NCBI RefSeq assembly: GCF_027923765.1
Contig: NZ_AP026709.1
Span: 1,607,501-1,671,500, forward strand
From: Pseudodesulfovibrio nedwellii
Lineage (GTDB): Bacteria; Desulfobacterota; Desulfovibrionia; Desulfovibrionales; Desulfovibrionaceae
Reading direction: 5' to 3'
DNA length: 64,000 nucleotides
A program made the translations under genes and the position numbers. Positions 1 through 64,000 of this stretch are shown here, one piece after another. The notes under the pieces were generated by a model, which was not told the origin of the DNA, made no database searches, and saw only the letters and a list, made by a program, of their open reading frames with translations. The first letter of the stretch is position 1, and every line of letters begins with the position of its first letter.

Positions 1-710
1 AATTCACAAGCAGTAGGCGTAAACTTCTGAACCTTAACGCCCATTTCAGCCATATCGACTTCGGCGCCGTGCTGCTGCTTCTTGACGGAATTCTGGAAAG
101 CTGTTGCAGCTTCCTTGGCAGCCTTTTTACCAGCCTGGCCTCTGGGAGTGGTCTCATAGGTGAGATAGCAACCCAGGAACAGGACGAACAGGCCAAAGTA
201 ACCAAGGTAGGACTTCAGGCTGATCTTACCGGCGGTGAGCCAAGGCACCAACCAGGAACCAGCGACAGAACCGATGGCAAGAGCGATACCCAGGGGCAGC
301 ACCAGACGACCGGCTTTGTAGTAGTTGAAAGAAGACAAAGCTGCGGAGCAACCGACCAACCACTGGTTAGACACACGGATGGAGTCGGTGACGACCTTGT
401 TCATGTGTGTGCCCTTGCCGAAGCTACTTGCGTAGTCGCCAAGACCATAAATAGTGATGTGACCAACACCGGCCATGATACCACCGAATGCGCCGACGGT
501 AGAGAAAATCCAACCAACCCAGATGGCCCACACAAGACCAATGATGATGTTGAGCTGCGGACCACCGGGGATGCCCAGATAGCCAGGCTCACCCTGGGGT
601 TTGGCTTCCGCAATTGCGTCAGCCAGACGATCGGCCCATGCAGGTTCTGCCACGAGACACATGACAGCAACCAGAGCCAGCAACAGAACTGCTTTTTTGG
701 AACGTAACAC
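1..710 (-). CDS. TauE/SafE-family sulfite/sulfonate-type permease, partial
   Basis: This leftward reading frame is open from position 710 to the window edge, so the C-terminus is missing. The start is a GTG at 708-710, preceded by a GGAGG ribosome site five bases away. The first 26 residues look like a signal peptide or first membrane segment (RSKKAVLLLALVAVMCLVAEP), ending near AWA. Hydrophobic segments follow, including one with GAFGGIMAGVGH, typical of the TauE/SafE family of sulfur-anion permeases, and a polar lysine-rich stretch near the cut end. It lies 82 bases downstream of the ferredoxin gene on the same strand, so the two probably form one transcript. Export or uptake of a sulfur oxyanion is a family inference; the substrate cannot be read from sequence. 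Confidence 0.8.
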   Translation of the reverse strand, partial: MLRSKKAVLLLALVAVMCLVAEPAWADRLADAIAEAKPQGEPGYLGIPGGPQLNIIIGLVWAIWVGWIFSTVGAFGGIMAGVGHITIYGLGDYASSFGKGTHMNKVVTDSIRVSNQWLVGCSAALSSFNYYKAGRLVLPLGIALAIGSVAGSWLVPWLTAGKISLKSYLGYFGLFVLFLGCYLTYETTPRGQAGKKAAKEAATAFQNSVKKQQHGAEVDMAEMGVKVQKFTPTACE

Positions 711-792
711 TGTTACCTCCTCCTCTTGAATAAAGTTAAAAAGACCCCAAAATATCGCTCTCCGGCAACCCCGCCGGAAAGAATACACCAAT

Positions 793-1242
793 CTATTTCC
801 GGATGAAGGTCAGAGCCTGAGCTGTACATCCGGTTACGCAGGCAGGTGTGCCACCGGCATCCACCCGATCCACGCAATAGTCACACTTCATGATCTTGCC
901 GCTTTCCTCGTTGAACACGGGGACGGACCAAGGACATGCTTCGACACATGCTTTGCAGCCATCACATTTGTTCAGATCAACCAAAACAAGGCCATCCTCA
1001 TCGCGTTTGTACATGGCCCCGGTGGGACATGCGGCAACACATTCAGGATTCTTGCAATGCATACAGTTCTGATACTTGATTTTGGCGGTAGGTTTCCCAT
1101 CCTTGTCAGCAATGGGACCTTCCACGGTAAGACGATTAAGGGAAATACCTACGGGCACCTTGTTCTTCACTTTGCAGTGAACCAAGCATGCGTCGCAGGC
1201 AATACACCGTTTTTTGTCAAACTTAATTCTATAACTGGCCAT
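793..1242 (-). CDS. Four-cluster ferredoxin-type electron-transfer subunit
   Basis: A 149-residue iron-sulfur protein with sixteen cysteines in four [4Fe-4S] motifs: CIACDACLVHC near residue 13, CMHCKNPECVAAC near 60, CDGCKACVEAC near 93, and a last group of CDYC with a distant CVTGC. This spacing is that of the beta subunit of DMSO-reductase-family enzymes (PhsB, PsrB, DmsB type), which carry electrons between a molybdopterin subunit and a membrane anchor or soluble partner. There is no signal peptide. It is transcribed away from the molybdopterin gene at 1515, with which it most likely forms a complex, and towards the TauE/SafE permease. No membrane-anchor subunit is visible in the window. 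The assignment as an iron-sulfur subunit is firm; the partner is inferred. Confidence 0.88.
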   Translation of the reverse strand: MASYRIKFDKKRCIACDACLVHCKVKNKVPVGISLNRLTVEGPIADKDGKPTAKIKYQNCMHCKNPECVAACPTGAMYKRDEDGLVLVDLNKCDGCKACVEACPWSVPVFNEESGKIMKCDYCVDRVDAGGTPACVTGCTAQALTFIRK

Positions 1243-1334
1243 TTTACACCTCGAAAAACTTCAGTTGGACGCGCAGTTCCTTTAAGAACCTATGGTTTGG
1301 AGAAAAAAGCGCTTATGGTCAACGCCCTTCCCGC

Positions 1335-1352
1335 TTGTGACACATTTCTCAA
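1335..1352. promoter_or_regulatory. Degenerate CRP/FNR-type operator half of a pair
   Basis: The sequence reads TTGTGA, six bases, then TCTCAA, one mismatch from a perfect TTGTGA-N6-TCACAA palindrome. It lies between the divergent ferredoxin and oxidoreductase genes, centred 65 bases from a better copy at 1400-1417. CRP/FNR-superfamily regulators such as HcpR of Desulfovibrio are reported to use sites of this type. Confidence 0.4.
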
Positions 1353-1399
1353 TCAAGGCACATTATAATGCATTTCAAACCAAAAAAGGAAGAAAAATA

Positions 1400-1417
1400 T
1401 TGTGATACATTTCACAC
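1400..1417. promoter_or_regulatory. CRP/FNR-type operator (TGTGA-N6-TCACA)
   Basis: A perfect five-base palindrome, TGTGA at 1401-1405 and TCACA at 1412-1416, with the six-base spacer TACATT. It sits about 100 bases before the molybdopterin oxidoreductase start and 160 bases before the ferredoxin start. It is a plausible shared control point for both divergent units. The regulator is not encoded in this window. Confidence 0.5.
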
Positions 1418-1514
1418 GATGGTAATCTGTTGCATAGTCGTTCCCTGCAAAGCTAGGTTCCATTCTACATAAAAAAGCGCAAAGTTCCATCCGGTCTGTA
1501 TCAGGAGGAGTATT

Positions 1515-3602
1515 ATGAGTAAGGAATATGTGAAAAGTATCTGTGGCATGTGCTCTGTGCGATGCCCTATTGAAGTCGAAGTGGTCGACGGTAAAGCTGA
1601 GTATATTCAGGGTAATCCAGATGCACCGGGCATCATGGGATCCCTGTGTCCTCGTGGAGCTGCCGGAACGGCCCTGACGTATGACGAAGAACGTCCCCAA
1701 TATCCCATGGTTCGCACGGGCAAACGGGGTGAAGGCAAATGGAAACAAGTGTCTTGGGACGAAGCCCTAGACTATGTTGCCGACGAATTGAAACGCATTC
1801 AGGAAACATACGGCAAGGACTCCGTCCTGTTTTCCGATCGCGGTGGACCGTTCCGAGATTTCTATCGCGCATTTCTGCGTGGTATCGGCACAGCCAACTA
1901 CAATAACCATGACTCCGCATGCGCTCGCAATGTCCAGAACGCTGCCTTGTCCGTCTTCGGTTTCGGTCGCAAAGGCGTTTCCTACGACCTGAAAAACGCC
2001 AAGCACGTCATCTTGCAGCAGCGTAACATTTTCGAAGCCGTGAACGTGGCTGAAGTCAACAATCTGCTCAACTCTATGGCTGACGGTTGTAAACTCTCCG
2101 TCATCGACATCCGAGCCAACGTCCCGGCCACCAAGTCCGACAACTTCTTCATGATCCGCCCCGGCACTGACTACGGCTTCAACCTCGCCGTCATCAATGT
2201 CATTATTAATGAGGAATTGTACGACAAGGACTTCGTCGCCAATTGGGTTGAAGACTTTGACCTGCTCAAAGATTTCGTCCAGCAGTACACCCCGGAATGG
2301 GCTGAAGAAGAAACCGGCATCAAGGCCGACGCCATCCGCGATTTCTGTCGCCAGTTGGCCGAAGCTGCACCGTCCATCCTTTGGCATCCAGGCTGGATGA
2401 CTGCCCGTTACAACGACTCCTTCTATATGTCCCGCACAATATACATCATCAACTCCCTCATGGGTGCTATCGGTGCCAAGGGCGGCCTGCCGTTCATGAA
2501 CAAGCCGGGTGATGTTGGAGCCAAGGGGCTGAATAGCTTCATGAATCTCTACCCAAAACCCGAAGGCAAACGCGCCGACGGTGTTGGCTGGATGGAAGGC
2601 CGCAAGCACTTTGATGCTGGCCCCGGCCTGGTTCATCTCGCATATGAAGCCGCTGTTGAGGAAGAGCCATATCCTGTTAAGGCATATATCTGTCACAGGC
2701 ATGATCCGCTCATGGCTTACCCCGATGCCCCGCATGTCAAAACCTTGTGGGACAACATTGAACTGCTGGTAGTCCCGACCTTTTCCTGGTCCGACACTGC
2801 ATGGAATGCCGACGTGGTGCTGCCCATCTCGCCCTATCTGGAACGCGATGACACCATCATGACCAAGAATGGTCCCAAGCCCGCTTTCCAGATTCGGAAG
2901 CGCGCTGTCCAGCCGGTCTACGACACCAAAGCCATCTGGGAAATCTACTCAGGTCTGGCAAAACGTTTTGGTCTGGAAGAACTGGTCTACGAAAACATCG
3001 AAGACATCTGGAACTTCCAGTTGGACGGCACCGGCGTATCCCTGTCCGATTTCGACGCAACCGGTATCGTTTCCCTGGCCTCTGATCCCCTGTTCAAACC
3101 TGTCAAGGAAGGGTCTTTCAAGACACCATCCGGCAAAGTCCAGATGATCGACGCCAAACTGGAAGCTGACGGTCTGCTGTCCCTGAAACCTTATGAATCC
3201 CCCGAGCGTCCGCCTGAAGGCAAGTTCCGCATCACCTTTGGTCGTTGCGCACTGCACACTCAGGGACACACCGTGAATAACGCACTGCTCTTTGAGCGCA
3301 TGCCTGAGAACATTCTCTGGATCAATACCAAACGTGCAGAAGAACTGGGTATCGAAAACGATGACTATGTTACTGTTTCCAGCGTTGATTATTCATCCAA
3401 GATCAGAGCATTTGTCACAGACTTCGTTCACCCCGAGTGTATATTCATGATCCACGGCTTCGACCATAAACTGCCGTGTGAATCCCGTGCCAAGGGCATG
3501 GGAGCCGCTGATAACCTGCTCCTCTCCAAGGGCATCAAGAAGTGGGACAAAGGTGGCGGAGCCGTCGCCATGCAGGAACACTTCGTGTCCGTTTCAAAAT
3601 AG
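1515..3602 (+). CDS. Molybdopterin oxidoreductase, thiosulfate/polysulfide-reductase-like catalytic subunit
   Basis: A 695-residue protein of the DMSO-reductase superfamily. Cysteines 10, 13, 17 and 45 (CGMCSVRC and CPRG) form the N-terminal [4Fe-4S] site. The region around residue 130-140 (NNHDSACARN) places a cysteine, C136, where PhsA/PsrA-type enzymes have their Mo ligand. The C-terminal dinucleotide-binding domain is present near residues 575-660 (GRCALHTQGHT, IENDDYV). No Tat signal precedes the first cysteine, which is unusual for thiosulfate or polysulfide reductases and suggests a cytoplasmic enzyme. The start follows an AGGAGGAG ribosome site. It is divergent from its likely ferredoxin partner and faces two CRP/FNR-type sites. 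Formate dehydrogenase or nitrate reductase is less likely given the ligand motif, but the substrate is unproven. Confidence 0.85.
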   Translation: MSKEYVKSICGMCSVRCPIEVEVVDGKAEYIQGNPDAPGIMGSLCPRGAAGTALTYDEERPQYPMVRTGKRGEGKWKQVSWDEALDYVADELKRIQETYGKDSVLFSDRGGPFRDFYRAFLRGIGTANYNNHDSACARNVQNAALSVFGFGRKGVSYDLKNAKHVILQQRNIFEAVNVAEVNNLLNSMADGCKLSVIDIRANVPATKSDNFFMIRPGTDYGFNLAVINVIINEELYDKDFVANWVEDFDLLKDFVQQYTPEWAEEETGIKADAIRDFCRQLAEAAPSILWHPGWMTARYNDSFYMSRTIYIINSLMGAIGAKGGLPFMNKPGDVGAKGLNSFMNLYPKPEGKRADGVGWMEGRKHFDAGPGLVHLAYEAAVEEEPYPVKAYICHRHDPLMAYPDAPHVKTLWDNIELLVVPTFSWSDTAWNADVVLPISPYLERDDTIMTKNGPKPAFQIRKRAVQPVYDTKAIWEIYSGLAKRFGLEELVYENIEDIWNFQLDGTGVSLSDFDATGIVSLASDPLFKPVKEGSFKTPSGKVQMIDAKLEADGLLSLKPYESPERPPEGKFRITFGRCALHTQGHTVNNALLFERMPENILWINTKRAEELGIENDDYVTVSSVDYSSKIRAFVTDFVHPECIFMIHGFDHKLPCESRAKGMGAADNLLLSKGIKKWDKGGGAVAMQEHFVSVSK

Positions 3603-3632
3603 TCAAGTACCACCTCTCACCCCCAAATACGG

Positions 3633-3668
3633 AAAGGCCGGCATCACTCCTGATGCCGGCCTTTCTCA
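3633..3668 (+). terminator. Rho-independent terminator after the molybdopterin oxidoreductase
   Basis: A perfect 14-base-pair stem (AAAGGCCGGCATCA and its complement) with a four-base loop CTCC. It lies 30 bases past the oxidoreductase stop, in the short gap before the converging gene. The descending arm ends in CTTTCTC. Confidence 0.85.
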
Positions 3669-3699
3669 TTAAATACATTCAATAAACAGCAAAAAAATA

Positions 3700-4569
3700 T
3701 CACTCTCTCGACTGAGGAACTCCTGCCAAGCTCAACGCTTCTGCCATAAAAGGAAGAAGCTCGCCAACACGCGTGGCCGGATTGGGATTCGTCATCAGTC
3801 CAGCCATCCGATTTGCCCTGACACTGTACAAAGCAGCTTCGACAATCGGCACACCTGATTCAATCAGAGCCGAAACCATCCCGGTTACAGTATCACCTGT
3901 ACCGCCCATGGCTTCCATTGCATCTGCAACCGGCTCCGACACCGAGTGAATGACCCCTTCATTGTTAGCAACATAATCGACACTCCCCTTGACCAACAGC
4001 GTGCTGGCCGCATTTTCATACGCATAGGCACGGGCGATCAAATCCGGGGCATGATTTTCGTCATGCAGAATAAAACCGCGAGTATAAAAAGGATGGGGTG
4101 CAGTTTCGTCGGCCAGAAAAGCCAATTCACCAGCGTCTGGCGTAAACAAATCATAGGCCGGAGCCTGCCCGCTCATCTTAGCCGCATACATAAATCCAGC
4201 ATCCGCAATGAGTCGAGGTGAAATAGCCATTTCCTGAATAGCAAGAAGCACTTTGTTATGCCAATCCACATCTGGCTGAAGATAATGGAAAACCATGGTC
4301 GAATATTCACGACTTGGCAAAACAGTCGCCAAATGAGCATACAACTCACGACTACCGTCTCCCCTGCCTTGATCTCCCACCAAAAAAGCATGGGGCATGG
4401 GTTCGTTTAAAAACAAAGCCGTCTCGACCGCTGCGGCCAACAAAGCCGGGGTGCCCCGATCTGGAGAAATGATCCTGCCGTTCACCAACAGTTCATTGCC
4501 TTTAATCGCCACAGGCGCATCCAGAACAGGGACGTCCAAATCTGGAACGGTTCCAACTATTGCAAGCAT
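3700..4569 (-). CDS. Ribokinase/NAD(P)HX-dehydratase-like protein of the selenium-sulfur cluster
   Basis: A protein of about 289 residues. The C-terminal motif GGTGDTVTGM matches the G-x-G-D anion-hole motif of ribokinase-fold enzymes such as NAD(P)H-hydrate dehydratase (the YjeF C-terminal domain). The rest of the protein is divergent, so no reaction is assigned. The chosen ATG at 4567-4569 has GAGG five bases upstream; an in-frame GTG seven codons earlier would also work. It overlaps the end of the DUF3343 gene by 13 bases, so the two are translationally coupled. It is the last gene of a leftward unit with YedE, TusA and DUF3343. A role in selenium or sulfur donor handling is inferred only from that context. 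Confidence 0.65.
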   Translation of the reverse strand: MLAIVGTVPDLDVPVLDAPVAIKGNELLVNGRIISPDRGTPALLAAAVETALFLNEPMPHAFLVGDQGRGDGSRELYAHLATVLPSREYSTMVFHYLQPDVDWHNKVLLAIQEMAISPRLIADAGFMYAAKMSGQAPAYDLFTPDAGELAFLADETAPHPFYTRGFILHDENHAPDLIARAYAYENAASTLLVKGSVDYVANNEGVIHSVSEPVADAMEAMGGTGDTVTGMVSALIESGVPIVEAALYSVRANRMAGLMTNPNPATRVGELLPFMAEALSLAGVPQSRE

Positions 4570-5108
4570 ATACGCCTCATTTCCTGACACGCAAGATCAA
4601 GTGCATACCCACATAAGGTGTGACCAATCTCTCGAGGTGTGGGCGCATCATCCAACGTCTTGCCTATCATTTGCACTGCCAGGTAGGGCACATCAGGACA
4701 TCCACCCCCGGAAATATTAACGATAACCAAAGTTCTTTTATCCACTGTCAATTTCATATTGGCAGCGCGAACCATCAGATAATCACCGAAATCCTTAACC
4801 TGATACAGATCAACCGGATCAAGCAACGGCCCGACCACGGGCACCACGTCCTGTGGCGAAGATCCGTTTTCCTCTAGACTGCGCCGGATATTCAATTCTT
4901 CAATGAGTGGGAACTCAATCACCAGATCACACCCGGTCTGAATCTCCGCAGGCGGTCCCATGACCTTAATATCCCACCCTTCAGCCCGAAGCGCCCGTTC
5001 AGCACGAATGACCTCGCTGGTATTCTCAAAGACGAGCAGCCCACGATCAGCGCGCTGCTCGCCCTTATTGCTAAACAATTTTCGTCGGATCGTTTCAAGA
5101 AAACTCAA
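4557..5108 (-). CDS. DUF3343-containing putative Se/S carrier-like protein
   Basis: A protein of about 183 residues. The segment at residues 22-85 (GLLVFENTSEVIRAERALRA, then VMGPPAEIQTGCDLVIEF) matches the DUF3343 family, which often sits next to TusA/YedF and YedE proteins and is thought to be a selenium or sulfur carrier. The C-terminal half (KLTVDKRTLVIVNISGGGCPDVP) is an extra domain with conserved cysteines that I do not recognise. The start is a TTG with AAGGGG five bases upstream, embedded in the last codons of tusA. The gene is therefore tightly coupled to its neighbours on both sides. The family call is good; the biochemical role is inferred. Confidence 0.75.
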   Translation of the reverse strand: MSFLETIRRKLFSNKGEQRADRGLLVFENTSEVIRAERALRAEGWDIKVMGPPAEIQTGCDLVIEFPLIEELNIRRSLEENGSSPQDVVPVVGPLLDPVDLYQVKDFGDYLMVRAANMKLTVDKRTLVIVNISGGGCPDVPYLAVQMIGKTLDDAPTPREIGHTLCGYALDLACQEMRRICLQ

Positions 5109-5111
5109 AGG

Positions 5112-5330
5112 TTACCCCTTGGACAATTCAATGCGATATTCCTCGTCTGACTCGGAAACCACGGTAACACTCCATCCTTTGGACCCGGCAGCGCGGGACA
5201 CATTTTCCATGGATGTTTCTGTATCCACCAGAATATCAACTTTGCCGGACCCTATTGCTTCTACTTTTTTCAGCATAACCAATACCGGCTGGGGGCAAGA
5301 CAAGCCGCGTGCATCTACTACTTCACTCAT
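5112..5330 (-). CDS. TusA/YedF-family sulfurtransferase
   Basis: A 72-residue protein with the family motif ARGLSCPQPVL, whose CP dipeptide (C12) carries sulfane sulfur or selenium. The length is the usual TusA length. The ATG at 5328-5330 follows AAGGAG. The frame stays open further upstream, but those codons overlap yedE and lack a ribosome site, so the short start is used. It lies between yedE and the DUF3343 gene with gaps of 10 and 3 bases. TusA/YedF proteins beside YedE permeases are typical of selenium metabolism or sulfur trafficking loci. It probably passes persulfide or selenide-derived selenium imported by YedE. Confidence 0.9.
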   Translation of the reverse strand: MSEVVDARGLSCPQPVLVMLKKVEAIGSGKVDILVDTETSMENVSRAAGSKGWSVTVVSESDEEYRIELSKG

Positions 5331-5340
5331 GACGAACTCC

Positions 5341-6423
5341 TTACGCCTTTTTGCGCATGGTAAAACCAATGAACAAACATACCGCCAGACCGATAAACAC
5401 GGCAGCAATGCCATGCGGCCCCACGCCCTTGGGAGAACTTGCCAACCCGAAATTATGAGCAAACGCAGCTCCTACGATCATGCCAAACACGAACACGGAA
5501 GCATCACCGTCGCCCTCACCCGCCATGAACAACTGTCGCCCAGGACAACCACCTGCCAAAGCAAAACACAGACCGGCCAAGACCATGCCCATGAAGTTCC
5601 ACAAAGACTGGGTATGTGCCACAGGCTGTCCCTCAAAGCCCATATTGAACTGACCAAGGACAAGATTCATGACAAAAGCGGCAACCAACAGGGCAACAAA
5701 CCCGGACAACAGGTGAACCTGCTTGAACAAGAGCAAATCACGAACTGCGCCCATGGTGCAAAACCGGCTCCTCTGAGCCAGCACACCAACCAAAAGACCA
5801 ATGCCGAGTGAGACCAGTAACGGCGCATGCATGGCACCAGGGCCTTTCAAACTATAAAACAGCACACCTGATTTGGCTTCGCCTGTCATTTGCGGATACA
5901 GGAAAAGCAACACAAGAAGCCCTGCCATAAGCAGAGGCATAAGCAGTCCCACTGAAGTATATGTCTTGTGGCTGCGTCCAAGCGAATATCCTTGCTTAAA
6001 GAAGAAGGTACCAATGCCGATGCCGACGACCAAACCAAGCAGACCGATAACCGCATTCAGATCACCACCGGCCAAACGAAGTACGGCTCGCCAAGGACAT
6101 CCCAAAAAGACCAATGCGCCGATCATAGCGAATGCACCCAAAACAAAACGGACTACAGGTGCCGATCCGGCACGAGGTCGGAAATCTTTAGCCGCAAAAG
6201 CCGCAATCATGGCACCGAGTACAAAACCGATAATCTCTGGCCGGATATATTGGACCACACCGGCCCGATGCATACCGATAGCGCCAGCAATATCACGCTC
6301 GAAACAAGCCACACAAATTCCCATGTTACCGGGATTGCCCCAGTATTGCAGCAAGGAAGCAAACAGGCCGATGACCAGCCCGACGCAGATGATGCCCATC
6401 CGCGATGAAAAGAAATTCTTCAC
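5341..6423 (-). CDS. yedE: YeeE/YedE-family permease, selenium/sulfur-compound transporter
   Basis: A membrane protein of about 360 residues with roughly ten hydrophobic segments. It carries the two cysteine motifs of YeeE/YedE permeases: FLGCPWRAVLRLAGGD near residue 105 and ALAGGCPGRQLFMAGEGD near 300, with an internal RSRFCTMGAVRD. YedE proteins encoded beside TusA/YedF and DUF3343 are classed as putative selenium transporters; TsuA relatives carry thiosulfate. The GTG at 6421-6423 is chosen because GGAGG lies five bases upstream; a TTG four codons earlier has no ribosome site. It is the first gene of the leftward four-gene unit. An inverted repeat at 6535-6559 lies in its promoter region, shared with arsC. 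Confidence 0.82.
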   Translation of the reverse strand: MKNFFSSRMGIICVGLVIGLFASLLQYWGNPGNMGICVACFERDIAGAIGMHRAGVVQYIRPEIIGFVLGAMIAAFAAKDFRPRAGSAPVVRFVLGAFAMIGALVFLGCPWRAVLRLAGGDLNAVIGLLGLVVGIGIGTFFFKQGYSLGRSHKTYTSVGLLMPLLMAGLLVLLFLYPQMTGEAKSGVLFYSLKGPGAMHAPLLVSLGIGLLVGVLAQRSRFCTMGAVRDLLLFKQVHLLSGFVALLVAAFVMNLVLGQFNMGFEGQPVAHTQSLWNFMGMVLAGLCFALAGGCPGRQLFMAGEGDGDASVFVFGMIVGAAFAHNFGLASSPKGVGPHGIAAVFIGLAVCLFIGFTMRKKA

Positions 6424-6534
6424 ATCATCCTCCAAATCTCAATGTTAACCGCCGCGCCCCCACGACAGACCAAATGAATAAACCCGCTGAAAAGTATCGG
6501 AATTCCTTATTGAGAACCAATTGATAATACCAAA

Positions 6535-6559
6535 TACATCTATTTAAGCCATAGATGTA
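6535..6559. promoter_or_regulatory. Inverted repeat between yedE and arsC, candidate operator
   Basis: Perfect eight-base arms TACATCTA and TAGATGTA are separated by nine bases. The element lies 112 bases upstream of yedE and 128 bases upstream of arsC. Dyads of this size in a divergent promoter suit a dimeric repressor, but no cognate regulator is seen nearby. Confidence 0.35.
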
Positions 6560-6686
6560 ATCTATACTAGCTCCCACTATGACGCACAAAAGTCACACAA
6601 CTCTCATTGACGCATCCAAACAGAGAGTTTTAATAATTTGGAATTGGAAATTAAAGTCAACGGCCCGAAATAGACAGGAACACTCC

Positions 6687-7115
6687 ATGAATATTCTCTT
6701 CCTTTGCACTGGCAACTCCTGCCGTAGCCAAATGGCTGAGGGATGGACCCATCACCTCAAAGGCGATCAGGTGAACGCTTACTCAGCCGGAGTCGAAACC
6801 CATGGTATGAATCCATATGCGATCAAGGTCATGAATGAAGTCGGTATCGACATCTCCGGCAACACTTCCAAGCTCATCTCTGACTTGCCGGGAAATATCA
6901 AATTTGATTACGTCATCACCGTTTGCGGACATGCTCACGAAAACTGTCCATACTTCCCGTCCAAATCCAAAGTCATTCATGTCGGATTCGACGATCCGCC
7001 GACGTTGGCAAAAGGACTGACCAACGAGGGGAAAATTCTGAACATTTATCGCCGCGTGCGTGACGACATCAAAATTTTTGTAAAATCTCTGCCACAGGCA
7101 TTGCTCTCTGAATAA
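6687..7115 (+). CDS. arsC: Arsenate reductase, thioredoxin-coupled low-molecular-weight phosphatase family
   Basis: A 142-residue protein of the low-molecular-weight tyrosine phosphatase fold. The P-loop CTGNSCRS sits at residues 7-14. A CGHAHENC segment near residue 82 supplies the resolving cysteine pair of thioredoxin-coupled arsenate reductases, and a DDPP motif follows. The reaction is reduction of arsenate to arsenite. The ATG at 6687 is preceded by AGGA; codons upstream stay open but carry no family similarity. No arsB, acr3 or arsR is adjacent, so efflux must be encoded elsewhere. It is divergent from the selenium cluster. Confidence 0.85.
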   Translation: MNILFLCTGNSCRSQMAEGWTHHLKGDQVNAYSAGVETHGMNPYAIKVMNEVGIDISGNTSKLISDLPGNIKFDYVITVCGHAHENCPYFPSKSKVIHVGFDDPPTLAKGLTNEGKILNIYRRVRDDIKIFVKSLPQALLSE

Positions 7116-7190
7116 GAAATATTACTGTATGGACATGGACAGCAAGGTGCTATCCACGCCAACAAAAAAACTTCAACTCGGAGTAATAAA

Positions 7191-7301
7191 ATGACTATAC
7201 GTCGCTTTTCTTTCCGGGCATTCTTCTCCCCGCTCAGCGCGTGGACAGGTTGCATCGGTTACAACGAAAACACTGGCATCCGTTTTTCGTTCTTCTCGTA
7301 A
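7191..7301 (+). CDS. Phe-rich 36-residue leader peptide
   Basis: A short frame with ATG at 7191, GGAG seven bases upstream, and a TAA at 7299. Seven of the 36 residues are phenylalanine, clustered at both ends (RRFSFRAFF and RFSFFS). It is followed 24 bases later by three mutually exclusive stems and a T-run, the layout of an amino-acid attenuator. The gene downstream is a DASS transporter, not a Phe biosynthesis gene, so the role is open. It could also be a chance frame; only the combination with the folded region supports it. Confidence 0.45.
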   Translation: MTIRRFSFRAFFSPLSAWTGCIGYNENTGIRFSFFS

Positions 7302-7325
7302 CCCAACCCTAGAACTTACCCACAT

Positions 7326-7386
7326 CCGACATTGAGGTCGGCCTTGAAATCGACCTGGAGCCTTTGACTACCAGGCCTTTTTTATT
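7326..7386 (+). promoter_or_regulatory. Attenuator-like alternative hairpins and T-run
   Basis: Segment 1 (CCGAC, 7326-7330) pairs with segment 2 (GTCGG, 7337-7341). Segment 2 alternatively pairs as AGGTCG (7335-7340) with CGACCT (7351-7356). Part of that arm, CCTGG (7354-7358), alternatively pairs with CCAGG (7371-7375), which precedes a T-rich run from 7378. The 1:2 plus 3:4 state looks like a terminator and the 2:3 state like an antiterminator. The rest of the 7116-7497 gap shows nothing else I can support. Confidence 0.45.
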
Positions 7387-7497
7387 TTCTTCTCTCAATT
7401 CTCCCATAAATTGACCAAAGATTCTCATTGTGTGTATACCTCATGCGAACACTCAATAGGCTTGCTTTTTTTTTACGACTCCACCAAAGGGATTTCC

Positions 7498-8901
7498 ATG
7501 TACCGACTCGCACAGTTCTCCCCAACTATCGTGGCCGTCCTCATGGCACTCTTCCCCGCTCCCGAAGGGCTTACACCTGAAGCGTGGTATTTTTTCTCCA
7601 TCTTTGTCGGCGTCGTTATCGGTCTCATTGTCGAGCCAGTTCCCGCCGCATTGGTCGGACTGGCAGGCGTAACGGTGGTCGCCATGCTCGGACTGGTGGA
7701 CCCCAGTCCAGCGGCTAGTCGTTCATGGGCCTTGTCCGGCTTTTCCAATAGCGTAATTTGGCTCATCTTCGCAGCATTCATGTTCGCATTAGGGTACCAA
7801 AAAACAGGACTAGGTAAGCGAATCAGTCTCATACTCATCAAATTTCTCGGACGAAACACCTTGGGACTAGGCTACGCCATCGCTTTTGCCGACGGCATCC
7901 TGTCGCCCTTCATGCCCTCCAACACAGCCCGAAGCGCAGGCACCATTTACCCAGTGGTCAGCAATATCCCCCCTATGTTCAATTCCACTCCTGACCACGA
8001 CCCACGCAAGATCGGCGCATACCTCAAATGGGTCGGCATCGCCGCAACCTGCGTAACCAGTTCCATGTTCCTGACGGCACTGGCTCCCAATCTGCTGGCC
8101 CTCGACCTCATCCAACAGGCATCTGGTGTGACTATCAGCTGGGGACATTGGGCATCTGTAATGCTCCCGGCCATGGTCCCGCTCTTTCTACTCACACCAT
8201 GGCTCGCCTATGTTATCTATCCGCCAACCCAAAAACAGTCCCCGGAAGCTCCGGCATGGGCGACCTCGGAACTCCAAAAAATGGGCAAGATTTCCCGCAA
8301 GGAATTGATGATGCTCGGATACGCGATCCTGGCGCTGGTTCTCTGGATATTCGGCAAACAGATCGGCGTTGATTCAACCATGGCCGCCATATTTGTCCTG
8401 ACACTCATGGTCCTGACCAACATCCTCTCATGGGAAGATGTCATCACCAACAAGAGCGCGTGGAATGTCTTGGTCTGGTTCGCGACACTGGTCGCCATGG
8501 CATCGGGTCTGAGTAAAACCGGCATTCTGGATTGGCTCGGCAATCTGGTCGCGGCCTACCTCCAGGGCATGCCCCCGTCCACAGTGGCATTGATGCTCGT
8601 GGTGCTCTTCTTCGTTCTTCACTATTTTTTCGCCAGCACCACAGCTCATACCACGGCTCTGCTGCCCCTATTCATGGCAACGGCCGCACCGCTCATGCCC
8701 GCACCCATGCTGGCAAAACTCGCGCTTATGCTTGCCGCTTCCCTCGGCCTCATGGGTATCATAACCCCTTACGCAACCGGTCCCGCGCCCATCTGGTACG
8801 GCTCAGGCTTCATCAGTCAGGCCAGATGGTGGGCTCTCGGCGCAATCTTCGGTGCCATATTCCTTGGGACGATGGTCATACTGACACTGGTCTACATCTA
8901 G
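7498..8901 (+). CDS. DASS-family (SLC13-type) sodium/anion symporter
   Basis: A 467-residue membrane protein with about twelve hydrophobic segments. The two helical-hairpin motifs of divalent-anion:sodium symporters are present: PFMPSNTARSAGTIYPV near residue 140 and FFASTTAHTTALLPL near 380, each with the SNT-like signature that binds sodium and carboxylate. Family members carry C4-dicarboxylates, citrate, 2-oxoglutarate or sulfate. The start ATG at 7498 gives a normal N-terminus; codons upstream are in frame but lie close behind the attenuator-like region and have no ribosome site. The attenuator-like element 110 bases upstream may control it. A strong terminator follows. Confidence 0.82.
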   Translation: MYRLAQFSPTIVAVLMALFPAPEGLTPEAWYFFSIFVGVVIGLIVEPVPAALVGLAGVTVVAMLGLVDPSPAASRSWALSGFSNSVIWLIFAAFMFALGYQKTGLGKRISLILIKFLGRNTLGLGYAIAFADGILSPFMPSNTARSAGTIYPVVSNIPPMFNSTPDHDPRKIGAYLKWVGIAATCVTSSMFLTALAPNLLALDLIQQASGVTISWGHWASVMLPAMVPLFLLTPWLAYVIYPPTQKQSPEAPAWATSELQKMGKISRKELMMLGYAILALVLWIFGKQIGVDSTMAAIFVLTLMVLTNILSWEDVITNKSAWNVLVWFATLVAMASGLSKTGILDWLGNLVAAYLQGMPPSTVALMLVVLFFVLHYFFASTTAHTTALLPLFMATAAPLMPAPMLAKLALMLAASLGLMGIITPYATGPAPIWYGSGFISQARWWALGAIFGAIFLGTMVILTLVYI

Positions 8902-8928
8902 AAACACTATCACGCATACAGCTCAAGG

Positions 8929-8956
8929 CCCGAAAGCACTGCTTTCGGGTCTTTTC
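8929..8956 (+). terminator. Rho-independent terminator after the DASS transporter
   Basis: A nine-base-pair stem, CCCGAAAGC and GCTTTCGGG, with a three-base loop ACT, followed by TCTTTTC. It ends 27 bases after the transporter stop. Confidence 0.9.
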
Positions 8957-9038
8957 AATATGTATGCTATTGTTGACTCCCTCGTCGATTCAGGAGAGGA
9001 ATAGGCACTTTACGTCAACGAACAAAACAGGGCCATAC

Positions 9039-10100
9039 ATGAACATCGTATTCGTCAATTCCACCCGCAAATGGGGCGGGGTCAAAACCTGGACCGTGGA
9101 CTATGCCACGGAACTGGCCGCACGCGGTCACGATGTTCGCGTTTTCGGACGCCAGACCGAACTTATCGACAAACTGCAGGCCGCTGGAATAGCCGCCCGT
9201 CAAATAGACTTCGGATTTGATTACAACCCGCTCACCATTGGTCGATTCATAGCCGCATTCCTACGATCCCGCCCGGACGTAGTCATCGGTAACATCGGCA
9301 AGGATATCAATACTGCAGGAGTAGCCGCCGCAATACTCGGCATCCCTGTTATCCAACGAGTCGGATTGCCCGGTGACATGGTACCGTCACCCCGTCTTCG
9401 TACCCTGCACGCCATTACCCGACCATGGATGCTTTGTCCTAGCAAGACTGTAGCCGACGGTGTCTGGAACCGATTATCTCACATCCCGGCCGATAAAGTT
9501 AAAATCATTCTCAATTCTAAAAAACCCGTAAACACTATTAAACCAGTTGGCGACGGGCCACTCCGTCTTGTTTCCACCAGTCAGGTCAATGTGGATAAAC
9601 GACATTCGGACATACTCGATGCCCTGTCCGCCATGCAAACCGACTCTGTCCGTTACGATATCGTCGGTACCGGCAAACTGCTTGAAGAGCTTCGCGAAAG
9701 ACACCGCTCTCTGGAAGAGCAGGGCGTACTTAAATGGCACGGCTTTTCCACCAATGTGCAGGCACATCTGGCCGAAGCTGACATTTTTCTGCTTCCCTCG
9801 GAAAACGAGGGAATGCCCAACGCCCTGCTGGAAGCTATGGCCACCGGTCTCATCCCTATTGCCCGCGACATCGGCGGCATTGGCGAAATTTGGCCGGAAA
9901 CATTGGCAGACTATCTCATGCCCGCCAAAGCTGGACCAGACGAATTTCGAATCATCCTTGAACGACTCATGGGCATGAATAAAACTCAACTCAACGTACT
10001 CAAAGAAGCCAGTGTGCAGGCGTGTCGTGACACATTCAACCTCAACACGAAAATAGACGAATTTGAAACGTGGGTTCAGACAAATATCCTTAAAAGATAG
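9039..10100 (+). CDS. GT4-type glycosyltransferase
   Basis: A 353-residue protein of the GT-B fold. The N-terminal domain begins MNIVFVNSTRKWGGVKTW, with the glycine-rich GGV loop typical of family 4 glycosyltransferases. The C-terminal domain has the donor-binding E-x7-E motif ENEGMPNALLEAMATG near residue 255. It probably transfers a sugar from a nucleotide donor in lipopolysaccharide or exopolysaccharide synthesis. No other polysaccharide genes are adjacent; it stands between two transporter genes, so the acceptor is unknown. The frame extends far upstream over the DASS gene, but the ATG at 9039 fits the family N-terminus. Confidence 0.8.
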   Translation: MNIVFVNSTRKWGGVKTWTVDYATELAARGHDVRVFGRQTELIDKLQAAGIAARQIDFGFDYNPLTIGRFIAAFLRSRPDVVIGNIGKDINTAGVAAAILGIPVIQRVGLPGDMVPSPRLRTLHAITRPWMLCPSKTVADGVWNRLSHIPADKVKIILNSKKPVNTIKPVGDGPLRLVSTSQVNVDKRHSDILDALSAMQTDSVRYDIVGTGKLLEELRERHRSLEEQGVLKWHGFSTNVQAHLAEADIFLLPSENEGMPNALLEAMATGLIPIARDIGGIGEIWPETLADYLMPAKAGPDEFRIILERLMGMNKTQLNVLKEASVQACRDTFNLNTKIDEFETWVQTNILKR

Positions 10101-10436
10101 ATGTCATAAATCTCCCTCAGATATACATCATGCAAAGCATCAACCAAACCACCACCCCGGAACATGGCTCGGATACAACCCGCGCCTACAAATTTCTTTC
10201 GCTTCTTCCAAGACTCATTTTCTCGTACAGGCTTCGGCTTCGCCGCAGAAAACTTGCTGTAAACGCGACCTCGACTGCCTGATTATTCCCCGACACCCCA
10301 CGCCTGACACTTCCACCTGCTCGATAAAGCGGACTGCATTCGGTTTCACAGGATGCCGTATACTTTCGTGCCATAGGCTATAAACCACTGACCTCCGCTG
10401 ACCAAAAATCACGGAACAACAGAAAGGATTACAATA
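10101..10436. other. 336-base gap without a supported gene
   Basis: The stretch between the glycosyltransferase and the NhaC antiporter holds no hairpin with a T-run and no clear promoter. A 50-codon frame at 10130-10282 encodes a very basic peptide, but it has no ribosome site. Confidence 0.5.
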
Positions 10437-11762
10437 ATGGATCAACAATCAACACCGCGCGGAAGCGCACTGCTCCCACTCCTGTTCTTTCTCGCTCTGT
10501 TTATAGGAACAGGATCGTATTTATCCGCACAGGGTGTGAGTATGGCCTTTTATCAACTGTCCGCAGCTGTGGCCATTCTTCCGGCCATAGCTCTCTCCCT
10601 TGCCATGGGTAAAGGAAAGCTGGACAGCAAGATCAACATTTTTCTCAAAGGTGTCGGTGACATCAACATCGTCACCATGTGCATAATCTACCTGTTGGCA
10701 GGAGGATTCGCCTCAGTCGCCAAGGCCATCGGTGGCGTGGATGCCACCGTCAATCTGGGCCTGACCTTCATCCCGGCAGAACTCGTCCTTCCGGGGCTGT
10801 TCGCCATCGCCGCTTTTGTTGCCACGGCCATGGGAACATCCATGGGAACAATTGCCGCCATTGCCCCCATTGCAGCCGGAGTTGCGCAACAGACCGATAT
10901 TTCCAGCGCTGTCCTCATGGGGACCATCGTGGGCGGTGCTATGTTCGGCGACAACCTCTCCATGATCTCGGACACCACCATCGCCGCCACCCGTACTCAG
11001 GGATGCGCCATGAGCGATAAGTTCAAGATGAACGTACGCATTGTCCTACCAGCGGCATTGGCAACACTTATACTGCTCGGTCTATTCGGCTCGGCGGGTG
11101 GCGTCACCCATGTCGGCGATTGGGAATTCATCCGGGTACTGCCCTATTTGGTCATTCTGGGATTGGCGATTGCGGGCGTGAATGTCTTTGTCGTTCTGGC
11201 CTCGGGAATTGTACTAGCCGGAGTAGTCGGTCTCTATGCCGTACAGAATTACTCCCTACTTACGTTGTCCAAAGATATCTTCGCGGGTTTTACCGGCATG
11301 CATGAAATCCTCGTTCTGTCCATGCTCGTAGGCGGTCTTGGAGAACTCATCCGTTACAACGGCGGCCTGCAATGGTTGCTCGAAAAGGTCAACGCCCTCG
11401 CACTCAAGGCTGGACGCGGCAATAAACGAAGATCCGGTGAATTCGGTATTGCAGCACTGGTCTCACTGGCCGATGCCTGCACGGCAAATAACACGGTCGC
11501 CATCATCCTTACCGGACGACTTGCCAAGGAAATCGCAACAGATACCGGCGTTGACCCACGCCGTAGCGCAAGTCTTCTGGATATATTCTCCTGCATTGTT
11601 CAGGGCGTGACCCCATACGCGGCTCAAGTTCTCCTCGCAGGTTCCATCGCCGGAATATCCCCCGTGGATGTTGTTACGAGCAACTGGTACTGCCTCGTAC
11701 TTGCCGGAATAGCTATCGTGGCTATCGTCACTGGCTGGCCTACACTCAAGAAAAAAGCGTAA
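10437..11762 (+). CDS. NhaC-family Na+/H+ antiporter
   Basis: A 441-residue membrane protein with about eleven hydrophobic segments. Motifs of the NhaC family are clear: GTSMGTIAAIAPIA near residue 133 and GAMFGDNLSMISDTTIAATRTQG beginning near 164, which includes the acidic and polar residues of the ion path. A second helix pair contains SLADACTANNTVAIILTG. The family exchanges sodium for protons or, in some members, malate for lactate. The ATG at 10437 follows AAAGGA at good spacing. It is a single-gene unit ended by a strong terminator. Adjacent genes do not indicate a specific organic substrate. Confidence 0.82.
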   Translation: MDQQSTPRGSALLPLLFFLALFIGTGSYLSAQGVSMAFYQLSAAVAILPAIALSLAMGKGKLDSKINIFLKGVGDINIVTMCIIYLLAGGFASVAKAIGGVDATVNLGLTFIPAELVLPGLFAIAAFVATAMGTSMGTIAAIAPIAAGVAQQTDISSAVLMGTIVGGAMFGDNLSMISDTTIAATRTQGCAMSDKFKMNVRIVLPAALATLILLGLFGSAGGVTHVGDWEFIRVLPYLVILGLAIAGVNVFVVLASGIVLAGVVGLYAVQNYSLLTLSKDIFAGFTGMHEILVLSMLVGGLGELIRYNGGLQWLLEKVNALALKAGRGNKRRSGEFGIAALVSLADACTANNTVAIILTGRLAKEIATDTGVDPRRSASLLDIFSCIVQGVTPYAAQVLLAGSIAGISPVDVVTSNWYCLVLAGIAIVAIVTGWPTLKKKA

Positions 11763-11784
11763 CCAGGCCACACACCACAATCAG

Positions 11785-11820
11785 AAAGGGCTGCCGTGCA
11801 TATGCACGACAGCCCTTTTT
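11785..11820 (+). terminator. Rho-independent terminator after the NhaC gene
   Basis: A long stem, AGGGCTG-CGTGCA paired with TGCACG-CAGCCCT, with one mismatch and a tiny TA loop. It ends in TTTTT. It also separates the antiporter from the converging phosphorelay operon. Confidence 0.88.
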
Positions 11821-11879
11821 AACACGATTGACGACAATAAAGCGCCAGAAACCGCATCAGGCTTAAGTCTACAAACGAC

Positions 11880-12308
11880 CTACCAGCCCTTGGACTTCAG
11901 GATGTCATTCACCTTGTCAGCGGTTTTCTTTTCCACGATGACCATTTTCTTGGCCTGAGCCTTACGAATCTTTTCGGTCAAAGACTCGATGTCGGCGGGC
12001 TTCTCCATGAAGTCCATGGCACCGAGTTTCATAGCCTGAATTCCAGCCTCAAGGGTTGCCTGTCCTGTGAGCAGAATGACCTGCATCTCAGGATGACTTT
12101 TCTTGATGACCTTGAGCATGTCGATGCCGTTCATGTCAGGCATCTGCAAGTCAAGCACGATGGCATCGTATTCGTTATTATCCAATGCAGTGACAGCATT
12201 ACCAGCGGTCTCAGCAGTGGTAACGTTCATGCCACGCAATTCCATCCGCTCGGACAGAGCTTCCAAAAATTCAACTTCGTCGTCGATAAGCAGTACTTTT
12301 TCAGCCAT
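11880..12308 (-). CDS. Single-domain response regulator
   Basis: A 142-residue CheY-like receiver. The acid pocket is IDDEVEF near residue 8, the phospho-acceptor is D53 in VLDLQMPDMNG, the conserved threonine is in LLTGQA and the lysine in MEKP. The last 25 residues form a basic tail without a known output domain. It is the final gene of the leftward TetR-SulP operon, 30 bases after the kinase-like gene. Without an output domain it likely works by protein contact or as a phosphate sink or relay. The ATG has AGGAG upstream. Confidence 0.88.
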   Translation of the reverse strand: MAEKVLLIDDEVEFLEALSERMELRGMNVTTAETAGNAVTALDNNEYDAIVLDLQMPDMNGIDMLKVIKKSHPEMQVILLTGQATLEAGIQAMKLGAMDFMEKPADIESLTEKIRKAQAKKMVIVEKKTADKVNDILKSKGW

Positions 12309-12338
12309 TGTATTTCTCCTGAAAGGTATGATGTAATA

Positions 12339-12986
12339 TTACTCGGCCCCGTTCTGCGCCCTGAGGAACAGTTCGGTGGTCCGCAAATCTTCATCCGTCG
12401 AAACATCGACGTTCATGGTCTGCGCCATGGATGAAAACGATTCGTCATTCTTCAGTGGTACATCCTTTCCGGGAGCGGAAAGGGAGAACGATGCTCCACC
12501 ATTGACGGGTTTCACGCTCACGACCAGGGAGTCGCCTGCGTCCATATTTTCAACAGCGGCTGCAATTGAGGAGTGCAGCACCTGCATCAGATCAAAGGGG
12601 TTGGCAGACAGGGAGACCGGTTCACAGTCACCCATTGTCAACCGAATCTGCTGCATGTCGGCAAGACGAGTTGCCAATGCAGTGGTCAAATCGAGAATCT
12701 CCACAAGGTTCACTTCATGAACATCCTCATCCGTTGAATGCGCAAATGCGTTCATATTCTTGATAATGGAGTCGCCACGCCTGATCTGGCCTTGGATAGA
12801 GTTGGCGGCACTCTTCAGCCGATCGGGCTGGAGAGGAATGCCGCGTTCTGCCATAAGCGTCAAGTCCTCGATCAAGCCCGCTGCCTCATTGATGACGGCA
12901 AAAACGTTCTTGATCTCGTGCGACACGGACGCGCTAACGCGTCCGAAAAATTTAAGCCCTTCACGGGTATTCATTGTCTGTGTCAT
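12339..12986 (-). CDS. Histidine-kinase-like phosphotransfer protein with degenerate ATPase domain
   Basis: A 215-residue cytoplasmic protein. The dimerisation and phosphoacceptor helix is intact, with SASVSHEIKNVFAVINEA and the candidate histidine H23. The C-terminal half aligns in position with an HATPase domain (LMQVLHSSIAAAVENMDAGD), but the asparagine box and the glycine-rich G1 and G2 boxes are missing. It therefore resembles histidine phosphotransferases that evolved from kinases (ChpT or Spo0B type) more than an active kinase. The ATG at 12986 is chosen because AGGGGGA lies at correct spacing; a TTG two codons upstream is too close. It sits between two receiver genes, as expected of a relay component. 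Confidence 0.72.
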   Translation of the reverse strand: MTQTMNTREGLKFFGRVSASVSHEIKNVFAVINEAAGLIEDLTLMAERGIPLQPDRLKSAANSIQGQIRRGDSIIKNMNAFAHSTDEDVHEVNLVEILDLTTALATRLADMQQIRLTMGDCEPVSLSANPFDLMQVLHSSIAAAVENMDAGDSLVVSVKPVNGGASFSLSAPGKDVPLKNDESFSSMAQTMNVDVSTDEDLRTTELFLRAQNGAE

Positions 12987-13003
12987 GAGCAAATCCCCCT
13001 GCG

Positions 13004-13354
13004 TCAGCCGACGGCTTCCTGAATTTTGGCCATCAGGTCTTCAATCTGAATAGGCTTGATCAAATAATTACACCCGGCTGCGCAGCCAGCTTTGAAATCG
13101 GATTCCGAACCATGGCCGGAAAGAAAAATATACTTCATGCCCGGATGTTCTTTGGCCAAGAGTTTCATCAGTTCCAAACCACTGAGTTTGGGCATTTTCA
13201 TATCGAGCACTGCTACGGCATATTCAGTTGCGGCAGCCATTTTCAGGGCTTCCTCTCCATTATCGGTCCAATCCGCGTCTACATCACGAAATCCAAGTCT
13301 TTCAGCCATGGCGGAAACCAATTCCACTTCATCGTCAACCAGCAGTACTTTCAT
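13004..13354 (-). CDS. Single-domain response regulator
   Basis: A 116-residue receiver with no output domain. It shows the acid pair in LLVDDEVE, the phospho-acceptor D51 in AVLDMKMPKLSG, the hydroxyl residue in FLSGHG and the lysine in LIKPI. The length is that of a minimal CheY-type domain. It lies six bases after the membrane kinase gene and 17 bases before the kinase-like gene, so all three are surely co-transcribed. It is the likely first phosphate receiver from the kinase at 13360-15084. Confidence 0.9.
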   Translation of the reverse strand: MKVLLVDDEVELVSAMAERLGFRDVDADWTDNGEEALKMAAATEYAVAVLDMKMPKLSGLELMKLLAKEHPGMKYIFLSGHGSESDFKAGCAAGCNYLIKPIQIEDLMAKIQEAVG

Positions 13355-13359
13355 GTTAT

Positions 13360-15084
13360 TTACGCCTTATCTGAACCCTGAAGGGGCATTGTTATGGTAA
13401 ACACCGTTCCTCGACCAACTTCACTTTCCACAGCCATGGTGCCGTCCAATTCCTGAACAAGCCCATAGGTAATGGAAAGTCCGAGACCTGTGCCACCAGT
13501 CTTCTTCTTGGTCGAAAAAAACGGATCGAAAATCTGTTTGATATCTGCTTCCGGGATACCGCATCCGTCATCTTCCACAGAAAAAACCAACCGGTTCTCA
13601 GTAATCCTGCGTGCAGAGATAGAGAGTTGCCCGCCATCGTTCATGGCCTGGAATGCGTTATTGATCAGGTTGAGAAAAATCTGTTGCAGCTTGCCACGGT
13701 CAGACACGAACGGCGGCAGGTTTTCAGGGATATCCATGGTAATGGATATGGACCGATACTCTGCTTCCTTGCGCAAAAAGTCGATGACCTCTTCCGCCAA
13801 CTCCTTGAACTCGATGGAATCCATTTCCACGTCAATATGACGGGCAAAGCTCAAAAGTCGTTTGGTAATCTTGCCGCAACGTGCCACCGAACCGAGAATG
13901 GACTTGATATTCGCCAGCAACCGCTCGTCGTGGGCATATTCCTGCTTGAAAACAAAGAGATCGTTAATGAGTCCAGCCTTCTCATTAATAATGGCCAGTG
14001 GATTGTTTATTTCATGAGCAACACCAGCAGCCAGCCGACCAATGGAAGCCATACGGTTGGTGTGCTCCATACGATGCAACGTCCGAGCGCGGGTCTGGTC
14101 CGCGACATAAATTTTATTAACCATGTAGGTCGCCACACCCACGATAACCAGCATGATGATAAAGATACTGACAGCCAGAATCCACACAAGTTCCATACGT
14201 ATGGTCTCAAGAGGCTTCATCAGCCCAGCAGTGTCCTTGACCACAAGAATGATAAACGGCGTGCCGCGTACATACGCATACCCGACAGTCAAATCAGTTC
14301 CGTCCTTTGCCTTGATCTGGTTCACGCTGGTCCTTTCGGAATACGCAGGCAAAACAAGGGCAACCTTGGAAAACAATTCTCCGTGTTCTCTGGAAGGGGT
14401 CTGAATGACTCCGTCCCGATCAACAAGTATGGCATCCCCGCCACCGGGCAGATCTATGGCAGACAAAATGGCGTTAAACTTGCCAGTATCCAACGTGGCT
14501 CGAAGCACGAAATCTTTACCGGTCTTCTTGTCACGAACCCTACGCGCCACGATCAGGTGCGGTTCGTCTCGGAATCCGAGAAAAACTCCACTGATGTAGG
14601 CTCCACCCTCCATGGTGCTATCAAACCATTCCTGCCCACTGTAATCGATACCAAGCAGATCATGCGGCCCGATATAAGCCACCTGCCGACCTTTGGGATC
14701 AACAATACCAATATCTACGAAACCACCAAAACTGGCTTTCAACGAATCCAGGACGGATTTGAGATTCTCACAATCACGCAAACTGGAAATACCTTGATGC
14801 TTGACCAAAAAGTCCAACGCGTTGGTACGCTCTTCAAGAAAATAAGCGACAGTTCGCCGTGCATTGGATGTAGTTCGTGCCGTGCGCAACAGGTTTTCAG
14901 ATTCAAGAGAACTCCGGGTGACGCTATAATCAATAAAAGCCATGACCAACAACGGAACCAAAGCGACAACCGCCAGAAGTGCAACGGCAAAGCGCCAGAT
15001 GCGACGGTAGTTGAACAGGTTCTTGCCCGGTCCCTTGCTGGGATCGATATCCCAGAATTGCGGTCTGATTTTTGCGAATATCAT
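13360..15084 (-). CDS. Membrane sensor histidine kinase with periplasmic Cache-type domain
   Basis: A 574-residue kinase. A first membrane segment lies at residues 28-50. A large periplasmic region follows to about residue 290, containing GFVDIGIVDPKGRQVAYIGP and GGDAILVDRDGVIQTP, typical of double Cache sensor domains that bind small ligands. The second membrane segment is near 298-325. The cytoplasmic part has the H-box [18 protein letters not shown], the N-box QQIFLNLINNAFQAM, and ATP-binding boxes DDGCGIP and GGTGLGLSI. It is therefore an active kinase. It is transcribed with SulP, so the ligand may be a sulfur anion or related solute, but this is inference. Confidence 0.88.
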   Translation of the reverse strand: MIFAKIRPQFWDIDPSKGPGKNLFNYRRIWRFAVALLAVVALVPLLVMAFIDYSVTRSSLESENLLRTARTTSNARRTVAYFLEERTNALDFLVKHQGISSLRDCENLKSVLDSLKASFGGFVDIGIVDPKGRQVAYIGPHDLLGIDYSGQEWFDSTMEGGAYISGVFLGFRDEPHLIVARRVRDKKTGKDFVLRATLDTGKFNAILSAIDLPGGGDAILVDRDGVIQTPSREHGELFSKVALVLPAYSERTSVNQIKAKDGTDLTVGYAYVRGTPFIILVVKDTAGLMKPLETIRMELVWILAVSIFIIMLVIVGVATYMVNKIYVADQTRARTLHRMEHTNRMASIGRLAAGVAHEINNPLAIINEKAGLINDLFVFKQEYAHDERLLANIKSILGSVARCGKITKRLLSFARHIDVEMDSIEFKELAEEVIDFLRKEAEYRSISITMDIPENLPPFVSDRGKLQQIFLNLINNAFQAMNDGGQLSISARRITENRLVFSVEDDGCGIPEADIKQIFDPFFSTKKKTGGTGLGLSITYGLVQELDGTMAVESEVGRGTVFTITMPLQGSDKA

Positions 15085-15102
15085 AACGTCACCCGGTTTT
15101 GA

Positions 15103-16320
15103 TTACTTGATTCCCTGGACTTTTTCGTTAGCCGCCTTGAGCGTTTCACTCAAGATGTCAATGTCCACGGGTTTATGCAGATAAGCGAATGCACCCAGTT
15201 CCATACAGATCTGACGATCCTTTTCCGAGCCATGACCAGTCAGGATGATGACCTGAATATTCGGATGGTCAGACTTGACCCGGCGCAGAACCTCGATACC
15301 GTCGATGCCAGGCATCTTGAGATCGAGAATCATGACTTCAGGTTCGTCTTCCTGCACCAGATTCAGGGCGGATTCACCATCATAGACGACTGCGGAACCC
15401 ATGTCGCGCATCATCAAACGCTCGGACAGAGTCTGGACAAACTCACGTTCATCATCAACCAACAGCACCTTGGACGGGATGTCAAAGTCCATCTTACGAT
15501 AGATATCGGTCTGATGAAAGCCTTTGCCGACCAAGGTCTCTACGCTGTCCACACCGTCAACAGCACTCACGATGTCGGCCAGTTCGCGCTCAAGGCGTTC
15601 CAGCATCAGGACATGCTTGTTAATGGTCAGAGTAACGTTCTTGTCCTTAGCGGCTACGAGCACATTATGCCCTTCGGTAGCCAGCACGGTTCCTACCTTG
15701 GCTGCCAGCAGGAAGTCGGCAACCTTGGTACGAGAAGCGTCCGTGACCTGAACAGCCTCATTGGCAAGCTGCTCAACAATAAGGTCCACGCTACGATCCA
15801 CACCAGATGTACCCACAGGTACAATTATATCATATAAAGCCTTGGACCAAGGATCGTTCACGCCCTTCAGGGATTCAACCCAGGCGGCACGATCACTGTC
15901 GTCCTTATGAATAAGCTTGAGGGCATGCTTCTCGGCAAAGCCTTCAGTTCGTTCGGCCACAGCCAGTCGTTCTTTCATCTCGGAAACGAGGCACACCTTG
16001 AGGATGTGATCGATCTCGGGAGCCGACAACTGGGATGCGAAACCGGAAAACAGAAGCTTGTCCTGATCCATCAGCTTCTTTGCCATGGCAAACCGGAGCC
16101 AGGCAACAGCCCGTTCCTTTTCATGGCTGAATGCGTTGAAAACAGAACCCTTTGCCTGAAAGGCTCGGGCCATTTTATCCTCGGACAGGCCGGAGAGTTT
16201 CGCGGCCTCGGCCACAATTTCCTGGTCGGTGACGAGGCGGTATCCCGTGGCGTCCACCACGCGTTTGACCACGACACCAGCTTCCGAGAACAGGCCGTTG
16301 AATACAGTTATAACAGACAT
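15103..16320 (-). CDS. Degenerate cytidylate-kinase-like / response-regulator fusion
   Basis: A 405-residue protein. Residues 1-200 resemble the cytidylate kinase-like family in overall pattern (ITVFNGLFSEAG..VVDATGYRLVTDQEIV), but the glycine-rich phosphate loop is not conserved, so catalysis is doubtful. Residues 205-275 (VGTVLATEGHNVLVAAKDKN, then DIVSAVDGVDSVETLVG) resemble a BON-type ligand or membrane-binding fold. Residues 285-400 are a receiver with the pocket LLVDDER, the acceptor in LDLKMPGIDG, TGHG and HKP. It lies 25 bases downstream of sulP and 18 bases upstream of the kinase gene. Such an architecture suggests a scaffold or sensor linking the SulP permease to the phosphorelay. 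Confidence 0.75.
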   Translation of the reverse strand: MSVITVFNGLFSEAGVVVKRVVDATGYRLVTDQEIVAEAAKLSGLSEDKMARAFQAKGSVFNAFSHEKERAVAWLRFAMAKKLMDQDKLLFSGFASQLSAPEIDHILKVCLVSEMKERLAVAERTEGFAEKHALKLIHKDDSDRAAWVESLKGVNDPWSKALYDIIVPVGTSGVDRSVDLIVEQLANEAVQVTDASRTKVADFLLAAKVGTVLATEGHNVLVAAKDKNVTLTINKHVLMLERLERELADIVSAVDGVDSVETLVGKGFHQTDIYRKMDFDIPSKVLLVDDEREFVQTLSERLMMRDMGSAVVYDGESALNLVQEDEPEVMILDLKMPGIDGIEVLRRVKSDHPNIQVIILTGHGSEKDRQICMELGAFAYLHKPVDIDILSETLKAANEKVQGIK

Positions 16321-16345
16321 TGTCTACTCCTTGTTTGTCTCGGAC

Positions 16346-18472
16346 TTATGCGAGACGGCAAACAGTTGTCAGCGGGCAGTTGTCTTCCTGACCGTCAGCA
16401 TGCGCGCTCTCGTGAGTGGCACAAATGGCGGTTTCCATGGTCGGGTAGACGTGGTCCTTGCCAATCTTTTCCAGCAAGTGAGTGCGTTCGAGCACGGCCA
16501 TGACCGCCTCGTTGACACCACACAAAGAGATGTCCAGCCCAGAGGCGCGGACACGGTCCACGATCAGGGACAGTGCTTCCTCACCGGAAGCGTCCATGTC
16601 GTTAATACCATTGGCGACGATGATGATATGCCTAAGTTTGTCATTGCCCATCATGCGATCAGTGATCTGATCTTCCAGAAAACTCGCATTGGCAAAGAAC
16701 AGCGGACCGTCAAAACGGACCACGGCTATATGCTGACATTCCTTGAGACCGAACGCCGTGGCGTCGCGAAGAGACTCGTCATCTGAACGAGACAGATTCG
16801 CGACCCTGGGGCGCATGGACTTGTACAGGAATACGGCCAGAGACAAAGCAACACCAACCATGATGCCCTTGTCCAGATGCGGCGCAAAGGCCAATGTGCA
16901 CAGGAATGACAGAATGGAAATGGCACCATCATACCACTGGGCTTTCCAGGCATGAATAAAACCGGAAGCGTTGATGAGACCAATAACGGCCATCATAATA
17001 ACTGCGGCCAACACTGCTTGAGGCAAATGGTACAGCAACGGTGTAAAGAACAGCAATGCGATAACGACCATGAGCGAAGTAAAGACACTTGACATGCCAG
17101 TGACTGCGCCTGCCTGGAGGTTAACCGCTGATCGCGAGAATGAACCGGATGCAGGGTAGGATTTGCCACATGCGCCGAGCATATTAGCGAGACCCTGACC
17201 GATAAGTTCCTGGTTGGGGTCAAGACGCTGACCGGTTTTGGCGGCCATGGCCTTGGCAATCGAAATGGCTTCCATGAATCCGAGCAGCGAAATGATGGCC
17301 GCGAACGGAAGCAGATGCAACATGACCTTAAGGTCCAGAGCAGGAGCCGAAATAGACGGGATACCGGAAGGCACAGTGCCGACGACTGCGCCGCCGCCCA
17401 TCATTTTCATATTAGAAGTATCAATCTTGGTGTTGCCAACTTTCAAACGCCAGGTGCGACCATCAACGACCATATTAGCCGGGATAGTACCCTGGGTATA
17501 AAAAGCCATGTTGCCGCCAGCTTCCTCTACACCGTCAAACAGTGTTGCCCGAAGCGTAGCGCGTTGATTATGCGCTTCCAACTTCAAACGGGAAATCTGC
17601 ACGTTGATAACGCTCAAATCATGTTCGGCGTCAAGAATGCCCACAGCGTCCTTGGCACTCTTCGCTTCATCCATACGACCATTGAGCGCGGTACGTTCAA
17701 CACCCAACTGATCGATACCGGCAATGGCAGTATTGAACTTGACGATGGATTCACGAACTTCAGGAGCCTGAATAGTGTCGACGGTAACTGTGGCGTCATG
17801 GTTGAAACCCAGCCCCCAGGACAACGCTGTGGTCACAACGACAGCCACCAGGACATTGGGAATCTTGGGGTTGATACGCTTCAGCACAATCATAATGGCA
17901 AAAGCGAGCACCCCCATGGCAAGCGTTGGTAAATGAGTATAATGAAATGCTCCTTCAACCACGCGAATGATAGTTTCATAATGATGTTCCGCCTTATCCA
18001 CATACACGCCGAACATCTTGGAAAGCTGTGAAGACGCGATGATAATGGCAGCAGCATTGGTAAAGCCGTTAACGACCGGGTGAGACAAAAAATTGACCAC
18101 GAGACCGAGTTTGAGCACGCCGAGCATGAACTGAAAAAGTCCGACCATGAGTGCAAGAAGAATTGCGTACGCGATGTATCCCTCACTACCTGCTGTTGCC
18201 AGCGGTTCAAGAGATGCTGCGGTCATGAGCGAAACGACTGCCACCGGGCCGGTTGCCAGTTGACGGCTGGAACCAAACAACGCGGCGACAAGCGGAGGTA
18301 GAAATGATGCGTACAGGCCGTAATAGGCGGGCATGCCTGCCAACTGGGCGTACGCCATGGATTGTGGAATGAGTACAAGGGCAACCGTCAGACCCGAAAT
18401 GGCATCCGCTCTGAGCGACGCCACGTTGTACCCTTTGAACCAGTCAATGAACGGGAGTATTTTCGAAAGCAT
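16346..18472 (-). CDS. SulP-family anion permease with STAS domain and a long internal insertion
   Basis: A 708-residue permease. The N-terminus carries the sulfate-transporter signature (LVLIPQSMAYAQLAGMPAYYGLYASF), and the C-terminus a STAS domain (HIAVVRFDGPLFFANASF, then NDMDASGEEAL). SulP proteins move sulfate, bicarbonate or other anions with sodium or protons. An extra hydrophilic block of about 135 residues (roughly 225-360) is inserted just before the conserved GAVVGTVPSGIPS segment; part of it looks helical and coiled. The usual length without it would be near 570. It is the second gene of a leftward operon led by a TetR regulator 16 bases away. Confidence 0.9.
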   Translation of the reverse strand: MLSKILPFIDWFKGYNVASLRADAISGLTVALVLIPQSMAYAQLAGMPAYYGLYASFLPPLVAALFGSSRQLATGPVAVVSLMTAASLEPLATAGSEGYIAYAILLALMVGLFQFMLGVLKLGLVVNFLSHPVVNGFTNAAAIIIASSQLSKMFGVYVDKAEHHYETIIRVVEGAFHYTHLPTLAMGVLAFAIMIVLKRINPKIPNVLVAVVVTTALSWGLGFNHDATVTVDTIQAPEVRESIVKFNTAIAGIDQLGVERTALNGRMDEAKSAKDAVGILDAEHDLSVINVQISRLKLEAHNQRATLRATLFDGVEEAGGNMAFYTQGTIPANMVVDGRTWRLKVGNTKIDTSNMKMMGGGAVVGTVPSGIPSISAPALDLKVMLHLLPFAAIISLLGFMEAISIAKAMAAKTGQRLDPNQELIGQGLANMLGACGKSYPASGSFSRSAVNLQAGAVTGMSSVFTSLMVVIALLFFTPLLYHLPQAVLAAVIMMAVIGLINASGFIHAWKAQWYDGAISILSFLCTLAFAPHLDKGIMVGVALSLAVFLYKSMRPRVANLSRSDDESLRDATAFGLKECQHIAVVRFDGPLFFANASFLEDQITDRMMGNDKLRHIIIVANGINDMDASGEEALSLIVDRVRASGLDISLCGVNEAVMAVLERTHLLEKIGKDHVYPTMETAICATHESAHADGQEDNCPLTTVCRLA

Positions 18473-18487
18473 TCAGCCTCTTCCTTG

Positions 18488-19072
18488 CTATGGAGCCTGT
18501 AACATTCTGCGGCATGTGAGCATCAGTTCATTGAACAATGCGCCCGCATCATACAGGTTGAAGTTTTTGAATCGAACCAGACCATCCACCATCGTAAACA
18601 AAATGAGTGCCGATTTTCGGGGATGAATATCCTGATTGATGGAATTGTCTTCCTGCCCTGTCACAATTGCCTTTTCGAAAATATCGACCAGACAATTATA
18701 AATAGCTTCCAGATTTTTCCTGAACTCCGGGTTTGACTCGGAGAACCTGTAAAGAAAATGCCTGTGCAACAGCAAGAATTTATCTTCCAACAAACCGGCC
18801 AGGTACAGATAGAAAGAAACGACCTCCTCCGCCATCTCCAGACCAGAATTAAACGGTCTGTTCTCAAAGAACCGTTCGAACTGATCAACAATCTCGTCCC
18901 TGGTCTTTTCCAGGATGGCCAACAGCAAGCCTTCTTTATTCTTGAAGTGATAGAAGATTGTTCCCTCAGCCACTCCGGTCAATCGGGCCAATTCCTGAAC
19001 CGACGTATCCGCAAACCCCTTATTCGCGAATAGAACCGTAGCAACTTTGAGTATGGCTTCTTTCTTTTTCAT
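18488..19072 (-). CDS. TetR-family transcriptional regulator
   Basis: A 194-residue regulator. The N-terminal helix-turn-helix reads LFANKGFADTSVQELARLTG followed by VAEGTIFYHFKNKEGLL, the classic TetR pattern. The C-terminal ligand domain (residues 60-194) is not recognisable further. It is the first gene of the leftward operon with sulP and the phosphorelay. Two palindromes of the TetR-operator kind lie 23 and 91 bases upstream of its start, so autoregulation of the whole operon is likely. The inducer is unknown; a permease substrate is a reasonable guess. Confidence 0.9.
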   Translation of the reverse strand: MKKKEAILKVATVLFANKGFADTSVQELARLTGVAEGTIFYHFKNKEGLLLAILEKTRDEIVDQFERFFENRPFNSGLEMAEEVVSFYLYLAGLLEDKFLLLHRHFLYRFSESNPEFRKNLEAIYNCLVDIFEKAIVTGQEDNSINQDIHPRKSALILFTMVDGLVRFKNFNLYDAGALFNELMLTCRRMLQAP

Positions 19073-19094
19073 GCTGTCAAATCATCCTTTTCCG

Positions 19095-19118
19095 AAAACC
19101 GAGTGTTCACTCAGTTTT
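19095..19118. promoter_or_regulatory. TetR-type operator, proximal copy
   Basis: A 24-base dyad with arms AAAACCGAGTGT and TCACTCAGTTTT, matching except one arm position and the central pair. It lies 23 bases upstream of the tetR start. It shares outer arms (AAAAC-GAG, CTCAGTTTT) with the copy at 19163-19186, which argues that one protein binds both. Confidence 0.7.
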
Positions 19119-19162
19119 TCGATTTATACGTTTCAATCGACTAGAATGTCAAAAAAAACACC

Positions 19163-19186
19163 AAAACTGAGTATGCGCTCAGTTTT
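19163..19186. promoter_or_regulatory. TetR-type operator, distal copy
   Basis: A 24-base dyad with perfect nine-base arms AAAACTGAG and CTCAGTTTT around six bases. Its centre lies 68 bases from the centre of the proximal copy. The pair frames the likely promoter of the tetR-sulP operon. Confidence 0.7.
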
Positions 19187-19619
19187 AGTATTAATCAACC
19201 TTAAATCATTGAACAAGTCTCGAAGGCTCTGCGTCCGACTCAAAAAAAATATGAAAAAAAATGCGAAAAAAAGACAAATTTGCGCGCATTCGCGTCTGGA
19301 ATGGCACCTTTTCTTAAAGCTTACCGCGGCATTTTCATACTTCATTACTATATAATAAGCCGTGCAATTTGCATTTTATTTACAATTGCCTGAAAAACTA
19401 GCGAGTTAGTTCGACAAAAACGAAAAAACACTGGACATTCCCATCCTATAAGAGCAAAGAGGACGCTGTGATTCGCTCGGGGTGACTGGAGGGTCTACCT
19501 GATGCGCTTCAAGGAGGATGCTCTCAAGCCACACCACAAGGGGGTGCGTGTGGTATCCTGCATCGATTATTCAAATCGACAGCACATTTCGACACACATC
19601 AAACAAAGTGTGACAGTAT
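19187..19619 (+). other. AT-rich gap and structured leader before the amino-acid permease
   Basis: The first 250 bases are A-rich and hold no gene. From about 19459 the sequence becomes GC-rich and foldable: CCACAC-CAC pairs with GTG-C-GTGTGG around 19531-19556, GAT pairs with ATC near 19563-19577, and CACAC pairs with GTGTG just before the start codon. A TATAAG box lies at 19447. The permease has no clear ribosome site, so the leader may control translation. I could not match it to a known riboswitch class. Confidence 0.3.
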
Positions 19620-20942
19620 ATGGAAAATTTACAGAAAAAATATGGCTTTTGGACTGCAACCGCCATGGTTGTCGGTATTGTCATCGGCTCCGGTGTCTTC
19701 TTCAAAGCGGACGATGTTCTCAAGGCGTCCGGCGGAAGTCTTTCTACCGCTCTGCTCGCATGGCTCATCGGTGGTTCAATCATGGTTGTCACGGCTTACG
19801 TGTTTTCCAAGATCGCTACTCGCATCGAACGAGTCAACGGCGTGGTCGACTATTTTGAACAGGCCTACGGCAGAAAAGCCGGATATCTGGTCGCCTGGTT
19901 CATGACCTTTATATATTACCCAACACTGGTGGCCGTCCTCGCATGGGTTTCAGCCAACTACACAGGCGCTCTGCTGGGTATGGACAACATTGTCTGGCCC
20001 GTCTCCTTCGTCTACCTGACCGGTTTCTTCCTGCTCAACTATTTCTCGCCGGTCCTGGCCGGTAAATGGCAAGTCACATCTACGGTCGTGAAGCTGATTC
20101 CTCTGGCTCTGGTTGCCGCAGTCGGTGGCATTGCCGGAATATCTAGCGGTATGACTCTGGACAACTTCACCAACGCTGCACAGACTGTTGCCGGCAGCGG
20201 CGGCGGACTGGCCGTGGCAACCCTGTCCACAGCCTTCGCATACGAAGGCTGGATCATCGCCACAGTCATCAACGCCGAACTCAAAGACGCCAAGACCACC
20301 CTGCCACGTGCTCTGGTTGTCGGCACCATCGCCGTCGTCTGCATATACATGCTCTATTATCTCGGCATTTCCGGCGTCCTGACCAACGATCAAGTTCTGG
20401 TTGCTGGCAACGATGCTCCGGTTGAAGTCATCGCCCTGATTTTCAGTAAATTGAGCGGTACCATCCTGACCGTATTCGTCATCATCTCCTGCCTGGGGAC
20501 ACTCAACGGCCTGATCATGGGCTCTGCACGCGGCATGTTTTCCATCGCCTCTCGCGACATGGGACCCAAACCTGATTTCTTCAAGCGTATCAATCCCCAA
20601 ACCAACAGCACCACCACTTCGGCCCTGATCGGATACATCCTTTCCTGCCTGTGGCTGATTGTCTGGTACGGCAACTTCATGGGATGGTGGGGCCAGTTCA
20701 TGGATATCTCCGAACTGCCCATCGCATTCCTGTACGTAATCTACATCTCCATTTACATCTGGGTGATGAAAACATTCACCGACCTCGGAGCATTCAGCCG
20801 TTTCCTCTGCCCTCTGTTGGCAGGATGTGGTTCACTCTACATCATCTGGGGCGCAATCCAGAAAGACATGTTCATGCACTTTCTGATTCTCTCCCTGCTC
20901 ATTCTCGGCATCGGCTTTGCGTTGATGAAGAACAAACGTTAA
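19620..20942 (+). CDS. APC-superfamily amino-acid permease
   Basis: A 440-residue membrane protein with about twelve hydrophobic segments. The N-terminal substrate helix TAMVVGIVIGSGVFFKADDV carries the GxG motif of amino acid/polyamine/organocation (APC) permeases of the serine/threonine exchanger type. A conserved AFAYEGWIIATVINAELKD segment near residue 200 supports this. The chosen ATG starts the typical short N-terminus, though no ribosome site is visible before it. A long foldable leader precedes it. An imperfect hairpin around 20965-21000 may end the transcript. The amino acid carried is not identifiable. Confidence 0.82.
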   Translation: MENLQKKYGFWTATAMVVGIVIGSGVFFKADDVLKASGGSLSTALLAWLIGGSIMVVTAYVFSKIATRIERVNGVVDYFEQAYGRKAGYLVAWFMTFIYYPTLVAVLAWVSANYTGALLGMDNIVWPVSFVYLTGFFLLNYFSPVLAGKWQVTSTVVKLIPLALVAAVGGIAGISSGMTLDNFTNAAQTVAGSGGGLAVATLSTAFAYEGWIIATVINAELKDAKTTLPRALVVGTIAVVCIYMLYYLGISGVLTNDQVLVAGNDAPVEVIALIFSKLSGTILTVFVIISCLGTLNGLIMGSARGMFSIASRDMGPKPDFFKRINPQTNSTTTSALIGYILSCLWLIVWYGNFMGWWGQFMDISELPIAFLYVIYISIYIWVMKTFTDLGAFSRFLCPLLAGCGSLYIIWGAIQKDMFMHFLILSLLILGIGFALMKNKR

Positions 20943-21038
20943 CAAAATACGACCCATTACAGCGGGCCGCTTTTCCGGAATCTTCTGGAGAAGTGGCCTG
21001 TCTTGTTTCCACGCTGTACTTCTTCCAATAGGGAGTTG

Positions 21039-21064
21039 ACTCAATGGTCTTTCGATGATTGAGT
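21039..21064. promoter_or_regulatory. Inverted repeat upstream of the sigma-54 activator unit
   Basis: Arms ACTCAAT and ATTGAGT are perfect and separated by twelve bases. A TTGACT box overlaps its left arm. It lies 53 bases before the small gene at 21117. It may be an operator for this unit. Confidence 0.3.
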
Positions 21065-21116
21065 AGAACGCGCTTCACAAATGAACTATTACTCATGTTT
21101 TCATACAGGATATATC

Positions 21117-21413
21117 ATGCCCGAACTTTCCATCAAAGACATCGAAACAAAACTGCGCTCCCTGCTTGGCGAGTCTATTCCGACTGCCCCTGCAAACAAC
21201 GTCAACGAGGCGCTACGAGTTGCAGATGCACTTGAAGAAAAAGGCTATTCCTTTGGGCTGAAGGACCTCTGTGCAAAAAGTCTCTGCGACACATCATGGC
21301 AGGCCAGCTTCACCATGAACGGTCAGGACGCCATGGCCGAAAATTCCGAAGCTGCCGTGGCCATCTGCGTGGCCGCCCTTGCAGCTCTGGAAAACGAAAC
21401 ACCTGAGGCCTGA
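21117..21413 (+). CDS. Hypothetical 98-residue protein upstream of a sigma-54 activator
   Basis: I do not recognise this protein. It is acidic and helical in character, with two nearby cysteines in KDLCAKSLC and no signal peptide or membrane segment. The ATG at 21117 has AGGA seven bases upstream; twelve in-frame codons before it lack a ribosome site. It ends 29 bases before the PAS/sigma-54 activator and probably shares its transcript. It could be a small partner or anti-activator of that regulator; this is inferred only from position. Confidence 0.65.
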   Translation: MPELSIKDIETKLRSLLGESIPTAPANNVNEALRVADALEEKGYSFGLKDLCAKSLCDTSWQASFTMNGQDAMAENSEAAVAICVAALAALENETPEA

Positions 21414-21442
21414 TCGAATTTCCCAGCCACAAGGAGTTCCCC

Positions 21443-22822
21443 GTGAGCCACACCGCCCCATCCTCCGCGCAATACCAGGCGATCCTGGAAAGCATCTCGG
21501 ACGGCGTGTTCACCGTGGATCAATCTTGGCGGATTCTCTCATTCAACCGTGCCGCCGAAGAGATCACGGGAATTCCCCGAGAAGAAGCCATTGGCAGACG
21601 ATGTTCTGAAGTCTTCCGTTCGACCATGTGCGGCGATAAATGTTGTCTGCGAGAGACACAACGCACTGGCAAACCTCTGATCGGACGTACCGGCTACATC
21701 ATTGATGCCGACGGAAACCGTATCCCCATCAGTCTGTCCACAGCGGTTTTGCGGGACACAGACGGCACTGTCATCGGCGGAGCCGAAACATTCCGAGATC
21801 TCAGCGAAGTTGAAGCATTGCGAGACGAACTCGAAGGCCGCTTTCGCGTCGGCGATCTGGTCAGTCGCAGCCCTCTCATGCAACGAGTTTTTTCTTCACT
21901 CGATCCTATTGCAGCCAGTCCGAGCACAGTGCTTATCCTCGGTGAAACCGGAACCGGCAAAGAATTGATCGCACGAACCATCCACGCATTAAGTGACAGG
22001 TGCGACGCCCCATTCGTGGCCTTGAATTGCGGTGCGCTGCCTGAGACTCTACTTGAATCCGAATTATTCGGCTACAAGGCAGGAGCCTTCACTGGCGCAC
22101 GCCGTGACAAGCCGGGACGATTTTCAACAGCAGCAGGAGGCATCCTCTTCCTTGATGAAATAGGCACCATCAGTCCAGCCATGCAGGTGAGGCTACTCCG
22201 CGTTTTACAAGAAAAAACATTTGATCCTTTGGGCAGCATCACCCCAGAACATTCGGACGTGCGTATCATTGCGGCCACGAACAGCGACCTCACAGAGTTA
22301 GTCAAACACGGCGATTTTCGCGAAGATTTCTTCTACCGCATCAATGTTGCCCGCGTAGACCTCCCCCCTCTACGCCAGCGAAAAGAAGATATTCCTTTAT
22401 TGGTCATGGATTTTATCCAACATTTCAACGCGCTTCAGAACAAGCAAGTGGAGGGTCTCGCTTCTGAGACTCTTTCCCTTCTCATGGTCCACGACTGGCC
22501 CGGCAATGTGCGAGAACTCCGCAACACCATAGAACGAGCCTTTATTGTTTGCCACGAAGGATTGATTGAACCGGGACATCTTCCCGATGAATTCCTTCGT
22601 TCTGGAAGCACACAAATTCCCATGACCACAGGTCTAGAAGCCGCTGTTCAGACAGTAGAAACTCAACTTATTCGGGACGCCGTCATACGCAACCACGGCA
22701 ATCGACTGGCTGCAGCCAAGGAACTTGGCATCCACAAAAGCACACTGTTTCGCAAGATTAACCAACTCGGTATTGACCTCCCCCGTCACGACGGACGTTC
22801 TACGTCTTCTCCCAAAAAGTAG
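21443..22822 (+). CDS. PAS-domain sigma-54-dependent transcriptional activator
   Basis: A 459-residue one-component enhancer-binding protein. A PAS sensor occupies residues 8-125 (ILESISDGVFTVDQSWRIL) and contains a cysteine group CGDKCCLRE near residue 63 that could sense redox or metal. The AAA+ domain spans about 140-380, with Walker A GETGTGKE, the sigma-54 contact loop GAFTGA and Walker B LFLDEIG. A Fis-type helix-turn-helix ends the protein (NRLAAAKELGIHKSTLFRKI). It starts with GTG after AAGGAG. It has no receiver, so signal input is direct. It most likely activates the sigma-54 promoter at 22955 through the palindrome at 22851. Confidence 0.92.
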   Translation: MSHTAPSSAQYQAILESISDGVFTVDQSWRILSFNRAAEEITGIPREEAIGRRCSEVFRSTMCGDKCCLRETQRTGKPLIGRTGYIIDADGNRIPISLSTAVLRDTDGTVIGGAETFRDLSEVEALRDELEGRFRVGDLVSRSPLMQRVFSSLDPIAASPSTVLILGETGTGKELIARTIHALSDRCDAPFVALNCGALPETLLESELFGYKAGAFTGARRDKPGRFSTAAGGILFLDEIGTISPAMQVRLLRVLQEKTFDPLGSITPEHSDVRIIAATNSDLTELVKHGDFREDFFYRINVARVDLPPLRQRKEDIPLLVMDFIQHFNALQNKQVEGLASETLSLLMVHDWPGNVRELRNTIERAFIVCHEGLIEPGHLPDEFLRSGSTQIPMTTGLEAAVQTVETQLIRDAVIRNHGNRLAAAKELGIHKSTLFRKINQLGIDLPRHDGRSTSSPKK

Positions 22823-22834
22823 TTGCATATCCGC

Positions 22835-22898
22835 GACTCTATTTGTTTACAGAGTCTCTCAAACGAGACTCTTCAACACTGCGAACCCTTCCGACTCT
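22835..22898. promoter_or_regulatory. Upstream activating sequence with GACTCT half-sites
   Basis: A perfect dyad, AGAGTCTC and GAGACTCT, spans 22851-22872 with six bases between. Two more GACTCT half-sites lie at 22835-22840 and 22893-22898. The cluster begins 13 bases after the activator gene and ends about 57 bases before the -24 box, the normal distance for an enhancer-binding protein. Confidence 0.65.
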
Positions 22899-22954
22899 CT
22901 CTCATTCATCATTTAAAACAACGCGTTAAGAGTTCTTGTTCCAAAAAGGATTTC

Positions 22955-22970
22955 TGGCACGCTTGATGCT
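22955..22970 (+). promoter_or_regulatory. Sigma-54 (-24/-12) promoter of the NifX-like operon
   Basis: TGGCACG, four bases, then ATGCT, one base from the TGGCACG-N4-TTGCW consensus. The expected start of transcription is near 22981, leaving a leader of about 18 bases that contains the GGAG ribosome site of the gene at 22999. Confidence 0.8.
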
Positions 22971-22998
22971 TTTATCCTGACAAAGGAGCAAGGCAACC

Positions 22999-23598
22999 AT
23001 GAATGCGGCCTTCAGCGTATGGGAAGATCGGATAGCTCCGGTCTTCGACGTGACCACAGAATTGGTCATCGTCGCACAGAACCCGGATAGGACTGGAATC
23101 AAGCGAGTATCCGTACAGGACAACTCGCCGTCCACTCTAATAGCCACCCTTCTAGGGAGACATGTATCCGTTCTTGTGTGCGGCGCCATTTCGCGCCCAC
23201 TACACAATGCCGTCACAGCACGAAACATTGTCGTCCACCCCTTTATCAGGGGAGGATTAGCCAAAGTTATCAATGCATGGCGGACCGGGGACCTCGAAGA
23301 CGAACGTTTTCGCATGCCCGGTTGCGGAAATAGGCAAGGCCGTTGCCACGGAAATCAGGAAACTCTCCCCGGTCAGCGAGGGACAGGTCGCATGAATCGC
23401 TTTGGAAGAAGACATGGCGCCCGTCCCTTCACCTCCATGACCGAAGGCAGTGACTCTCGTAAAACCTCCGACACTGCATCCAGACAGCAACCACTGTGCC
23501 GCTGCCTACGATGCGGGCTGGTTATGCCTCATGTGCCGGGGGTGCCTTGCACCGAACATCTATGCCCCAATTGTCATATACCAATGGTACGGGCGTAA
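22999..23598 (+). CDS. NifX/NafY-like dinitrogenase-cofactor-type protein with C-terminal zinc-ribbon-like motif
   Basis: A 199-residue protein. Residues 1-95 resemble the dinitrogenase iron-molybdenum cofactor biosynthesis domain (VWEDRIAPVFDVTTELVIV, then VSVLVCGAISRPL), found in NifX, NifB C-termini and many small metal-cluster carriers. A basic linker follows. The C-terminus (CRCLRCGLVMPHVPGVPC, then CPNC) has two CxxC pairs fitting a zinc ribbon or metal site. It is the first gene behind a sigma-54 promoter. No nitrogenase genes are present, so it likely handles another metal cofactor. Small proteins of this family often sit beside DUF5320 proteins, as here. Confidence 0.78.
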   Translation: MNAAFSVWEDRIAPVFDVTTELVIVAQNPDRTGIKRVSVQDNSPSTLIATLLGRHVSVLVCGAISRPLHNAVTARNIVVHPFIRGGLAKVINAWRTGDLEDERFRMPGCGNRQGRCHGNQETLPGQRGTGRMNRFGRRHGARPFTSMTEGSDSRKTSDTASRQQPLCRCLRCGLVMPHVPGVPCTEHLCPNCHIPMVRA

Positions 23599-23620
23599 TA
23601 ACTGAAACAAGGAGGCAATC

Positions 23621-24001
23621 ATGCCAGGAAGAAATGGATCAGGACCAATGGGAATGGGTTCACGCACAGGACGAGGTCTTGGAACCTGTACCGGCGTTAA
23701 CGCACCCGGATTTGACCAGCAGTACAATCAAGGATTCGGACGTGGATTTGGCATGCGTAACGGCATGGGCAATGGCATGCGTAACGGCATGGGCGGTCAG
23801 GGATTCGGATTCCGTGGCGGCCGTGGCGGTCGTGGCGGATTCGGCTATGGACAGGGAATGAACTCCGGGGTCAATGCGCAATACGCATCCACACCCCAGA
23901 ACGACCCGCAGGCTTTGAAAGATCAAGCTGCTTACCTCGAATCGGAATTGAAAACGATTCAGGAACGCATTGCAGCTCTGGAAAACGAGACTGACAAATA
24001 A
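23621..24001 (+). CDS. DUF5320-type glycine/methionine-rich protein
   Basis: A 126-residue protein starting MPGRNGSGPMGMGSRTGRG, the conserved opening of the DUF5320 family. The middle (residues 40-75) is rich in Gly, Arg, Met and Phe with repeats such as GMRNGMG and RGGRGG. The C-terminal 30 residues form a coiled coil (LKDQAAYLESELKTIQERIAAL). DUF5320 proteins are usually found beside NifX-like proteins and are thought to handle metal or cofactor, but their function is not established. The ATG follows AAGGAGG. It lies 22 bases after the NifX-like gene in the same unit. Confidence 0.85.
   Translation: MPGRNGSGPMGMGSRTGRGLGTCTGVNAPGFDQQYNQGFGRGFGMRNGMGNGMRNGMGGQGFGFRGGRGGRGGFGYGQGMNSGVNAQYASTPQNDPQALKDQAAYLESELKTIQERIAALENETDK
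23750..23797 (+). repeat. Two tandem 24-base repeats inside the DUF5320 gene
   Basis: The unit GGCATGCGTAACGGCATGGG plus four bases occurs twice in a row and differs only in its last codon (AAT or GGT). It encodes two eight-residue repeats, GMRNGMGN and GMRNGMGG. Such a repeat can expand or contract by slippage. Confidence 0.85.
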
Positions 24002-24113
24002 TCTCGTTTAACCACACATTCAGGCGGTCGCAGGGCACAATCCCGTGGCCGCCTTACACCAGGAAAACAGTCTGGCGACGCGCTTGAAAAACTCTTCGCC
24101 ACAGGGAGTAACC

Positions 24114-24488
24114 ATGACGAAAATCGGCATCATCCGCTGTGAAAAAAACGAATCAAAATGTCCGCTGACCGGGTGTATTACCTGTCTTGCTCAGGGAAAG
24201 CAGGCTTTTTCAGCCTATGACGCCACAGAACTCGCCGGAGTATTCACCTGCCGGTGTCCGGGAGATAGCGTAGAAAACATGGCAAAGATCCTCAAAGCCA
24301 AAGGAGCCGAAGCCATCCACGTCCCAACGTGCCTTTTCGCCAGCAAACCCGACGGGGAATGGATTATGGAGCAAGGTGGCTTCTGTCCTGACATTGATCA
24401 ACTTGCAGCCCGTATCCACAAGGCTACAGGTCTCCCCTGTATTAAAGGCACTGCCCATCTGCCGGAAGGATACACTCCCAAAATTTAA
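24114..24488 (+). CDS. CGGC-domain protein
   Basis: A 124-residue protein of the CGGC-domain family. Cysteines occur in IIRCEKNESKCPLTGCITCL at the N-terminus and TCRCPGD near residue 43, with a further HVPTCLF near 65. The family name comes from such conserved cysteines and histidines, which are thought to bind a metal, probably zinc or iron. The ATG at 24114 follows GGGAG; in-frame codons before it have no ribosome site. It is the third gene behind the sigma-54 promoter. Its role is unknown, but the metal-binding pattern matches its neighbours. Confidence 0.8.
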   Translation: MTKIGIIRCEKNESKCPLTGCITCLAQGKQAFSAYDATELAGVFTCRCPGDSVENMAKILKAKGAEAIHVPTCLFASKPDGEWIMEQGGFCPDIDQLAARIHKATGLPCIKGTAHLPEGYTPKI

Positions 24489-24522
24489 CGTTCTCGCACC
24501 ACCATTAAACGAGGATAGCTTC

Positions 24523-25020
24523 ATGCTCATGACTGATCTGTTGCCCGAACAACAATGGCTTGAACTGGAAAAAACCCTGCACAATGACTGGGGCGTCAAT
24601 GCCTGCGCTTATGATGCGAACGGCATGACATTCACCGGCTTCAAAAATTTCGTCAATCCACTCTGCGCTGAAATAAAATCACACCCTGAAGGCATTCAGG
24701 CCATCTGCTCTGTTGCCCATCAACACATGGCGAAACAAGCCAAATCTTCAGGAAAAACCGTCATTGAACAGTGCGATGCAGGCATGCTCAAAATATGTAC
24801 CCCAGTGTTCAAGAACAAAGAATTTATCGGCATTGTGGGTGGCTGTGGCAGAGTACCGGCCGACAAGGAAGTAGAAAACTTCACCATCCACAAAGCGATC
24901 AACGTTCCACTGGACACTGTTGACAAATTATCCGAAGACGTACCTGTAATAAGCATGAAAAAGGCCCGCGACATGGCGAGCTTTCTGGAAGATTTTATCG
25001 AACGGATCCCCTGCGCCTGA
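24523..25020 (+). CDS. PocR-domain sensory protein
   Basis: A 165-residue protein that is mostly one PocR ligand-binding domain: LLPEQQWLELEKTLHNDWG at the start, then NPLCAEI, ICSVAHQH, EQCDAGML and IGIVGGCGRVP. The spacing of four or five cysteines is typical of PocR domains, which bind small ligands and often a metal or B12-related signal. There is no output domain, so it may signal to a partner such as the sigma-54 activator. The ATG at 24523 has GAGGA upstream. It sits 34 bases after the CGGC gene. Confidence 0.8.
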   Translation: MLMTDLLPEQQWLELEKTLHNDWGVNACAYDANGMTFTGFKNFVNPLCAEIKSHPEGIQAICSVAHQHMAKQAKSSGKTVIEQCDAGMLKICTPVFKNKEFIGIVGGCGRVPADKEVENFTIHKAINVPLDTVDKLSEDVPVISMKKARDMASFLEDFIERIPCA

Positions 25021-25071
25021 TCTTGTTCACGCGCTTTCGCACACGGAAAACCCAACAAGGAGAGTCTCCCG

Positions 25072-25494
25072 ATGGACACTGCACTCACCGAGGAACTGAC
25101 AGCGTTCCTCGACACCTGGACCACCGACCCCAACAAGACCAAAGATTGCTTTCAGACCTTCAAAAAACATCTGGAAGGGCTGGAAGGCGTGACCCTCGAC
25201 TTCGTTGCTCGCCCGGGCATCACATTTTCCCTGCGCGCGACACATGCCAATCAAAAAAAACGCAGCCTGTTCGCCATGGTTGATATCATTGACGACGACC
25301 CCGCCGATCGCTGGCTTTCGGTCTGTTTTTACAAGGAACTAGTCGATGATCCTGACGAAATCGGCGATGAAGTCCCTGAAGGTCTGATGGGCGAAGACGC
25401 CAAATGTTTCGACCTTTATGAAGGAGACGACGATAAGGTTAACTACATTAAAGATAGACTCTCTGCGGCCAGCCTCTCCGCTGCTGCGGAATAA
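25072..25494 (+). CDS. Hypothetical 140-residue acidic protein
   Basis: I do not recognise this protein. It is strongly acidic in the second half (DDPDEIGDEVPEGLMGEDAK, EGDDDK) and has no signal peptide or membrane segment. A mixed alpha/beta pattern is likely (ITFSLRATHANQKKRSLFAMVD). The ATG at 25072 follows AAGGAG. It is the last gene of the unit that begins at the sigma-54 promoter, 51 bases after the PocR gene. Function may be linked to metal or cofactor handling by context only. Confidence 0.75.
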   Translation: MDTALTEELTAFLDTWTTDPNKTKDCFQTFKKHLEGLEGVTLDFVARPGITFSLRATHANQKKRSLFAMVDIIDDDPADRWLSVCFYKELVDDPDEIGDEVPEGLMGEDAKCFDLYEGDDDKVNYIKDRLSAASLSAAAE

Positions 25495-25512
25495 TCCCGC
25501 CATCAAAAAAGC

Positions 25513-25553
25513 AGTGCGGCGCGAGAACCTGTGAACAGGCTCCGCGCCGCACT
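25513..25553. terminator. Hairpin between converging operons, terminator for the leftward YitT unit
   Basis: A perfect eleven-base-pair stem, AGTGCGGCGCG and CGCGCCGCACT, with a loop that itself contains CCTGT and ACAGG. On the minus strand it is followed by GCTTTTTTG, making it a good terminator for the genes at 25583-26795. On the plus strand there is no T-run. Confidence 0.75.
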
Positions 25554-25582
25554 GGCGTCATACGTATTCTCGACTCTAAAAT

Positions 25583-25909
25583 CTATGCCATGCGGGCCAT
25601 ATGTTCGGTTAAAGCACGGCACAGCTGGTCGGCACAGGATGTTGGTTTCTTGCCACAAGTAATGCCGCTGAGCTTTTCAATAACCTCTGAAACATCCATA
25701 CCTTTAAGCAATATGGACATGGCCTTGAGATTTCCTTCGCACCCGCCTGTAAAACTCAAATGCACAAGCTTATGATCTTCAACGGCAAACCGAATCATCT
25801 TGGCGCAAACGCCTTCTGGAACGTAGGTATTTGCATCGCCGGGAGCATTGCTTGCGTGGATGGAATCGAGAGGAGCCAAGGGTGTCAGTTCGATGAAAGT
25901 ATTTTCCAT
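25583..25909 (-). CDS. TSCPD-domain protein
   Basis: A 108-residue protein matching the TSCPD family, named for a conserved motif of this type (KPTSCADQLC near residue 89). Other conserved features are VCAKMI near residue 34 and LSFTGGCEGNL near 51. TSCPD domains also occur at the C-terminus of B12-dependent ribonucleotide reductases, where the cysteines are redox or zinc sites; stand-alone copies have no known role. The ATG at 25907-25909 is chosen because the family begins here; an upstream extension overlaps yitT. It follows the YitT gene by 22 bases. Confidence 0.8.
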   Translation of the reverse strand: MENTFIELTPLAPLDSIHASNAPGDANTYVPEGVCAKMIRFAVEDHKLVHLSFTGGCEGNLKAMSILLKGMDVSEVIEKLSGITCGKKPTSCADQLCRALTEHMARMA

Positions 25910-25931
25910 GAGTCGGTCCAAGAGTGAATGG

Positions 25932-26795
25932 TTAATAAACTTTGCGCTTGGCGATTGACCCGCCGACAACGCTGAATGTATTTTCGACCACAAAAATCGC
26001 ATTGGGGTCGACATCAAAAACCCGCTGCTCCAAACCTCGAAGTCGCAGATTGTCAGTTATAGAAAAAACCATGTCCACCTGTTCACCCGAATAGCCGCCT
26101 GTACCGGGAAAAACAGTAGCATGATGCATGCCGCGACCAGTGATGGCCTTGACCAGATCAGCCGAATGACGAGTGACGATACGCACGGCCTTTCGTTGGT
26201 TGAACAAAGAAAGGACATATTCGGTCACTACGGAACTGATAAACAACATGACTAGGGAAGCAATGATCTTGTCTGGCGAATACCAGCTCAAAGCAAATCC
26301 CATGACCAACGTATTGATCATAAAATAAAACACACCGAAACGTATGCCATACTTCTGGTTGAGGATGACAGCGATAACGTCCAGCCCTCCCCCGCCGCCA
26401 TACGAACGGAGGATAATGCCGCATCCAGCGCCCATAAGCGCACCCGACGCAATGGCTGCATAAATCTCATTCTGTATTCCAAAGTCCATATGAACAACGA
26501 ATGTCAGCAATGAAACTACACCCATTGAAAACATATTGAGAAAGAAAAACCGTCTGCTCACGCCTTTCCACGCCACAAGGAACAAAGGAATGTTGAGCAA
26601 AAGATACCACCACGAAAGCGACAACCGTGGTTCCATCTTCTGCACCACCACGGCAAAGCCGTACAATGTGCCAGGAATGAAATCATGATGAATAGCGACT
26701 CCATTGTATCCAACAATGTAGAGAAAAGAGCCGATCACAAGCAAAAGCACGTTCCACGCAAGTGAATCCGTAAGCAATCTCAAACGGTTAAACAT
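25932..26795 (-). CDS. YitT-family membrane protein with C-terminal DUF2179 domain
   Basis: A 287-residue protein. The first 200 residues hold five or six membrane segments, with the motif GALMGAGCGIILRSYGGGGGLDVIAVIL typical of the YitT family. The C-terminal 80 residues are the soluble DUF2179 domain (GRGMHHATVFPGTGGYSG, then IFVVENTF). The transport or signalling role of the family is not known. It is the first gene of a two-gene leftward unit with the TSCPD protein. Its 5' region is AT-rich. Confidence 0.85.
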   Translation of the reverse strand: MFNRLRLLTDSLAWNVLLLVIGSFLYIVGYNGVAIHHDFIPGTLYGFAVVVQKMEPRLSLSWWYLLLNIPLFLVAWKGVSRRFFFLNMFSMGVVSLLTFVVHMDFGIQNEIYAAIASGALMGAGCGIILRSYGGGGGLDVIAVILNQKYGIRFGVFYFMINTLVMGFALSWYSPDKIIASLVMLFISSVVTEYVLSLFNQRKAVRIVTRHSADLVKAITGRGMHHATVFPGTGGYSGEQVDMVFSITDNLRLRGLEQRVFDVDPNAIFVVENTFSVVGGSIAKRKVY

Positions 26796-27181
26796 GATTT
26801 TTTCTTCTCCTGCCTCCGAATTTTCGGGGTCACCATATAGAGCAAACAGAAGACCTGCAAGAACAATTACAACACGGACTGGAAAGAAGACACACGATTA
26901 AATTATTGGTGTAAACAGAAAAGAACTAACCACACAAAATATTTCTCTTTCAAGAGGGAAATACAAAACTTCCACAAGGCAACAAAAACATAAAAAATGC
27001 GCTATTTTCGCCGTAAAACCGATACAATTTTTTCCTTTTAATACGCATTCATTTGTGCTTTTTCGCACAGTCTTGAAAAGTGCGTGGTCTTTCCAAGGAG
27101 CATTTGATATGAGGGAGAACTCTGCGACGGGCACAGGTTTATACTGTCGTAAAGACGTATGAATAAAGCACCGGATACACC
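26796..27181. promoter_or_regulatory. AT-rich divergent promoter region between yitT and the second sigma-54 activator
   Basis: No gene is supported here. Two short dyads are visible: CTCTT-TC-AAGAG at 26945-26956 and TGTGC-TTTTTC-GCACA at 27054-27069. The second has the half-site spacing of CRP/FNR-type operators but a different core. A TATACT box at 27140-27145 could serve the rightward activator gene. No -24/-12 element was found. Confidence 0.35.
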
Positions 27182-28546
27182 ATGGAAAAGACAGAACACT
27201 TCGGATTAAATTTCAAGACCTTCGCCAGACTCATCGACAATCTGCACGATGAGGTCATCATCTATGACAACAACTATCGTATGTTGTACGTCAACAAGGC
27301 GTGTGAACGACATTACGGATTCACACAGGAAGAGATGGTCGGTCTGCCTTTTTGGGAAGTCATCCGCAAACATGCGGCCTGGAACCGGCCCGCACTTCCG
27401 GCCGTGTATGAATACAAGCGCCCGATCAAGCAGGAGCAAAAAACGTATCTCGGCCTCGATGTTCTGACTATTGCCAACCCCATCATGAATGAGGAAGGCG
27501 AAATAGAATACGTGGTGCTCAACGTTCGAGACAGTGTGCATAAAGGACAAATCCCCAGTCTGGACGAACTGGAAAACAGTTTGGAGATAGAAGAGGAACC
27601 GCACCCGGAAGATCTTATATACCATAGTACAGCTATGGAAAATGTGGTGCAATCGGCACGCAAGGTGGCGAGCCTGACGGCTCCATGCCTCCTGCTCGGC
27701 GAATCAGGTTGTGGAAAAAGCCTGCTGGCAAAATTCATCCATGCCAACAGCACTCGGCAACACAAACCATTCGTGGTCGTCAACTGTGCAGCCATCCCGG
27801 AACAATTGTTCGAATCCGAACTCTTCGGCCATGTGAAAGGCGCATTTTCCGGTGCCACAAATGCCCGGGGAGGACTCTTTGCCAAGGCGTCCGGCGGCAC
27901 ACTCTTTCTTGATGAAATTTCAGAACTCCCATTCCCCATGCAGGCAAAGCTGCTCCATGCAGTTCAGGAAATGGAATACCGACCAGTTGGAAGCTCACAA
28001 ACCGTCCAAGCAAATGTCCGTATTCTGGCTGCATCCAACCGCAATCTCGAACGCATGGCCGCTGCTGGTGCATTTCGCCAGGACCTCTTCTTTCGGCTCA
28101 ACGTCTTTGATATCACGATCCCCCCGCTGCGAGACCGAAGGGATGATATTGTCCCGCTTCTTTTCTACTTCCTCAACCACTATGGGAAGAAGCATAACGC
28201 CTCAAAACGGCTCTCCCCGGAAGCCCAATCTCTCCTATGCCAACACTCTTGGCCGGGCAACATTCGAGAACTGGCTCATCTCATGGAACGACTCGTGGTC
28301 ACCACTGAAGGTGATGCCATCACTATTGACCACCTGCCCACCACCCTCTATCAAACCTCGCCAGCGCTGCCAGAGGGCATAGGGCACAACACTCTCGACG
28401 CAGTACTGGAATCCATAGAAAGAAAAATGATCCTCGACGCCCACGTCATGCACGGAAGCACACGCAAAGTTGCTACCGCATTGGGCATCAGTCAAAGCCG
28501 AGCCTCTCGCCTCATCCGTAAGCACACAGAAAATACCGAGTCGTAA
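27182..28546 (+). CDS. PAS-domain sigma-54-dependent transcriptional activator
   Basis: A 454-residue one-component enhancer-binding protein. A PAS domain covers residues 10-125 (LIDNLHDEVIIYDNNYRMLY). The AAA+ domain covers about 145-375, with Walker A GESGCGKS, Walker B LFLDEIS and the sigma-54 contact loop present as GAFSGA instead of GAFTGA. A Fis-type helix-turn-helix ends the protein (STRKVATALGISQSRASRLI). The arrangement resembles activators of catabolic genes. Three GAGTC palindromes start at its stop codon and a sigma-54 promoter follows, so its target is almost certainly the transporter and hydroxylase genes downstream. The signal may be the hydroxylase substrate. Confidence 0.92.
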   Translation: MEKTEHFGLNFKTFARLIDNLHDEVIIYDNNYRMLYVNKACERHYGFTQEEMVGLPFWEVIRKHAAWNRPALPAVYEYKRPIKQEQKTYLGLDVLTIANPIMNEEGEIEYVVLNVRDSVHKGQIPSLDELENSLEIEEEPHPEDLIYHSTAMENVVQSARKVASLTAPCLLLGESGCGKSLLAKFIHANSTRQHKPFVVVNCAAIPEQLFESELFGHVKGAFSGATNARGGLFAKASGGTLFLDEISELPFPMQAKLLHAVQEMEYRPVGSSQTVQANVRILAASNRNLERMAAAGAFRQDLFFRLNVFDITIPPLRDRRDDIVPLLFYFLNHYGKKHNASKRLSPEAQSLLCQHSWPGNIRELAHLMERLVVTTEGDAITIDHLPTTLYQTSPALPEGIGHNTLDAVLESIERKMILDAHVMHGSTRKVATALGISQSRASRLIRKHTENTES

Positions 28547-28632
28547 TCGACTCAGCGAGTCTGTTGTGACTCACCCATGATTAAAACACTCGTGCTGTCA
28601 TTTTTGACATATTTGTGAGTCGCTTTTGACTC
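28538..28632. promoter_or_regulatory. Three GAGTC-N6-GACTC upstream activating sites
   Basis: Perfect dyads GAGTC-N6-GACTC occur at 28538-28553, 28557-28572 and 28617-28632. The last is longer, GTGAGTC and GACTCAC. The first overlaps the activator's stop codon. They lie about 100-190 bases before the -24 box, as expected for an enhancer-binding protein. Confidence 0.75.
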
Positions 28633-28729
28633 ACTCCCCTTACTTACACTAATTGGACAATCAATCAGTCTATTTTCTTAACCAGCTGAAAAAACAGTGT
28701 TTAAATTACTTTTTTACTGTTGAACAAGT

Positions 28730-28745
28730 TGGCATATCCATTGCT
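28730..28745 (+). promoter_or_regulatory. Sigma-54 (-24/-12) promoter of the transporter-hydroxylase island
   Basis: TGGCATA, four bases, then TTGCT fits the consensus TGGCACG-N4-TTGCW with two changes in the -24 element. Transcription should start near 28756, leaving a leader of about 205 bases before the DMT gene. Confidence 0.78.
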
Positions 28746-28755
28746 TCTATGCAGA

Positions 28756-28960
28756 TTATTAATAATGCACACAATGCTCTATTGATCATATTCTGTAAGG
28801 AGGGTCATTCAAAACGGATTGAGGGAAGGATAGCAACACATTCACCGAGTCCCACATAGCATTCCAATCGTCACTGTTCCGGCATGGGGGCATATCGGAC
28901 CGAAGTCCGACGGATCAATGACTCGGACATGAGTGAATGAACAAACTTCGAGGAGAAACA
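28756..28960 (+). promoter_or_regulatory. Long leader with a tetraloop hairpin before the DMT transporter
   Basis: The leader has no supported gene. A perfect hairpin, TCGGAC-CGAA-GTCCGA, lies at 28895-28910, 50 bases before the start codon. A Shine-Dalgarno-like AAGGAGGG lies at 28798-28805 with no good start after it. The leader may be regulatory or processed. Confidence 0.35.
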
Positions 28961-29875
28961 ATGTTTAAGAATCAAGTAGTCATCGGATCACTTTACGCTT
29001 TGCTGGCCACCGTCCTGTGGGCCGGTGCTTTCATTATCGCCCGCTTGGCAGTTGGCGAAATCTCACCCATGACCTTGGGCGCAACCCGCTGGGGCATGGC
29101 TCTGATTATTCTCAGCACTTTCATGTTGCCAAAAGTGAAAAAAGAATGGCCTGTCGCCAAAACATTTCTGCCGCAGATCATCGCTGCCGCCGCATTCGGT
29201 GTGGCCGCATACTCTCCGCTCAGCTATTTCGCAGCGCAGACCACCTCGGCCATCAACCTCTCTCTCATTTCCGTAACAACTCCCATCTTCATCGTTATCA
29301 TTGCAGCCGGCATGGGCCAAAAGCAATCCTTCAACACATGGGCTGGCTGTCTCGTCGCCCTGATCGGTTCTTTCTATCTCGTCTCCGGTGGCGACATTAA
29401 CCAGATCCTCGGCATGCATTTCGCCGCAGGTGACATCCTGATGCTCGGCGCCGCAGTCGGTTTCGCCATCTACAGCCTGATCCTCAAGAAGACACCCGAC
29501 GGCCTGTCCGGCGGCACCATCATGTACCTCATGTCCTTCTTCGCAGTGCTCATGCTCATCCCCTGCGTCATCTGGGAATCCACTCAGCCAAGCATGGTCT
29601 TCAACATGAACGGCGTGGTCCTTTTCTCCATCACTTTCTCCGCCATCTGTTCCTCCATCATCGCGTGGTGGACTTGGAACATCGGCCTTGAAAAGGCCGG
29701 TCCAGAACTGTGCGGCATGATCTACTACTCCCTCCCCCTCTGGGGCGGCTTCTTCGCCTTCGTTTTCCTTGGCGAACAAATGACATCAGTCCACTACGTC
29801 TCCGGCGCGCTGATCATTGGCGGTATCATCTGGGCCAGCCGTGGCGCCAAAAAACCCGTTGAAGACAAAGCTTAA
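28961..29875 (+). CDS. DMT-superfamily EamA transporter
   Basis: A 304-residue membrane protein with ten hydrophobic segments arranged as two EamA repeats (residues 12-140 and 155-295). The opening GSLYALLATVLWAGAFIIARL and the closing GALIIGGIIWASRG are typical of drug/metabolite transporters, which usually export amino acids, metabolites or nucleobases. The ATG at 28961 is preceded by AGGAG. It is the first gene behind a sigma-54 promoter and lies just upstream of the molybdenum hydroxylase. A hairpin without a T-run follows it, so transcription may continue. Its cargo may be the hydroxylase substrate or product. Confidence 0.85.
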   Translation: MFKNQVVIGSLYALLATVLWAGAFIIARLAVGEISPMTLGATRWGMALIILSTFMLPKVKKEWPVAKTFLPQIIAAAAFGVAAYSPLSYFAAQTTSAINLSLISVTTPIFIVIIAAGMGQKQSFNTWAGCLVALIGSFYLVSGGDINQILGMHFAAGDILMLGAAVGFAIYSLILKKTPDGLSGGTIMYLMSFFAVLMLIPCVIWESTQPSMVFNMNGVVLFSITFSAICSSIIAWWTWNIGLEKAGPELCGMIYYSLPLWGGFFAFVFLGEQMTSVHYVSGALIIGGIIWASRGAKKPVEDKA

Positions 29876-29896
29876 CAACACCTGAACTCCATTAAT

Positions 29897-29920
29897 GGGG
29901 TAGGCCTTCGGGCCTGCCCC
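29897..29920 (+). terminator. Hairpin between the DMT and hydroxylase genes, weak or intra-operonic
   Basis: Ten base pairs, GGGGTAGGCC with GGCCTGCCCC, and a UUCG-type tetraloop. It is followed by GACAAATTTC, not a clean T-run. It may partly terminate or stabilise the upstream message. Confidence 0.5.
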
Positions 29921-30044
29921 GACAAATTTCCTCCTGCAGCAGCGCTGTGGGAAACGGGACAAGCGCGCCCGTAAAAAAAGGCTGCTTATCAACAACTCCG
30001 GCCGGATACAGGCCGACCGACAACGTTCGACAAAGGGAAGCATC

Positions 30045-30536
30045 ATGAACGAACAACGAAAAAAACTCATCACATTGACAGTAAACGATGAAGTTCTGTC
30101 GATCCCGGTGGAGTCGCACTGGACCCTTTCCAAAGTCCTCCGCAACGACTGTGGCCACACCGGAGCCAAGGAAGCGTGCGGCGAAGGTGCGTGCGGTGCA
30201 TGTACCGTCCTCATCGACGGCGTAGCCGTTCCCTCCTGCATGGTTCTGGCCGTGGAGCAGGAAGGTAAAGTCATCGAAACGGTTGAAGGATTGTCCAAGG
30301 ACGGCAAGCTGCATCCCATTCAGGAAGCATGGCTTGAAGAATACGGCGCACAATGCGGTTTCTGCTCTCCCGGAATGATCATGACCACCAAGTATCTGCT
30401 GAGCAAAAATTCTGATCCCACTGACGACGAAATCAAGGAAGCCCTCGGCGGCAACCTCTGTATCTGCAACAACTACGAGCACATCATCAACGCCGTACGC
30501 AGTGCGGCCAAGAAGATGGCAAAGGAGCAGGTCTAA
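30045..30536 (+). CDS. Molybdenum hydroxylase small subunit, [2Fe-2S] protein
   Basis: A 163-residue protein of the xanthine-dehydrogenase family small subunit. The plant-type ferredoxin loop is ACGEGACGACTVLIDG near residue 45. The second [2Fe-2S] domain has QCGFCSPGMIMT near residue 103 and LCICNNYEHI near 142. It passes electrons from the Mo site to the FAD subunit. The TAA... stop overlaps the start of the large-subunit gene by one base (TAATG). It is the first of the three hydroxylase subunits. Confidence 0.95.
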   Translation: MNEQRKKLITLTVNDEVLSIPVESHWTLSKVLRNDCGHTGAKEACGEGACGACTVLIDGVAVPSCMVLAVEQEGKVIETVEGLSKDGKLHPIQEAWLEEYGAQCGFCSPGMIMTTKYLLSKNSDPTDDEIKEALGGNLCICNNYEHIINAVRSAAKKMAKEQV

Positions 30537-32905
30537 TGGCTGAACTGACATCCATCGGCAAATCTGTCCGCCAAAAGGACGGGCGCGCCCGCGTCACAGG
30601 CGAAGCCAAGTATTACGCCGACTTCATCCTGCCAGGCATGTTGCAAACCCGCATCCTGCGTAGCCCTTACCCGGCAGCCGACATCATTTCCATCGACACG
30701 ACCGAGGCCGAAGCCGTTCATGGTGTCCGTCTCGTCATGACCCATGAGAACTACCCCAAGGCATTCCGCAACACCCTCTACTACGTCGGAGATCTCGTAG
30801 CCGCCGTGGTGGCGGACGATGAAACCATCGCCGAAGAAGCCATGGGACTCATCAAGGTTGAATACGAAAAGAAAAAGTTCGTCGTCAGCCTTGAAGAGGC
30901 GATGAAAAAAGACTCTCCGCAAGTTTTCGAAGGCGTTGATAACTGTCAGGACTGGGCCTTCCATGCCCTGCTCAGTGATCGCGACCCGGAAACCGGTCTG
31001 TTCAAGACCAAGACCCCGGCCGAATACAATGGCTTCGGCGACATTGAAAAGGGCTTTGAAGAAGCGGACTACATTATCGATCAAAAAGCGCTCAAATACG
31101 CTTACTGCAAGGGACCTGCAATGGAACCTCGCGGCTGTACCGCTGACTTTGATGGCACCAAACTCCACATGTACACCCACTCTCAGGGCATGCACGACGA
31201 AAAGCTGTGTCTGGCTCAGGCACTCGGCATTCCGTCCAGCATGGTGAACTACGTGGCACCCTTTACCGGCTCCAGCTTCGGTGGCAAAAACGCCTTCCCT
31301 CTGGACCGCAACATTGCCTCTCATTACCTCATGGTAGCAAGCCTTGCCTGTCTCGATTTGAAAAAGCCAGTCCATTGCCCATATTCTCGTGAAGAGGAAA
31401 TGGTCAGCGGTTGGTCTCGCGGTAGTCAGACCGATGTCAAAATCGGCTTCAAAAAAGATGGAACCCTGACCACCATGGACTTGGAACACTGGCAGGAAAC
31501 AGGTTCCGGCGGCGACAAGTACCCCGCTAAGAACGCTATGCTCGCCACTGGTTCTGTTCTATACTCTCACAACTGCCAGAACCAGCGCGGCAAGATTCAC
31601 TACGTGAACACCAACCGTCAGCCCGCGGCAGGTTGGCAGGGGTATGGCGCTCCCGAAGGCACCTTTGCCGTGGAAACAACCATGGACATCGCCTCCTACG
31701 AACTGGGCATCGATCCCGTGGAACTTCGCAAGATGAACTGCATGCGTGCAGGCGACATTGATTCCGGTTGGGACCCGCTGGTTTACAAATCTGCCCTCAT
31801 TTCTTCCTCCGGCATTCGTGACTGCCTCGACGCAGGTGCGGAAGCTCTGGATTGGAAAAACACATGGCAGCACCCGGACAAAAAGACGGGCCGTATCCGT
31901 CACGGCATGGGCGTGGCCATCTTCGCCATGGGCGCAGGTCGCCCCGGCCCGGGCAACTCGTCCGAAGCCATGGTTAAAATCTACCCCGACGGTTCTGCCG
32001 CTCTGGTCTGCGCCGTGGCCGACATCGGTCAGGGACAGCACACTGTCCAGTGTCAGATCGTAGCCGAAGTTCTCGGCCTGCCTTACAAGAAAATCGGTCT
32101 TGTCTGTCACGACACCGACTCCACACCCTTTGCCACATTGGTCGCCAACAGCTGCGGCACATGGATTCAGGGTTGGGCCACATACGAAGCAGCCATTGAT
32201 GCCAAGCATCAGGTTCTCAAACTCGCAGCAGGCGTCATGGGCGTTTCCGAAACAGAACTGGATATCAACGAAGACGGTGTCTTCATGACCAATGACACAA
32301 GCAAGGGGATAACCTTTGCCGAGGCATTCGGTACACGCGGCCACTACGGCGGCATCCATGAAATCACCGGTTACTACGTGAACAACTCTCCCCATCCCAA
32401 CGGTCTCAAGGATGGCAAGAAAGATCAGGTCTACATCCCCAAGGAGAAGGGCGCACAGTTCATCTCTCTGGATATCGACACCGAAACCGGCATGATCGAA
32501 AACGCCCGCGTGACCATGGCGCAAAATGTAGGCAAAGCCCTCAACCCGAAAATCGTTGAAGGCCAGCTCTGCACCTCCCGCCACGGCGTTGATAACGCGA
32601 TGCTCGGCAACGATTGCATCATCGACAAGCGCAATGGCTGGCTCATGACTCCCAACTGGGTTGATTATCGTCACACCACCACCATGGATTGCGACGTTGA
32701 TCCCATCGTCATCGAAAAACCCGGTGATCCAACCCATCCGTTCGGAGCCACGGCCTGTGGAGAAGGCGCAGCCTGTCCCACATTGGCCGCATTCTCCAAC
32801 GCCATTTACAACGCTATCGGCGTTCGTTTGACCGAAACGCCATACACCCCTGAAAGCATCCTCATTGGCCTGGGCAAAATCAAGGCCAGAGGGAGGAAGA
32901 AATAA
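30536..32905 (+). CDS. Molybdenum hydroxylase large (Mo-binding) subunit
   Basis: A 789-residue protein of the xanthine-oxidase large-subunit family. The N-terminal hammerhead domain begins near GKSVRQKDGRARVTGEAKYYADF. Mo-cofactor loops are seen at GSSFGGKNAF (near 240), QPAAGWQGYGAPEGTFAVE (near 365), DIGQGQHTVQCQI (near 500) and the C-terminal catalytic-glutamate motif ACGEGAACP (near 740). The fold catalyses hydroxylation of heterocycles, purines, aldehydes or aromatic CoA esters. The loop sequence differs from typical xanthine dehydrogenase, so the substrate is not obvious. The gene overlaps both flanking subunit genes by one base. Confidence 0.92.
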   Translation: MAELTSIGKSVRQKDGRARVTGEAKYYADFILPGMLQTRILRSPYPAADIISIDTTEAEAVHGVRLVMTHENYPKAFRNTLYYVGDLVAAVVADDETIAEEAMGLIKVEYEKKKFVVSLEEAMKKDSPQVFEGVDNCQDWAFHALLSDRDPETGLFKTKTPAEYNGFGDIEKGFEEADYIIDQKALKYAYCKGPAMEPRGCTADFDGTKLHMYTHSQGMHDEKLCLAQALGIPSSMVNYVAPFTGSSFGGKNAFPLDRNIASHYLMVASLACLDLKKPVHCPYSREEEMVSGWSRGSQTDVKIGFKKDGTLTTMDLEHWQETGSGGDKYPAKNAMLATGSVLYSHNCQNQRGKIHYVNTNRQPAAGWQGYGAPEGTFAVETTMDIASYELGIDPVELRKMNCMRAGDIDSGWDPLVYKSALISSSGIRDCLDAGAEALDWKNTWQHPDKKTGRIRHGMGVAIFAMGAGRPGPGNSSEAMVKIYPDGSAALVCAVADIGQGQHTVQCQIVAEVLGLPYKKIGLVCHDTDSTPFATLVANSCGTWIQGWATYEAAIDAKHQVLKLAAGVMGVSETELDINEDGVFMTNDTSKGITFAEAFGTRGHYGGIHEITGYYVNNSPHPNGLKDGKKDQVYIPKEKGAQFISLDIDTETGMIENARVTMAQNVGKALNPKIVEGQLCTSRHGVDNAMLGNDCIIDKRNGWLMTPNWVDYRHTTTMDCDVDPIVIEKPGDPTHPFGATACGEGAACPTLAAFSNAIYNAIGVRLTETPYTPESILIGLGKIKARGRKK

Positions 32906-33888
32906 TGAAACGTTTCAATCATTTTGACGCCACCTCTGTTGAAGAGGCGGTTTCTCTCTTAAACGGTAGTGAAGGCCCGGCCTACGTCATGGGCGGAGGC
33001 AGCGACCTCATGGGTTGCCTCAAGGACAACCTCTGGATGGAGGCCCCCGAACGGATCATCAACCTCAAGACCATCCCCGGTCTCAAGGAAATCCGCGTAG
33101 AAGATGACGGCCTGCACATCGGTGCACTCGTCACCCTAACTGAAGTCGCTGAATCCGACATGGTCAAGGAACAGTGGCCCGGACTGGCCGAAGCGGCTCG
33201 CCGCACAGCATCTCCGCTGTTGCGCAACATGGGCACTATCGCCGGTAACATCTGTCAGGAAAACCGCTGCTGGTACTACCGTTACCCCGACAAAATTGGC
33301 GGTCGCATCGACTGCGTACGCAAAGGCGGCAAACGTTGTCTGGCCGTACCCGGCGACCACCGTTTCCACTCCATCTTCGGTGCAGTCAACAAATGCATCG
33401 CGGTGAATCCCAGCGACACGGCCCCTGCCTTCATCGCTCTGAACGCTACAGTCAAGACAACCAAACACGAAATCGCCATTGACGACTTCTTCTCCGCCGA
33501 AATGGGAGCACAGTCCACAATTCTGGATCGGGATGAAATAATCACTGAAATCGTGGTTCCGTTGCCGGAAGCCGGTCCGACCAGTGCTTTCCGCAAAATT
33601 GCCTACCGCAAATCCATCGACTTCGCCCTGGTCAACTGCGCTGCATCTGTCAGCGTGGTCGACGGCAAAGTCACCAGTGCTCGCATCTGCCTCAACGGAG
33701 TGCATAACAACCCGCGCCGTTGTGAAGCTTCGGAAGAACTGCTCATCGGCAAGGAGCTGACTGAAGAACTGGCTCAGGAAGCCGGCAAGGCCGCTGTTGC
33801 CGAAGCCAAGCCCCTGCTCCAGAACGGATTCAAGGTACAAATGGCACAGACCATCGTGGGTGATACCCTGATGGACTGCCTCAAGTAA
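32905..33888 (+). CDS. Molybdenum hydroxylase FAD subunit with an extra cysteine cluster
   Basis: A 327-residue FAD-binding subunit. FAD contacts are AYVMGGGSDLMG near residue 27 and the TIAGNIC loop near 111. Cysteines C122, C137, C145 and C164 lie in an insertion after this loop. A similar loop in 4-hydroxybenzoyl-CoA reductase binds an extra [4Fe-4S] cluster, and the spacing here is close to that pattern. If real, the cluster would add a redox centre between FAD and an external donor or acceptor. The C-terminal domain (residues 225-327) is the usual CO-dehydrogenase flavoprotein end. Its start overlaps the large-subunit stop by one base. Confidence 0.9.
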   Translation: MKRFNHFDATSVEEAVSLLNGSEGPAYVMGGGSDLMGCLKDNLWMEAPERIINLKTIPGLKEIRVEDDGLHIGALVTLTEVAESDMVKEQWPGLAEAARRTASPLLRNMGTIAGNICQENRCWYYRYPDKIGGRIDCVRKGGKRCLAVPGDHRFHSIFGAVNKCIAVNPSDTAPAFIALNATVKTTKHEIAIDDFFSAEMGAQSTILDRDEIITEIVVPLPEAGPTSAFRKIAYRKSIDFALVNCAASVSVVDGKVTSARICLNGVHNNPRRCEASEELLIGKELTEELAQEAGKAAVAEAKPLLQNGFKVQMAQTIVGDTLMDCLK

Positions 33889-33911
33889 CCATTAATACAA
33901 GGATGTTTGGC

Positions 33912-34526
33912 ATGCCCCACCAACTCGCCAACGTCTCCGGTGTCATTCTTGCCGCCGGCCAAGCCTCCCGAATGGGTAGGGACAAATTGTCCCTGCCCTT
34001 CCGGGGACTCCCCATATTGCAACATGTGGTGAACGCCGCACGCAACTCCACCCTGCGCGACGTGACCGTGGTTCTGCCCAAGGGGTCTGAACTGCGACGC
34101 ACAGTGGACCTCTCTGGTTGCAACGTCGTCACCAGTGTTCATCGTGACATGGGCCAGGCCGAGTCTCTCAAGACCGGTCTGCGCTCAGTCATAGACACTG
34201 CCGACGGGTGTATGGCCCTCTTAGGAGATCAACCACTTATTACAGCCTCGGCCATCGACATGCTTGTGGGTGCATTCACCCAACAACCCGAGTGTTGGGT
34301 CGCTCCAGTGCAAGAAGGTATGCGCGGCAACCCCATCACCATACCGTCTACATGGTTCCCCAAAGTCTTTGAACTGGAAGGCGACACAGGTGCTCGTCCG
34401 CTGCTCGGCTCTCCGGGACTGACTTTGCGCCTGGTTCGAATCCACGAGGTCGGACCTTTCATTGATGTGGATACCGAAGAACAATATCAACGACTTCTTA
34501 CCAACTACGGCCAAAAGACCGCTTAG
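33912..34526 (+). CDS. MobA/MocA-like molybdenum cofactor nucleotidyltransferase
   Basis: A 204-residue nucleotidyltransferase. The signature GVILAAGQASRMGRDKLSLPF near residue 9 is that of MobA and MocA, and GDQP occurs near residue 103. In hydroxylase loci this enzyme (MocA) makes the cytosine-dinucleotide form of the Mo cofactor. The ATG at 33912 has AAGGA at better spacing than the ATG at 33903. The gene follows the FAD subunit by 23 bases and precedes yqeB by nine. It very likely matures the hydroxylase. Confidence 0.88.
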   Translation: MPHQLANVSGVILAAGQASRMGRDKLSLPFRGLPILQHVVNAARNSTLRDVTVVLPKGSELRRTVDLSGCNVVTSVHRDMGQAESLKTGLRSVIDTADGCMALLGDQPLITASAIDMLVGAFTQQPECWVAPVQEGMRGNPITIPSTWFPKVFELEGDTGARPLLGSPGLTLRLVRIHEVGPFIDVDTEEQYQRLLTNYGQKTA

Positions 34527-34535
34527 GAGCACATT

Positions 34536-35342
34536 ATGAGTGCCATTCAAACCCCAACAATCACCATTCGCGGCGCAGGCGACCTTGCTACAGGCGTTGC
34601 CTTGCGACTCTATCAGGCCGGGCTGACCCGACTCCTGCTTTTGGAAACGGCCAACCCCCTCGCCGTACGCCGAACCGTGGCTTTTTCCGAAGCCATATAC
34701 CACGGTGAAATGACCGTTGAGGGGATCAAAGCCGCACGAATTTCTTCTCCTGATCTCACTGAAAAAGCATGGAGCAACGGCACAATTCCCGTTCTCGTTG
34801 ACCCGGAAGCCTCCTCTCTGGGTCAGGTAAAACCTGACGTACTGGTGGATGCCATCCTTGCCAAACGCAACATCGGGACAACTATGGATCAAGCTCCGCT
34901 GGTCATCGGTCTCGGACCGGGATTCACGGCCGGTCAAGACGTACACAGAGTCGTTGAGACCAAGCGCGGTCATCACCTAGGACGCGTCATCACCGAAGGG
35001 CCTGCGGCCGCGAACACAGGTGTCCCCGGTGTGATTGACGGCTTTTCCATAGAGCGCGTTTATTGGGCCGAACACGAAGGTACTTTCACAACCCCCTATG
35101 ACATCGGCCAACTGGTCAAAAAAGGCGATATCATCGGTTCTGTCGACGACACCCCGGTTGTTGCAGCCTTATCCGGCGTTATTCGAGGTCTGCTCAGAAA
35201 CAACACTCCGGTCGTCAAACGCACCAAACTTGGAGACGTGGACCCCAGAGGAACCATCTCCTACTGCGGTGAAACATCGGACAAGGCTTTGTCCATCGGC
35301 GGCGGCGTTCTCGAAACCATCTGCGCACAACTTTTCCTCTAA
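34536..35342 (+). CDS. yqeB: YqeB-family selenium-dependent molybdenum hydroxylase accessory protein
   Basis: A 268-residue protein. It begins with ITIRGAGDLATGVALRLYQ, a Rossmann-like GxGxxxxG region and the known YqeB opening. The motif AIYHGEMTVEGI near residue 50 and the C-terminal GDVDPRG are also conserved. YqeB is a marker of selenium-dependent molybdenum hydroxylases, whose active site carries a labile selenium atom. It is next to yqeC and the hydroxylase subunits here. The start has TAGGAGC upstream. Confidence 0.85.
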   Translation: MSAIQTPTITIRGAGDLATGVALRLYQAGLTRLLLLETANPLAVRRTVAFSEAIYHGEMTVEGIKAARISSPDLTEKAWSNGTIPVLVDPEASSLGQVKPDVLVDAILAKRNIGTTMDQAPLVIGLGPGFTAGQDVHRVVETKRGHHLGRVITEGPAAANTGVPGVIDGFSIERVYWAEHEGTFTTPYDIGQLVKKGDIIGSVDDTPVVAALSGVIRGLLRNNTPVVKRTKLGDVDPRGTISYCGETSDKALSIGGGVLETICAQLFL

Positions 35343-35349
35343 GGCACGC

Positions 35350-36180
35350 ATGAACGGGACCGTAACCCTAAGCGCTAGTGCCGCACTCACCTCGCCGGAA
35401 CACCGGCTTATCACCGTCATTGGAGCGGGAGGGAAGACCTCTCTCCTCCACTGGATAGCCAAAAGCAGAATTTCTGCAGGGCAACGGGTGGTCATAACAA
35501 CGACCACCAAAATCTTCCCGCTCCATGACGTAGATACCATCCTGATGACAGATGGCCCGGATTTTTTGAATCGACTGCGGCAAGCATTGATAAAAAGCCC
35601 TTGCGTAATCGCAGCCAAAAGATTTGACAAAAAAACCGGAAAAATCATCGGGTTAGACCCTGAAAGCGTTGATGCTCTTCACTATTCGGAAATTGCAGAC
35701 GCCATCCTCGTTGAAGCCGACGGCGCAGCCAGAAAACCACTCAAGGCACCGGCAGATCACGAACCAGTCATCCCGGTTGCATCTGATATCTGTGTCGGTA
35801 TCATGGGACTCGATGCTGTGGACCAGCCCTTTTCCGAAGACATTGTTCATCGATCCGATATTTTTGCTAAAATCACCGGAATTTCTTTTGGAGAAGCAAT
35901 CACTCCGACCCACATGATAAAAGCAGCGACGGCAGCTAACGGACTGTTTAAAGGCTGTCCTCAAAACTGTGAACGCATCGTACTACTCAACAAAATGGAT
36001 ATTCCCAGCGGAAAAGCACAGGTTGCAGAATTTACTGCCAAATTAAACGGAAGTGCCACAGCGTCGACTCTTTCATGGTTTGCAGGCAGTTGTCGTCAAC
36101 ATTGCTTGCACCACATCAATTATCAAAGCGTGATGTCCTGCGCTAAAAATAACCATCTTGAATTTTCATCTCAGTTCTGA
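35350..36180 (+). CDS. yqeC: YqeC-family selenium cofactor biosynthesis protein
   Basis: A 276-residue protein. A P-loop-like motif VIGAGGKTSLLHWIA lies near residue 22, and the family signature VEADGAARKPLKAP lies near 122. YqeC occurs with YqeB in genomes with selenium-dependent molybdenum hydroxylases and is thought to help insert selenium. The ATG at 35350 lies seven bases after yqeB. A longer in-frame form would overlap yqeB, so it is rejected. The last 40 residues are variable and contain several cysteines and histidines. Confidence 0.85.
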   Translation: MNGTVTLSASAALTSPEHRLITVIGAGGKTSLLHWIAKSRISAGQRVVITTTTKIFPLHDVDTILMTDGPDFLNRLRQALIKSPCVIAAKRFDKKTGKIIGLDPESVDALHYSEIADAILVEADGAARKPLKAPADHEPVIPVASDICVGIMGLDAVDQPFSEDIVHRSDIFAKITGISFGEAITPTHMIKAATAANGLFKGCPQNCERIVLLNKMDIPSGKAQVAEFTAKLNGSATASTLSWFAGSCRQHCLHHINYQSVMSCAKNNHLEFSSQF

Positions 36181-36196
36181 AAGGTTGGAGGGAACC

Positions 36197-37777
36197 ATGT
36201 CCAAACAAAAAAGTCCGCATACCCCGCTTCCAATGTGTCCGCCTGACAAAGGTGGCGTCTGCACCATATGTTTCTTTGGCGCACTCTCCATTATTCTGGC
36301 CGCGTGCATCCCTCTTCTGATGTACCCCGAAGCCGGAGAAAAAATCATCAACACCATGTTTCAGTTCGTCACCGTGAAAATGGGATGGCTCTACATGCTG
36401 TTCGGAGCCGGTACTTTTACCCTGCTCATGTGGTTCGCCTTTGGCCCTTTCAGTCATAAACGACTCGGTGACAAAATTGAATATTCCACTTTTTCCTGGA
36501 TAGGCATGCTTTTCTGTGCGGGCGTAGGCGCCGGCATCATGTTCGGTGGGTCCATTGACTGGGCCTACTATGCAGCCTACCCAATGCACGGCGAACCTGC
36601 CGGTTCACTCGAAGCCTACGAATGGGGCAGTGCGTACGGCATGTTTCACTGGGGACCAATCTGCTGGTCCATCTACGCGGTGTTAGCCGTGCCCATTGGC
36701 TATAGTTACTACGTCAAACGAGTTCCCATCCTGAACATTTCCCAGGCCTGTACAGGACTGCTCGGCGACAAGGTCAACGGCTGGCAAGGCAAAATCATCG
36801 ACATCCTTTTCATGACCGGACTTGTAGCCGGCTCAGCCACAGCCCTTGGACTGGGTATTCCCATCGTGGCCGCAGCTATTGCCTCCGTTGCCGGTATTGA
36901 ACATTCCTTCTGGTTGGAATTCGGCACCTTGCTTCTCGTCACTTCCATCTTCTGTGTATCAGCCAGCCTCGGCCTGAAAAAAGGACTGAGTAAACTTTCA
37001 GATTTCAACGTCATGATAGCCATGGCGCTTCTTCTGTTCGTTTTCATCGTCGGGCCCACGGTCTTTTTGACCGACATGGCCATCACATCGCTGGGCCTCA
37101 TGTATTCAAAGCTCATCACCATGGCCACGTCGATGGACCCTATGGATTCCGTAGGATTTACCAAGGACTGGACCGTTTTCTATTACGCTTGGTTCGTGGC
37201 ATACGCCCCGTTCATGTCCCTGTTCATTGCCAAAATCTCTCGTGGTCGCACAGTCCGCGAAGTAGTGCTTGGTCCGGTCCTCATTGCTTCATTGGGATGT
37301 GGCTGTTTTTATCTCGTCTTCGGCAACTTCGGTCTGTACCTCCAGCTTACCGGCCAACTTGATGTGGTGAGTATGGTTAAGACCGTCAAAGGCGCGACAG
37401 CCATCATGGCCATCGCGGACTTTATTCCCATGGCTTCACTCTATAAAATTGTCTTCGCCGGGGTCACCGCCATCTCCATGGCTACCACCTTTGACGCAGT
37501 TTCATTCGCTCTGGCCGCCACGACCACGCTCAAACTCACTCCCGATGAAGAACCTGCACGCTGGAACCGCCTGTTCTGGGCCATGTCTCTAGGCTTGGTC
37601 CCCACAGGGATTATGCTCATCGACGGGCCATTGTCCGTCCTGCAAACAGCTTCAATTGTAGTGGGGCTGCCCGTACTTGGCGTCGTCACCATCGGAGTTG
37701 TCGCATTCCTCAAGGAATACCGGCAAACCGGCTGGGTGGAATACGACGACGCTGTATGCGCTCCGCGCGATATATAA
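36197..37777 (+). CDS. BCCT-family transporter
   Basis: A 526-residue membrane protein with about twelve hydrophobic segments. The betaine/carnitine/choline family motifs are present: GMLFCAGVGAGIMFGGSIDW near residue 108 and GMFHWGPICWSIYAV near 150, including the tryptophans that line the cation site. It carries quaternary-ammonium or similar zwitterionic solutes. It lies within the hydroxylase and maturation genes, 16 bases after yqeC and 29 before a molybdopterin-binding gene. This suggests the hydroxylase substrate is a betaine-like heterocycle or the solute is co-metabolised. The start has GGAGGGA upstream. Confidence 0.85.
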   Translation: MSKQKSPHTPLPMCPPDKGGVCTICFFGALSIILAACIPLLMYPEAGEKIINTMFQFVTVKMGWLYMLFGAGTFTLLMWFAFGPFSHKRLGDKIEYSTFSWIGMLFCAGVGAGIMFGGSIDWAYYAAYPMHGEPAGSLEAYEWGSAYGMFHWGPICWSIYAVLAVPIGYSYYVKRVPILNISQACTGLLGDKVNGWQGKIIDILFMTGLVAGSATALGLGIPIVAAAIASVAGIEHSFWLEFGTLLLVTSIFCVSASLGLKKGLSKLSDFNVMIAMALLLFVFIVGPTVFLTDMAITSLGLMYSKLITMATSMDPMDSVGFTKDWTVFYYAWFVAYAPFMSLFIAKISRGRTVREVVLGPVLIASLGCGCFYLVFGNFGLYLQLTGQLDVVSMVKTVKGATAIMAIADFIPMASLYKIVFAGVTAISMATTFDAVSFALAATTTLKLTPDEEPARWNRLFWAMSLGLVPTGIMLIDGPLSVLQTASIVVGLPVLGVVTIGVVAFLKEYRQTGWVEYDDAVCAPRDI

Positions 37778-37806
37778 TCAATCATTCGCATCATATCGAG
37801 GTTATC

Positions 37807-38832
37807 ATGAAAACCATGCACGTTGAAAAAGCCGTGGGTACCGTCTTGTGTCAAGATATCACCCGCATCATCCCCGGCGGAGAAAAAGGCCCTGCATTCC
37901 GTCGCGGTCATGTGGTTACCGAAGCCGACATCCCGACATTGTTGGATATCGGCAAAGAACATCTTTATGTCTTCGATCCTCAGGACGGATACGTCCATGA
38001 AGATGACGCAGCACGGCGCATAGCCGAGGCCGCGGCTGGTCCGGGCATCGAACTGAGCACTCCGGTGGAAGGCAAAATCACTTTGCGCGCCACCCATGAC
38101 GGCTTGCTCGACATCAACACCGACACCCTGTTCAAACTAAACTCGGTCAAGGATGTCATATTCGGCACCATCCATACCAATCAATTGGTACAGACAGGCC
38201 GCGCCATGGCCGGTACCCGTGTCATTCCACTGGTCGTTCCCGAAGCAATCGTTGCCGAGGCCGAAGCAGTACTCCGCGATAACGCCCCGCTCATTCAAGT
38301 CCGTCCGCTCAAATCATGCCGCATCGGCATCGTCACCACGGGCAGCGAGGTCTACAATGGCCGCATTGAAGATAAATTTGGTCCGGTCATCCGCAAAAAA
38401 TTCAAAGGATATGGTTCAACCACCATCGGACAGAAGCTCGTTTCCGATGACCCGGAAATGACCAAGGGAGCCATTCTGGACTTTATCGAAAACGGAGCCG
38501 ATTTCGTCGTCGTCACTGGCGGTATGTCCGTGGACCCGGACGACCAGACACCCACTTCCATCCGCATGACCGGGGCCGAAGTCGTCACCTACGGTGCACC
38601 GACATTTCCCGGAGCCATGTTCATGCTCGCCCGCCTCGGAGACGTCCCTGTCGTCGGTCTTCCCGGTTGCGTCATGTACTATCGCGCCAGCATTTTCGAC
38701 CTGATCATACCACGCATTCTGGCAGGTAAGGACGTAACACGCGAAGACATCATCAACCTCGGCCACGGTGGATTCTGTGAAGGGTGTGAGACCTGCCGCT
38801 ACCCCGTGTGCAGCTTCGGTAAAGGGGCATAA
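37807..38832 (+). CDS. Molybdopterin-binding (MoeA/Mog-like) protein with cysteine-rich tail
   Basis: A 341-residue protein. A molybdopterin-binding fold occupies roughly residues 175-315, with GIVTTGSEVYNGRIED and VVVTGGMSVDPDDQTP. The N-terminal 170 residues resemble the MoeA first domains in part. The last 20 residues hold four cysteines as CEGCETCRYPVC, a likely metal or cluster site. It is encoded between BCCT and xdhC, so it probably assists Mo-cofactor or selenium insertion into the hydroxylase. The ATG at 37807 has GAGG upstream in TCGAGGTTATC. Confidence 0.85.
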   Translation: MKTMHVEKAVGTVLCQDITRIIPGGEKGPAFRRGHVVTEADIPTLLDIGKEHLYVFDPQDGYVHEDDAARRIAEAAAGPGIELSTPVEGKITLRATHDGLLDINTDTLFKLNSVKDVIFGTIHTNQLVQTGRAMAGTRVIPLVVPEAIVAEAEAVLRDNAPLIQVRPLKSCRIGIVTTGSEVYNGRIEDKFGPVIRKKFKGYGSTTIGQKLVSDDPEMTKGAILDFIENGADFVVVTGGMSVDPDDQTPTSIRMTGAEVVTYGAPTFPGAMFMLARLGDVPVVGLPGCVMYYRASIFDLIIPRILAGKDVTREDIINLGHGGFCEGCETCRYPVCSFGKGA

Positions 38833-38834
38833 AA

Positions 38835-39812
38835 ATGCAGAACGTCTTTGCATCCATCATGGAGGCCTTGGAAAAAGGCCAATCCGTTGTCAGGGTTTCT
38901 GTCATGAAAAGCAACGGGTCCACTCCACGCTCTGCCGGGGCAGTTATGGCCGTCTTCGAAGACGGTTCCACCGCCGGCACCATTGGCGGCGGATCTGTTG
39001 AAAATGCGAGCCACATGGCCGCGAAAAAGATGCAGCCCGGCACATCAACTATCCGCGAATTCGATCTGACAAACGCAGACGCCGCCAACCTCGGCATGGT
39101 CTGCGGCGGCAACATGACCGTCCTGTTGGACTCGCTGTTGCCTGATGACGCGAATATTACGCTTATCAAAAAGATGCTCGCCCATTGGCAAGCAGGCGAA
39201 CATCGTCTGCTCGTGACTTCGCTGTCCACATCCGGCACAGTGACGAATCGTGAAATCTTCCCCTTGGGCGGGACTTTTCCCGATACAGTTCGTACACCGA
39301 TGACCACGGAAACACCTGACTCAATCCAGTTCGTGGAGCCGGTTCACATCCCGGAAACAGTCCATTTTATCGGAGCGGGCCATGTGGCCAATGCCACGGC
39401 CAAACTGGCTGCTTTTGTCGGTTTTCGCGTTGTAGTGGTGGATGACCGTGAAGAATTCGCCAATGCTGTTCGATATCCCGAGGCCAGTGAAATTCGAGTC
39501 GAAAAGTCCCTGACAAAGTGCCTGCCGGAATCATTAGACAAAAATGATTTTATCGTCATCATGACACGCGGTCATATGCATGATCGCGATGTTCTGGCTC
39601 AAGCCTTGAGAACAAAAGCGGGCTATATCGGCATGATTGGCAGCAAAAAGAAAAAAGCGGCAGTGTATAAATCACTTCTCGAAAGCGGATACACGCAAAC
39701 CGCTCTCGACGCGGTTCACTGCCCTATCGGTTTAACCATCGACGCAGACACACCGGAAGAAATAGCCATCAGCATCATGGGCGAACTCATTCAAAGCAGA
39801 AAACAAAGCTAA
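38835..39812 (+). CDS. xdhC: XdhC/CoxI-family molybdenum hydroxylase maturation protein
   Basis: A 325-residue protein. The N-terminal XdhC/CoxI domain includes KSNGSTPRSAGAVMAVFEDG and GTIGGGSVE. The C-terminal Rossmann domain has GAGHVANATAKLAAFVGF and TRGHMHDRDV. XdhC binds and sulfurates (or in selenium systems modifies) the Mo cofactor before insertion into the hydroxylase. It begins two bases after the previous gene, so translation is coupled. It is the last gene of the hydroxylase island. A foldable inverted repeat follows. Confidence 0.9.
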   Translation: MQNVFASIMEALEKGQSVVRVSVMKSNGSTPRSAGAVMAVFEDGSTAGTIGGGSVENASHMAAKKMQPGTSTIREFDLTNADAANLGMVCGGNMTVLLDSLLPDDANITLIKKMLAHWQAGEHRLLVTSLSTSGTVTNREIFPLGGTFPDTVRTPMTTETPDSIQFVEPVHIPETVHFIGAGHVANATAKLAAFVGFRVVVVDDREEFANAVRYPEASEIRVEKSLTKCLPESLDKNDFIVIMTRGHMHDRDVLAQALRTKAGYIGMIGSKKKKAAVYKSLLESGYTQTALDAVHCPIGLTIDADTPEEIAISIMGELIQSRKQS

Positions 39813-39831
39813 TCACACACCACGCTTCCCA

Positions 39832-39949
39832 ACTCCTTTTCCACGAATATTCCCTGCCAAAAACCAATATGGAATTTGGCAGGGAAATCCAGTACGCTCA
39901 CACAGGTTTTTGTGAACGCATGACGATAGAATATCCGTGGAAAAGGAGT
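39832..39949. repeat. 20-base inverted repeat with inner hairpins, covering a ribosome site
   Basis: The arms 39832-39851 and 39930-39949 are complementary at 19 of 20 positions (ACTCCTTTTCCACG and CGTGGAAAAGGAGT at the outer ends). Inside lie a strong hairpin, TTCCCTGCCAAA with TTTGGCAGGGAA (39850-39861 and 39875-39886), and a small one, TCACA with TGTGA. As RNA this is a three-way junction. The right arm contains the AAAAGGAG ribosome site of the next gene, so folding would block its translation. It could also be a small mobile repeat. Confidence 0.6.
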
Positions 39950-39953
39950 AAAC

Positions 39954-40340
39954 GTGACTTTCCGAAAAATCATTTGTATTGCAGCGGCCTTCATGCTGGC
40001 CGCAACCACCCTATTCGGCGCTTGCACCAATTACACTCGTGAACGCGGTGTAGAAAACACATGGCGCAGCATCGACCTGTCACAAATCGTTCCCGGCACG
40101 ACTACACAGATGGAAATCGTCAAGCAACTCGGCCCACCATCACAGATCATCGACCTCAAGGCCGGTCCGGCGTTCTATTATCTTGCTGAACAGACACAGG
40201 GCGGCGGCGTAATTCTAATCCTCTTCAATCACATGGATGAAAAAATCACCTACGATCGGGCCGTTTTCTTCTTTGATACGCAGGGGGTACTTCTCGACTA
40301 TTCCTTAAGCAAGGAATCCATCTCACATGAGAAGAAATAA
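39954..40340 (+). CDS. Small putative lipoprotein with BamE/SmpA-like core
   Basis: A 128-residue protein. A signal sequence runs to about residue 23 and ends LFGAC, a near-lipobox with C24 as the likely lipid site. The mature part has VPGTTTQMEIVKQLGPPSQI, a pattern like BamE/SmpA-fold outer-membrane lipoproteins. The start is a GTG with AAAAGGAG upstream, which is enclosed in an inverted repeat. It overlaps the next, similar lipoprotein gene by 14 bases. The function is unknown; envelope maintenance is a family-level guess. Confidence 0.7.
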   Translation: MTFRKIICIAAAFMLAATTLFGACTNYTRERGVENTWRSIDLSQIVPGTTTQMEIVKQLGPPSQIIDLKAGPAFYYLAEQTQGGGVILILFNHMDEKITYDRAVFFFDTQGVLLDYSLSKESISHEKK

Positions 40341-40932
40341 AGCCTTCAAAACTCTTACCGCCGTATTGATGATCCTTGCCATCCTTTTCGGGTGTACCAT
40401 CATACGTTCCGAACCAGCCCATATTGAGAAGTTTGACACGACCCGATATGACTCCAACACGCACTACAGCGAAGTGCTGCGCGACATGGGACCACCGACC
40501 AAGATGTCACAACTCGGTACTGGTATGGTGTGGCTCTATGAAGATGTTACGCTCAAAGAAAACCAAATCGGCTTTGGCCCTATCAACGGCCCCCTCTCAA
40601 TTTTCAAATTGAACTTTGCCGCAGGTGACGGTAAATATCAGGGAACCGTCCTAACCTTTGATCTGGATGGCCGATTGACCAGCACAGGAACCATGAATGA
40701 GGAGCTTAACCTCGGTGAAGGCATGGCCTTTCAATTCGCCTTTGTGGTTTCAAGTCTGGTAGACATCGGAGATATCCGCCAAACGCCAAACCAACATACA
40801 TGGGGGAAATCCTTATTGCAGGATGTCCCTGCCGGATTAAATAGCCAACAAAACCTCGATACAGGTGCTCACGGCGTAGAACTCATGACCACTCCGCAAT
40901 TCACCGGCCAGCAATCACTGGCGAATCCATAA
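40327..40932 (+). CDS. Putative lipoprotein related to its upstream neighbour
   Basis: A 201-residue protein. The signal peptide ends LFGC with C23 as the lipid site. Like its neighbour it contains a short VLRDMGPPTKMSQL segment with a GPP motif, which suggests the pair arose from a common ancestor. The remainder, including a repeated glycine-rich GFGPINGP, is not recognised. It overlaps the previous gene by 14 bases and ends 16 bases before a LysE exporter gene. It is predicted to be attached to a membrane facing the periplasm. Confidence 0.72.
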   Translation: MRRNKAFKTLTAVLMILAILFGCTIIRSEPAHIEKFDTTRYDSNTHYSEVLRDMGPPTKMSQLGTGMVWLYEDVTLKENQIGFGPINGPLSIFKLNFAAGDGKYQGTVLTFDLDGRLTSTGTMNEELNLGEGMAFQFAFVVSSLVDIGDIRQTPNQHTWGKSLLQDVPAGLNSQQNLDTGAHGVELMTTPQFTGQQSLANP

Positions 40933-40948
40933 ATAAAAAAAGTCACTC

Positions 40949-41566
40949 ATGCTTGAACTCATTACCGTCACCATATTCATGCTCCTTGCCGCGATGGCAC
41001 CGGGTGCCGACTTCGCATTGGTGGTCCGCAACTCGCTGCTTTATTCCCGCCGTTCTGCCTGCTTCACCGCTATTGGCGTCGGAGCCGGGCAGTCTATCCA
41101 TACGACATACAGCGTTCTCGGACTGACTGTACTCATATCCAAATCCCTGATGCTCTTCACCATCGTCAAATATGTTGGAGCCGCCTATCTTTGTTATCTC
41201 GGAATCCGCAGTCTCATGGCCGGAGGCGGCCCACACGCGACAGAAATCAAACCAGCCGAAAAGGATATTTCCGCCTTTGCGGCCTTCAAACAGGGACTCA
41301 TCTGCAACACTCTAAACCCCAAGGCTCCCCTCATTTATATCGCATTTTACAGCGCGGTTCTGCCACCGGACATTTCTCAACTTGGTAAAATTCTCTACGG
41401 CCTCGAATTCATACTTATCGTTGGAGGCTGGTTCGTCTTCCTCGCCTGCATCATCACCCACCCCACTGTAAAAAACGTCCTTGGACGTGTGCAGCGGATA
41501 CTGACCAAAGCCCTTGGCGGCATGATGCTTTATTTTGGTATTCGACTGGCTTTCATTGAACAATAA
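40949..41566 (+). CDS. LysE/RhtB-family exporter
   Basis: A 205-residue membrane protein with six hydrophobic segments. The conserved opening AAMAPGADFALVVRNSLLYS and the later GLICNTLNPKAPLIYIAFYS are typical of LysE/RhtB translocators, which export amino acids and similar solutes. It follows the lipoprotein gene by 16 bases. The start is the first ATG of the frame. The substrate cannot be told from sequence. A hairpin ends the unit. Confidence 0.88.
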   Translation: MLELITVTIFMLLAAMAPGADFALVVRNSLLYSRRSACFTAIGVGAGQSIHTTYSVLGLTVLISKSLMLFTIVKYVGAAYLCYLGIRSLMAGGGPHATEIKPAEKDISAFAAFKQGLICNTLNPKAPLIYIAFYSAVLPPDISQLGKILYGLEFILIVGGWFVFLACIITHPTVKNVLGRVQRILTKALGGMMLYFGIRLAFIEQ

Positions 41567-41575
41567 TCACAAAAA

Positions 41576-41606
41576 AAGGGTATCCGCAGACACGAATACC
41601 CTTACA
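41576..41606. terminator. Hairpin between converging LysE and FUSC genes
   Basis: Stem GGGTAT-CG with CG-ATACCC and a small loop. On the minus strand it is followed by TTTTTTTG, so it terminates the FUSC transcript from the right; on the plus strand the tail is weaker. Confidence 0.72.
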
Positions 41607-41627
41607 AAAAACCTTGCTTCAAGCCGT

Positions 41628-42689
41628 TCAGGAAGGAATTTCCTTATTCTCGACGGCCTCATATTCCTTGATAACTTTAATGACATATTCACCAAGATGC
41701 TGGGCAGAACTGATAAAACCAAGCACCTGAAAGAGACGTTGTGCACCGAAACGACTGGTCACGCCCTGTCGACGCAATTCAATAAACCGTATTTCGATAT
41801 TGCTCACGGCATCCTCCAAACGTTTCGTATCATGAGGAACCCCCATCCCGATGGCACGTAATGCGGTCGTCGTGGATCGCGTCAATTCTGTCAGTTCCGG
41901 GGCAAGGATGATATCAAAGCCCACGCCTTCCACCTGGTTCAACAAGGTGAGCATGGCCTGCAACCGTTCGAGCACAGAACGAAAAACACTGACCTGTGTC
42001 GAAAGCAGGTTGACGTCATCCCTGAAAAATCGCCGTTCCATGGAAAAAACCTTGTGGAACATCTCCTTATTCTTCTCGGTCGTGCCCGCAAAATCATCAA
42101 ACAAATCAGGATCAGTCTTTTGTTGCAGAGAAAGAAAATTATTCATGAGCAACGTATACCGGACTGCCAATTGCCCGTATTGATGTTCCAAACGCTCACG
42201 CAATGCGGCGCCAGCCCTTCTGGGCCATAATATCACGGAAACAAGAAAGGCACAGGACACACCAACGCCGATCTCTGCCACTCTGGACAGGGTAAACAGT
42301 ATACGATGCTCGTCGGTAAGACTGGTCAGATATACAATAGCCACCGTGATGGCCGCCATGCGAAAACGCACATTATACCGCGTCAGGTAAGCACACACCC
42401 CGGTACCGACAAATATACCCATCAAAGTATACATGGGCGTTGCCGGGAAAATGAGGATAAGCAAAATACCCATCCCCGCACCAATGGCGGTTCCGGTAAA
42501 GCGATACAGACACATGTGAATGGAGTCCGCCACATGGACCTGCATGACGATAACCGTGGTAATGACGGCCCAGTAAGCATATGGCACGCCCACAAAGCCG
42601 GATACGACATATGCGAGAACACTCGCCACCCCGACCTTGATACCGTGCCGGATGTGACTGCTTGCGATGATTCTTTTGATGTAGGACAT
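41628..42689 (-). CDS. FUSC-family (aromatic acid exporter-like) membrane protein
   Basis: A 353-residue protein. The N-terminal 150 residues hold about six membrane segments, with RHGIKVGVASVLAYVVSGF and YWAVITTVIVMQ, patterns seen in FUSC and aromatic-acid exporter proteins. The C-terminal 200 residues are soluble and helical. It belongs with YccS/AaeB-type families, usually half-length here. The start ATG at 42689 has no strong ribosome site. It is a single gene transcribed towards the LysE gene. Confidence 0.8.
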   Translation of the reverse strand: MSYIKRIIASSHIRHGIKVGVASVLAYVVSGFVGVPYAYWAVITTVIVMQVHVADSIHMCLYRFTGTAIGAGMGILLILIFPATPMYTLMGIFVGTGVCAYLTRYNVRFRMAAITVAIVYLTSLTDEHRILFTLSRVAEIGVGVSCAFLVSVILWPRRAGAALRERLEHQYGQLAVRYTLLMNNFLSLQQKTDPDLFDDFAGTTEKNKEMFHKVFSMERRFFRDDVNLLSTQVSVFRSVLERLQAMLTLLNQVEGVGFDIILAPELTELTRSTTTALRAIGMGVPHDTKRLEDAVSNIEIRFIELRRQGVTSRFGAQRLFQVLGFISSAQHLGEYVIKVIKEYEAVENKEIPS

Positions 42690-42850
42690 TTTTCTAGTCG
42701 GATTCGGGAATTATGGGCAGCGAAAATCGCCAACCGTTATGAACAACCGACGCACGGCTCTCACACATTGCGGTCAGAGGGTCAACCATTAAAGATCTTG
42801 CAATATACATTCTCCGCACAATTGACACACATAACAAAAAGGGCTTTGGG

Positions 42851-44245
42851 CTATTTAAAGCTCCCGGCGTTCACATCAAGCCGCTTGAGAATTTTCTGCA
42901 AAGCGACTCTGGACAGCCCACTCTGACGAGCGGCTTTGGAAACATTACCGCGTGTACCGGAGAGTAATTCTTCGACATATGTACGGGTGAAGTCATCCAC
43001 CACTTTTTCCTTGGCATCCTTATAGGGCGTCAAACCCTGCGATTCATCGCCAGGAAGCCCTTCAAGACCTTCCACGAGACGAAGGTGAACCAGTTCCAAA
43101 GACTCACTGGAAGAAAAAACGGCCAATCGACGGATGAAATTCTGCAATTCCCGAACATTTCCGGGCCAATTTTTTGTGGTCAGATACGCCACGGCGTCTG
43201 GTGCCATGGCCTTTGGGTTCACCTTCATTTCTTCGCAGGAAATAGTCAAGAAATGGCGGGCGAGTATAGCAATGTCATCATTACGGTCACGAAGTGCTGG
43301 CACATTCAGATTAAGAACATTAAGACGATAATAGAGGTCTTCACGGAAGCTGCCGTCCTTAATCTTCTCCTCAAGAGGCTGGTTGGTGGAGGCAAGAATA
43401 CGCACGTCCACCGGAACGGTCTTGCTGGAACCAACTGGACGGATCTCTCCTTCCTGCAATGCTCGAAGTAACTTGGTCTGAATACCCGGAGAAATGTCAC
43501 CGATTTCATCAAGAAGCAGAGTACCTCCGTCCGCTGAAACAAAAATGCCTTTGTGATCCCGGTCTGCGCCGGTGAACGCCCCCTTGACGTGACCAAACAA
43601 TTCACTTTCCAGCAATTGATCGGGAATAGCCGGACAATTGACCGTCAACAACGGCTTTCTGCTCCGTCCGCTCAACTGATGAATGGTTCGGGCCACCAAC
43701 TCTTTACCTGTCCCGGATTCTCCACGAATCAAAACGGTATATTCGGACTCGGCCACGGCTGCCACGCCATCTTTGAGCCGACGTATAGCAGAACTCTCAC
43801 CCACGAATTCATTGGGACCGATCTGCTTGGCGAGCAATTCCTGAAGACGGGCGTTTTCCCCAAGAAGACGACTGCGTTCAAGTCCCCGTTCAACAACCTG
43901 AAACAGGTCTTTAGGCTCCACCGGTTTTGTCAGGAAATCGTAGGCCCCGATTTTTAACGCATCCACTGCGGTCTCCACAGTCCCATAAGCAGTCAACATG
44001 ACCACACTCATGTCAGGATGCATTTCTCTAGCCCGACGAAGTAATTCGACACCATCCATGCTCGGCATGTTCAAATCAGTCAGCATCAAGCCAAAGACAT
44101 CGTTTTCCAATGCAGCTATGGCCTCTGGCCCGGAAAGCACGGCCATGATATGTTCATCTGGATACTGTCTGCCCAGCAAACGAGCGAGTCCGGTGGCAAA
44201 ATCCTTTTCATCATCAACGATGAGTATGCCTATGGCGTTTGTCAT
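42851..44245 (-). CDS. NtrC-family sigma-54 response regulator
   Basis: A 464-residue regulator. The receiver (residues 1-125) has VDDEKD, the phospho-acceptor D57 in LTDLNMPSMDG, the threonine in MLTAYG and the lysine in LTKPV. The AAA+ domain has Walker A GESGTGKE, the GAFTGA loop and Walker B LLLDEIG. The Fis-type helix-turn-helix (GNVSKAARQSGLSRVALQKI) ends the protein. Its start overlaps the stop of the partner kinase gene by four bases (ATGA). The likely target is the divergent sigma-54 promoter at 46885. Confidence 0.93.
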   Translation of the reverse strand: MTNAIGILIVDDEKDFATGLARLLGRQYPDEHIMAVLSGPEAIAALENDVFGLMLTDLNMPSMDGVELLRRAREMHPDMSVVMLTAYGTVETAVDALKIGAYDFLTKPVEPKDLFQVVERGLERSRLLGENARLQELLAKQIGPNEFVGESSAIRRLKDGVAAVAESEYTVLIRGESGTGKELVARTIHQLSGRSRKPLLTVNCPAIPDQLLESELFGHVKGAFTGADRDHKGIFVSADGGTLLLDEIGDISPGIQTKLLRALQEGEIRPVGSSKTVPVDVRILASTNQPLEEKIKDGSFREDLYYRLNVLNLNVPALRDRNDDIAILARHFLTISCEEMKVNPKAMAPDAVAYLTTKNWPGNVRELQNFIRRLAVFSSSESLELVHLRLVEGLEGLPGDESQGLTPYKDAKEKVVDDFTRTYVEELLSGTRGNVSKAARQSGLSRVALQKILKRLDVNAGSFK

Positions 44246-46671
44246 TGTTCGCTCCGAGTGGAATCGCTGTTGACCGGAAGATGCACTGTAAAGACAGCAC
44301 CATTATCATTTTCCATCTCAATGCTGCCGCCGATGTCCTGGGCCAATCCATAAACCACGGCCAACCCCAGCCCTGTCCCTTTACCCACTTCCTTGGTGGA
44401 AAAAAACGGATCGAACAACTTCAGCATGTCCCCTTCCGGGATACCTGGACCGTTATCTGCCACCCGAACATCAATGGTATCTGAATCAGATTTATAGTGT
44501 GCTGAAACAATAATATGCCCGACCTTTTTCGTCACCGCATCCAATGCATTTTTGAGCAAATTGGTAAGAATTTGCTCCACAGCCTGTTCATTGGTAATGA
44601 TAGAAGGCAAACCGTCTTCGACTTCCGGCACGACTTCCACGCCCTTCTTCTCTGCTTGCACACGGAAGATGTTGATGGCATCAGCGACAACCCTGCCCAC
44701 ATTCAAATCAACCGGCTCCGATTTCTTGGGACGCGCAAAATTGAGCAAATCCTGCAGAACAGTCTCGGCCTGCGAAGCATGCTTGATGATAATCTCGGCG
44801 TCAGAAGATATTTCCTGTCGAGACTCAGCTCCCCGCAGCAACTCGGCATAGCACTTAATAACACCTAACGGATTATTAATTTCATGGGCCAACCCTGCGG
44901 CCAATTGACCAACAGTTGCCAACTTTTCACTCTGCTGCATAGTAGCAAGCATCCGCTTTTCCTGTGTCACATCACGCACATAAACAACACCATGTGCTTC
45001 TTTGGCAGCACCTTCCGCCACAGGAAAAACACTGATCGAAAAGGACCTGCCATCTGCGGTTTGCACCTCTCGGGCCATGGCCTCTCCATGTTCCAGCGAA
45101 GACTTCAGTGGACAATTCTCAAACACGCCGCCCTGCCTAAACAAAGTGGAACAGGCGGTGTCAGCCACGGCTCCCCCAAAGGACACGCACAAGGAGCGAG
45201 CGGCTTCATTAGCCAAAACCACACCGCAAGCGCCGTCCATAAGTAAAAGAGGATCACTGATGCCTTCGACAATCGCCTGGAGCATGTCTTTTTGACGAAG
45301 AAGATTGTGCAAGGCCGCCAGATTTTCCATGGCGATGCCAAGCTGCTGACCCAACGCCCGCAAAACGTTCCGGTCCTGATTCGTTATTATGGTTCCCTCA
45401 TCCCAGATTAAACACAAAATTCCCTCGGAAGACGCATCACTGGCCCAGACCGGAATGTATGCCTTGCCCGGCTCATAATACGGCTCAACTTCAGTAATAA
45501 TTTCTTTCCAGTTATGAGGAAGATCGGGCTTGGGCGTCTCTTCGGGCCACGTATAATATGTCTGGGAGGCGAGCATGCAGATAAAGCCGCCAAGACTGGC
45601 TCTGAACCGCTGCACAATAAGTGGCAAAGAGTGTTGCCACATCTGCCGTCGAGTATGACTTTTATTCAACCCATCAAGAAGCTGCACAAACAAACCGACA
45701 TCCGAACGCCGTTCCTCGGCCTCAAGTTTCAATTCACCGGTACGGACCTCGACCATCTGCTCAAGATTCTCCGAGTGCTGACGCAACTGATAGTTCATCT
45801 CATGGACATGATCGCCAAGCTCTTCAAGCCCCTGAACAACCTCTTCTATTTCGTCAACATTTTCCAACTTTTCCATAAATCCGAGTTCCTCGTCTTCCTG
45901 AAAAAGCTTCCGGAACTTGTCAGTCAACCTATGTAAGTTGGTCATGATAAGACGATTGAAAAAGATCTGAACCAAAGCAAAGAAAAGCAGCATGCCACCG
46001 CCATAGAGAGCGGCATAGCCGATGGTGGCTTCACGAATCTTCCCGACCGCTCCGTCAATAGGAACGCCGACAACGACCAAACCAGCAATATCACCCAACG
46101 TATGACCGAATCCTCGCTCCGTTCCATACCGTTCAAGCAGGACAGGGGGAGAATCCTCCGGCACGCCGTGACACGTCATGCACGATTTTTTAAACTCCAC
46201 AGGACGTGCCTTGACGAAAAACTCCTTACTATCAATCTTGCGGTACCCTTCCCAATATTCCTTACCCGGATTTTTCCTGAAATATGCCAGGAGTTCACGC
46301 TCACTGTCCTTGATTTCAAAGAGCGGATTACGCGCATTATCCGCTACCCGACGATAATAATACTCCGAATGACGCAAATTGAGCCGATCCATAATGGCTC
46401 GAGAAATATACGATGAAGACATGGCCTCGATAACAAACTCCCCTTCCGGCAAAGTCTGATACATTTTCGGCCTGAGTATTTCCCGCACATACCCCTGCAC
46501 GCTGGACACCTGATTCAGCACAAGATCAGCCTTATCCTTGACCTGAGTATCCAGAAGTGAACTGAGATGAAAATACAAACTCGAAGCGAAAAACAAGCCC
46601 AGCAAAAAAACGATGGTTCCCAATCCAAGAAGGAACTTGGCCTGAAGGTTTTTTGGTCCGAAATTACCCAT
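44242..46671 (-). CDS. Membrane sensor histidine kinase with CxxCH haem-binding periplasmic domain
   Basis: An 809-residue kinase. The first membrane segment is at residues 10-35. The periplasmic region to about residue 215 matches the DUF3365 (Tll0287-like) family and carries a c-type haem motif CMTCH (C164, C167, H168). A second membrane segment is near 225-245, then a HAMP-like linker, a GAF-like region near 345-465, a PAS-like region near 475-575 ([13 protein letters not shown]) and the kinase core ([40 protein letters not shown]). Haem domains of this kind sense redox or gases. It is co-transcribed with an NtrC regulator. Confidence 0.88.
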
Positions 46672-46814
46672 ATATTTCTCCGGGCGTTACGCCCATTTCA
46701 TTCAAAATCCCACCGTCCGCAATGGTGGCACGCCCCTGAATCGTAGCGCACTTTTTACTTTTTTAACAACTTGCCTTCCCCGCACGCGAAAAGTGCAAAC
46801 TCCACGTTAAAAAT

Positions 46815-46832
46815 TGCTAACTCAAGTTAGCA
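46815..46832. promoter_or_regulatory. Palindromic upstream activating site for the NtrC regulator
   Basis: Perfect eight-base arms TGCTAACT and AGTTAGCA with a two-base centre CA. It lies about 53 bases before the -24 box of the yeiH promoter and in the divergent region of the sensor-kinase operon. It is the best candidate binding site of the NtrC-family regulator. Confidence 0.65.
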
Positions 46833-46884
46833 CATCAAACCGCATTGCAAAAAATAAATCAAGTAAAATCAGTAGTATCTCTTT

Positions 46885-46900
46885 TGGCACGCACCTTGCC
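46885..46900 (+). promoter_or_regulatory. Sigma-54 (-24/-12) promoter of the yeiH operon
   Basis: TGGCACG, four bases, then TTGCC, a near-perfect match to TGGCACG-N4-TTGCW. Transcription should start near 46912, leaving a leader of about 36 bases with an AGGAGAGG ribosome site. Confidence 0.88.
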
Positions 46901-46947
46901 TTAGGGAAAGCCAGACCACACACAAAAAACCAAAGGAGAGGTTTGGT

Positions 46948-48588
46948 ATGGCTCAAGCAACTGTCGGACGTCCCGACAACACACCCGTATGGATCATCAG
47001 TGGTATTCTACTGGCATACGGCGTTCTCGTTTCCTCGGGAGCACTGACTGGTCTTCTGACCACATTCAAAGTCCATAAGGCAATGGACCTGATGCAGACC
47101 ATGGCTTTCGTGGGCGGCGGACTTGGTGTCGCTACTGCGATGCTCAGGCAAGCACGTTGGAATAAACCCCTCAACAACTTTGACACCTTTGTACTGGAAA
47201 CCATTCCGGGCATTCTGTTCATTGTGGCCTTGGCCATGGGCATCCGCTGGTTTGCAGAGCCGATGGTCAAACTCGCAAGTTCAGCCATGGTTCCAGCCCT
47301 TGGCTTCAAGCTCTACAAGGTACTGAACCTGAACTATGTTGTCCTCGGTATTCTCGTCGGTATCATCATCACCAACAGCTGGGGTATCCCAAAATTCGCA
47401 GCATCAGGCGTCAAAACCGCCCGCTTCGTGTTGAAGATGGGTGTTATCCTGCTGGGTGCCCGTTACTCCTTTGCAGAACTGGCAAAGCTGGGCATGGTTT
47501 CAGTCTGGATGATCGGCTTCTTTGTTCTGGGTACCGTATTCTTCGTCCTGTTCCTGGGTAAAGTTTTCAAACAACCTAAGACCATGACTGGCGTCCTGTC
47601 CGCAGGCATGGGTGTTTGCGGCGTATCCGCAACTGTTGCCTGCGCCCCGGTCGTCAAGGCCAAATGCTCCGAGATGGCCTACACCATCGGCACCATCCTC
47701 GGCTTTGGTATCCTGTGCATGTTCGTCTTCCCCACCGTTGGTAAAATCGCAGGCATGAACGCTACCCAGTTCGGCGCATGGGCCGGCACCGGCATCCTGA
47801 ACTCTGCTCAGGTCGCTGCCGCCTGTCTCGCATTCAACGCTGTTGACATTAAAACCCTGAAAGTCGGTGAAATCTTCAACATCACCCGCGTTCTGTTCCT
47901 GCCCGTCATCGTTCTGGTGCTCGCCACATGGTACGGCAAGCAGTCCGGTCAAAAGTTGAGCTTCAAGGAAGTTGTCATCGACAAGTTCCCCATCTTCATC
48001 ATCGGCTTCCTTATCCTGTTCTTCATGTCCTCCCTGGGTCTGTTCTCACCAGCAGATCACTACAAGGGCAAATACCTCGACTTCAGCTACAACGAACGCA
48101 CCGAAGTCACTCCTGAAGAACTGACCATACTGAAAGCTGCGGCTGTCGCAGGCATTCAAGGGCTTAACGTGCAGGAAACCGCATCGTTGGATAACCTTGT
48201 CAAACAGCACCAGATCGCCGGTAACTTCGACGATCGTGGCGACAAAACCAAGTTCGACACTGTGGCCCGTGAACGTATGGCCGGTCTGGAATCCATGATC
48301 GCCCGTGCAAAGGGTGGCGAAGTGACGATTTCCACAGACGTCAAATCAGCACTCTCACACGCGATCAAGCAGGTTCACAAAAAATCCAAGACTATTGTTA
48401 CCCTGACCAACGCCATGATCTGGTTCTTTGCTTATGGTCTCATCGGCCTTGGCATGCAGATCACAGGCAAGTCCCTTGCTCAGGCAGGCGGCTGGCCGCT
48501 GGTCATGGGTGGTATCTCCGGCGTTGCCAAGGCGACCCTGTCCTTCATCGTCGTCATGTACTTCGTCAAGGACGTCGTCCTTCACTAA
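46948..48588 (+). CDS. yeiH: YeiH-family putative sulfate/anion exporter with a long hydrophilic insertion
   Basis: A 546-residue membrane protein with about eleven hydrophobic segments. The family signature GVLSAGMGVCGVSATVACAP lies at residues 215-234. YeiH proteins are annotated as putative sulfate exporters. The usual length is about 340-350 residues; here a soluble block of about 110 residues (roughly 368-480) separates the last membrane segments. That block is charged and contains helix-like KQVHKKSK. It is the first gene of a sigma-54-controlled operon with a universal stress protein and small membrane proteins. The start ATG follows GGAGAGG. Confidence 0.85.
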   Translation: MAQATVGRPDNTPVWIISGILLAYGVLVSSGALTGLLTTFKVHKAMDLMQTMAFVGGGLGVATAMLRQARWNKPLNNFDTFVLETIPGILFIVALAMGIRWFAEPMVKLASSAMVPALGFKLYKVLNLNYVVLGILVGIIITNSWGIPKFAASGVKTARFVLKMGVILLGARYSFAELAKLGMVSVWMIGFFVLGTVFFVLFLGKVFKQPKTMTGVLSAGMGVCGVSATVACAPVVKAKCSEMAYTIGTILGFGILCMFVFPTVGKIAGMNATQFGAWAGTGILNSAQVAAACLAFNAVDIKTLKVGEIFNITRVLFLPVIVLVLATWYGKQSGQKLSFKEVVIDKFPIFIIGFLILFFMSSLGLFSPADHYKGKYLDFSYNERTEVTPEELTILKAAAVAGIQGLNVQETASLDNLVKQHQIAGNFDDRGDKTKFDTVARERMAGLESMIARAKGGEVTISTDVKSALSHAIKQVHKKSKTIVTLTNAMIWFFAYGLIGLGMQITGKSLAQAGGWPLVMGGISGVAKATLSFIVVMYFVKDVVLH

Positions 48589-48603
48589 AAGGAGAATTGA
48601 AAA

Positions 48604-48768
48604 ATGGCTGAAGATATCAAATGCAATGTCAACACTGAGGATCAGGCGGAAAACGAAGAGCGCGCACTGTCCGTCTTCGCTTCCGAAAAAAGTGAAGATC
48701 TGACCGCCCTTGTGCTCGTCATGATCGTGACCTTCCTGGTCCTGCTGTTCACCAAGTGGATGGCCTAG
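48604..48768 (+). CDS. Small single-span membrane protein of the yeiH operon
   Basis: A 54-residue frame. It starts at ATG 48604 with AGGAG upstream, 15 bases after yeiH. The first 33 residues are polar and acidic; residues 34-51 (ALVLVMIVTFLVLLFTKW) are a membrane segment, so the N-terminus is probably cytoplasmic or flanking. It could be a small regulatory or stabilising subunit of the YeiH exporter. Its frame and codon use fit the neighbours, but nothing else identifies it. Confidence 0.7.
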   Translation: MAEDIKCNVNTEDQAENEERALSVFASEKSEDLTALVLVMIVTFLVLLFTKWMA

Positions 48769-48851
48769 TAATCGATACGTAAACCTCGCCGTATACGGAG
48801 GGGGACGCATGTTCCCCTCCCATACGGAGATCAAAAAAAACGAAGACTGTC

Positions 48852-49295
48852 ATGAAGCATATACTTCTCGCAACACACGGCACCCCCGGCGCACGCAAAG
48901 CTGAAAAGCTGGCCCGCCAATGGGCAGACCAGTACGGCGCAAAAGTCACCGTCCTTTCAATCATCAATGAAGCATGGGGCGATATGACCTGCGACGACTG
49001 GTTGAATACCTCCACCACGCGTAATGTCTTCGGTTCCTATGTAGCGAGTGAAATCGCCAAGGAAATCGATACGGTCTGGGACCGTCTGCGCACGGATTTT
49101 GATGGGGTGGAACTCGATTTTCTCAGCAAAGGCGGCAAGCTCGACAACGTGCTGGCCGAAGCCGCTGTCAAAATCGAGGCCGATGTAGCAATCATGGGTG
49201 CCTGGCAGAAAGAACAGGCCCCCGGCTTCAGAGACCGCTTTGAAAACAAGCGTCTGCACCCGCAGATGCCATGCCCACTGGTGGTGGCACCATGA
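48852..49295 (+). CDS. Universal stress protein (UspA family)
   Basis: A 147-residue single-domain stress protein. It opens HILLATHGTPGARKAEKLA, the beta-1 strand and first helix of the family. The ATP-binding GxxG-type loop near the C-terminus is not well conserved (MGAWQKEQAPGFR), so it may not bind nucleotide. It overlaps the next gene by four bases (ATGA). It is part of the yeiH operon, so it is likely made when sulfur-anion export is needed. Confidence 0.88.
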   Translation: MKHILLATHGTPGARKAEKLARQWADQYGAKVTVLSIINEAWGDMTCDDWLNTSTTRNVFGSYVASEIAKEIDTVWDRLRTDFDGVELDFLSKGGKLDNVLAEAAVKIEADVAIMGAWQKEQAPGFRDRFENKRLHPQMPCPLVVAP

Positions 49296-49903
49296 CATAC
49301 GCATCCGAAACCATAAACCGTCGAGACCGCGCTCACGCGGACGTTGAAGAACTCCCCAGACCCGGCGTCTGGATGGAGACCAACCTTCCTTGGAACACAG
49401 CCTTCTGGAGCGACCTCAAAGGGAAAACCCTGATGAGACTCAACCCTCACTGGCATGTTGAAAAAGACAAAACCAGCGAAGGCTTCCCCGTGGAAGACGT
49501 TCTGGTGGAAGCCGAGTTCCGGGCAACCCCTGAACTAACAGCCACAGCGGACACCTTTCAGGCATCCTTCCCGGAAATCGGCCTGACCCTATCTGCCCGC
49601 AAATGCGAAGACGGTGCCAACACGGCCCTTTCCTTCACCATGGACGAGGTAGAGAACTGCCCCTTCACAGCTGAAGATGCCGGACGCACCATGCAATACT
49701 GGCTGCCCAGCCTGCGTGAATACTACCGACTGCACGAGTCCAACTCACTCAAACATCGCGCATGGCGTTTCTTCATGAACAAAGTCATGCTGACCATGAA
49801 CCCCACCCAGCGCAGAATCAGTGGCTTCATGTTCAAACTCACCGTCCTCGAATGCCTGTTCATCGTCATCCTTGGCGTGGGCTGGTTCTACTACGGAGCC
49901 TAG
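49292..49903 (+). CDS. Hypothetical 203-residue protein with a C-terminal membrane segment
   Basis: I do not recognise this protein. It is soluble for about 180 residues, with a helix-rich middle and several aromatic residues near the N-terminus (PGVWMETNLPWNTAFWSDL). Residues 180-200 (FKLTVLECLFIVILGVGWFYYG) are a membrane anchor. Its start overlaps the stress protein stop by four bases (ATGA), so translation is coupled. It ends nine bases before the small membrane protein gene. It probably associates with the YeiH exporter or the small membrane proteins. Confidence 0.75.
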   Translation: MTYASETINRRDRAHADVEELPRPGVWMETNLPWNTAFWSDLKGKTLMRLNPHWHVEKDKTSEGFPVEDVLVEAEFRATPELTATADTFQASFPEIGLTLSARKCEDGANTALSFTMDEVENCPFTAEDAGRTMQYWLPSLREYYRLHESNSLKHRAWRFFMNKVMLTMNPTQRRISGFMFKLTVLECLFIVILGVGWFYYGA

Positions 49904-49912
49904 GAGAAAATC

Positions 49913-50209
49913 ATGCTTAAAAATTTCTTTCACCACTTTATTGTTGGCCTCGGCGCACTTGGATACCTGCTGGCAGTCCCGGTGTTGTTGTATCAATACC
50001 TCGGCCTCATGAACAACTGGCCGCACCTGTTCCTCAGCATCGTATATGATTCTGCCGGAGACTGGTGGCTGGATGTTAACTGGCAGGCTCCCGCTCTATG
50101 GATTGCCGTAGGCTTTATCGTCTTGGCCGCCGCGACCCACGCCTTCTTCCGACGCAACGACACGCTCGGATACAGAGAAGCTGAAGTTCCAAGCGCACAC
50201 GGATTCTAA
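49913..50209 (+). CDS. Small membrane protein of the yeiH operon
   Basis: A 98-residue protein with two membrane segments (residues 8-33 and 58-78) and a polar loop between containing several aromatic residues (DSAGDWWLDVNWQ). The C-terminus is polar and ends at HGF. It belongs to no family I recognise. It is nine bases downstream of the previous gene in the yeiH operon. A role in the exporter complex is a guess from context. Confidence 0.75.
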   Translation: MLKNFFHHFIVGLGALGYLLAVPVLLYQYLGLMNNWPHLFLSIVYDSAGDWWLDVNWQAPALWIAVGFIVLAAATHAFFRRNDTLGYREAEVPSAHGF

Positions 50210-50389
50210 TTTTTATGATGTTCGGAAGATTGCCTCCTCCTTCTTTTCGAACACCCAAAAAACCTCATTGCCTCTCGAGGTTGGCACTCCGAGAAAGTTG
50301 CGGTATTCTTCACCCCAAAGCCGCAACTTCCCGGAGTCCCTCTCGTCCGACCCATTTGATCCAGACTCCGCCCAGCCCAAGGACATCAC

Positions 50390-51670
50390 ATGTGGAGCGC
50401 ACTGGAAAACGCTGCTCTTCGAGAGAGCCTCCCTTCTCCGCTCAAACCGGCGCAGTCCATTCACGACATCCTTATAGCCGGACAATTGGACCGGGGCAGA
50501 TACAACCTGCATCACCTCGGCAGACGCCGCTCCAAACCATATCTTCTCAAACAATTCTACAGCATCGACACAAACGCTTTTCTACGCTGGCAGAATGAAG
50601 CCCGATTCATTCCTCTACTCCCGACAGAAGGATACGCATGGCCCTGTGAAGAATGGCGTGGTGGACTGATCACCCCATTTCCAGAGGGACTTCCGATTGA
50701 TGAATGGCTTGCTCAGGGTGGACATCCTATGCAGACACGGCTTGAAGTCGCGGCCATGCTGGCCGGACAATTAGCACGCCTCCATGCTTCCGGCATCGCA
50801 CATAGATGCCTCTCACCCGCATGTGTTCGTATCGACAAGAAAGGAATTGTCATCACGGATTTCGGCTCCGCCCGATGTGAACAGTGGGATGATTTCTGGA
50901 CGGATTCAAGCATGAGTCCGAACGACGCGACCTGTGCTTCCCCGGAATCACTCAAGGGCGAAGAATGCGGTTATGATGAAGACATCCACGCGTTTGGCGC
51001 TATCCTTTATCTCCTGCTCGCTGGCAAAACAGCATTCAATTCCATCAAACTCATGCTGCGCCCGCTCTTTCCGGGACAGATCCCGCCAGACAAACTCTCC
51101 ACAACGGCCGACGTTCCTGATCCGATTCGGGCTCTTGCTGCAGCCTGTCTGTCTCTCGCTCCATCAGACAGACCAAGCATGGATGAAGTCGCCAGACAAA
51201 TGGCGCACACTTGTCCTCATTCCACTTTGGATAATAAAACAATTTCCATCCCAAGCGGCAATGCTTCGACCAAAGACAAAAAAAAGATTTTAGTCTTCGT
51301 GAGTGATGACAACCGATCCGTACCAATTTTCGACACAGCCTTGAAATTGGCCGAGGCCAAGCCATCCGTCTTTCTCTTTGTCGGCCTGATCCCCTACAAC
51401 CTGCCAAGCGGCCACACCGAACGTTTCACAGGAAATCTTTTCAAGAAGATGAGCCAAGGGTTACTCCGGTGCAGGGGAGCCTCTCTCGCCTGGAGCTTGC
51501 GCGTACTCACAAGCGCTGACCCAGAAAAAACAGCAGTGGATTTTGTCAGGCAATACAGGCCTGATCTGATCCTCCTCGGCGAAAATGGAAAAAGAAACAA
51601 ACGGACCATACGACGCGGCTTTCATACACATCTTGCCGCAGAGAATGTACGCATCCACTCCGTTCGATAA
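50390..51670 (+). CDS. Pseudokinase fused to a universal-stress-protein-like domain
   Basis: A 426-residue protein. Residues 30-275 show a Ser/Thr kinase fold: lysine K54 in YLLKQFY, glutamate E70, a catalytic-loop position reading HRCLSPACV (138-146), the DFG motif at 157-159, PESL near 185 and DIHAFG near 198-203. The HRD aspartate is replaced by cysteine, and the usual lysine and asparagine are serine and cysteine, so it is probably catalytically dead or divergent. Residues 298-426 (KKILVFVSDDNRSVPIFDTA) look like a UspA-type domain. The ATG at 50390 has AAGGA upstream. It lies 180 bases after the small membrane gene and probably joins the yeiH transcript. Confidence 0.75.
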   Translation: MWSALENAALRESLPSPLKPAQSIHDILIAGQLDRGRYNLHHLGRRRSKPYLLKQFYSIDTNAFLRWQNEARFIPLLPTEGYAWPCEEWRGGLITPFPEGLPIDEWLAQGGHPMQTRLEVAAMLAGQLARLHASGIAHRCLSPACVRIDKKGIVITDFGSARCEQWDDFWTDSSMSPNDATCASPESLKGEECGYDEDIHAFGAILYLLLAGKTAFNSIKLMLRPLFPGQIPPDKLSTTADVPDPIRALAAACLSLAPSDRPSMDEVARQMAHTCPHSTLDNKTISIPSGNASTKDKKKILVFVSDDNRSVPIFDTALKLAEAKPSVFLFVGLIPYNLPSGHTERFTGNLFKKMSQGLLRCRGASLAWSLRVLTSADPEKTAVDFVRQYRPDLILLGENGKRNKRTIRRGFHTHLAAENVRIHSVR

Positions 51671-51760
51671 TACTCTATGCGCTTCAAAGAAATGTCACAG
51701 AAGAACAATTGACTTTACCGGCACAACCTATTTGAATGTCCAACAAAAAAGGGAACTGCC

Positions 51761-52060
51761 ATGTTTATTATTTCGTTGACCTATATTTGTGACCTCACTG
51801 AAATCGACCGTTTTCTGGACGAACACGTTGCCTATCTAAAAGAAGAATACGCACGCGGTCATTTCATCGCGTCCGGCCGCAAGGACCCCAGAACCGGCGG
51901 TATAATTCTCGCCAAAGCCAAATCCCGTACCGAACTCGATACGATTCTCGCAAAAGATCCATTCCACCGAGAACATCTTGCCAAATATGACATTCAGGAA
52001 TTTATTCCGACCATGACAGCTCTAGGATTGGAAGCCCTACTTGACCTGCAGGCTGAGTAA
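51761..52060 (+). CDS. YciI-family protein
   Basis: A 99-residue protein. It opens MFIISLTYICDLTEIDRFLDEHVAYLKEEYARG and has GHFIASGRKDPRTGGIILA near residue 33, a pattern of the YciI dimeric alpha-beta barrel family. Histidine and aspartate in the motif HVAYL... and the glycine-rich turn are typical. The family's biochemistry is poorly known; some members degrade chlorinated or other aromatic compounds. It is a single gene with AAGG-type ribosome site near GGGAACTGCC. Confidence 0.85.
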   Translation: MFIISLTYICDLTEIDRFLDEHVAYLKEEYARGHFIASGRKDPRTGGIILAKAKSRTELDTILAKDPFHREHLAKYDIQEFIPTMTALGLEALLDLQAE

Positions 52061-52194
52061 AGCTCACAGCAACCACACGGAAGACTGTTTCGCAAAAAAA
52101 TACACCCTCAACAAGTCAACTATTTCTTTTAATTGCAAACATCATGACTGCACTCTATGTTTAGAACCATTAATACAAGCAAAGGAGTCCATAC

Positions 52195-53238
52195 ATGTTT
52201 CGTAAAATACACTTATTCGCACTTATAATCCTAACGCTTCTGCTTCAGGCAACCCCTGCCGTTTCCTGCACACGTTTCATATATACGGCTGACGACAACC
52301 AGGTGTTAACCGGCCGCTCCATGGACTGGCTGGAGGACCTGCACAGTGATCTATGGGCGTTCTCTCGCGGCATGGAACGCGACGGTGGCGCGGGTAAAGG
52401 GTCCATTAAATGGACAGCAAAATATGGCAGTGTCATTGCCTCCGGGTACGACGCGGCCTCAGCAGACGGCATGAATGAAAAAGGTCTGGTTGCCAACCTG
52501 CTCTATCTGGCTGAATCGGAATACGGCTCACTCAACAACAAGCCGGGGCTGTCCGTGGCTGCATGGGTACAATATGTACTTGATAATTACGCCACAGTGA
52601 ATGAAGCCGTGGACTCCATACGCAAAGAACCATTTCGTATCGTGGCTGCCAAACTCCCCAACGGCTCTGCTCCGACTCTGCATCTGGCCATTTCCGACCC
52701 GACCGGCGATTCCGCCATTTTCGAATACATCAAAGGCAAACTGACCATTCATCATGGCAAGCAGTTCAAAGTCATGACCAACTCTCCAATATACGACAGG
52801 CAACTTGCACTGGATGATTATTGGCAGGAAATCGGTGGTCTGACCATGCTCCCCGGCACCAACAGAGCCAGTGACCGATACGTCCGCGCCAGCTTTTATG
52901 TAGATGCCCTGCCCAAGTTCAAAGACAATCGCATGGCCGTATCCGCCGCATTCAGTGTCATCCGCAATGTCTCTGTTCCTATCGGCATCACCACCCCGGA
53001 TCATCCGAACATCTCCACCACTATCTGGCGCTCCGTCTCAGACCAGAAGAACCTCATTTATTATTACGAATCCGCTATCTCTCCCAATATTTTCTGGATC
53101 GATTTGAAAAAAATCGATTTCAGCTCGACCCAAAAACCTCAAAAAATCAGCCTGCAAGGGCATCCGATCTTCGCTGGTGATGTGTCTGAACATTTTGTTC
53201 CGACAAAACCTTTCAAGTGGATGGCTCCTGAGAAATAA
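52195..53238 (+). CDS. Choloylglycine hydrolase / penicillin V acylase-family amidase
   Basis: A 347-residue Ntn-hydrolase. The first 24 residues are a signal peptide ending AVS, so cleavage exposes C25 (CTRFIYTADD), the catalytic N-terminal cysteine. Conserved residues follow: R in TGRSMDW, N in GMNEKGL, N in VMTNSPIYDRQL and R in TNRASDRYVRA. The family cleaves linear amides such as bile-salt conjugates, penicillin V and N-acyl homoserine lactones. The enzyme is exported, so it may act on quorum signals or environmental amides. It is a single-gene unit with a terminator behind it. Confidence 0.88.
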   Translation: MFRKIHLFALIILTLLLQATPAVSCTRFIYTADDNQVLTGRSMDWLEDLHSDLWAFSRGMERDGGAGKGSIKWTAKYGSVIASGYDAASADGMNEKGLVANLLYLAESEYGSLNNKPGLSVAAWVQYVLDNYATVNEAVDSIRKEPFRIVAAKLPNGSAPTLHLAISDPTGDSAIFEYIKGKLTIHHGKQFKVMTNSPIYDRQLALDDYWQEIGGLTMLPGTNRASDRYVRASFYVDALPKFKDNRMAVSAAFSVIRNVSVPIGITTPDHPNISTTIWRSVSDQKNLIYYYESAISPNIFWIDLKKIDFSSTQKPQKISLQGHPIFAGDVSEHFVPTKPFKWMAPEK

Positions 53239-53260
53239 ACGATTCAATTCCAATTAGGAG

Positions 53261-53295
53261 GCCCGAAAGAACAGTGTTCTTTCGGGCTTTTTCTT
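53261..53295 (+). terminator. Rho-independent terminator after the amidase
   Basis: A perfect twelve-base-pair stem, GCCCGAAAGAAC and GTTCTTTCGGGC, with an AGT loop and a long T-rich tail. It serves the amidase and faces the converging sulfatase gene. Confidence 0.92.
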
Positions 53296-53324
53296 TTATT
53301 CATGTTCAACTTGAACAATTCAAT

Positions 53325-54932
53325 TTAATCCAAGGAAGGCATCTTGACCTTTCTTTGTTTCATCAATTTTTTTGCCTGCTCAATGGTCCTAAATCGAGAA
53401 ATTGACAAGGGACCACCATAAGACTCACTCTGAACGGGTCGAGGAGGATATTTAATAAAGCTAGCCATCACTTTTTCAAGTTCACTGGTCATGATGGGTG
53501 CGGCCCACGTTGTCTCAGTCTGAGAATTCATGAAGATATCAACTCGTTCCTGAGGGTCCATCATCAAATCGTAGACCTGCGGTACTGTTGCCACATATTT
53601 TTCTGCACCGACCCATCCAAGTTGTGGAGCAGAATGTGGCGCGCCCGGCATTGCACCATTATCACCACGCATATTAAAGACAAACTTTAGCCGTCCAACC
53701 CGAATAGCCCCTGGAGACAATTCTCGTTCAGTAAAATAAAACCAAGAATCCCGTTCAGATTTTCCCGACCCAAACAAAATTGGGGACATATCATAACTAT
53801 CAAAAACAATCGGCTTGCCCTCACGGTCCTTCGTGGGCAATGAAATATCAGCCAATTGGGCAAATGTAGCCATGAAATCCAAGCCTCCGACTATATCATG
53901 CGACTCGCTTCCAGCTTTGATTTTTTTAGGCCACCACGCTATTGCGGGGACTCTGCTTCCGGCTTCTCGATCCGTACCTTTTGTGCCACGGAAGGGAGTA
54001 TAACCGGCATCAGGAAGTACATCCTGCCATGCGCCATTATCCACAGTATAAAAAACTATCGTATTTTCCTGAATACCCAAATCTTTAACTTTTTTCAGAA
54101 TTTGACCAATATGGTGGTCCAGCTCCATCACACTATCAGCATAATCCCACTTGCCGGGAGATTTCCCCTGAAATTGTTTGGAAGGTAAATTAGGCTGATG
54201 ATTCTTACCAAAATTCACACTCATAAAAAAAGGAGCATCGCCCTTTGCATATTTTTCCATCGACTTAAGGACGGTCTTGGTCATTTCAACATCAAGTTCG
54301 GCAATATTTTCATCAGTAATCTTAGCATACTCACGAGCAGGCTTACCGGCCTCGCCTTCAAGCAAACCAGTCGTGTTCTTCTTAAAAAACTCTCTCAACT
54401 TCGGGTCCATAGTTTTATGCCAACTGTCCATCGCATATGTATATGCATTGAGATGATACAAAAAAGTATTCCTCATCTCATCATATCCATGGGCGATAGG
54501 GAGAGCATAATCGGATTCACCAAGATGCCATTTCCCGGCAAAAAAAGTTTTATATCCAGCTTTTTTAAGCACCGAAGCCAAAGTCCATTCAGCTTTGGGG
54601 AGTCCTCCACCTTGTCCCTGAAACGCAACCGTTGTCATTCCACTCCTGTTGGGGTAACGGCCAGTCTGCATGGCGGCACGCCCGGGCGTACAGCTTGGTT
54701 GGCCGTAAAAAGACCAAAATTGCATACCCTCGTTAGCCATCGTATCAAGATTTGGTGTCGGCATTCCGCGCCCAACACCTCCACCGTAAACGCCAAAATC
54801 TCCCCACCCTGTATCATCAGATACGAGAAGAATTATATTTGGTTTTTGAGCGGCGTCAGCCATTGGACTGCCTCCGAAGAAGAAAAAAAAGGACGCAAAT
54901 AAAAAAACAATAAGAGAACAGACTCTTTTCAT
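53325..54932 (-). CDS. Secreted arylsulfatase-type sulfatase
   Basis: A 535-residue sulfatase with an N-terminal signal peptide (FLFASFFFFFGGSPMADA). The formylglycine site is C81 in PSCTPGRAAMQTGRYP, matching C-x-P-x-R. Metal-binding aspartates are D39-D40 in LVSDDTGWGDFG; further residues TVDNGAWQDVLP near 290 complete the site. It hydrolyses sulfate esters outside the cytoplasm and requires a sulfatase-maturing enzyme, not found in this window. The ATG at 54930-54932 has GGAGG upstream; a longer in-frame form is rejected. It is 75 bases after an outer-membrane protein gene. Confidence 0.9.
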   Translation of the reverse strand: MKRVCSLIVFLFASFFFFFGGSPMADAAQKPNIILLVSDDTGWGDFGVYGGGVGRGMPTPNLDTMANEGMQFWSFYGQPSCTPGRAAMQTGRYPNRSGMTTVAFQGQGGGLPKAEWTLASVLKKAGYKTFFAGKWHLGESDYALPIAHGYDEMRNTFLYHLNAYTYAMDSWHKTMDPKLREFFKKNTTGLLEGEAGKPAREYAKITDENIAELDVEMTKTVLKSMEKYAKGDAPFFMSVNFGKNHQPNLPSKQFQGKSPGKWDYADSVMELDHHIGQILKKVKDLGIQENTIVFYTVDNGAWQDVLPDAGYTPFRGTKGTDREAGSRVPAIAWWPKKIKAGSESHDIVGGLDFMATFAQLADISLPTKDREGKPIVFDSYDMSPILFGSGKSERDSWFYFTERELSPGAIRVGRLKFVFNMRGDNGAMPGAPHSAPQLGWVGAEKYVATVPQVYDLMMDPQERVDIFMNSQTETTWAAPIMTSELEKVMASFIKYPPRPVQSESYGGPLSISRFRTIEQAKKLMKQRKVKMPSLD

Positions 54933-55007
54933 GCCACAGACCTCCGGTTTATGATATTGACATCCCAAAAAACTCCATCTTAATCAGTCAAACGCATTAA
55001 CAAAATC

Positions 55008-55874
55008 TCATTCCAAAAACTGCAGATTCAAGCCTAAAAATACCTGCCATTTTTCTTGATGGTCTCCACGCCTTGCGGCCGATATTTGAGGTTCCACAAA
55101 AAAATTGTAGACGACAGACCCTTTCTTAATAACCTGACCGATTCCTATGCCCACCGGAATATTATAATCCCCGCTTTGCAGGTTATAATCGAAGATAGGC
55201 GCAGCCCGTAAATATGTTCCACCTCCCAACTGATAAAAACCGAAAGGCTGAAAGGCAGCCACATTCACATCAGCTCGATCATCTTTACCCGCAAAACTAT
55301 GCTGCCAGCTCAATAGATAGCCATACTGAACCGTATGTGACTCTGCATTAAACAAGACATTGACCAACCCGGCAGACCATTTCTCACTTCCGAGTTCACT
55401 TTTTGAAGCGGTCGGCAAAGTGATTTGAGGCCCAATACCAAAACTGATTGCAGGGTCGCCGGTATCCAAGAGATAGGCTGCAAACATATTCAAATCACCC
55501 AACCCGTTTTCATTACTAAGACTAGATGAAGTTGGCATGGAGTTAACAGGCAACGACGCTCTCAAAAGCCATGGAGTCTCCGCGACTGAAAAAGGCTTGG
55601 CATACCGCAACCAAAACTGATTGGCGGAATCATCTGAGTTGGAAATATCGCCTATGAAATAATTTTGAATATTAAAAGCAGTCATCTTAGCCAAAGGATT
55701 ATTGGCCTGGGCGGTAGCAGCAGCTTTCTCTTTTGTATCGCTAACAACGGTTCCGGTAGGCTGTTGCTCGTTGGCATGGACAAAGGGAACAACCAAAATA
55801 GAAACATACAACACAAAGGACACCAAACCAACTGCTGATGCTTTGCATTGAGAAAACCGTAGGTTCACAATCAT
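55008..55874 (-). CDS. Putative outer-membrane beta-barrel protein
   Basis: A 288-residue protein with a signal peptide ending VHA near residue 34. After that it has alternating hydrophobic strands rich in aromatic and glycine residues ([27 protein letters not shown]) and ends with phenylalanine-rich [10 protein letters not shown], a typical terminal barrel strand. It resembles the family of putative outer-membrane transporters with phenol/MetA-type annotation. The ATG at 55872-55874 follows GGAGG. It is the first gene of a pair with the sulfatase and may admit sulfated substrates. Confidence 0.75.
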
Positions 55875-56084
55875 ATTGCCTCCACAAAAAGAATATTGAT
55901 AACAACTCTTACATAAAAAAAGATTTAGATATAGCCTCATTCATTTTTATAACCTCCCCCCCCAATATTAAAATCAAAAATCATCAGCTTTTTAAGTCCA
56001 TTGGGCTAAAGTTTCGCTAAGGACAAAATATTTGCCGCCTATCCAAAGACTCGATACAAACGGCCAAGCATCAGGAGGTTTATC

Positions 56085-56654
56085 GTGTTGGTTATCCTCG
56101 TCACGGAGATTTGGGGACGCACTCCACATGTCGATTTGATGGCTGAAACACTTGGTCTCATCTCGAATATGGTCAAAGTCGTTGATCCTTATGATGAAAC
56201 CGACCAACAATTCACAAACGAAGAGGAAGCATACTCCTCTTTCATCACACGATGTGGGCATGACGAATATACCCGGCGAGTATCACATGCAGTTTCAAGA
56301 GCCACGGAACCTGTGCACCTTGTTGGGTTCAGCGCCGGAGCCGGGGCTGTGTGGGCGACCGTCTGCGAAGGGATAAAGGACACAGTTCACGACGCCCTGT
56401 GTTTCTACGGGTCATCAATCCGTACCATGCTCGACGCGGTTCCAACCGTGCCTGTCGAATTAATTTTCCCCGAGCATGAACCCCATTTCAACGTACAAGA
56501 CGTGGTTCATACTTTGCGCGAAAAACCAATGACACAGTGCCACACCGTTCCTTACGGCCATGGCTTCATGAACCCATTATCCGCCAACTACGATAGTGAA
56601 GGATATAAACTCTGGTCTCAATGGATTCAAAATCATTTAATTTCATTCCCTTAA
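56085..56654 (+). CDS. Alpha/beta-hydrolase-fold protein
   Basis: A 189-residue protein of the dienelactone-hydrolase type alpha/beta-hydrolase fold. The nucleophile elbow GFSAGAGAVWA lies near residue 80, and a late histidine in YGHGFMNP near residue 158 completes a likely Ser-His pair. There is no signal peptide. It opens with a GTG preceded by AGGAGG. The substrate is unknown; esters or lactones are typical. It is a single gene divergent from the outer-membrane protein gene. Confidence 0.8.
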   Translation: MLVILVTEIWGRTPHVDLMAETLGLISNMVKVVDPYDETDQQFTNEEEAYSSFITRCGHDEYTRRVSHAVSRATEPVHLVGFSAGAGAVWATVCEGIKDTVHDALCFYGSSIRTMLDAVPTVPVELIFPEHEPHFNVQDVVHTLREKPMTQCHTVPYGHGFMNPLSANYDSEGYKLWSQWIQNHLISFP

Positions 56655-56757
56655 GGGAATACCGCACAATAAAAACGGACCTTGTCGAAGAGGAACGGGC
56701 AGTGTACATGAGCAATTGAATACACAATTCCCTGTAACTCACAGCTCGGAGGTCTCC

Positions 56758-58413
56758 ATGAGAACTACCTGCTCTCGTCTTCTTCTCGTCCTGCTCATCA
56801 TTACAGCACTTCCATCAGCATCCTGTTCCGGGGGAAAACAAACACCCCTGCCCTATTCAACCACTCCCAATTTCTCAACTGATCCTTTTTTCCTGGGGCA
56901 GGAAGGCGGAGACTTCGGTACAGGGTTGGCCCTCGCCGACATCAATGGCGACGGATTCAAGGACATGGTAGTTTCCAGCGGCAATGACAAAGCCTTGCAA
57001 CATGTTACGGTATATTTGAATCGTCAGGACGGAACCTTTCCCGAAAGTCCGGACTGGATATCAGACGACACCGACCACCACGGAACCCTTGCCGTGGGAG
57101 ACATTGACGGTGATGGATTCAACGACGTCGCTGTCTCGGTATTTCTCGGAAAAGGACTGGAATATGAAAAAGGTGGAATAAAGGTCTATTACAACCAACG
57201 CGGGACCTTGAATCATCAGCCATCATTTACAGACACGGGCTACCCGTCCTTTGGCTGCGCGCTGGGTGACATTGACGGCGACGGCGACCTTGATCTGGCT
57301 GTTGCCTGCGGAGAACCTATTCCCGAAGTGGAAAGCTTCGCCACACAAGAATGCTCAAGAAACACAAAAACAAAACATACAAATACAAAAGAAAGCAGCC
57401 GCACAGACAACCCACAGCCCCCGTTCAAAGTACAGAATCGTATCTACATCAACCAGAATGGCCGTTACTCCTCACAGTCCAGCTCAATGTGGCTGACAAA
57501 AGACTCATTTGTGTCCATGGCCGTTACTTTTGGCGATGTGAACACGGATGGACTCATGGACGTTATTTTTGATTCTGCCCCGGTCCGCCTGTACCTTGGC
57601 CGACTCGGAACCACCCCGGCCACAACACCGGGATGGACATCTGAAGACCAGAACTACTACGGCAACGGTATTGATTATGCGCCGTCCATTCACAAAGAGC
57701 CGGCTCAGCCTGACACCGTACCCACCATCGCCTCTTCTTCCAACTGCTACATGGGAAAAGGACGCGGCGGCTTCTCGCTCTATCGATTCCTGTCCCCGTT
57801 CGTAATCCAATATGAACCGCGCACCAGTTGGCCCACATGGACTTCAAAATTTGGAGGATGGGGTTCTGCCATTCGCATGGCCGACCTTAATCAGGACGGC
57901 AATCTCGATCTCATCACACACCGCTGGAACCCGCCGGGACGTAACGAACTTGCAGGCACCCTGCTGGTCTATCTTGGTAACGGATCAACCTATCCCGACA
58001 CCTGGGACTGGAGTTCGTCAGACCAATACACTTCAATCATTGAAGCTATCGATCTGGCTGACCTCGATAAAAAAGCCCTCGCACAAGGTGTCTATGAGGC
58101 CAATGTTGACGACAGCAAATGGGGGGAAGAACAGGACGGCCAATCCGTCTTTTATGTTGGTCCACAGATCATCGAAGAATTCACCATGGTAAAACGCTGG
58201 AGCCAAGCCAGCGGATGGGTACAGCTCCAGGCTGGCAATGATTACACCTTTGTTCCCGGACGAAGTTGGATTTCTTTCACGGATCCCCTGCGAAGAGGAA
58301 ACAAGGTACAAATTGTCTTTATGGCCTCGCCTGATTTGGACATCGTTTATACCAATTGGAACTGTGACAAGGGCAACTTCATCTACAATTACCAACCAAA
58401 CACTACACGCTAA
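56758..58413 (+). CDS. Secreted FG-GAP/VCBS-repeat protein
   Basis: A 551-residue protein. A signal peptide covers about 23 residues and ends SASC, which may be a lipoprotein site. The middle has several calcium-binding FG-GAP repeats: DINGDGFKD, DIDGDGFND, DIDGDGDLD, DVNTDGLMD and DLNQDGNLD, implying a beta-propeller. The last 130 residues form a separate domain. Such proteins act in adhesion or carbohydrate binding at the cell surface. The ATG follows CGGAGG. No obvious partner gene is adjacent. Confidence 0.82.
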   Translation: MRTTCSRLLLVLLIITALPSASCSGGKQTPLPYSTTPNFSTDPFFLGQEGGDFGTGLALADINGDGFKDMVVSSGNDKALQHVTVYLNRQDGTFPESPDWISDDTDHHGTLAVGDIDGDGFNDVAVSVFLGKGLEYEKGGIKVYYNQRGTLNHQPSFTDTGYPSFGCALGDIDGDGDLDLAVACGEPIPEVESFATQECSRNTKTKHTNTKESSRTDNPQPPFKVQNRIYINQNGRYSSQSSSMWLTKDSFVSMAVTFGDVNTDGLMDVIFDSAPVRLYLGRLGTTPATTPGWTSEDQNYYGNGIDYAPSIHKEPAQPDTVPTIASSSNCYMGKGRGGFSLYRFLSPFVIQYEPRTSWPTWTSKFGGWGSAIRMADLNQDGNLDLITHRWNPPGRNELAGTLLVYLGNGSTYPDTWDWSSSDQYTSIIEAIDLADLDKKALAQGVYEANVDDSKWGEEQDGQSVFYVGPQIIEEFTMVKRWSQASGWVQLQAGNDYTFVPGRSWISFTDPLRRGNKVQIVFMASPDLDIVYTNWNCDKGNFIYNYQPNTTR

Positions 58414-58419
58414 AATAGT

Positions 58420-58456
58420 AAAGGGCTTGGAAGCATTCCTTCCAAGCCCTTTATTT
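58420..58456 (+). terminator. Rho-independent terminator after the FG-GAP protein
   Basis: A perfect fourteen-base-pair stem, AAAGGGCTTGGAAG and CTTCCAAGCCCTTT, with a five-base loop and T-rich tail. Confidence 0.92.
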
Positions 58457-58596
58457 ATTGGGAAACTATAAAAATCAGCCCCTTTAAAACAAAAGGCAGG
58501 CCAACTTGCAATCTTTCAACAAAGCATAGTAGTCATTCTATCGTAAAGATGAATTCCACTTTTTGCTCAATAAAACACTCTTCAGGAGGAATCTGC

Positions 58597-59469
58597 ATGA
58601 AAAAAACAACCAGGTTCAGACAACTCATAAATGCTCCTGATATTCTCATGTTGCCAGTGGTCCACGACGGACTTTCTGCCATGGCCGTTGCTCAAGCGGG
58701 ATTCAAGGCCACCAGTATCGCAGGGTACGGATCCGCCGGTAGCCTCTTGGGGCTGCCAGACTTCGGTTTACTGAGTTCCACCGAAATGCTTACCCATTAT
58801 GCACATCTGATTGCCCGGGTCGACCTGCCCATCATGGTTGACATCGACACCGGATTTGGCGATGTCAACAATGTCATCCGTACGGTGCGTCAAGTAGAAC
58901 AAATGGGTGCAGCCGCACTCTTTATAGAGGATCAAACCTACCCCAAACGTTGTGGGCATATGAGTGGCAAATCAGTTGTCGATGTAGATGAATACCTGCC
59001 CAAACTACGCGCTGCATTGTGGGCTCGCAAAGACCCTGACTTCGTTATAATGGCCCGAACTGACGCCCTTGCTGTATATGGACGAGACGAGGCCATACGC
59101 CGAGCCAAACTCTATGAAGAAGCGGGAGCTGACATGGTATTCGTTGAAGCGGTCACCTCGACCGAAGATATGCGCGAAGTCAATTCAGCGGTTTCGATAC
59201 CCAGTGCGGCCAACATGATTGAGGGAGGCAAAACGCCTTTCATGACAGCCGATGAACTTCAAGAATTGGGATACGCGGTAGCCTGCTATCCATGCGGTTC
59301 AGTGTTCACAGCCGCCCGCGCCCTGCAAAAATGGGCTGAATACCTCAAGAGCAACCGCACCACGGCAGGCTTTTCCACACAGGAGAACATGATGAGCTTC
59401 GAGGAGTATTTCCGTTTCATCGGCGCCGAGGACATTCGAAAACAAGAGAAACAATTTTTCAACAAATAG
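58597..59469 (+). CDS. PEP mutase / isocitrate lyase superfamily enzyme
   Basis: A 290-residue TIM-barrel enzyme. The family signature KRCGH lies near residue 107, with MVDIDTGFGD near 75 as a Mg-binding loop and MARTDAL near 143. It resembles oxaloacetate decarboxylase, methylisocitrate lyase and phosphonopyruvate-type enzymes, all of which act on the C-C or C-P bond of oxo acids. It lacks other methylcitrate-cycle genes nearby, so the exact reaction is open. The ATG at 58597 follows AGGAGGA. A terminator follows. Confidence 0.82.
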   Translation: MKKTTRFRQLINAPDILMLPVVHDGLSAMAVAQAGFKATSIAGYGSAGSLLGLPDFGLLSSTEMLTHYAHLIARVDLPIMVDIDTGFGDVNNVIRTVRQVEQMGAAALFIEDQTYPKRCGHMSGKSVVDVDEYLPKLRAALWARKDPDFVIMARTDALAVYGRDEAIRRAKLYEEAGADMVFVEAVTSTEDMREVNSAVSIPSAANMIEGGKTPFMTADELQELGYAVACYPCGSVFTAARALQKWAEYLKSNRTTAGFSTQENMMSFEEYFRFIGAEDIRKQEKQFFNK

Positions 59470-59489
59470 CTACAACCTGTCCCCAACGA

Positions 59490-59526
59490 TTAAAGAGGTT
59501 ATCCGATACTTTGGATAACCTCTTTA
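59490..59526. terminator. Terminator between converging enzyme and mgsA genes
   Basis: A long stem, TTAAAGAGGTTATCC with GGATAACCTCTTTAA, and an eight-base loop. It is nearly symmetrical with A and T runs on both sides and so can end transcription from either direction. Confidence 0.88.
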
Positions 59527-59562
59527 ATCTCACTCTTTAAAAAAGAATTAAAACAAAGAACG

Positions 59563-60042
59563 CTAAATTTCTTTCATATCCCTGTTGGCGTATTCAAAGA
59601 ACTCGCCATCCTTAATGTCGAATTCATGATCAAAAAAAGCCGATGAGATAAGGAACTCAGCAGACGAACGATTGTTGGCTGTTGGAATATTGTACAAAAC
59701 AGCCAAACGAAGCAACGCCTTCACATCCACATCATGCGGTTGAGGCTCCATGGGGTCCCAAAAGAAAATGAGAATATCAACTTTTCCGTCAGCGATCAGG
59801 GCGCCCATCTGTTGATCTCCGCCCAATGGTCCGGACTTCAACCGGGTAACCTTCTTGAGGTCGTGACTCTCTCCATCCTTCGAAATTCTTTCCTTGAACA
59901 GGATCTCCACCATCTTACCGGTTGTTCCAGTCGCAATCAGATTGTGCTGCATCATCATGTTGCGATTGCAATCAATGAAATCCAGAAGCTCACCTTTGCA
60001 ATTATCATGGGCCACAACCGCTATATTTTTCACTTTATTCAT
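59563..60042 (-). CDS. mgsA: Methylglyoxal synthase
   Basis: A 159-residue enzyme converting dihydroxyacetone phosphate to methylglyoxal and phosphate. Signatures are ATGTTGKMVEIL near residue 37, SGPLGGDQQMGALI near 70 and DILIFFWDPMEPQPHDVDVK near 89, which carry the catalytic aspartates and the phosphate-binding residues. The length matches the family. It is a stand-alone gene read leftward and may relieve phosphate shortage or drain triose phosphate. Confidence 0.95.
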   Translation of the reverse strand: MNKVKNIAVVAHDNCKGELLDFIDCNRNMMMQHNLIATGTTGKMVEILFKERISKDGESHDLKKVTRLKSGPLGGDQQMGALIADGKVDILIFFWDPMEPQPHDVDVKALLRLAVLYNIPTANNRSSAEFLISSAFFDHEFDIKDGEFFEYANRDMKEI

Positions 60043-60209
60043 ATCAACTCCAGAGCGTAGCTCAATGTAGTAGTATCAATTGTCACGCCAGAGCCTAATC
60101 TGCACCTTTCATTGAGGCACCTCAAGAACCATTTTAGTACATCCAAAAGAAATCGCTCGAGTGTGTGCAAGACATTAAGAACGTCTCGGGAAAATACACA
60201 GAAAAAGCG

Positions 60210-60240
60210 ATGACGCCAGGCGGGGCACGCCTGGCGTCAT
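60210..60240. terminator. Strong hairpin between the MFS and mgsA genes
   Basis: A perfect thirteen-base-pair stem, ATGACGCCAGGCG and CGCCTGGCGTCAT, with loop GGGCA. On the minus strand it is followed by CGCTTTTTCT, so it ends the leftward transporter gene. Confidence 0.88.
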
Positions 60241-60310
60241 TCTTTTCATGCCCACTTTCCGAGGTGATGGGGGCAGTTACGGAGTGTGAGGCTAAGGGGG
60301 TGTTTCTATA

Positions 60311-61651
60311 TTAACGAGCGGTCGCTGCAACCGTACCCGATTTTTTGTGTGCGAACTTAATGGATGTTTCCGGTGCCCAGATGTGACAGACGATGCCACC
60401 GATAATCAGGGTAGCGATACAAGCACCAAGGGCAGCGTAGATACCAAAGTGTTCATTGACGATGGGCAGCAGGAATGCTCCACCACCGGCACCGATACGG
60501 CTGACTGCGATGGTCAGGCCAACGCCGGAAGCACGCAATTCCGTAGGGAACAGTTCGGGCGGGTAAGCGAACTCAAGGACAATGGAGATGGCAAGTACGG
60601 TTGAGAAGGCTGCGAGCATAATCAGAGACAACATGCCAGGCATATCAGTCCACAAAGTCATGATAGTCAGGACCGCGCCTGCACCGTAAAATGTGAATAA
60701 CAGGAACGCCCTGCGGGAGATTCTGTCAATAAGCCATGTGCCGATCAGTACGCCGACAATGGTGAAGACGTTGTACATAACGCCGGAGGCATACGGATTC
60801 TCAATGTGCATGTTCGAAAGAACGAGCGGCAGGAAAATGCTGATAGCAAAGAAAGGCAGCACCTGACACAGGAAGAAAACACATGAAACAAGCGTGTTGT
60901 AACGAAGTTCGGGGCTGAACAGACGAAACCAAGAAGCAGAAGGAGCTTCTTTGTCGGCAGCAGGCAGACCGTAATTTTTACCAAGATACCTGTGGATATT
61001 TTCCAAAGCCTTTGCAGCATGACCGTTCTGAGCCAACCAGCTGGGAGATTCTGGCACACCAAACCGAAGCAGCATGGTAATGGCTGCGGGAATGGCGGAG
61101 GTACAAAGCACCCAACGCCAGCCGTCGTCCCCAAGGCCGTCCATGAAGAAGCCAACGATGTAGGCGATAACATAACCGACTGTCCAAGATACGAGCAACC
61201 AGGCAAGGAAACCCGAACGTTTCTTGGTGGGGGTCCATTCGCTCAACAGGGCAATACCGACTGTATAATCAGCACCGATACACATGCCGAGCACAAAGCG
61301 CAAAACAGCCAACAGCAGCGGGTCGGAAACAACGAACTGGGCAAGGGACAAAGCGAAAGAAGCAAACATGACTGTGGCGAAAAGAGGCTTTCTGCCAATT
61401 CGATCAGCCATGGGGCCAGCAACAAAACTTCCAAGCAAAATTCCAAACAGGGACGCGGCTCCAAGGACGCCGAGCCAAAAACTAGTCAGTCCCAAAGGTC
61501 CTGTCGCGTAGCTGAGAGCAATACCAACAATACCGAGAATATACCCATCGGTAATCTGGCCCATGAATGCACCAGCGGCGATTTTGCGATGAATCGGGAA
61601 AGATGGAGCATCTTCAAAACTTACACCTTGGTGCTTTTGCGTACCCTTCAT
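60311..61651 (-). CDS. MFS transporter (sugar/organic-acid porter type)
   Basis: A 446-residue protein with twelve hydrophobic segments. The loop motif GPMADRIGRKP near residue 80 and the mid-protein PESPSWLAQNG near 201 place it in the sugar/acid-proton symporter group. The second loop copy is DRISRRAF near 313. The ATG at 61649-61651 follows AAGGTG at proper spacing; a GTG three codons upstream overlaps the ribosome site. It is downstream of the flavin prenyltransferase-like, RidA and oxidase genes on the same strand and may import their substrate. Confidence 0.85.
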   Translation of the reverse strand: MKGTQKHQGVSFEDAPSFPIHRKIAAGAFMGQITDGYILGIVGIALSYATGPLGLTSFWLGVLGAASLFGILLGSFVAGPMADRIGRKPLFATVMFASFALSLAQFVVSDPLLLAVLRFVLGMCIGADYTVGIALLSEWTPTKKRSGFLAWLLVSWTVGYVIAYIVGFFMDGLGDDGWRWVLCTSAIPAAITMLLRFGVPESPSWLAQNGHAAKALENIHRYLGKNYGLPAADKEAPSASWFRLFSPELRYNTLVSCVFFLCQVLPFFAISIFLPLVLSNMHIENPYASGVMYNVFTIVGVLIGTWLIDRISRRAFLLFTFYGAGAVLTIMTLWTDMPGMLSLIMLAAFSTVLAISIVLEFAYPPELFPTELRASGVGLTIAVSRIGAGGGAFLLPIVNEHFGIYAALGACIATLIIGGIVCHIWAPETSIKFAHKKSGTVAATAR

Positions 61652-61904
61652 AATTGTCACCTTTTGTAAAATTGTCCTGATTACAAATTATTTTTCAAAT
61701 CCACCAAAGATTCTCTTAATGAAAACGACTTTTCTTCTTTGGTGGTCGGCATGCGCAGCATCATTCTTTCAACAACATTGAAGACACTGTTATGCATGCA
61801 ACCGAATAGTCGTATTAAAATCAGTATTGCCCTCCCCCTTCGTCACTCAAGATAAAATACACTGTATGTTTTCATCCTTTGCCATCCTATGAACTGCAAA
61901 ATAC

Positions 61905-62471
61905 CTAACGATTGTCTCTCCACCGTGCGCAAAGCGAATTATCAATGCGCAGTTGATCAAGAAGACGACCGGAAAAATGCTGCAACATGTCATCAATGGT
62001 CGTTTTGGAATCGTAATATGCAGGGCAAAACGGGGCGATGACAGCACCGGCCTCTGTCAAAGTCTGCATATTGCGGAGATGAATCATTGTCAGGGGCGTC
62101 TCTCTGGGGACGACTATCAACCTCTTGCGCTCCTTCAGCGTCACATCAGCCGCACGATGAATGAGATTGACTCCGGCACCGCTAGCAATGGAGGCCAGGG
62201 AACTCATGGAACACGGGCAAATAATCATGCCGTCATGCTGCCACGACCCGCTGGACGGACCGGCCATCATATCCTTGATGTCGTAGACCTTATGGGCATG
62301 TTTTTTGAGCGACAGATCACTGCCGCGAAATTCTGATTGCATGACCACTTCCGCGCCCGCCGACACGATAAGATGAACTTCCAGACCCTTGATTCCTGCG
62401 TAATGACGCAGAAGCTTTTCAGCCAATGGCATACCACTTGCCCCAGTCACACCAACAACAATACGATGCAT
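61905..62471 (-). CDS. UbiX/Pad1-like flavin prenyltransferase
   Basis: A 188-residue flavoprotein. The opening MHRIVVGVTGASGMPLAEKLL, the CPCSMSSLASIASGAG loop near residue 85 and the VPRETPLTMIHLRNMQTL motif near 122 are diagnostic of UbiX/Pad1 enzymes, which make prenylated FMN for UbiD decarboxylases. No UbiD partner lies in the window. The ATG at 62469-62471 follows GGGGAG; an upstream in-frame extension has no family similarity. It belongs to the leftward cluster with RidA and the oxidase. Confidence 0.88.
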   Translation of the reverse strand: MHRIVVGVTGASGMPLAEKLLRHYAGIKGLEVHLIVSAGAEVVMQSEFRGSDLSLKKHAHKVYDIKDMMAGPSSGSWQHDGMIICPCSMSSLASIASGAGVNLIHRAADVTLKERKRLIVVPRETPLTMIHLRNMQTLTEAGAVIAPFCPAYYDSKTTIDDMLQHFSGRLLDQLRIDNSLCARWRDNR

Positions 62472-62612
62472 AAACACTCCCCGTCTCAATCTCGGCACCC
62501 TGCCCCGGACACCGTGAAAATTCGATAAACCTTGCCCTCGACACACAACCTTTCGCCGTGCGGAGCAAGGGGCCAACAATGTCAGCCCCTCACCAGCAGA
62601 CGTGTTTCGGTT

Positions 62613-62990
62613 TTATTCAACCACGCAAATAGCATCCATTTCGATCAGGCAGCCGCCAGCAATATTACTGACTTCTACGCAGACACGGGCCGGACGATGA
62701 TCGCCCATGAAATTGGCGTACACTTCATTAAACGCCTCGAAGTCATCCCAATTTTCGATAAAAACAGTGGTTTTCGCGATATCGGTGATCTTTAAGCCAG
62801 CCTCTTCGAGTACGGCATTCAGGTTGGCAAGCGTCTGTGCAGCCTGCTCGGCCATGTTTGATCCGACAATCGTTCCACCAACGGGATGAAATGGAACCTG
62901 ACCGGAAAGGTAGTAAGTATTTCCAGCCTTTACGGCATGTGAATATGGACCTACTGAGGCACAGGCTTTAGAAGCATGAACAAATTCCAT
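62613..62990 (-). CDS. ridA: RidA-family reactive enamine/imine deaminase
   Basis: A 125-residue protein of the RidA/YjgF/UK114 family. It has the opening PYSHAVKAGNTYYLSGQVPF and the conserved arginine in GDHRPARVCVEV near residue 105. RidA hydrolyses enamine or imine intermediates made by PLP enzymes and amino-acid oxidases. It is encoded 66 bases after the flavin oxidase-like gene, which would release such intermediates. The start ATG follows AAGGAGAG. Confidence 0.92.
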   Translation of the reverse strand: MEFVHASKACASVGPYSHAVKAGNTYYLSGQVPFHPVGGTIVGSNMAEQAAQTLANLNAVLEEAGLKITDIAKTTVFIENWDDFEAFNEVYANFMGDHRPARVCVEVSNIAGGCLIEMDAICVVE

Positions 62991-63056
62991 GACACTCTCT
63001 CCTTGAGGGGGGGCTTGTGGCTGCCGTTACGCAAACAGCCACAAGCATTGTATATT

Positions 63057-64000
63057 TTAGATTTCGTCTTTGGCGTTGAATTCTTCCCAGGCAAGACGGA
63101 CGCGTGCACCGGCGGTACGGAAAGGATCCGGCGGCAACCAGCTGGGCTTGGCAATGCGGCGCAAGAAGTTAAGTTCTTCGCTCTGAACACCGCTGATCCA
63201 CTCTGCAATGTAGTGACCCATCATGCAGGTTTTCGCCACGCCGGCACCTTCACCACAGGCGGAAGCGAACAGGTTGGATGATTTCTGCATCATCAACGGA
63301 CGGTAGTTCATGGTCATGTTAATCATGCCGCCGTAGACAAATTCAAAGTTCACATGGCGAAGATTGGGGAACCGGTTTTCAAACGCCTTGCGCAACTTGG
63401 GAATGGACTGCTGAATGCGCTGATGTGATGTGGTGAGCTGCGAGTTGAAGGCAAAACCGTTACGCACGTAGATGCGCTGGTCAGCGGTATAACGCACTGT
63501 GGTTCCAGCAGGATGACCAGCAGTACACCCCCAAGGCTCGACGCCTTCAAAATCCCTCAGTTCATTGTCAGTCAATTTACGGGAAAATGCGCCGTAGGAA
63601 AGCACGGGGCAAAACACGTTCTTGACGATACCAAACTGTTCAATGAAAGGACCGCCGGTGACGATGACATGTCCACCGGTGATGGTTCTGCCATTCTTGA
63701 GGACAACAGACATTGTGCTGCCTTCGTCAATGCGCAGAACAGGAGTCTCTTCAAAAATTTCAACATTGTCAGGCAGGGTGGTGCAAAGGCCGCGAAGTAC
63801 GTCGGCGGGGTTCACCAGAGTGGAGCCTGCGGTATACAAAGCCTTGGTATAGTACTTGGTACCGAGACGACGGTTCAACTCTTCGCCTTCGAAAATCTTG
63901 TAATTAACGCCCATCTTTTCAAGATCATGCACTTCCGTGTCGATCATCTTGTAGCTACGGGGATGGCAGCAGCAGACATATTTGCCGCTGTCACGCCAAT
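63057..64000 (-). CDS. FAD-dependent amine/amino-acid oxidase-like protein, partial
   Basis: The frame runs off the right edge, so the N-terminal FAD loop is missing. Visible residues include a C-terminal FAD-binding GEGAGVAKTCMMGHYIAEW segment and the central VIVTGGPFIEQFG, typical of the DadA/D-amino-acid or sarcosine oxidase group. A CCCHP sequence lies near the cut. It is the first gene of the leftward cluster with RidA and probably produces imino acids that RidA hydrolyses. The amine substrate cannot be read from sequence. Confidence 0.75.
   Translation of the reverse strand, partial: WRDSGKYVCCCHPRSYKMIDTEVHDLEKMGVNYKIFEGEELNRRLGTKYYTKALYTAGSTLVNPADVLRGLCTTLPDNVEIFEETPVLRIDEGSTMSVVLKNGRTITGGHVIVTGGPFIEQFGIVKNVFCPVLSYGAFSRKLTDNELRDFEGVEPWGCTAGHPAGTTVRYTADQRIYVRNGFAFNSQLTTSHQRIQQSIPKLRKAFENRFPNLRHVNFEFVYGGMINMTMNYRPLMMQKSSNLFASACGEGAGVAKTCMMGHYIAEWISGVQSEELNFLRRIAKPSWLPPDPFRTAGARVRLAWEEFNAKDEI

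Follow-up and report, generated by a model that had tools for sequence, protein, structure and literature searches.

Organization of the exporter cluster

The DNA stretch analysed here, 64,000 nucleotides of the Pseudodesulfovibrio nedwellii chromosome, will be referred to as the window, and all coordinates are positions within it unless a locus is named. An open reading frame on the plus strand (50390-51670) encodes a protein of 426 amino acids, which will be referred to as the pseudokinase-Usp protein and is supported by its translation, a Pfam kinase match, orthologues and dN/dS analysis. The frame begins with ATG, and a ribosome-binding site (AAGGA) is located at 50379-50383. The gene is the sixth and last of a cluster of fixed composition, found at this locus and at 18 others, in which a divergently transcribed histidine kinase gene with a response regulator gene behind it is followed by a sigma54 promoter and the genes for an exporter, a universal stress protein (Usp), a 210-aa protein, a 98-aa protein and the pseudokinase-Usp protein.

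By Pfam, the two regulatory genes on the minus strand encode a response regulator consisting of a receiver, a sigma54 activator domain and a Fis-type HTH (42851-44245) and a sensor histidine kinase with a Tll0287-like sensor (CxxCH; 44242-46671), the latter conserved with the cluster. Between the histidine kinase gene and the exporter gene lies the palindrome GCTAACTCAAGTTAGC (46816-46831, plus strand), a candidate binding site of the regulator; in several further clusters, a similar palindrome likewise precedes the exporter gene. The exporter gene is preceded, at a distance of 63 bases, by a predicted sigma54 promoter, TGGCACGCACCTTGC (46885-46899, plus strand), and the corresponding pattern (TGGCAC-N5-TTGC) was matched at positions -53 to -81 in 24 out of 27 other clusters. 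No sigma54-like promoter was found directly 5′ of the pseudokinase gene in ten genomes, displaced copies of the gene included.

The exporter and the separate Usp, to which a preliminary description of the window had pointed as neighbours of the pseudokinase gene, were both verified by Pfam searches. The exporter (46948-48588, plus strand; 546 aa) is a long PSE/YeiH-type putative sulfate/sulfite exporter, matching PF03601 above threshold (E = 1.3e-47) and scoring 92.9 bits against TIGR00698, below the cut-off of 232.6. This long subfamily is 68-98% identical among clusters and was found only in the clusters described here; other genomes searched contained at best shorter relatives with 43-46% identity over residues 82-367. 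Hydropathy analysis revealed a hydrophilic stretch at residues about 371-482. The Usp gene (48852-49295, plus strand) encodes 147 aa (Pfam Usp, E = 2.3e-5) and is followed on the same strand by the genes for the conserved 210-aa protein (49271-49903), with one C-terminal membrane segment by hydropathy, and for the small 98-aa membrane protein (49913-50209), with two such segments and conserved in the clusters. Searches of both proteins against Pfam and NCBIfam yielded no match above threshold. The two membrane-attached proteins travel with the long PSE exporter and are candidate exporter subunits.

Among 297 genomes of the order, the 210-aa protein is encoded in 25, namely in 20 of the 21 carriers of the pseudokinase and in 5 of the 276 non-carriers (Fisher p = 2e-25, uncorrected for kinship). 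Nevertheless, the cluster can do without the pseudokinase gene, which is missing from five genomes that carry the core cluster (G011, G193, G208, G226 and G269). Three genomes carry the core cluster with the pseudokinase gene at another place (G015, G031 and G009), and one (G170) possesses the pseudokinase without the long exporter. Two displaced pseudokinase genes (loci L042 and L047) adjoin a gene for a PAS/sigma54-activator regulator (L042:5506-8376 and L047:5447-8344), and L042 carries an additional Ser/Thr kinase gene (10314-11681, minus strand). Downstream of the pseudokinase gene in the window, YCII-like and choloylglycine-hydrolase-family proteins are encoded (51761-53238), an arrangement seen in close relatives only; G011, from which the pseudokinase and YCII genes are both missing, has kept the hydrolase.

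Degenerate kinase fold and C-terminal domain

The N-terminal part of the protein (residues about 22-275; 50453-51214, plus strand) shows the Ser/Thr kinase fold that had been proposed for it. Pfam Pkinase (PF00069) matched residues 115-269 above the gathering score (E = 1.7e-12), and a family profile compared with the PDB matched PknB, StkP, B-Raf and other kinases, the matches starting at profile position 15-36 and ending at about 289. The motifs listed in the preliminary description were all found at the residue numbers given. The equivalent of the VAIK lysine, K54 (LLKQF; 50549-50551), is kept according to the alignment, as is the DFG motif (residues 157-159; 50858-50866), which is absent from sister clades, and DIHAFG forms residues 198-203. 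A further motif, WDDFW (50885-50899), was recognized by alignment in the activation segment. The glycine-rich loop retains a single glycine, which holds for intact members of the family as well.

The catalytic loop reads HRCLSPACV (H138-V146; 50801-50827), and alignment with intact relatives showed that the D-x-K-x-x-N pattern of active Ser/Thr protein kinases is absent, with C140 at the position of the aspartate, S142 at that of the lysine and C145 at that of the asparagine. The loss of these three residues noted previously is thus borne out, and the protein, a kinase fold lacking at least one catalytic motif residue, falls under the sequence definition of a pseudokinase.

Full-length orthologues are present in about 24 genomes of the Desulfovibrionales, sister strains included, belonging to the same genus, to other genera of the family and to other families of the order. 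Their identity to the protein studied here is 88, 75, 60 and 54-46%, falling to about 27-29% at the far end; a copy 98% identical occurs in a metagenome-assembled Pseudodesulfovibrio genome (L031). A phylum-wide search with the family profile returned matches to the kinase domain only, among them a protein of G625, a genome outside the order. Further kinase-Usp proteins without the HRD aspartate, which the preliminary description had suggested looking for, are present among the orthologues: the catalytic loop is degenerate in all 20 non-intact members compared, and the aspartate is lost in 17 of them. Retention in this set amounted to 3/20 for the HRD Asp, 0/20 for the Lys, 2/20 for the Asn and 9/20 for the DFG Asp, and the Lys is lost in all members compared but two, which are of the intact type. 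In the relatives the aspartate position is taken by S, G, N, A or R, so that a sequencing error is excluded as the cause of its loss.

Ranked by variability within the kinase domain, the HRD Asp, Lys, Asn and DFG Asp columns fall between the 48th and 72nd percentile. Invariant, by comparison, are H138 (the HRD His), P185 (the APE Pro), D198 and G203 in alphaF, and the alphaI Arg-Pro with R261, and D168 and W170 of the WDDFW motif are unchanged in every Desulfovibrionales member, whether intact or degenerate. Altogether 21 positions are invariant across sequences that are only 27-33% identical at the far end. With structural residues, D168 and W170 invariant and the catalytic columns variable, it is the fold and one feature of the activation segment that have been preserved and not catalysis.

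It could be argued that the protein has remained enzymatic, whether as an atypical kinase or through other chemistry such as AMPylation or glutamylation, and acts by means of K54, E70 and D157. The subclade to which it belongs indeed keeps K54 and the alphaC glutamate E70, and mostly D157, and kinase folds classed as pseudokinases are known to have other activities, for example the polyglutamylase SidJ (PMC12599244). However, D166 is not replaced by any conserved acidic residue: the orthologue alignment was inspected for a relocated catalytic acid and none was conserved, E88, D168 and D198, the acidic residues that do not vary in the kinase domain, lying outside the catalytic loop and being common to the intact members of the order. 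Moreover, the Lys, Glu and Asp are jointly lost in sister clades that possess the same cluster, where R, Q and R, H or E occupy the three sites (A at the second site in one member), and another pair of orthologues has S at the Lys site. A remaining enzymatic activity consequently appears improbable to us.

The C-terminal domain (residues 298-426; 51281-51667, plus strand) had been described as UspA-like, and this assignment is retained as probable, Pfam giving it no match above threshold. Pfam Usp (PF00582) reached E = 0.055 here, and in 5 of 20 sequences the values ranged from 0.055 to 0.035 at best, all below the cut-off. Low-confidence models of the domain show alternating strands and helices in a beta-alpha-beta pattern, as in the HUP fold. 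When the single-sequence model (mean pLDDT 54) was aligned to PDB chains with VIA-align, the ten best rows were all Usps (Z 7.3-9.2); the c-di-AMP-bound KdpD domain is among the fold matches. In the relative from G625, the domain at the same place exceeds the Pfam Usp threshold (E = 4.4e-6). It is these fold matches of the model, together with the clear Usp domain at the same position in G625, that lead us to consider the domain probably Usp-like. Foldseek searches with the C-terminal model retrieved mixed Rossmann-like folds, none with E < 0.001, and a sequence search of the PDB with the C-terminal profile gave nothing meaningful. Profile matches to the Usp of the operon (p = 0.0078) and to that of G625 (p = 0.0063) were discarded, as chance controls reached 0.0024. 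For the whole protein, AlphaFold2 with a two-sequence input reached a pLDDT of 33, and the model was left uninterpreted.

The role suggested in the preliminary description was that of a nucleotide-sensing scaffold. In such a protein, the state of interaction would be set by ATP or a different nucleotide occupying the kinase domain, the Usp domain or both. The two parts of the suggestion fared differently. The scaffold is consistent with the invariant fold residues and WDDFW motif and with the drift of the catalytic residues, whereas nucleotide sensing would be possible in the subclade of this protein only. There, K54, E70 and mostly D157 are kept, so that ATP binding is possible; the Usp-like domain of the protein itself shows the glycine spacing of the ATP motif G-2x-G-9x-G-(S/T) (G397, G400 and G410), and Usp domains of other proteins bind nucleotides, as in the KdpD domain mentioned above. 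Nevertheless, the motif continues with Phe instead of Ser or Thr, most orthologues lack its second Gly, and the glycine-rich loop of the kinase domain has one glycine left, although this is likewise the case in intact members. As sister clades have lost the ATP-site residues, a function shared by the whole family would require no ATP in the kinase domain, unless functions have diverged. We therefore regard nucleotide sensing as an unlikely basis of the protein's function.

Probable origin from intact kinases and selection

Intact counterparts are found at the same position of the cluster. Two deep-branching Desulfovibrionales from another family of the order (G041 and G057) encode an intact kinase there, with HHDLKPEN and DFG and with the Lys and Glu in place. 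Outside the order, G625 possesses the same cluster, comprising the regulator, the histidine kinase, a 91-aa ORF, the exporter (68% identical), the Usp and a membrane protein, followed by a 648-aa protein that combines an intact kinase (HLDLKPEN/DFG, E = 3e-42) with the Usp domain described above. After it come a metallophosphatase gene (L132:11134-11874) and the gene of a second Ser/Thr kinase, fused to a Tll0287-type sensor like that of the cluster's histidine kinase (L132:11894-13609). This second kinase reads HHDLRPQVL and DMG, with Lys changed to Arg and Asn to Val, and may represent one more kinase of this system that has partly degenerated.

In a tree calculated without the catalytic columns, the 21 degenerate proteins group together (support 81/94). 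Mapped onto it, the Lys column shows a single change, the HRD Asp column three or more and the DFG Asp column four or more; a single clade for all proteins lacking the Asp was rejected (AU p = 6e-6). In single lineages the Asp may have reverted, for instance in G012, whose relative G006 has Asn at this site. The kinase tree broadly agrees with that of the exporter, histidine kinase and regulator, which argues for mainly vertical inheritance, and the intact state of the outgroup members points to loss rather than gain as the direction of change. An active kinase-Usp fusion has thus apparently turned into a pseudokinase inside a stable operon.

Loss of catalysis might simply have left a decaying gene, a remnant in the course of being discarded. 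Such decay would be in line with the absence of the gene from several genomes and with the rate of change of the pseudokinase-Usp protein: no other protein of the cluster evolves faster, except that the 98-aa protein does so in the most distant comparison. In addition, the orthologue of G006 (L005) is shortened by an in-frame TAG near the C-terminus, and that of G009 (L018) shows an apparent frameshift near the N-terminus. However, comparison with the two nearest relatives that could be used, 88% and 75% identical, yielded NG86 dN/dS values of 0.13 and 0.14 for the gene, with both domains constrained; the exporter gene gave 0.04-0.07. The gene is therefore clearly constrained and not decaying, and pseudogene decay was rejected on dN/dS. 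Intact frames in more than 20 genomes and the 21 invariant positions also oppose this explanation, which we consider very improbable.

Proposed role and relation to known systems

We favour, with a probability of roughly 0.6, the reading that a genuine pseudokinase maintained by selection is joined here to a Usp-like domain, and that the protein would serve a sulfur-oxyanion exporter module as a regulatory or scaffold subunit without catalytic activity. Judging from the sequence comparisons, its ancestor would have been an intact kinase-Usp fusion, encoded even then in a sigma54-controlled operon with a PSE/YeiH-type sulfur-oxyanion exporter at its centre; the protein would since have given up the ability to phosphorylate and would now act as a soluble subunit. 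We speculate that the surface formed by the activation segment and alphaC, together with the Usp domain, binds the Usp of the operon, the two small membrane proteins or the exporter through its hydrophilic region, where residues about 371-482 may offer one docking surface. The pseudokinase-Usp protein would thereby adjust exporter activity under sulfur-oxyanion stress, be it by sulfite, sulfate or analogues such as molybdate. The substrate of the module is inferred from published work on homologues.

In Salmonella, yeiH is the main sulfite-resistance gene (PMC12880088). The exporter described here shares the transporter family with YeiH (PF03601/TIGR00698), the role in sulfite resistance being that of the Salmonella gene; it differs in belonging to a 546-aa subfamily below the TIGR00698 cut-off, and YeiH is under LysR-type control by the adjacent gene yeiE. 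Similar in make-up is the D. vulgaris cluster DVU0539-DVU0545, which responds to molybdate, some of its genes giving protection and others doing harm by their presence (PMC10102598), and whose regulator activates the DVU0542 promoter (PMC3333781). The PSE transporters of D. vulgaris have no proven substrate (PMC4641369). Compared by make-up, both clusters contain a divergent histidine kinase with a sigma54 response regulator, a Usp, a PSE transporter and a small transmembrane protein, whereas the D. vulgaris cluster has a second Usp (DVU0545), a different gene order and no Ser/Thr kinase described for it.

Usps encoded with or acting on transporters have precedents in Rv2623, which regulates the transporter Rv1747 (PMC5549992), and in TeaD, linked to TeaABC (Schweikhard 2010, as cited in PMC9453808). 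Rv2623 and TeaD have no kinase domain, and the transporters belong to different families. Fusions of kinase and Usp domains have been known since 2005 from Mesorhizobium, Bradyrhizobium and Nitrosomonas (PMC1262709); these were described as kinases, the Nitrosomonas protein being of the ABC1 type with an N-terminal Usp, unlike the C-terminal Usp-like domain and degenerate kinase found here. A survey of Desulfovibrionaceae Usps lists fusions to histidine kinases and transporters and, in the passages covered, none to a Ser/Thr kinase (PMC8401546).

Seven families of bacterial Ser/Thr pseudokinases have been reviewed (ActPs1-3, GLW, CP1, DYD and DLHK), along with EssB/YukC (PMC12599244). With these, the pseudokinase-Usp proteins share the kinase fold, degraded catalytic motifs, occurrence in many genomes and presumed non-catalytic roles; they differ in the C-terminal Usp-like domain, the exporter operon and the existence of intact members at the same position. 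The loop HRC-LSPAC differs from GLW when compared by eye, and the review mentions neither Usp nor Desulfovibrio-type proteins. In the part of the literature covered, we found no description of a pseudokinase-Usp family. We tentatively suggest, at somewhat less than even odds, that these proteins represent an undescribed pseudokinase family, in which an intact kinase-Usp fusion of the operon lost the catalytic Asp repeatedly and, without leaving its position, became a non-enzymatic regulator that controls a sulfur-oxyanion exporter.

Most bacterial pseudokinases await testing, and the gene context suggests a function for only a few. In the present case the context is provided by an exporter cluster of the sigma54 type that is conserved in sulfate reducers and that published work on homologues ties to sulfite resistance and molybdate stress. 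Because intact members take the same position in related genomes, a comparison of intact with degenerate proteins within one operon can test what the kinase fold does once catalysis is lost. If our proposal is correct, living members of both states would make the switch from enzyme to scaffold testable in a single gene context.
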